20,200 nucleotides of DNA from a virus. Numbering within the stretch: the stretch's first letter is position 1; each line of letters begins with the position of its first letter. The DNA is taken from IMG/VR virus record IMGVR_UViG_3300022927_000163, positions 1 to 20,200 of that record; one strand, given 5' to 3'. The notes beneath the pieces were generated by a model, which searched no databases, was not told the origin of the DNA, and saw only the letters and a program-made list of their open reading frames with translations. The translations under genes and the position numbers were made by a program. Shown piece after piece: positions 1-20,200 of the stretch.

Positions 1-3000
1 CTGCTTTTACATATACATTACCTGCTGCGTTCTCAACGTGAACATCAACATCTTGACTGTCAGTGTTTAGTGTAATAGTTTCACCAGCACTATCAATACT
101 ATCAGTATTAACAGTAATGTTACCAAAAGTGCCTGCATCTGCAAATACACCAGTAGTGTTAACATTACCACTATCAACATTACCACTAAACGTAGCAGCA
201 ACACCGCCTGTGATTGTACCAGCTGTACTAGATAGTGTACCATCAGTTAGTGTACCACCAGTTACAGTACCACTTGCAGTCAATGTAGTTGCATCAACCA
301 ATGTTGTGTTAACATTGCCTGAATCAACATTACCACTAAACGTAGCAGCTACGCCACCTGTTAGTGTACCGGCAGTAATACTTGCAGTGCCATCAGTTAG
401 TGTGCCACCTGTTACAGTGCCACTTGCATCTACAGTAGTTGCATTAACTCTAGTTGTATTAACATTACCCGAATCAACATTACCACTGAATGTAGCGGCT
501 ACGCCACCTGTGATTGTACCAGATGTTGAACTCAATGTGCCATCAGTTAGTGTGCCACCAGTTACAGTACCACTTGCTGTTAGTGTAGTTGCATCAACCA
601 ATGTTGTGTTAACATTACCCGAATCAACGTTACCACTGAATGTAGCAGCAACACCACCTGTGATACTACCAGCATTAATACTTGCTGTACCATCAGTTAA
701 TGTGCCACCTTCGACAGTGCCACTTGCTGTAACAGATACTGTTGTGACGTCTGCTTGTGATACAATATTACCACCAGTTACGTTACCAATGGCTGTTAGT
801 GCTTGTGCTTCAAGTGCACCACCTGTAATCAAGTTACCGGCAGTTACGTTACCACTGAATGTAGCAGCAACACCACCTGTTAGTGTACCGGCAGTAATAC
901 TTGCTGTACCATCAGTTAATGTGCCACCTGTTACAGTGCCACTTGCAGTCAATGTAGTTGCATCAACCAATGTTGTGTTAACATTACCCGAATCAACATT
1001 ACCACTGAATGTAGCAGCAACACCACCTGTGATTGTACCACTAGTCGAACTCAATGTTCCGTCAGTTAATGTGCCACCTGTTACAGTGCCACTTGCATCT
1101 ACAGTAGTTGCATTAACTCTAGTTGTATTAACATTACCACTGTCAACATTACCACTGAATGTAGCAGCTACGCCGCCTGTGATACTACCAGCATTTAGGC
1201 TTGCAGTGCCATCAGTTAGTGTACCACCTGTTACAGTACCACTGAATGTAGCAGCTACGCCGCCAGTTACAGTACCACCAGTTGAACTCAACGTGCCGTC
1301 TGTTAGTGTACCACCTGTTACAGTGCCACTTGCATCTACGGTGGTTGCATTAACTCTAGTTGTGTTAACATTACCACTGTCGACATTACCACTGAATGTA
1401 GCGGCTACGCCACCTGTTAGCGTACCAGCATTAATACTTGCAGTGCCATCAGTTAGTGTAGCACCTTCAACGGTGCCTGTTGCAGTTAGACTTGTACCAG
1501 TAGCAGCACCAATATTTGGTGTTACAAACTGTGCGCCTGCTTTAACAACAACTGCATCAGCAGTGATTGTAGTTGTAGTTTCGTCAACATTTACAGATAG
1601 CTCATTACCCGATTTAGATAGACCGTCGCCTGCTACAATTGAACCAGCACCGGAGAACTGACTCCAGTTAATAGCAGTTGTACCCATAGTAACCGGAGCG
1701 TTTGTTGTACAAACCCAACCACTATCAAGGTATACTGTGCCTTCTTCAACAAAAGTAAACGCACCTGGAATTTCACTAGTAGGTGAACCATCCATGTCTT
1801 CTGCACGAGTTAGAACGTAGGCAGTGCCTGCGTCACCAAGTGTAGTTACAACATAGATACCATTGTTTGCGGCAGTAGATTCGTCTTTAACAAGTAGTCT
1901 ATCGCCTTGTGCCATTACAACATCATCTTGATCAGCCAATGCACCGTTGGCATTACCTGTTAGTGTAGCACCTACACCAGCTGTGCCGTTGTCGTATGTG
2001 TTGGCCGGTAGAGCAGTAGCAGTTGCGGCTCTAGTTGAACCTTTAACGTCAAGACCTTCTGCAACACTGTCAACATAGCCTTTATTGGCTGCGTCACTAT
2101 CTTGTACTGGATCTGCAAGAGAAACAATTTTTGCACTACTCGCATCAATAACGCCTGTGCCACTTGGAACAAGAACAATGTCTTCATTTGTGCCAGTTGC
2201 AGTAAGAGTTACTGAAGTACCTTTAACGTCAGTTGTGTTAACCACACTAGCATTTACGTTGCCAGTTGCGGTTACGTCTAGGCCCTGTACTGTACCAGTA
2301 AATGTAGCATTAGTTCCGCCTGTGATTGCACCTGAGTTGATACTCAATGTGCCATCAGTTAGTGTACCAGCACTTACTTGACCACTGAATGTAGCAGCAA
2401 CGCCACCTGTGATTGTACCACTAGTCGAACTCAATGTTCCGTCAGTTAATGTGCCACCAGTTACAGTACCACTTGCAGTCAATGTAGTTGCATCAACTAG
2501 TGTTGTGTTAACATTGCCTGAATCAACATTACCACTGAATGTAGCGGCTACGCCACCTGTGATACTACCACCAGTTAGTGTAGCAGTGCCATCAGTTAGT
2601 GTACCACCTGTTACAGTGCCACTTGCATCTACAGTAGTTGCATTAACTCTAGTTGTGTTAACATTGCCTGAATCAACATTACCACTGAACGTAGCAGCTA
2701 CGCCGCCTGTGATACTACCAGCATTTAGGCTTGCAGTGCCATCAGTTAGTGTACCGCCTTCAACAGTACCTGATGCTGTTACAGAGACAGTTGTTACGTC
2801 TGCTTGTGATACAATATTACCACCAGTTACATTACCAATGGCTGTTAGTGCTTGTGCTTCGAGTGCACCGCCTGTAATCAAGTTACCAGCAGTTACATTG
2901 CCACTAAACGTAGCAGCTACGCCGCCTGTTAGTGTACCAGCAGTAATACTTGCTGTACCATCAGTTAGTGTACCACCAGTTACAGTGCCACTTGCTGTTA

Positions 3001-4129
3001 GTGTAGTTGCATCAACTAGTGTTGTGTTAACATTACCACTGTTGACATTACCACTAAATGTAGCAGCTACGCCACCTGTTACAGTACCAGCTGTACTAGA
3101 TAGTGTGCCATCAGTTAGTGTGCCACCAGTTACAGTACCACTTGCTGTTAGTGTAGTTGCATCAACTAATGTTGTGTTAACATTACCACTGTCGACATTA
3201 CCACTAAACGTAGCAGCAACACCACCTGTGATACTGCCTGCGTTAAGACTTGCAGTACCATCAGTTAATGTGTCACCTTCGACAGTACCACTTGCAGTCA
3301 CGCTAACGGTTGTAACGTCTGCTTGTGATACAATATTACCACCAGTTACATTACCGGTTGCAGTTAATGCATCTGCTTCAAGTGCACCACTAGTAATCAA
3401 GTTACCAGCAGTTACGTTACCACTGAATGTAGCAGCTACGCCACCTGTAATACTACCTGCGTTAATACTTGCAGTTCCATCAGTTAATGTGTCACCTGTT
3501 ACAGTACCACTTGCTGTTAGTGTAGTTGCATCAACTAGTGTTGTATTAACATTACCCGAATCAACGTTACCACTGAATGTAGCAGAAACACCACTTGTGA
3601 TTGCACCCGAGTTGATACTCATTGTACCGTCTGTTAGTGTTGGCGCCTCAATAGAAGTACCAGCTTCGATTGTAGCATCAACATTTAGTGCTGTTGTTAC
3701 GTTACCACTTGGTGCCATGTTGACCAATGTAAGGTCTGCAACTTGTGCATCAGCATAACTTGATAGCGCGACCACGTTGCCACTTGCATCTGCTGATGTG
3801 AACCCTGCTGCAAATTCACTTTCACTTTCGTCCCAGATCCATGCGATGTTAGTTGAATCCCCACGTTCGCCAACAAAGCCAATGTCAAAAACTGGCGAGC
3901 CAGTTTGATCTTTAGCCAATAGCAAGATTGGATCTTCGATTAGTGTGTTTACAGTATCAAGTGTTGTACTTGTACCTTGTACTGTTAGATTTCCTGTTAC
4001 GGTAAGGTTACTACCGTATACCAGATCATCTGCCAGCTTACCTGCACTAACACTGTTGTCAACTAGTTTAGAACTAGCGACAATAGTACTGTCGGTAATC
4101 TGGTTATTCTTAATTCTGGTTATAGCCAT
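1..4129 (-). CDS. Giant repetitive tail fibre protein (3' end beyond window)
   Basis: One minus-strand frame starting at ATG 4129 reads to position 2 in the segments I translated (both ends, the central domain and most of the first repeats), giving at least 1376 residues; the C-terminus lies outside the window. The N-terminus (MAITRIKNNQITDSTI..., SKLVDNSVSAGKLADD) and a GNLTVTGNLTVQGTSTTLDT block near residues 40-60 are typical of marine T4-like phage fibre proteins. Then come a repeat array (about residues 185-580), a non-repetitive domain with DAANKGYVDS at residues 679-688, a second array (about residues 905-1315) and a different C-terminal stretch. Composition is extremely rich in T, G, A, V, S and N, as in trimeric beta-structured fibre shafts. 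The inferred role is host recognition or a long fibre shaft. A GGAG at 4141-4144 sits 11 bases before the start, and a perfect late-promoter octamer lies about 135 bases upstream. That it is a fibre is well supported; which fibre (side, long or short) is not. Confidence 0.85.
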   Translation of the reverse strand, partial: MAITRIKNNQITDSTIVASSKLVDNSVSAGKLADDLVYGSNLTVTGNLTVQGTSTTLDTVNTLIEDPILLLAKDQTGSPVFDIGFVGERGDSTNIAWIWDESESEFAAGFTSADASGNVVALSSYADAQVADLTLVNMAPSGNVTTALNVDATIEAGTSIEAPTLTDGTMSINSGAITSGVSATFSGNVDSGNVNTTLVDATTLTASGTVTGDTLTDGTASINAGSITGGVAATFSGNVTAGNLITSGALEADALTATGNVTGGNIVSQADVTTVSVTASGTVEGDTLTDGTASLNAGSITGGVAATFSGNVDSGNVNTTLVDATTLTASGTVTGGTLTDGTLSSTAGTVTGGVAATFSGNVNSGNVNTTLVDATTLTASGTVTGGTLTDGTASITAGTLTGGVAATFSGNVTAGNLITGGALEAQALTAIGNVTGGNIVSQADVTTVSVTASGTVEGGTLTDGTASLNAGSITGGVAATFSGNVDSGNVNTTRVNATTVDASGTVTGGTLTDGTATLTGGSITGGVAATFSGNVDSGNVNTTLVDATTLTASGTVTGGTLTDGTLSSTSGTITGGVAATFSGQVSAGTLTDGTLSINSGAITGGTNATFTGTVQGLDVTATGNVNASVVNTTDVKGTSVTLTATGTNEDIVLVPSGTGVIDASSAKIVSLADPVQDSDAANKGYVDSVAEGLDVKGSTRAATATALPANTYDNGTAGVGATLTGNANGALADQDDVVMAQGDRLLVKDESTAANNGIYVVTTLGDAGTAYVLTRAEDMDGSPTSEIPGAFTFVEEGTVYLDSGWVCTTNAPVTMGTTAINWSQFSGAGSIVAGDGLSKSGNELSVNVDETTTTITADAVVVKAGAQFVTPNIGAATGTSLTATGTVEGATLTDGTASINAGTLTGGVAATFSGNVDSGNVNTTRVNATTVDASGTVTGGTLTDGTLSSTGGTVTGGVAATFSGTVTGGTLTDGTASLNAGSITGGVAATFSGNVDSGNVNTTRVNATTVDASGTVTGGTLTDGTLSSTSGTITGGVAATFSGNVDSGNVNTTLVDATTLTASGTVTGGTLTDGTASITAGTLTGGVAATFSGNVTAGNLITGGALEAQALTAIGNVTGGNIVSQADVTTVSVTASGTVEGGTLTDGTASINAGSITGGVAATFSGNVDSGNVNTTLVDATTLTASGTVTGGTLTDGTLSSTSGTITGGVAATFSGNVDSGNVNTTRVNATTVDASGTVTGGTLTDGTASITAGTLTGGVAATFSGNVDSGNVNTTLVDATTLTASGTVTGGTLTDGTLSSTAGTITGGVAATFSGNVDSGNVNTTGVFADAGTFGNITVNTDSIDSAGETITLNTDSQDVDVHVENAAGNVYVKA
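181..1500 (-). repeat. Fibre repeat array 1 (9 units, 150-bp period)
   Basis: The codons for the unit anchor AATFSGN (read on + as taccactgaatgtagc and variants) start near 181, 331, 481, 631, 850, 1000, 1150, 1237 and 1387. Spacing is 150 bases except one 219-base step (631 to 850) and one shortened 87-base step (1150 to 1237). The 150-base unit encodes 50 residues containing SGNVDSGNVNTTLVDATT and then GTLTDGTASINAGSITGG. The unit beginning near 181 diverges after NVNTT and leads into the C-terminal sequence. Units differ mainly at third codon positions, so the repeat is kept at protein level. Confidence 0.93.
1501..2330 (-). other. Non-repetitive DAANKGYVDS domain inside the fibre
   Basis: This in-frame segment of the giant fibre gene separates the two repeat arrays. 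It encodes GTGVIDASSAKIVSLADP, then DAANKGYVDSVAEGLDVKGS at 2095-2036, then a stretch with GDRLLVKDESTAANNGIY and later GSIVAGDGLSKSGNELSV. The DAANKGYVD motif is common in phage tail fibres and structural proteins. The following block, with Trp residues in DSGWVCTTN and NWSQFSGAG, is also fibre-like and is probably a globular knob interrupting the shaft. I read every codon from 1922 to about 2245 in one frame, so the two arrays belong to one protein. Confidence 0.8.
2380..3690 (-). repeat. Fibre repeat array 2 (8 units, 150- and 219-bp units)
   Basis: Unit anchors lie at 2380, 2530, 2680, 2899, 3049, 3199, 3418 and 3568. Spacing is 150 bases except two 219-base steps (2680 to 2899 and 3199 to 3418). 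The longer unit contains 23 extra residues within a segment reading TAGNLITSGALEADALTATG followed by NVTGGNIVSQADVTT. A partial, diverged unit at about 3577-3690 (EAPTLTDGTMSINSGAITSG) opens the array on the N-terminal side. This array is N-terminal to the DAANKGYVDS domain. Confidence 0.93.
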
Positions 4130-4147
4130 ATTTTTTATATCTCCAAA

Positions 4148-4166
4148 TATTAAACCGGTTTTAATA
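4148..4166. repeat. AT-rich inverted repeat before the fibre start
   Basis: Minus strand TATTAAAACCGGTTTAATA has perfectly paired 7-base arms around a short CG-rich centre. It lies four bases upstream of the GGAG that probably serves as ribosome binding site for the giant fibre gene. It could be a weak RNA hairpin in the leader or a protein site; nothing here decides which. Confidence 0.4.
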
Positions 4167-4263
4167 TAAGGTATCTTCAGCTATGGTACTAACCCGTAGG
4201 CTTTTGCATCGCCAGTCACGCTTATTAATTACGTTAACAGAATATTACGTATTCTATTACTGT

Positions 4264-4271
4264 TATTTATA
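4264..4271 (-). promoter_or_regulatory. T4-type late promoter (TATAAATA) for the giant fibre gene
   Basis: The minus strand reads TATAAATA, an exact match to the T4 late-promoter -10 octamer used by gp55-bearing RNA polymerase. With the usual start about 6 bases downstream, the fibre mRNA would carry a leader of about 130 bases before ATG 4129. The 194-base gap 4130-4323 contains no convincing gene, so a promoter here makes sense. An intrinsic terminator for the upstream gene is not visible in the gap. Confidence 0.65.
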
Positions 4272-4323
4272 ATAAGTAAGAAAAATAAATTCTGCTATTT
4301 TTTTATAATCTGTTCACACGGCG

Positions 4324-5601
4324 TTATACAGCACTAATATTTCCAGATAATAAAACTTTTTTCCAATTGTTAACACTGTATACTGCTAGGCTTGGACTGC
4401 CGCCGTCACCATCACTGACGTAGATTATTTGCCCGTCTGCAACATTAGCAATGTTAGCCGCAGTGGCTACAGTATAGGTCGGCAATTGTAAACTTTGTAC
4501 AGTGCTCATTTCAACAACACCGTTTGTTAACACCTCAACTGTTGCATTACCGCTAAGATTTGTAATACTAGACACCGTAGTAACAGCACTAATAAATCTT
4601 ACTTCGATTGTGTCCCCAGTAGCTGGAGCTTCGGTAAATGTTATTGTGGTACCGCTAACGCTGTAGGAGCTCGTTGGTTCTTGGATGGTACCGTTAATAC
4701 TAACAATAATACCAGCAGTACTTGCTGCTTGATTTAGTGTAAATGCAGTTGTACTATCATCACCAGTTAGTGTTTGGCTAGTAATTGAACCAAATTCGCT
4801 GCCGCCTACATTGTCCCAGCTAGTGCCATCATATACTTCAACAAATCCAGTTGATGTATTAAATCTTAAATCCCCAGTCTCTGGTGAGCCGGGGCGCTGG
4901 GCTGTGTTTCCGACAGCAATGCCGAGAGCAGTTGTTGTATCAATTTGCACTGTGCCGCTGCCAGTAACTTCAAGGATAATATTATCTCCTGCATTTACTG
5001 TGCCGAGTGTAGTGTCGGCAACTGTTAAGTTACCAAGCTGGCTACTTGATCCAACTCCAAACGTGCCAACATATCTAGCACCAACAATATAAATTGATTT
5101 TCCTGTAACACCTGTATCTATTTGACTTGGAATATTGTCGCCGTTAAAGTTAAGTACACCTGCTTGATAATCAAAGAACCAGCCGTCTTCGTTGCCACTA
5201 CCGCTTTGGAATAATTGTGTTCCTGTACTTTGTGGATTTGCTGCGCCTTCGTCGTCGACATAAACTTTAACAAGATAAGTTGATCCAAATTCAGTTGGGA
5301 TCCAATCTGTTAAATTAGTTTTCCAGGTTTGGTTGTCTGGCGCTGTTAAATCTTCAGTGGTTTCAACAGTTGACTGGCCGCCTGCTGCATCCTGATAGAC
5401 TTCCACAATACTACTAGATGAACTCGGTTTAACACTAGGAATAGTTCCAGATTGCTGCCAAACTCTATCACCACGCATTAATAGCGGCGATGGTATACTT
5501 TCATTGAACGCTTCTTTATTTGAGGGAGGAGCAGTTTTAGCAACGCCAAACCCTAGCTTCTTCCAAAGAAAATCAACTTTAGTGCTATCTGCGAGTGCCA
5601 T
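4324..5601 (-). CDS. Virion structural protein with RFNTSTG module (425 aa)
   Basis: The N-terminus (DSTKVDFLWKKLGFGVAKTA, residues 5-24) resembles N-terminal segments of marine T4-like phage structural proteins. Around residues 240-265 there is a module GDLRFNTSTGFVEVYDGTSW, followed at about 275-338 by a beta-rich block (LTGDDSTTAFTLN ... IEVRFIS). The same two blocks occur in the 144-aa protein at 9035-9469, so the genes share domains. The C-terminus ends with IIYVSDGDGGSPSLAVYSV and a WKKV segment. It begins by a TAATG overlap with the end of the PKD-domain gene, so translation is probably coupled. It is likely a fibre- or baseplate-associated virion protein; the exact position in the particle is unknown. 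Confidence 0.75.
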   Translation of the reverse strand: MALADSTKVDFLWKKLGFGVAKTAPPSNKEAFNESIPSPLLMRGDRVWQQSGTIPSVKPSSSSSIVEVYQDAAGGQSTVETTEDLTAPDNQTWKTNLTDWIPTEFGSTYLVKVYVDDEGAANPQSTGTQLFQSGSGNEDGWFFDYQAGVLNFNGDNIPSQIDTGVTGKSIYIVGARYVGTFGVGSSSQLGNLTVADTTLGTVNAGDNIILEVTGSGTVQIDTTTALGIAVGNTAQRPGSPETGDLRFNTSTGFVEVYDGTSWDNVGGSEFGSITSQTLTGDDSTTAFTLNQAASTAGIIVSINGTIQEPTSSYSVSGTTITFTEAPATGDTIEVRFISAVTTVSSITNLSGNATVEVLTNGVVEMSTVQSLQLPTYTVATAANIANVADGQIIYVSDGDGGSPSLAVYSVNNWKKVLLSGNISAV

Positions 5602-8600
5602 TAGCTTGCTACTCCTACACTAACGCTGGTAAGCGATTCTCCGCTTGCTAATGCAATGCGAACTAATACGTTGTTACCAGTTGAATTTGAACTGTTTTCA
5701 CTACCCAATGTCATAGTATAGGCAGCATTAATTGCACTACCTGTTGGTATTACATCAGCGCCAGTGAGTGCACAACCCAAAGATCCATTACCACCGTTAC
5801 CGGTGTCGTCCCCGGGTACACCCGAACCTGCATACTGTACAGTACCATTAACCCAGCCGTTTGCAGTGCTTGCATCGTCAATAGTAGTACCAGGTGCAGC
5901 AATCCAAAGTCCAGTAATACCTGTTGTACTGTTTAAACTAATGTCAAAGTTGGCCATTGTTGCTCTACGGAATGCAAATGTAAAATATTGTGTGCCACTT
6001 CGTCCTGTGTTTAGGTCAGGCCCAGATGGCAAATAGCCACTGCTAAAGTCTGTAGTAAAGTGATCCAATGTGCCCCAGCGCACAACTGCTTCTTGTGTTC
6101 CGGCAATTGTCTCTGCACCACTCCAGGCATTGGAAGTATAATAGTTTGTTGCACTGTTAAATGCAGGGTTGTCTGCTGCACTTCCTAATCCAGTGATTCG
6201 CAACCCATCATCGTCAAAAACACTTCCTAGTGCATCTGCAACAGGAATATTTTGTTCATCAAATCCTGATAAACTTGCACTGTAGATTTGAATATATTGA
6301 TTAGTTATGTTTACTACACCACTAGATCCGTTAACATTGAACATCTGACTATCAACATACCCAACTGCTCTTGCGCTACCGTTTACACTCAGTGTAATAT
6401 TACCCATTGGTTGCGGGCTTGCAACACCAACGTCTGCATTAACAATTCCGGCAGTAACAAAACTTGGAGTTCCGTCGATATCACCGTAGGTTTTTGTTTG
6501 TGTGTTAATAATACTGCCGCTTGTGCCCTCAGCTAATGTGCCTGTGGTAAACTGTATAGGCTGACTGGTATTTCTGTATGTCTGTCCTGTCAAGTTGGAT
6601 ACTTCTAAACCCTGAATTTGAATAGCAGGACTGCCTGTATTGTAATATGGTACACCTGAAATATATCTGTAAGTGCCGGCAGTTTGTTCTACAATAACTG
6701 CGTTACCTTGCACTACCGTCGGTACATCAGTCATGTCATCTTTAACAAAATCAACAAGATTAGTGTCGCCGGTAGTGGTATGACTTAATTTTGCATCGTT
6801 GTAACCTACACTAATTCCACTAAGGGCACGTTGCCACCGTGCATCAAATACTTTAGCAAATCCACTTGGGTAAGTGCTTGCACTAATTTCATCGTGTGCA
6901 TCACCATCTGCAACAACAATCAAATCTGTGTATGTACCCGATGCATCACCGCTGCTAGTAAAGGTAACATTGCCTGCTGCTGATCCGTTAAACTGTGCTG
7001 ACAGTGTTCCCGATATAGCAGTATTTGCATTTGTAACATTGTTTGTATTAATAGTTGTGGTAGTTGTATAGCGTGTAACACTCGATCCTGCCGCAACAAT
7101 GTTACCTCCACTATTATCTGTAGCATTAGCTGCCAAAAATGGAGACGTCCCTTGACTTGAATCTTGTAAACTCAATGTCTTAGTACTTAATGCACCTGGT
7201 TGTGCAGGATTTGCATTAATTTGAATATAGTTGCTCTTGACTTCGCTGTCAGATTGTGCTATAGTAGCAGGAGTTCCGTAAACATCTAGCTCAACTGTAT
7301 AGTTGCCTGTGCTTGAATAGGTGTTGGTAATATTACCATTACCAGGTGTACCAGCACCACTAGTAATGTTACCAGTTGTGTTGCCGTCGCCGAACGCCCA
7401 ATCAAATATTGTTGCATTCTGACTGATATTGTCAAATGTAAATAATGCTCTGTCTGCACCGTCACGATAGTCTGTAAATACATAACCATCTTGTGCATTA
7501 TCGCCTGTTCTGTCACTGAGTGTAACTGCGGACCCGGTGTAGATTGATCTCACATCTGGTTCAATTGTAATTGTAGTAGTACCACTTACAAAAGGTGAAT
7601 TGGTGCTGCCGTTTCTTACCTGTAAAGTAACATCAAATGTTTGGCTCGTGCCGCTTGCTTGATTACCCGAACTGAGGGCAAACGTATGATCAATAGTAGA
7701 TCCTGGGTTACCAGCAACTCCACTTTGTATATTAACATTAGCAACTGACCCATCATCCCATGTCCAAAGATATTTTTGCTGACTACCAAACACCGCAGTA
7801 GTTCCTGGGTCAGTAGCAACAGTGTTTGTAAATGTTACCACACCACCGGAGGTTGCTTCTTCGTTAACTAATGTAGTTGCACTAGCAGTAAACTGACTAG
7901 TGTGATCACTGTACACACTCACTGTCCCTGGCGCACTGTATACTGTAACCGGAGTTGGTCCGGCTGTGCTTGACGTACCAGCTAGTACAATTGTGTACTG
8001 CTCGTCGCCGCCCGAGTTGGTGTAGGTATTTGTAAGTGTTGTCCAACCCAATACCGGATTTGTATTTGCAACACCATCTCCCCAATCAAGTTCGTAGCTT
8101 GATGTTACATTTGTTGATGTGTTATTAATCTCAGCTAATGCACCACTGTCGATGCTGTTGTCTGTTATAGTAAATGCCGGTACAGGATTCGGGGTGTAAA
8201 GTGTAATATAGTTTGTTCTAGTTCTGGTGTCAACTGAACCTTTTGCGCCAAGAGAAACATTTCCTTGGTAAGTGCCATCAGAGTTAAATGCTGTCAGTGA
8301 CACAGTAAATTGTCCGCCGCCATCATCGTTATACGTGTGACTAACATTAAGGCCACTTGTTGATGTATTACCATCGCCAAAGTCCCAAAGATAGTTATCA
8401 GCAGTACCTACTAAACTTCCGTTAAATGTTACAGTTTGCGGGCTCGGTCCTGCAACAGGCGTACCAGTAAATTCAACTTGGCCAACATATGTGCCATTAG
8501 CAATGTTTAGCGCAACTTGATTGAGATCATCAAGACCGTCAGTTACAAATGTATTAGTTGTCCAATCATTATAAGCTACATTAGTTGTTAGATCTCCGTC

Positions 8601-8987
8601 AGTTGGTGTCCCAAGGCTAATAACATTACCTGTTAGCCCCCCAACGTTACTAATTGGAATAAAACTTAGAACGCCAGCACCGTCGGTGCTCAACACTGTG
8701 CCGCTTGAGCCGCCTGTGATTGTTATATCTTCGACTGCACCTAAGTTAAGCTCTGACCCTGACAAGTCAAGATTTCCAAGATTAGATGTGATACTGTTAC
8801 CAGTAATTACAACATTGCCAATTGAGGCATCGTCGGGTGTTGTAATAGCATGGGTAGTTGATGTAGTGTTAACACCAATTCTGCTGTTAGCCACGTCGAT
8901 ATACAACGCATCTGTGCTAATTGCTAAATTAGTGCTCCGTTGTAAATCGTTTGCTAATGCATTACCAGAAACCCGTGCAATTGCCAT
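5601..8987 (-). CDS. Large virion protein with four PKD-like domains (1128 aa)
   Basis: Four Ig-fold PKD-type domains can be recognised by their signature cores: YLWDFGDGNTST at about residues 199-210, YELDWGDGV at 298-306, YLWTWDDGSV at 406-415 and FDWAFGDGNT at 528-537. Each is followed by a Tyr/Phe-containing T-x-x strand such as HTYNDDGG, NTYTNSGG, HTFALSSG and NTYSSTGNYTVEL. Residues 1-160 are a fibre-style N-terminal part (MAIARVSGNALANDLQ ... GNVVITGNSIT), and residues 600-1128 are beta-rich without a family I can name. PKD domains on phage virions are thought to mediate weak attachment to cell-surface glycans. The start has AGAGGAT about 10 bases upstream, and a perfect TATAAATA lies 29 bases before the ATG. 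Its stop overlaps the next start as TAATG. Structural role is well supported, exact function inferred. Confidence 0.85.
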   Translation of the reverse strand: MAIARVSGNALANDLQRSTNLAISTDALYIDVANSRIGVNTTSTTHAITTPDDASIGNVVITGNSITSNLGNLDLSGSELNLGAVEDITITGGSSGTVLSTDGAGVLSFIPISNVGGLTGNVISLGTPTDGDLTTNVAYNDWTTNTFVTDGLDDLNQVALNIANGTYVGQVEFTGTPVAGPSPQTVTFNGSLVGTADNYLWDFGDGNTSTSGLNVSHTYNDDGGGQFTVSLTAFNSDGTYQGNVSLGAKGSVDTRTRTNYITLYTPNPVPAFTITDNSIDSGALAEINNTSTNVTSSYELDWGDGVANTNPVLGWTTLTNTYTNSGGDEQYTIVLAGTSSTAGPTPVTVYSAPGTVSVYSDHTSQFTASATTLVNEEATSGGVVTFTNTVATDPGTTAVFGSQQKYLWTWDDGSVANVNIQSGVAGNPGSTIDHTFALSSGNQASGTSQTFDVTLQVRNGSTNSPFVSGTTTITIEPDVRSIYTGSAVTLSDRTGDNAQDGYVFTDYRDGADRALFTFDNISQNATIFDWAFGDGNTTGNITSGAGTPGNGNITNTYSSTGNYTVELDVYGTPATIAQSDSEVKSNYIQINANPAQPGALSTKTLSLQDSSQGTSPFLAANATDNSGGNIVAAGSSVTRYTTTTTINTNNVTNANTAISGTLSAQFNGSAAGNVTFTSSGDASGTYTDLIVVADGDAHDEISASTYPSGFAKVFDARWQRALSGISVGYNDAKLSHTTTGDTNLVDFVKDDMTDVPTVVQGNAVIVEQTAGTYRYISGVPYYNTGSPAIQIQGLEVSNLTGQTYRNTSQPIQFTTGTLAEGTSGSIINTQTKTYGDIDGTPSFVTAGIVNADVGVASPQPMGNITLSVNGSARAVGYVDSQMFNVNGSSGVVNITNQYIQIYSASLSGFDEQNIPVADALGSVFDDDGLRITGLGSAADNPAFNSATNYYTSNAWSGAETIAGTQEAVVRWGTLDHFTTDFSSGYLPSGPDLNTGRSGTQYFTFAFRRATMANFDISLNSTTGITGLWIAAPGTTIDDASTANGWVNGTVQYAGSGVPGDDTGNGGNGSLGCALTGADVIPTGSAINAAYTMTLGSENSSNSTGNNVLVRIALASGESLTSVSVGVAS

Positions 8988-9015
8988 TTATAATGCTATC
9001 CTCTAAATCTTATTG

Positions 9016-9023
9016 TATTTATA
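9016..9023 (-). promoter_or_regulatory. T4-type late promoter (TATAAATA) for the PKD-domain gene
   Basis: The minus strand reads TATAAATA in the 47-base gap between the 144-aa gene (stop at 9035) and the PKD gene (ATG at 8987). The predicted start near 9010 leaves a leader of about 23 bases that contains AGAGGAT, a fitting ribosome binding site. Position, orientation and exact octamer match together make this the best-supported promoter in the window. Confidence 0.75.
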
Positions 9024-9034
9024 CTAGATTTAAT

Positions 9035-9469
9035 CTAGGTTGCAGGTACTGTTCCTAGTCCGTGAATCACATGAATTGGCTCAGCATCAAGGGGTGCTGC
9101 ACTAAAGGTAATGTCGTTACCGCCACCGGTGATGGTATATACTCCCACAGGTTGCTGATAAATGTTTGAAACAAAGGTAATAACTTGATCTTCGTCGCTC
9201 ACTGATGTACTAAGTGTAAAAGAAAGTGTAGACCCATCACCTGTGAATGCATCAACTACTAAGTTTGCTTCTCCAGCAACACCTACTGACTTGAATACAG
9301 TTCCATCAAAATATTCCATGCCGCCAGTGCTAGTGTTAAATCTAAAACTACCAAATGTCGGAGCAGTAGGTCGGTCAGCAGTTGCGCCGCCTGGAATAAC
9401 CACACTCGTAGTAGACGACGGTATTCTGTGATTTTTTAAAAATTGCCCCGAGCTTGGATTAGCAGCCAT
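9035..9469 (-). CDS. Small fibre/structural protein with RFNTSTG module (144 aa)
   Basis: The protein carries SFRFNTSTGGMEYFDGT at residues 41-57 and then a beta-rich block (AFTGDGSTLSFTLS ... FVSNIYQQPVGVYTITGGG). Both blocks align by eye with residues 240-340 of the 425-aa protein at 4324-5601, so this gene looks like a free-standing version of that domain pair. The N-terminus MAANPSSGQFLKNHRIPSS has no signal peptide. It starts one base after the stop of the 104-aa gene, so the two are almost certainly co-translated. It is a virion fibre or decoration protein; no enzyme motif is visible. Confidence 0.7.
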   Translation of the reverse strand: MAANPSSGQFLKNHRIPSSTTSVVIPGGATADRPTAPTFGSFRFNTSTGGMEYFDGTVFKSVGVAGEANLVVDAFTGDGSTLSFTLSTSVSDEDQVITFVSNIYQQPVGVYTITGGGNDITFSAAPLDAEPIHVIHGLGTVPAT

Positions 9470-9470
9470 A

Positions 9471-9785
9471 TTAGATACCAGTATACGAAATTACTGAATT
9501 TACACCTGTTGCAACATTTGCAACAGCACTAATAAAATCATTGTTACTAAGCAATAGTTTTTCGCCGCCTGCATATAGTTGATATGTGTCAGTTGATGTG
9601 ATTTCTAATGATTTTGCAACACAATTAACATTTCCTACACTGTCTCCACTTGGAACAATATGTATATCTATACTAATAGTAGCACCGGTATAATTTGTAA
9701 ACGCTGCATATGTAATTGCACTGTTGTCCGAGCTTGTGTACACTGTGGTATCTGAGTTTACAACTTCGGTTGTTTGAATTGCCAT
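9471..9785 (-). CDS. Small beta-rich structural protein (104 aa)
   Basis: A short all-beta protein (MAIQTTEVVNSDTTVYTSSD ... ITYAAFTNYTGATISIDIHI ... LYAGGEKLLLSNNDFISA) without Cys-rich, membrane or catalytic features. The pattern of alternating hydrophobic and Thr/Ser residues, and its place between two fibre-like genes, point to a virion beta-sandwich. It follows the 221-aa gene by 10 bases with AAGGAT as a plausible ribosome binding site. I do not recognise a named family with certainty. Confidence 0.65.
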   Translation of the reverse strand: MAIQTTEVVNSDTTVYTSSDNSAITYAAFTNYTGATISIDIHIVPSGDSVGNVNCVAKSLEITSTDTYQLYAGGEKLLLSNNDFISAVANVATGVNSVISYTGI

Positions 9786-9795
9786 TTTTTAATCC

Positions 9796-10461
9796 TTAAA
9801 ATATAATGCCATAAACGATGGCCTTGCTTTTGCTTACTAGTTCGTCGGATGTAGAGCCATCAACAAAATAAACACCAGTTCCACCACTACCTACTGTGTT
9901 TGCATACAAAACTGTGGTGTTTGCTACTGAGGCAGGGGCACTACTCTGATCAGCAAGTTGAATTGCGCCGTCAACAGCAACATTGCCGGTAGCACTAACA
10001 ATTCCTGTAATTGAAAGTGTATCGGTGTCTTGGTCCCAGGTGAATTCTGCCTCACCGCCGAACGTACCTGCATTATTAAACTGGATAGCAGTATTAGGAC
10101 CACCTGGCGAACCAGCCGATGCTGTCCCGATTGCATCCCAAGTGCCAGTTTCTCCACTTGCACTAGTAGCAGTGCTTAATTCCCAGCGGCCGTTATCAAC
10201 ACTGTATCTGATTCCAGCGTAGTCGCTTGCAGTTTTGTGAGTCAATACACCTGCATTGGCAGCATAAGTTGCTGTGTTACTACTGTTTAAAACAATAAAC
10301 GGATCTGATACATTAAGTTCTTCGGTATTAATATACGTTAAGTTGCCGCTAACCACCAAGTTACCGTCAACTTCAAGAGTATCTGTATCAATGTATACTC
10401 TGTCATCAGCATTTATTGTTTCAATATAGTAATCGCCGTCAATTCTTTTTTTTGTGTTCAT
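9796..10461 (-). CDS. Fibre-like structural protein (221 aa)
   Basis: Residues about 28-58 (LEVDGNLVVSGNLTYINTEE, then LNVSDPFIVLNSS) match in pattern the N-terminal part of the giant fibre (GNLTVTGNLTVQGTSTTLDT, then LIEDPILLL), a recurring fibre module in marine phages. A later segment GPNTAIQFNNAGTFGGEAEF followed by TWDQDTDTLSITG is another common phage-fibre motif. The C-terminus is hydrophobic (KSKAIVYGIIF). The start codon overlaps the stop of the upstream enzyme gene by four bases (ATGA), which suggests translational coupling of an enzyme to a fibre protein. Confidence 0.75.
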   Translation of the reverse strand: MNTKKRIDGDYYIETINADDRVYIDTDTLEVDGNLVVSGNLTYINTEELNVSDPFIVLNSSNTATYAANAGVLTHKTASDYAGIRYSVDNGRWELSTATSASGETGTWDAIGTASAGSPGGPNTAIQFNNAGTFGGEAEFTWDQDTDTLSITGIVSATGNVAVDGAIQLADQSSAPASVANTTVLYANTVGSGGTGVYFVDGSTSDELVSKSKAIVYGIIF

Positions 10462-11045
10462 AATGGACCTCTAGCAGTATTTACCTTCTCTAGAAACTTG
10501 TCCATAGACATTATCCTCATATTTTGTATTTTATTAAACCTAGGCACAAATGCTGATTCTGGGCCTTCTATTCTCCAAAATTGTCTGGTGCTAAAGTCTT
10601 CAGTGAGCTTGGTGATTTGATTAATCCAATTACCCGGGTATGTTGGTGGGTCGAGCTCTTTTTTGTAAAATTTTGTATCAACATAGATATTGTTAACCAT
10701 ACCATTGGTAGTTCCAAAATCCATACCAATCAAGTATATGTCACTATGTCCATCAATTAACGCCAAACTGGCAGCATTTGGCCCACTGCTAAATCCTTTG
10801 TAGTCTTTAGCAAGAAACTGTCCTCCTAAATCCAGAATAGGTTTTCGGGTGTGGAATCTATGTTTTTTTGCATATCCAGAATTTTGTATTTCTTCAGCGA
10901 TCGGCCTGTCAGTGGCTACCAAGCAATGAGGTGTGCACTCTTGATACAATCGATTGCATCCAAATACTGTACCGATTTCCATCAATCTTTTGGGATTAAC
11001 TGCTAGTCTACTTCTGCCATTTCCTAATATAAATGCTGCACTCAT
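10458..11045 (-). CDS. Rossmann-type enzyme resembling GT42/DUF115 transferases (195 aa)
   Basis: Not a structural-looking protein. Motifs in order: AFILGNGRSR at residues 4-13 (nucleotide-binding type glycine turn), VFGCNRLY at 27-34, CLVATDRP at 41-48, SSGPNAASLALIDGHSDIYL at 86-105 and IGMDFG at 106-111. This order (GNGxS, then CNxxY, then SGxxA...A...G...IYLxGxDF) is the one I know from GT42 sialyltransferases such as CstII and from DUF115/MptE-like proteins. Those transfer sugars, often using CMP-activated donors; I infer family resemblance, not substrate. At 195 residues it is shorter than typical GT42 enzymes. It follows an intrinsic terminator directly, with no Shine-Dalgarno apart from the G-run of the hairpin, and its stop overlaps a fibre gene start (ATGA). 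A role in modifying virion or host glycans is possible. Confidence 0.6.
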   Translation of the reverse strand: MSAAFILGNGRSRLAVNPKRLMEIGTVFGCNRLYQECTPHCLVATDRPIAEEIQNSGYAKKHRFHTRKPILDLGGQFLAKDYKGFSSGPNAASLALIDGHSDIYLIGMDFGTTNGMVNNIYVDTKFYKKELDPPTYPGNWINQITKLTEDFSTRQFWRIEGPESAFVPRFNKIQNMRIMSMDKFLEKVNTARGPL

Positions 11046-11080
11046 AAAAAACCCCCATTGTAGTTATTACAATGAGGGTT
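11046..11080 (-). terminator. Intrinsic terminator after the 216-aa gene
   Basis: On the minus strand AACCCTCATTGTA pairs with TACAATGGGGGTT (13 pairs, one G-T) around a five-base loop ATAAC, followed directly by six T. It lies 20 bases after the stop of the 216-aa gene. The T-run ends exactly at the ATG of the next gene (11045), so the hairpin also occupies that gene's ribosome binding region. There is no T-run on the plus strand side, so it acts in one direction. Confidence 0.85.
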
Positions 11081-11100
11081 AGTAAGTTAAAAAATTAATC

Positions 11101-11751
11101 TTAACCGTAGTTTGGATTCTCAATCTGTACTAGATTAATAGTTGTGGTTGAACCTTCTGCGCCTGATTTTTCGATTGTGTCATCAAGAACGTTAAAGTAG
11201 TTAACCAATACTTTTGCGTTAGCAAAGTTGATTGCATACTTGTTGGTCATACGCTTAATGCGAACTAGTGTCGAGCCTTCGTCTGCATAAGTTACTGTCA
11301 TAGTGTCGGCAGTTAGTGCAGCGTCAGCCAAGTCAGATAGCACACAAACACCAATTGTGTCAGCAGTACCAGTGCCCGAACCTACACCACTTGCTGTAAA
11401 TGTAGAACCAACACCTGCATCTTTGCCTGCACCGATTGCTTGCCAGTCAGTGTTGCCAAGTGCTGTAATAATATACTGGTTATTAACAATAAACGAACCG
11501 GCTGTAACACCAGTCGAATCGCCAACGAGGTATTTTGTTGAACCTTTTTGGCGGATAATATAACCCTCAGCTTCTGCTACTGTGCCAATTTTAACACGAC
11601 ATGTTGTTGTTGGAAACTCTCCACTTGATAGATTTGAATTACCGCCAACTTGACCAAAGTATAGCTCGCCTGCTGGTGTACCGTTTCCGTCTGGGTTGTT
11701 AAAGCCAGCGTCTCTAGTATCAGAAATTTTAATTTTGAGAGGACGTCCCAT
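11101..11751 (-). CDS. Virion-type structural protein downstream of capsid gene (216 aa)
   Basis: The N-terminus MGRPLKIKISDTRDAGFNNP has the style of a short protein often found beside structural genes in marine T4-like phages. A central segment (NNQYIITALGNTDWQAIGAG at about residues 90-109, then GSTFTASGVGSGTGTA) is a repeat-like beta module I have seen in many phage structural proteins. The C-terminal part (TADTMTVTYADEGSTLVRIK ... VLVNYFNVLDD) is also beta-rich. The ribosome binding site AAGGAG is 8 bases before ATG. It stands alone between two intrinsic terminators, so it forms its own small transcription unit or is reached by read-through. A capsid decoration or fibre-associated role is plausible. 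Confidence 0.65.
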   Translation of the reverse strand: MGRPLKIKISDTRDAGFNNPDGNGTPAGELYFGQVGGNSNLSSGEFPTTTCRVKIGTVAEAEGYIIRQKGSTKYLVGDSTGVTAGSFIVNNQYIITALGNTDWQAIGAGKDAGVGSTFTASGVGSGTGTADTIGVCVLSDLADAALTADTMTVTYADEGSTLVRIKRMTNKYAINFANAKVLVNYFNVLDDTIEKSGAEGSTTTINLVQIENPNYG

Positions 11752-11849
11752 GTTGTTTTCTCCTTGTAGAAGTCCGATGTAGGTTCTAGCCTACTACGCG
11801 GATGGTGTTCCGCATAAAACGTAGTATTACGTTAGAAAAGTATTTAGCC
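11752..11849 (-). promoter_or_regulatory. Structured leader with weak late-promoter-like TAAATA
   Basis: The segment between the gp23 terminator and the 216-aa gene begins with GGCTAAATAC, where the last six bases of the late octamer TATAAATA are kept at about 11841-11846. It then shows nested inverted repeats: GCGGA/TCCGC around a six-base loop (about 11794-11809), flanked by TACTAC and GTAGTA arms, and TAGG/CCTA closer to the gene. The AAGGAG ribosome binding site follows. It could be the separate late promoter and leader of the 216-aa gene; the promoter match is imperfect (6 of 8). Confidence 0.35.
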
Positions 11850-11878
11850 AAAAAAACAGCACCCGAAGGTGCTGTTTT
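11850..11878 (-). terminator. Strong intrinsic terminator after gp23
   Basis: The minus strand has AAAACAGCACC and GGTGCTGTTTT, an 11-base perfect stem closed by the very stable TTCG tetraloop, followed by seven T in total. It lies about 37 bases after the major capsid gene stop. UUCG-loop terminators after gp23 fit the need for high capsid protein output independent of the downstream genes. Confidence 0.92.
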
Positions 11879-11914
11879 CTCCTCCCTGCACAGTGCAGGT
11901 TGTAATGATAAAGC

Positions 11915-13126
11915 TTATGAGAACGAAAGGTTCTGTACAGCAATTTCACCAACATAGTCACCGGCGTTGCCGAAGGACGATGCTGTGTTTGTTAGCTCAA
12001 TATAGCCATAACGTGTCATAAAGGACACTACTGGCTCAAAGCTGGACGGATCAAGAACAACGCCCGAACTCATTAGCGGTACGTATGGGCAATAGAACGC
12101 TGGTGCGTCTGTTTCACTTGCGCCTTTGTAGCCAACTAGTACTGGAGTTGTGTCGCCTGCATATGAGTCGCAGAATACACGCATTGTGCCATTCAATGTA
12201 CCGACAAATTTAGTATTTGTTGGTGCTTCAAATGTGCCTTCTGTTGTGCGAGCAAATGCACTTGTTGTTGCACTCTGTAGCACTGTAAGTGCAGCAGGGG
12301 AAACAACAGCATAGTTGCCTGCGCCACGGCGTGTACGCTGAGCGATCAAGTTAGCTGTACGGTTGATTAGAACTGCAAGAGCTGCATGCTCGTCACCAAC
12401 AAATGTTGCTGTACCTGATACTGTGGCTTGGTTGTATGTAAACTCAGTTGCTGCTAGTGAACGTAGAGAAAGTAGGATCTCTTGGTCGATTTCAGCAGTA
12501 ATTTCTTGAGCAAGTGCTGCCATGATTTCAGCTTCAACGTCAATGCCGTGCATGGCTTGTGCGTCTTGTGCTGCTTCAAATGTCCAGCGAGCTTGTAGCT
12601 TACGTGTTTTTGCTTCAACAGCTTGCTTGAGGATTTGTACGGAAATCTGACGACCACCGGAGCCTTCAAGTACTGCTGTGTTTGCACCTTGGTATGTGTT
12701 CTGTGCAGCTTGTACAACGCCTGCTGTCACTGTGGACGCAGAGGAGTAAGCTTGTGCAATTTTGAATGGACTTAGTGCTTCGTCACCAGCGGCTGTACTT
12801 GTTGCTGCTGCCGAGTTGTCTGTCATTGCATTTGCATAACGAACACGTAGTGTGTGAATTTGGCCAACTGGACCAGTCATTGGCTGAACGCCGACTAGTT
12901 CGTTAGCAATAACAGTTGGCATAACACGTCTGATAACTGGTAGGATAACACGGTTAAGTGTTGCTACGTTACCAGAAGAAGTTGAACCTGCTGTTGCATT
13001 CTCTGCCAAGTGCTTACGAGTGTTTTCTAGGATAACACCCATTGTTGAACGGCGTGAACCTTGAAGGCCTTCTAGGAGGGCTTCCTTGGTCTCACTCCAT
13101 CTGTTTTCTAGTAGTTCTTGTGACAT
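11915..13126 (-). CDS. 23: Major capsid protein (gp23-like)
   Basis: Major head protein of T4-like phages, HK97 fold, assembled on the gp22 core and processed by gp21. The N-terminus (ENRWSETKEALLEGLQGSRR, then MGVILENTRKHLAE) is the removable propeptide type. LAE at residues 40-42 fits the gp21 cleavage rule (hydrophobic-x-Glu), which would give a mature protein from Asn43. Downstream segments NRVILPVIRRVMPTVIANEL, VGVQPMTGPVGQIHTLRVRY, VEAKTRKLQARWTFEAAQDA and AEIDQEILLSLR are classical gp23 signatures. At 403 aa it is clearly shorter than T4 gp23 (521 aa). The position after gp22 and the terminator just downstream agree. Start chosen by AAGGAG seven bases before ATG 13126. Confidence 0.96.
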   Translation of the reverse strand: MSQELLENRWSETKEALLEGLQGSRRSTMGVILENTRKHLAENATAGSTSSGNVATLNRVILPVIRRVMPTVIANELVGVQPMTGPVGQIHTLRVRYANAMTDNSAAATSTAAGDEALSPFKIAQAYSSASTVTAGVVQAAQNTYQGANTAVLEGSGGRQISVQILKQAVEAKTRKLQARWTFEAAQDAQAMHGIDVEAEIMAALAQEITAEIDQEILLSLRSLAATEFTYNQATVSGTATFVGDEHAALAVLINRTANLIAQRTRRGAGNYAVVSPAALTVLQSATTSAFARTTEGTFEAPTNTKFVGTLNGTMRVFCDSYAGDTTPVLVGYKGASETDAPAFYCPYVPLMSSGVVLDPSSFEPVVSFMTRYGYIELTNTASSFGNAGDYVGEIAVQNLSFS

Positions 13127-13146
13127 TTCTGTCTCCTTTTTCTTTT

Positions 13147-14238
13147 TTAAAGCCCTGCTAGGCGCTTAAGATCGATAACGTTATTAACGTTGTTTGTTTC
13201 GGATCTTTGTTGTTCGGCCTTAACAGTTTTGTTACCAGTAGATTCAACAAGTGCTTCAGCTTTTTTAGTTGCTTTAGCTTCACTGAGTACTGCTGGCAAG
13301 TACTTCTCAAATGCGTTCTTTAGACGAGATGTTTGAACGTTTTCAAGAAGATTAATCATTACTTCTCTCTTTTCATCGTTAAGAGGCGAAAGTAGTTCGT
13401 CTAATGTAGCTTCTCGCTCATTAGCTTCACGAATGATTTTAATTTCATGATTTTTACTCTCAACAAGCTTTGCGGCTTGTTTTTGAGCGTTAACGGCTTC
13501 TGCCAACTTAATGTCTTTATCTTCAATAGTAGCTAATAGTTTGCGTACTTCTGCATTCTCATTGAGATGAGTAGCACCAAACTCTGTAGCATATGCTTCA
13601 AATATACGGCGACCAAAATTGTTCTCACGAGCAATTTTGATATCCTCTTTAAGTTGACTTAATTCTTGCGTAAGATGAGTAGCAACAGTTGTTGACATCT
13701 TTTTAGCAGATTCTTTTACAAATTTACTTTTTAGACTATCAAGTTGTCCACGTGCTTCGCTGACAAGCTTTACTTTAGTTTCAACTAAGTCTTTCTTGTC
13801 TGCTGCGAATTCCTTGATTTCTTCGGCCAAAGCACTTACAATAAAAGATTCTAGCTTACCAAAACCTTCTGCTTGTACTTTACGGTCTGTGCGTAGTTCG
13901 CGAAGCTCTTCTGAAAGTTTTGATACCATAAAGTTATTAAATTTATTAGCATTTTCTTTCATTGCTTTTGCGGCTTTTACACGGTCCTCTGCAAGTGCCT
14001 TTTTCTCTTCGTTAAGTTGAGCAATTTCTTCTTGCAGGCCTTCTGTTACCATTTTATCTAGGGCTTCTACCATCACTGTTTTATCATGATCATAGCGTTG
14101 TGCAAACTCCTCACGAAGTTCTGCACGAACTGTTTCTTTGGTCTCATTCAACTTTGCTGCCCATTGTTCAGCAATAGCATTACGAGTATCCTCATTAACC
14201 AGGTCGCTATCTAGTAGTGGTTTAATAGCATCTAACAT
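13147..14238 (-). CDS. 22: Prohead core scaffolding protein (gp22-like)
   Basis: Major internal scaffold of the prohead, degraded by gp21 after assembly. The protein is dominated by charged, Ala- and Leu-rich helical sequence predicted to form long coiled coils (about residues 20-280: EQWAAKLNETKETVRAELRE, LREEFAQRYDHDKT, QLNEEKKALAEDRVKAAKAM). DHDKTVMVEALDKMVTEGLQ is a gp22-type segment, and the region near residue 285-310 (LDELLSPLNDEKREVMINLL) recurs in gp22 homologues. It is longer than T4 gp22 (269 aa). It lies between gp21 and gp23 with gaps of 9 and 20 bases, and AGGAG precedes the start. Confidence 0.92.
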   Translation of the reverse strand: MLDAIKPLLDSDLVNEDTRNAIAEQWAAKLNETKETVRAELREEFAQRYDHDKTVMVEALDKMVTEGLQEEIAQLNEEKKALAEDRVKAAKAMKENANKFNNFMVSKLSEELRELRTDRKVQAEGFGKLESFIVSALAEEIKEFAADKKDLVETKVKLVSEARGQLDSLKSKFVKESAKKMSTTVATHLTQELSQLKEDIKIARENNFGRRIFEAYATEFGATHLNENAEVRKLLATIEDKDIKLAEAVNAQKQAAKLVESKNHEIKIIREANEREATLDELLSPLNDEKREVMINLLENVQTSRLKNAFEKYLPAVLSEAKATKKAEALVESTGNKTVKAEQQRSETNNVNNVIDLKRLAGL

Positions 14239-14247
14239 GCGATTCTC

Positions 14248-14874
14248 CTAAATCTTTAGGTCCCTAATCAGACGAGATACTTCGTCTGTTAGGTACTTCT
14301 GTACTCTGTCGTTTGACCCTGACTCCCTGGCCATTTCGAGAACTGCATGACCATGTTTCATGTTCAAAAGTCCTTCGTAAATAGCTTTAGGGTAAGCATT
14401 TGGAGCACTGGGTTGTGCGACTACATCGACAGTAACAATTTCAAAGTCACTGACGTGTCCGTTATGTGGATCTACATTACCCGATCCACGACTAGATACT
14501 CCCAGTCGCACACCTGACTGAAGCATAGTTTTAACTAGCTCGCCCATTGGTGTTGGAAGTATTTTTAGTTTTCCGTATCCATTTGGACCGTCCATCCACA
14601 TACTAGTAATCATGTGACATACACGGTCTAAATTAATCTTAAGGTCATCCGGGTGATCAACTTCACCAAGGACGCTATTGCCTTCTTTGATCTGTTCATT
14701 AAGAGTTTTAACTGCGTTAGAAATCTCACTCACAGGGTATATTCGCTCATTAGCGTTCTTAACACCACCTTGTATGCAGATGCCTTCCATAAAGAGTTCC
14801 TTACCGTCTTTCCCTTCAACGAGTTGAATTTGTGCGGTTTCGAAGGTAAGGTTTTCTCTAAGATAAAGAGCCAT
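14248..14874 (-). CDS. 21: Prohead core protease (gp21-like, peptidase family S80/U9)
   Basis: Serine protease that cleaves scaffold and capsid proteins during head maturation and then itself. The length, 208 aa, is close to T4 gp21 (212 aa). Catalytic candidates lie in family positions: His74 in GEVDHPDD, Ser127/Ser128 in GVRLGVSSRGSG, and Asp150 in VTVDVVAQPSAP. The segment GVKNANERIYPVSEI (about residues 37-51) is also a protease signature. It lies between the acidic core-type gene and gp22 as in the T4 order. AAGGAT is positioned about 11 bases before ATG. Confidence 0.95.
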   Translation of the reverse strand: MALYLRENLTFETAQIQLVEGKDGKELFMEGICIQGGVKNANERIYPVSEISNAVKTLNEQIKEGNSVLGEVDHPDDLKINLDRVCHMITSMWMDGPNGYGKLKILPTPMGELVKTMLQSGVRLGVSSRGSGNVDPHNGHVSDFEIVTVDVVAQPSAPNAYPKAIYEGLLNMKHGHAVLEMARESGSNDRVQKYLTDEVSRLIRDLKI

Positions 14875-14888
14875 ACTTGGTTATCCTT

Positions 14889-15683
14889 TTAGTCAATAAC
14901 GCTTTTGGTGTTCACACCAGACGCTTGTGCTAGTTGCGGTTTTGGCGCAGCTTTCATGTCTGGTCTTGTTGTGTTACCTTGGTCTTGTGCTTTTGGAGCA
15001 GGGCGACCTTTTTCTGGAGCAGTGTCTGTGTCAACTGGTTTTGCTACAGCACCTTTTGCGCCACTGTTGGCAGCCACAGTACTATGTGTTTGAGTACCAG
15101 CTGGTTCAGTAGTAACAGCTTTAGGAGCAGCAGTTAGGTCAACATTTTCTTCTAGACCTTCCATTTCCATGTCAACTTCGACTGTTTCGTCGTCCATGTC
15201 CATTTCTTCGTGGTCATCTTCAACATCATCAATGTCGTCAGTGTTGTCGTCGACTTGACCCATGAGTTCTTCAAACTCGGACATAAGTTCGTCTAGTTTG
15301 TCTTCTAGACCAACAACACGATCTTCGAGTTCTTCATCGTCGTCATCATCTTCAACGTCGACCATCATCATTTCTTCATCATCATCTTCAAAAGTGACGC
15401 CTTGTTCTTCGGCTTCAATTTCGTCGATAAGATCGTCAACTTGTGATCCACCAAGTTCTGACTCTTCAATGGATTCGTCCATTTTGTCATCATACTCGAT
15501 GTCTTTTTTAACTTCATCACCAGCTTTTTCAGCATGGTCATCTTTTTCTGCGTCTGATTCTTCAGACATGATGTCTTCATAGATTGTTTTAGATTGCTCT
15601 ACAACGATCTCATGAAAGAGAGCTTTTGCTTTATCTTCTTCGTCGTTAATAACGAATTCGATAAGTTGTTCAAATTTGTTCAT
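14889..15683 (-). CDS. Highly acidic prohead-core-type protein (264 aa)
   Basis: Occupies the place of the small core genes 67/68 of T4, directly before gp21. A short N-terminal helix region (MNKFEQLIEFVINDEEDKAK) is followed by a central tract very rich in Asp and Glu, including a run DVEDDDDDEELEDRV, and then a low-complexity tail rich in Pro, Ala, Lys and Thr. I set the start at ATG 15683 because GGAGGAA lies about 5 bases upstream. The ATG at 15725 would add 14 residues that contain this ribosome binding site and has none of its own. T4 gp67 is also acidic but only 80 aa, so this is functional analogy by position and charge; sequence homology is not certain. It could bind the basic capsid interior or gp22. 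Confidence 0.75.
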   Translation of the reverse strand: MNKFEQLIEFVINDEEDKAKALFHEIVVEQSKTIYEDIMSEESDAEKDDHAEKAGDEVKKDIEYDDKMDESIEESELGGSQVDDLIDEIEAEEQGVTFEDDDEEMMMVDVEDDDDDEELEDRVVGLEDKLDELMSEFEELMGQVDDNTDDIDDVEDDHEEMDMDDETVEVDMEMEGLEENVDLTAAPKAVTTEPAGTQTHSTVAANSGAKGAVAKPVDTDTAPEKGRPAPKAQDQGNTTRPDMKAAPKPQLAQASGVNTKSVID

Positions 15684-15688
15684 ATTGG

Positions 15689-15695
15689 TTCCTCC
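15689..15695 (-). promoter_or_regulatory. Ribosome binding site deciding the acidic protein start
   Basis: GGAGGAA on the minus strand is a near-perfect Shine-Dalgarno sequence, 5 bases from ATG 15683. It selects this start over the in-frame ATG at 15725, which it would otherwise fall inside. Confidence 0.8.
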
Positions 15696-15777
15696 AAAGT
15701 ATGGGCTCAGTATAATATTTAACATAGATACTAAAAACTATGCAGTTATAGGAGTAAAATGGGTAGAAAACGATAAA

Positions 15778-15808
15778 TTTATTAGACTAAAAGAAAAATT
15801 CTAATAAA
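15778..15808 (-). other. AT-rich hairpin downstream of the 71-aa gene
   Basis: TTTATTAGA and TCTAATAAA form a perfect 9-base stem with a 13-base loop, located 4 bases after the stop of the small gene. The stem is almost all A-T and the following T-run is interrupted (TTTATCGTTTTC), so it is at best a weak terminator or an mRNA end or processing structure between two head genes. The rest of the 128-base gap holds nothing I can name. Confidence 0.35.
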
Positions 15809-15811
15809 GTA

Positions 15812-16027
15812 TCACATTTGTGGCGGCGCTGGTGCATATTGTGCTTGCACTTTTTTCAGCTCTTCTTTTTTTTCATAATTTCGCATGTCATACATTTTGC
15901 GCAATTTTGAAATTTGTTTAAGAGTTAGTTTAGTTTTGCGCAGTTCGCCGAGTTGCGGTGTAGAATTGTCATCCTCTACATCTTGGTACCCTTCTGGTGC
16001 TGCTTCAAAAAATTCAAATAGTTTCAT
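15812..16027 (-). CDS. Small basic conserved protein between gp20 and gp21 (71 aa)
   Basis: MKLFEFFEAAPEGYQDVEDD is followed by GELRKTKLTLKQISKLRKMY and DMRNYEKKEELKKVQAQY, then a Pro-rich end. The LRKT-LTL-QI-KLR-M pattern is one I associate with a small conserved protein between portal and protease in marine T4-like phages. The second half is positively charged and helical, complementary in charge to the acidic protein made next. It starts 8 bases after the radical SAM gene. It is a likely prohead core component in the gp67/gp68 position; the homologue in T4 is uncertain. Confidence 0.7.
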   Translation of the reverse strand: MKLFEFFEAAPEGYQDVEDDNSTPQLGELRKTKLTLKQISKLRKMYDMRNYEKKEELKKVQAQYAPAPPQM

Positions 16028-16035
16028 AATAATAT

Positions 16036-17058
16036 TTATCCAAAATCTATATTCGGAAGGTCAATACGACCAGCGCCTAGAACTGCCCCTTTTGAGCAGT
16101 TTCCTATACAAGTATTGTGACAGGTTTTTATACTATCAAAACTATTTTTAAGTTTAAATTTATAAAAACCTGACTGTGCAATATCACTTATACTGTGCAT
16201 ATTCAAATTTATATCGTCGAGATTGCCAATTATTTTTCTAAAAAGCCTGTCAGACATTGTGTTTTTCCAAGTTGTGCCAGACGTCATGCAGCACGGCAAT
16301 ACATACCCTTCGTGATTTATGTACATATCTCCATGTTGATTCCAGGAGCATTGAGGACTTGTAAACGTGTCGGTACTATTTGCTATGTTATGTGACTTGG
16401 TAACAAATTTTATACCGTCGGCCATTTCTAAATCATACTGAAACTCTCCGTCGATATACACAGGCCAAATATTGGTTCCAAAGAAATTTCTATTAGAGTA
16501 TTGAACTTGAAAGTCTATAAATCCAAGATCTTTTGCTAATTGCCTAGCTTCTTCGATTTGATGTTGATTGTGTTTGAAAACTATGTATTTCCAAGTTGCA
16601 TTTCCTCCGGCTGAGATAAAACTTTTTGCATTTTCGATGGTTTTTTCCCAGTTAGCATTTATTCTATAAATGTGATTTGTATCCTCTAATCCATCTAGTG
16701 CAAATACAACATGCACATTCTTATAGGCTGCTATCTCTGAAAACCACTTTTTATTACGGATACTTCCATTGGTATTAATGTCGACCCTGTCGATGTCTTT
16801 AAAAAAGTCAATAAAATTTCCAATTTCAGGATTCATTACTGGATCGCCATAATCGCCTTCAAACTTCATATATTTTAAGTTAGGCAAATACTTTAAATCG
16901 AAATTTTTTGAAAAATTATCAAAACTTAAATGCCCTGGAGTAAGATTTTTATCCAAAAACCCATTTTCGTCAAATCTAGGACATTGTGGACAATGCAAGT
17001 TGCAAAAACTAGATGACTCGATCGTTAGTTGTTTAATTTTATTTAAATCTAAGAACAT
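16036..17058 (-). CDS. Radical SAM enzyme with SPASM-like C-terminus (340 aa)
   Basis: Residues 18-27 read FCNLHCPQCP, the CxxxCxxC cluster motif (Cys19, Cys23, Cys26) that binds the 4Fe-4S cluster and S-adenosylmethionine in radical SAM enzymes. KFEGDYGDPVMNPEI (65-79) corresponds to the GGEPLL-like SAM-binding strand, and VDINTNGS (92-99) to the following beta strand. The C-terminal part has further Cys residues: Cys237, Cys256-Cys257 in GYVLPCCMTSG, and Cys313, Cys317, Cys321 in CHNTCIGNC. These are arranged like an auxiliary-cluster SPASM/twitch domain. SPASM enzymes usually modify peptides or proteins. The gene overlaps the 148-aa gene by 10 bases and sits among head genes, which suggests a virion-protein or late-stage substrate. 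The substrate itself cannot be read from sequence. Confidence 0.88.
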   Translation of the reverse strand: MFLDLNKIKQLTIESSSFCNLHCPQCPRFDENGFLDKNLTPGHLSFDNFSKNFDLKYLPNLKYMKFEGDYGDPVMNPEIGNFIDFFKDIDRVDINTNGSIRNKKWFSEIAAYKNVHVVFALDGLEDTNHIYRINANWEKTIENAKSFISAGGNATWKYIVFKHNQHQIEEARQLAKDLGFIDFQVQYSNRNFFGTNIWPVYIDGEFQYDLEMADGIKFVTKSHNIANSTDTFTSPQCSWNQHGDMYINHEGYVLPCCMTSGTTWKNTMSDRLFRKIIGNLDDINLNMHSISDIAQSGFYKFKLKNSFDSIKTCHNTCIGNCSKGAVLGAGRIDLPNIDFG

Positions 17059-17495
17059 TTGCTATTAAACCAGTGCCACATAGGCGTATAAAAATCTATA
17101 CGCACTTCGCCGTTAAGTCCAATAAAACCGTAAAACTCGTCAGTTAAGGTTGGACCATTTTGATTGTTGTTACTACCCACGTGATAGTAACAGGGATTTC
17201 CGTTAACGTATAAATCAGTTACATCAATTTCATCGAGTACAATTTTCTGCACAATTGCATGAACATTGTAAACAATGTTGCCTTGTTCGTCAACAATTGT
17301 GTGTTCTTCAGTTTTCCCCCGCATTACTACCCGAATACATTGGTCAGCGTGTTCGTCAGTATCTTCATATTCAATGGTATATTGTGTTACACCTTCATTA
17401 AATGAATTACTTGCAACAAGTTTATTGTTTTGATATACATCAATGAAGATACTTGTAACAGTTTCACTGCACTCAATGTCTAGTGTTGATAACAT
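17049..17495 (-). CDS. Beta-rich protein of unknown function next to radical SAM gene (148 aa)
   Basis: No signal peptide or membrane segment. The sequence alternates short beta strands (SIFIDVYQNNKLVASNSF, YTIEYEDTD, CIRVVMRGK, IVQKIVLDEIDVTDLYVNGN). It ends with an aromatic tail FYGFIGLNGEVRIDFYTPMW followed by HWFNSKCS. The FYGxxGxNGxxxxxFxxPxxxW pattern resembles a beta-sandwich, carbohydrate-binding-like protein I associate with marine phages and bacteria, but I cannot name the family with confidence. It begins 3 bases after the portal stop, and its last codons overlap the radical SAM start, so the two are probably co-produced. It may be the partner or substrate of that enzyme; this is inference from adjacency. 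Confidence 0.65.
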   Translation of the reverse strand: MLSTLDIECSETVTSIFIDVYQNNKLVASNSFNEGVTQYTIEYEDTDEHADQCIRVVMRGKTEEHTIVDEQGNIVYNVHAIVQKIVLDEIDVTDLYVNGNPCYYHVGSNNNQNGPTLTDEFYGFIGLNGEVRIDFYTPMWHWFNSKCS

Positions 17496-17498
17496 TCG

Positions 17499-19220
17499 TT
17501 ATACTAAAGGCGTTTCTGCTGCAACTGCACCAGGATCGATGTCCACATCAATTTCCTCACCGCCTGCTTCGATGTCACCGCCGGTTTCAATATCTGCATC
17601 AAAATCAGCAGGACTAACACCGACTGTGCGTAAATCTTTGCCCATTGGATCAAGTTCACTTGGTTGCCCAGTTTCTTCACTCCACAATTTCGAGTTTTCT
17701 TGCAACTCGTCGTCAGTGAGACCCAGGTAACGTTTCATAAGAAAACGCTTGCTCATGTAGGGAATTTGCTCTAATGTGCTAAACGCTTGCATACGAGTTG
17801 TATCAAGTTCAGCTTGACGATAACTAGCAAAATTCTGTGGCGGTGCAAACTTGATGCTAAACAACCCGCTGTCAATGTTAAAGCCTCTCCAGCGCAAAAA
17901 CATTTTAAATTCATCATCAAGTTTTTGACAAATTTGCTTTTGCAGTCTTTCGCAATACTGATTAAATCTATATTCTTGTATAAGTGCAGTACCAACACGA
18001 CCGTCGTTCATTGGTCGATCACTGTCGTCTGGGCCAGTCGGAAGGTAGCTGCTAGGAACACGAAGTCCTCTGCACATCTTGTTGTTAAAGTATTTTAAAT
18101 CGTCGATTTGTCCAAGGTTTTCGCCGCCTGGTAGTGTTTCAACTTTTGATCCTCTACCTTCTGCTGTTTGTGGAAAGAAGTAATCTTCGTTGATTGACAA
18201 TGGATTGTATGTAGTATCCATTGTAGTACCAGCTTGCCCGCCTTGTTGATTGGGAATACGTCTTTGGTGCACTTCATTTTTAACACGTTCAACAAACTGC
18301 ATAGCAAGGTGACTTGGCATGTTGCCTACATCAATATAAAATACTCTACGTTCTGGCGCACGTTGCACACGATAAATTAGAATCGAGTCTTCAAGTAACT
18401 CTTTTTGCTTGAATACTTTGAAAATCATTTCAAGTATACTTTGACTAAACGGCCAATAAAAATCCAAGCCTTCACTAAGTCCAAGGTGTACTATGTTTTT
18501 AGCATCAATTACTGTTTCGTTTATAGTGTGTTCAAATCTACTTTGCCCACCTGCAAGAGGTGCATTTGGGATAGTGTAGTTTGAATTTGATCCGCCGCTG
18601 CCGCCAATTGACCCTGCATTAGGATTTGATCCATAGTCTGTGGTGCTTTTAGGAGCAATGCTTAAATTTTGAAAGTTGGGATTGATATCACGAATAACGT
18701 ATTGTTCAGGTTTCTTGCCTTCGTTTTCATTGACAATAACTCTTACTACTTTGGTCATGTCAACCCAGTATAGTTCAAAGGTTTCTGGATCTCTAACAAA
18801 AACTTGATCGCCGTACTTCAACGTGTTACGGAAAAGACGGAATATACGTTGATCAAACTTGTTGAGTTTAGTCCACTGTTGTAGTTGTTTTCTAATAATC
18901 TCAATTTCGTTGTTTGTAGGAGTATCAGTGTATTCAACTTCAAACGGTGTGTTGTTGCTTTCATTGGTTTGTGTTGCAAACTCAGCAATGATATCTAAAC
19001 ATGCATTGATTTCACTGTCGCAATCCATATTTTCATACTGATTGTAGCGTTCAATTCTGTTAGGGTGACCTGAATACACTTCAGGCAAGTGACTTTGGTA
19101 ATTCTTAAAACCAAATTGGCCGCCTTGACCATTTGATCCTTGAGTAGACCGTCCGCTAATAGGCGAAAGTTGCCCACCTTCGTTGCCTACCACTTTAAAG
19201 TATTTTTTCCATCCGGCCAT
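17499..19220 (-). CDS. 20: Portal vertex protein (gp20-like)
   Basis: Dodecameric portal at the head vertex: initiates head assembly, DNA packaging channel and tail connector. The length, 573 aa, is near T4 gp20 (524 aa). Recognised segments include ERYNQYENMDCDSEINACLD (about residues 57-76), LYWVDMTKVVRVI, KNIVHLGLSEGLDFYWPFSQ, DSILIYRVQRAPERRVFYID and VGNMPSHLAMQFVERVKNEV. Also present are FFPQTAEGRGSKVETLPGGE and MNDGRVGTALIQEYRFN; these are conserved in T4-type portals. The C-terminal end is low-complexity and acidic (DADIETGGDIEAGGEEIDVD). It opens the head block; the start ATG 19220 has only a weak GGAA upstream. Confidence 0.97.
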   Translation of the reverse strand: MAGWKKYFKVVGNEGGQLSPISGRSTQGSNGQGGQFGFKNYQSHLPEVYSGHPNRIERYNQYENMDCDSEINACLDIIAEFATQTNESNNTPFEVEYTDTPTNNEIEIIRKQLQQWTKLNKFDQRIFRLFRNTLKYGDQVFVRDPETFELYWVDMTKVVRVIVNENEGKKPEQYVIRDINPNFQNLSIAPKSTTDYGSNPNAGSIGGSGGSNSNYTIPNAPLAGGQSRFEHTINETVIDAKNIVHLGLSEGLDFYWPFSQSILEMIFKVFKQKELLEDSILIYRVQRAPERRVFYIDVGNMPSHLAMQFVERVKNEVHQRRIPNQQGGQAGTTMDTTYNPLSINEDYFFPQTAEGRGSKVETLPGGENLGQIDDLKYFNNKMCRGLRVPSSYLPTGPDDSDRPMNDGRVGTALIQEYRFNQYCERLQKQICQKLDDEFKMFLRWRGFNIDSGLFSIKFAPPQNFASYRQAELDTTRMQAFSTLEQIPYMSKRFLMKRYLGLTDDELQENSKLWSEETGQPSELDPMGKDLRTVGVSPADFDADIETGGDIEAGGEEIDVDIDPGAVAAETPLV

Positions 19221-19255
19221 GTATTATTTTTCCAATATGCACATTGTGACACAAG

Positions 19256-19263
19256 TATTTATC
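19256..19263 (-). promoter_or_regulatory. Possible T4-type late promoter (GATAAATA) before portal
   Basis: The minus strand reads GATAAATA, seven of eight bases of the late octamer. It overlaps the stop codon of the upstream tail gene and lies about 36 bases before the portal ATG. The spacing would give a leader of about 30 bases. The single mismatch at the first position leaves this less certain than the two perfect copies. Confidence 0.5.
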
Positions 19264-20200
19264 ACCCTTGCCTGGCCCGCTGTAGTATCTGCTCACTAGT
19301 ACGATTAGCACGATCCATTGCAGTTACAATTTCAGTTAACTTTTCAATGGTTAGATCTGACACTTCTTTTCTTGCTAAAGTGTCTGCTTTAGAATTTGCC
19401 AACTGACTGTTTGCTACTGTGAGATTTTCATTTAATACATCTGATAGACTTCCACTGGTTCTTAACGTGCCACTAGGGCCTGCTGTTGAAGATGTAGCAT
19501 CTGATGTTCCTGGCGGAGCATATTTTCTTCTACTTTCCTCAAATAGTTTTAATAAATCACCATTGCTTCCATAATCTGGTGTTGCACCTGATGGCAAAGT
19601 ACCTGCACCCCCAGTTGTTGTTCCGTTATTTCCAGATGCATTATCAATAAATCTTCCAAATCCAAACATCTTTTTGATGTTTTCCCAGGTTTCTGCGTTT
19701 TGTTTCCTTGAGTTATCAAGTCGTTCTTGAATTTGCTGTTGTGCAGCGGCTTTTTCATCAGGGGACATATTTGTGAAATCTACAATTCCAGTCCCAATAT
19801 CTGGCATTATTTGTTCAGAAACTGCTGACTTTAATCCGGCTAGTCCACCAGTGCTAAATGCTTCGAGCATTAAAAACATTTCTTCGTTTGTTCTTTGCAC
19901 AATTCTTGCAAATTGTTCAATCGCTGCGGCAGCTGGGCCCATAAGCTCTTTAGCCATTTTGTCAGCTTCAATTGCTGCCCGTTGTAAAGCGACTTGTGCA
20001 GAAATTAGATCGGCAGTTGTGGTGTCTGTTGCTGTTGTTAAACTATCTTGCGATGTTTTTAATGCGTCTAAGTCGTCTGCTGTTAAATTAGCACGTTGGG
20101 CCACATTAAACATGCCTTCAAAAACTGCATCCATTGGTGTACCAAGGCCGACCAATCTAGCAATTCCTGCTGATCCTCCTAGAGAATCAAATCTATTGTT
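19262..20200 (-). CDS. C-terminal part of a tape-measure-like tail protein (5' end outside window)
   Basis: The frame is open to the right edge (upstream residues NNRFDSLGGSAGIARLVGLG read through), so at least 312 C-terminal residues are present and the gene begins outside. The sequence is helical and Ala/Gln/Glu-rich with coiled-coil potential (DDLDALKTSQDSLTTATDTT, ALQRAAIEADKMAKELMGPA, AIEQFARIVQRTNEEMFLML). A Gly/Thr/Ser-rich flexible segment follows, then a last helix ending EIVTAMDRANRTSEQILQRA. The terminal helix with R-T-x-x-I-L resembles the ends of phage tape-measure proteins. It is a tail or core protein; tape measure is the best guess, not proven. In T4 the gene before gp20 is gp19 (tail tube), so this order differs. 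Confidence 0.55.
   Translation of the reverse strand, partial: NNRFDSLGGSAGIARLVGLGTPMDAVFEGMFNVAQRANLTADDLDALKTSQDSLTTATDTTTADLISAQVALQRAAIEADKMAKELMGPAAAAIEQFARIVQRTNEEMFLMLEAFSTGGLAGLKSAVSEQIMPDIGTGIVDFTNMSPDEKAAAQQQIQERLDNSRKQNAETWENIKKMFGFGRFIDNASGNNGTTTGGAGTLPSGATPDYGSNGDLLKLFEESRRKYAPPGTSDATSSTAGPSGTLRTSGSLSDVLNENLTVANSQLANSKADTLARKEVSDLTIEKLTEIVTAMDRANRTSEQILQRARQG

Follow-up and report, generated by a model that had tools for sequence, protein, structure and literature searches.

The cassette and its place among the head genes

What is a radical SAM enzyme doing among the head genes of a T4-type phage, and what does the small protein encoded just in front of it contribute? The DNA analyzed, called the window below, is a virus record of 20,200 bases (IMG/VR IMGVR_UViG_3300022927_000163) with its head module on the minus strand. 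An earlier note on it had placed a radical SAM enzyme and a 148-amino-acid protein between portal gp20 and the prohead core genes, with a 10-base overlap of the two genes; the open reading frames and the overlap are as it described them. The features concerned are as follows.

17499..19220, minus strand: portal protein (gp20), left neighbour of the insertion site (Portal_T4, E 3e-107)
17049..17495, minus strand: 148-aa protein predicted to be a CBM60-like beta-sandwich, from the first gene of the cassette (open reading frame)
16036..17058, minus strand: 340-aa radical SAM enzyme whose C-terminal cluster site is of the SPASM/twitch type, from the second gene of the cassette (Pfam)
17049..17058, minus strand: overlap of the two reading frames, 10 bases (open reading frame coordinates)
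16033..16040, minus strand: GATAAATA, a late-promoter-like element (NATAAATA) that overlaps the enzyme stop codon and starts 13 bases before the next gene
15812..16027, minus strand: small gene of 71 aa at the position of gp67, bordering the insertion site on the right (PHROG 13986)
14889..15725, minus strand: acidic prohead-core-like protein (from gene order; family matches weak)
14248..14874, minus strand: prohead protease, gp21 (Peptidase_S77)
11915..13126, minus strand: major capsid protein, gp23 (Gp23)

The 148-aa gene lies 3 bases from the end of the portal gene, and the enzyme gene is followed in order by the 71-aa gene, the acidic core-like gene, the prohead protease, a gene in the gp22 position and Gp23. 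The nearest portal proteins are those of jumbo phages, namely Sinorhizobium phage Phosso (55.3% identity), Atu_ph07 (52.7%) and PA5oct (about 49%), in which the small prohead gene directly follows the portal gene. Relatives of both cassette genes at the head site show 56-100% protein identity, with pairwise dN/dS of 0.09-0.28 for the 148-aa gene and 0.09-0.21 for the enzyme, synonymous changes being near saturation in the wider pairs; this degree of conservation, together with the low ratios, marks both as real genes rather than chance frames, and the comparison indicates that both are under purifying selection. Their overlapping frames suggest linked translation.

Distribution of the pair

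The close family comprises 15 records in IMG/VR, the window included, which were found in scans with either protein or with alignments. Two of these, L049 and L146, stop short of the small gene. Of the other 13, which are informative, 12 have the small gene directly before the enzyme, while L144 has the enzyme alone; the independent cases are fewer than 13, since the window does not differ from G001 in either protein and L147 and L148 share the same enzyme. The overlap amounts to 10 bases in the head-site members read, to a single base in L149 and to a few in L147; the start codons of the L147 enzyme, the L033 carbamoyltransferase and the L246 small gene are uncertain, and with them the lengths of the overlaps concerned. 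In L235 the 5' end of the small gene is cut by the contig. The solitary enzyme of L144 begins 5 bases past the portal and keeps its Cys motifs, and the 36-kb L144 record, itself a fragment, gave no small-family match. Searching with nothing but small-protein sequences gave 11 loci; 10 of them were known beforehand and had helped to shape the search patterns, one (L235) was new, and the enzyme adjoins in all 11. From these counts we consider that the small gene and the enzyme belong together, with exceptions, as had been supposed from the window alone.

The enzyme is in the head slot in 12 of the 15 close-family records (the right-hand neighbour being used where the contig is cut). In L147 and L148 the pair is adjacent with no head gene recognised around it, and the 72-kb L148 record has no portal match. 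In L149, a record of 352,754 bases, the pair lies at about 62 kb and the portal at about 221.6-223.4 kb, and the head junction there is empty, the small prohead gene following 8 bases behind the portal. The pair is seen, then, in three genomic settings, and because it stays adjacent outside the head module the link is one of gene to gene, and position does not define its function.

Among cultured phages there was no DNA-level match for positions 12000-20200 of the window and, at the limits used, no match to the 148-aa protein or four of its relatives; four records carry distant homologues of the enzyme. A scan of genome contigs with the single sequence, directed at a cellular origin, gave no enzyme relative.

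The portal junction as a slot

The junction itself was surveyed in 80 portal loci (at least 80 exist, and near-duplicates are possible), counting the small prohead gene as directly after the portal when its start and the end of the portal match are at most 135 bases apart; the core-gene model used in this survey was built from one sequence and carries none of the conclusions. A gene of the 71-aa type directly follows the portal in 77 of the 80 loci listed. The other three listed are L059, which holds the pair (in the 299,910-base G003), L124, which is cut off, and L128, where a TauD-family dioxygenase gene (PF02668, 96.1 bits) sits between portal and small gene. With the dioxygenase in the same place as the cassette, the junction looks like a cargo slot.

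Two further genes were seen by eye in this region. An opposite-strand gene in the L128 junction, which together with the dioxygenase gene takes up L128 1921-3563, resembles a His-rich membrane desaturase and has no Pfam match. In another portal relative, a 240-aa gene that resembles an HNH endonuclease (L086 7060-7782) lies between the small gene and the core gene, an extra insertion in the same head region.

Five filled loci that are not among the 80 (L003, L047, L048, L143 and L144) were added by hand for the portal tree and the promoter count. In the portal tree seven filled tips (the window, L003, L059, L047, L048, L143 and, with the enzyme alone, L144) and four empty ones (L060-L063) form one clade with support 1.0, and the empty L063 is sister to the filled L143 (0.998). 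In the enzyme tree L143, L144 and L235 stand apart from all other members (0.995); the portal tree instead groups L143 with L047, L048, L062 and L063 (0.836) and L144 with L060 and L061 (0.902), a disagreement that suggests loss and exchange of the cassette. Its position is facultative and movable.

The passages on the T4-like cyanophage S-PM2 in PMC2984593 give NATAAATA as its reported late promoter. ATAAATA is found within 20 bases of the small prohead gene in 78 of 85 loci (the 80 listed and the 5 added), as against 0.27 expected. It lies on the portal stop codon in the empty junctions read and on the enzyme stop codon in the window, L003, L047, L048, L059 and L004; it is absent from the filled L143 and L144 and from the empty L103, L106, L113, L134 and L136. 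No such element was seen by eye just before the 148-aa gene in the junctions inspected. Since the cassette sits between the portal and the late-promoter-like element, it is probably read from the portal side, and its late expression, co-transcribed with the head genes, is plausible from the sequence.

These observations bear on what the earlier note had read from the position of the genes, namely that the enzyme modifies a virion protein. A late radical modification of capsid, portal or core protein would fit the prevalence of the head slot in the close family and the probable reading from the portal side. Against it stand the four relatives in the same portal clade, L060-L063, which lack the pair and have the same order of head genes after the portal as far as their contigs reach, the occurrence of the pair elsewhere in L147/L148 and L149, and the use of the same junction by an oxygenase gene in L128. 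With the slot facultative and the pair not fixed there, the virion-modification reading is unsupported, and we regard modification of a head protein as very improbable.

The radical SAM enzyme

The CxxxCxxC motif that had been recognized in the enzyme is C19-x3-C23-x2-C26, and these cysteines are invariant in 45 aligned rows, which were chosen by hand (10 from the close family and L051 taken together, and 35 of the 49 distinct open reading frames of L150-L218). Both Pfam Radical_SAM (35.6 bits, cut-off 29.5) and Pfam SPASM (25.7 bits, cut-off 21.5, residues 237-317) exceed their cut-offs. The canonical SPASM pattern has seven cysteines, Cx9-15Gx4C - Cx2Cx5Cx3C - C; in the phage enzyme C237-x13-G251-x4-C256 fits, but the remainder reads C313-x3-C317-x3-C321. 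Since only the first part of that pattern fits, the enzyme is better named SPASM/twitch-type, with a reduced site. Among 10 aligned close members, C19, C23, C26, C256, C257, C317 and C321 are kept in all, C237 in nine and C313 in eight, the last being absent in L147 and L149.

The model of the enzyme, built on the alignment of those 45 rows (mean pLDDT 85.6), has the radical SAM core fold, with Z scores up to 17.7 against solved enzymes. Nearest are SuiB and SkfB (17.7 each), BlsE (17.3) and DesII (17.0), tied within 1 Z, and then come anSME (16.4), MoaA (16.2) and viperin (15.1). When solved chains are searched by profile, SkfB ranks highest (E 1.1e-7), followed by tetraether lipid synthase and viperins; searching solved structures with the single sequence gave only chance-level rows, for the enzyme as for the 148-aa protein. 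As modelled, the fold cannot tell the substrate, for peptide and sugar enzymes match equally.

Comparison with the peptide enzymes brings out differences. A RiPP maturase system combines an N-terminal peptide-recognition domain with a short precursor peptide. In the cassette that domain is absent, there being no room for it since the Radical_SAM match starts at residue 14 and the core strand at residue 10, and the partner is a folded protein of 148 amino acids. SuiB and SkfB are SPASM peptide maturases and the closest folds, SkfB being also the best by sequence profile, but matches to them start near their residue 100, the region before it being missing from the phage enzyme, and their partner is a short precursor. 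BlsE and DesII, which act on sugars and nucleosides, are tied with them in fold, but the phage enzyme belongs to no curated family, and we know of no small partner protein in the BlsE and DesII families. No curated NCBIfam family is over its cut-off, with MoaA and NirJ far below; N_Twi_rSAM (NF033640) reaches 47.7 bits against 170, its match starting only at model position 109. A tungsten-cofactor maturase (TIGR04317), the best NCBIfam row, was rejected as a candidate at 61.9 bits against a cut-off of 380.

The 148-aa protein

The beta-rich character of the small protein, which had been noticed from its translation, is confirmed in an AlphaFold2 model from an 8-row alignment: a beta-sandwich with nine strands of at least 3 residues (mean pLDDT 75.7, pTM 0.73), in which residues 99-121 are unreliable and form an unmodelled loop. 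The best solved fold is vCBM60 2xfd (VIA Z 10.5, 106 residues, 3.1 A), a second vCBM60 structure, 2xhh, has Z 9.6, and the next unrelated row among the families listed by the structural aligner has Z 6.2; Foldseek gives E 1.0e-3 against vCBM60. The protein thus has a predicted fold like that of vCBM60, a carbohydrate-binding module that depends on calcium, with 106-111 of its residues aligned to the two structures, but identity is 12-13%, there is no sequence-profile match, and it differs from vCBM60 in being encoded by a stand-alone gene paired with a radical SAM gene. Pfam rows for 8 family members at E up to 10 include no CBM, the HMMER filters dropping most weak rows; in PHROG and Pfam the protein and its relatives have weak matches throughout (best E 0.014), and a sequence search of solved chains gave none that is significant (best E 0.1 and 1.3). 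When the model was compared with predicted viral structures, three phage proteins of 144-158 amino acids, all uncharacterised, matched at E < 1e-3.

The earlier note had singled out the aromatic C-terminus with its Cys as a possible substrate feature. Aromatic residues and Cys are there in the window, but the stretch is predicted to be a helix (139-147), and Cys147, next to the end of the protein, is there because the overlapping ATG of the enzyme dictates its codon, AAA TGT TCT in the small-protein frame lying against ATG TTC T in that of the enzyme. In L147 and L149 the tail reads IWLLENC or IWLLENMA; it is not conserved, and the case for it as a substrate is weak. The WxWFNSKC tail, which we take to resemble the aromatic motifs of cyclophane peptides, was dropped as a crosslinking substrate on these grounds. 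Invariant in 10 diverse rows are K61, T66, I74, V75, D88, P115, G126 and W142, which are few and scattered.

The wider small-protein family

Three distant members of the small family were found by small-protein profiles, without use of the enzyme. One, of 197 amino acids, lies in G003 between a radical SAM gene with a B12-binding domain over cut-off and a carbamoyltransferase gene; the second, of 169 amino acids, also in G003 at about 28 kb (L242 765-1989), overlaps an Asp_Arg_Hydrox gene (24.5 bits vs. 22.6); the third, of 150 amino acids, in G009, adjoins a gene for a 478-aa radical SAM protein whose B12-binding match reaches only E 0.042. The neighbour is thus a radical SAM gene in two of the three and an oxygenase-like gene in the other. 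A further group, L183, L186 and L202, has a member of 195-200 amino acids between radical SAM genes (the same protein in L183 and L186), but they came from the enzyme search and are biased by it. Among the 69 loci with an enzyme identity of at most 35%, the small family is present in the fetched flanks of only these three, and because there are so few of them the pairing looks typical of the small family rather than of radical SAM genes generally. The earlier note had held that homologues of the enzyme at other positions without the 148-aa gene would count against its idea; such cases are seen for distant homologues (at most 35% identity), not for close ones.

The genomes concerned are rich in radical SAM genes. 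Matches with E no higher than 0.001, some of which fall below the Pfam cut-off, number 8 in G001, 8 in G003, 16 in G009 (11 of them above the cut-off) and 7 in G010. At 62-72 kb of G001 (L031 2000-12100) there is an array of seven radical SAM genes, six of which pass the N_Twi_rSAM cut-off, with a PNP_UDP_1 phosphorylase gene, whose product might clear 5'-deoxyadenosine, and a gene of a heptose-phosphate adenylyltransferase PHROG. Glycosyltransferase-like genes were recognized by eye near the arrays, and two of them have no family match. A small beta-looking protein, again seen by eye, lies just upstream of a radical SAM gene at L036 4126-5757 (about 62-64 kb of G003); it was missed by the CBM60-like profile and by the family libraries.

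Comparison with radical-SAM-rich phages

Phages rich in such genes are already known. For the T4-related Campylobacter phages CP220 and CPt10, Timms et al. (2010, PMC2853527) give 11 and 12 radical SAM genes; five lie together with a putative amidinotransferase gene in a cluster that is interchangeable. The window enzyme has a distant homologue among the radical SAM proteins of CP220, but its identity is far lower (22.9%) and it is not at a portal junction; no small-family member was detected in the 20.9-kb stretch of CP220 scanned (L055). Radical SAM cassettes are described in pelagimyophages (PMC7029224), and 12 radical SAM genes in the T4-like ocean genome TARA_ERS488813_N000010 (PMC5332604). 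In these last two the likeness is that radical SAM genes form a variable cargo of T4-like phages, here marine ones; the passages mention neither a small beta-sandwich partner nor a portal-junction cassette. The open-licence literature searched, judged by titles and the openings of abstracts, yielded no description of a pair of radical SAM and CBM-like proteins in phages. What is new is the conserved, movable pairing and the CBM60-like fold.

The passages on radical-SAM-rich phages discuss them in terms of auxiliary metabolism (PMC2853527, PMC5332604), and by analogy the enzyme might be metabolic cargo acting on a small molecule (nucleotide, cofactor or nucleotide sugar), the small protein being incidental or regulatory. 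The MoaA and viperin folds near that of the enzyme would agree with this. We think it distinctly unlikely, however, in view of the adjacent partner that persists across genomic settings, which points to a joint function, and of curated MoaA and NirJ families that fall far below their cut-offs.

Possible function of the pair

The joint target of the two proteins is probably not the head itself but something that bears sugars or resembles a lectin. The reading that we put forward, tentatively and at somewhat less than an even chance, is that of a facultative cassette in which a carbohydrate-binding-like partner and a radical SAM enzyme tailor a glycan or glycoconjugate late in infection. We infer that the CBM60-like protein would hold a carbohydrate or glycoconjugate, probably a host envelope or phage surface glycan, from which the enzyme would abstract a hydrogen by way of a 5'-deoxyadenosyl radical, so that the sugar would be altered late in infection. 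We favour this reading because of the pairing in 12 of 13 records across three settings, the predicted vCBM60 fold and the sugar-enzyme folds (BlsE, DesII) near that of the enzyme; the distant members that adjoin radical SAM, carbamoyltransferase and Asp_Arg_Hydrox genes, the G001 array and the purifying selection on both genes count in its favour too. The reading is weakened by the small protein's having no significant sequence match to any CBM or solved structure, by SuiB, SkfB and anSME, which match the enzyme as well as the sugar enzymes do, and by the solitary enzyme of L144 and the small family's presence at only 3 of the 69 distant loci.

Sulfatases matured by anSME offer a model for another relation between the two proteins, in which the enzyme would mature the 148-aa lectin-like protein itself, which would then serve as a virion or secreted carbohydrate binder. 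The gene overlap, the near-constant co-occurrence, the place of anSME and the peptide maturases among the close folds with SkfB as the best solved chain by profile, and the distant small-family members lying next to chemically different possible protein modifiers, the Asp_Arg_Hydrox gene included, would all fit such a dedicated maturation. It is harder to reconcile with L144, a fragment of 36 kb that keeps the enzyme and its Cys motifs without the small gene, and with a small protein whose few invariant residues are spread out with no obvious modified motif and whose C-terminal tail is not conserved; we consider it unlikely, though a strong rival.

Extended from the glycan-tailoring cassette to the whole small family, the argument would lead to a general phage device of two parts, a small CBM60-like protein and an oxidative tailoring enzyme of its own (SPASM radical SAM, B12-type radical SAM or Asp/Asn hydroxylase), which would alter glycans, or the phage's own lectins, during infection, with the head-module pair of the window as one exchangeable member; taken as a whole, this is rather doubtful.

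The passages on radical-SAM-rich T4-type phages give no tested substrate (PMC2853527, PMC5332604, PMC7029224), and a conserved small partner with a predicted carbohydrate-binding fold would provide a handle on the target of one class of these enzymes, in a two-gene cassette small enough for direct assay. If the proposed tailoring is correct, the head operon contains a slot from which cargo can be delivered at a late stage of infection.

Other genes of the window

Among the structural genes at 10458-11045 (minus strand) is one for a 195-aa protein with weak MptE-like and sialyltransferase matches and a strong match to PHROG 30607, a family of unknown function. A highly repetitive, fibre-like open reading frame of 1376 amino acids occupies positions 2-4129 (minus strand) and runs off the window edge, and the long plus-strand open reading frames at 63-1661 and 2409-3758 are antisense to it.
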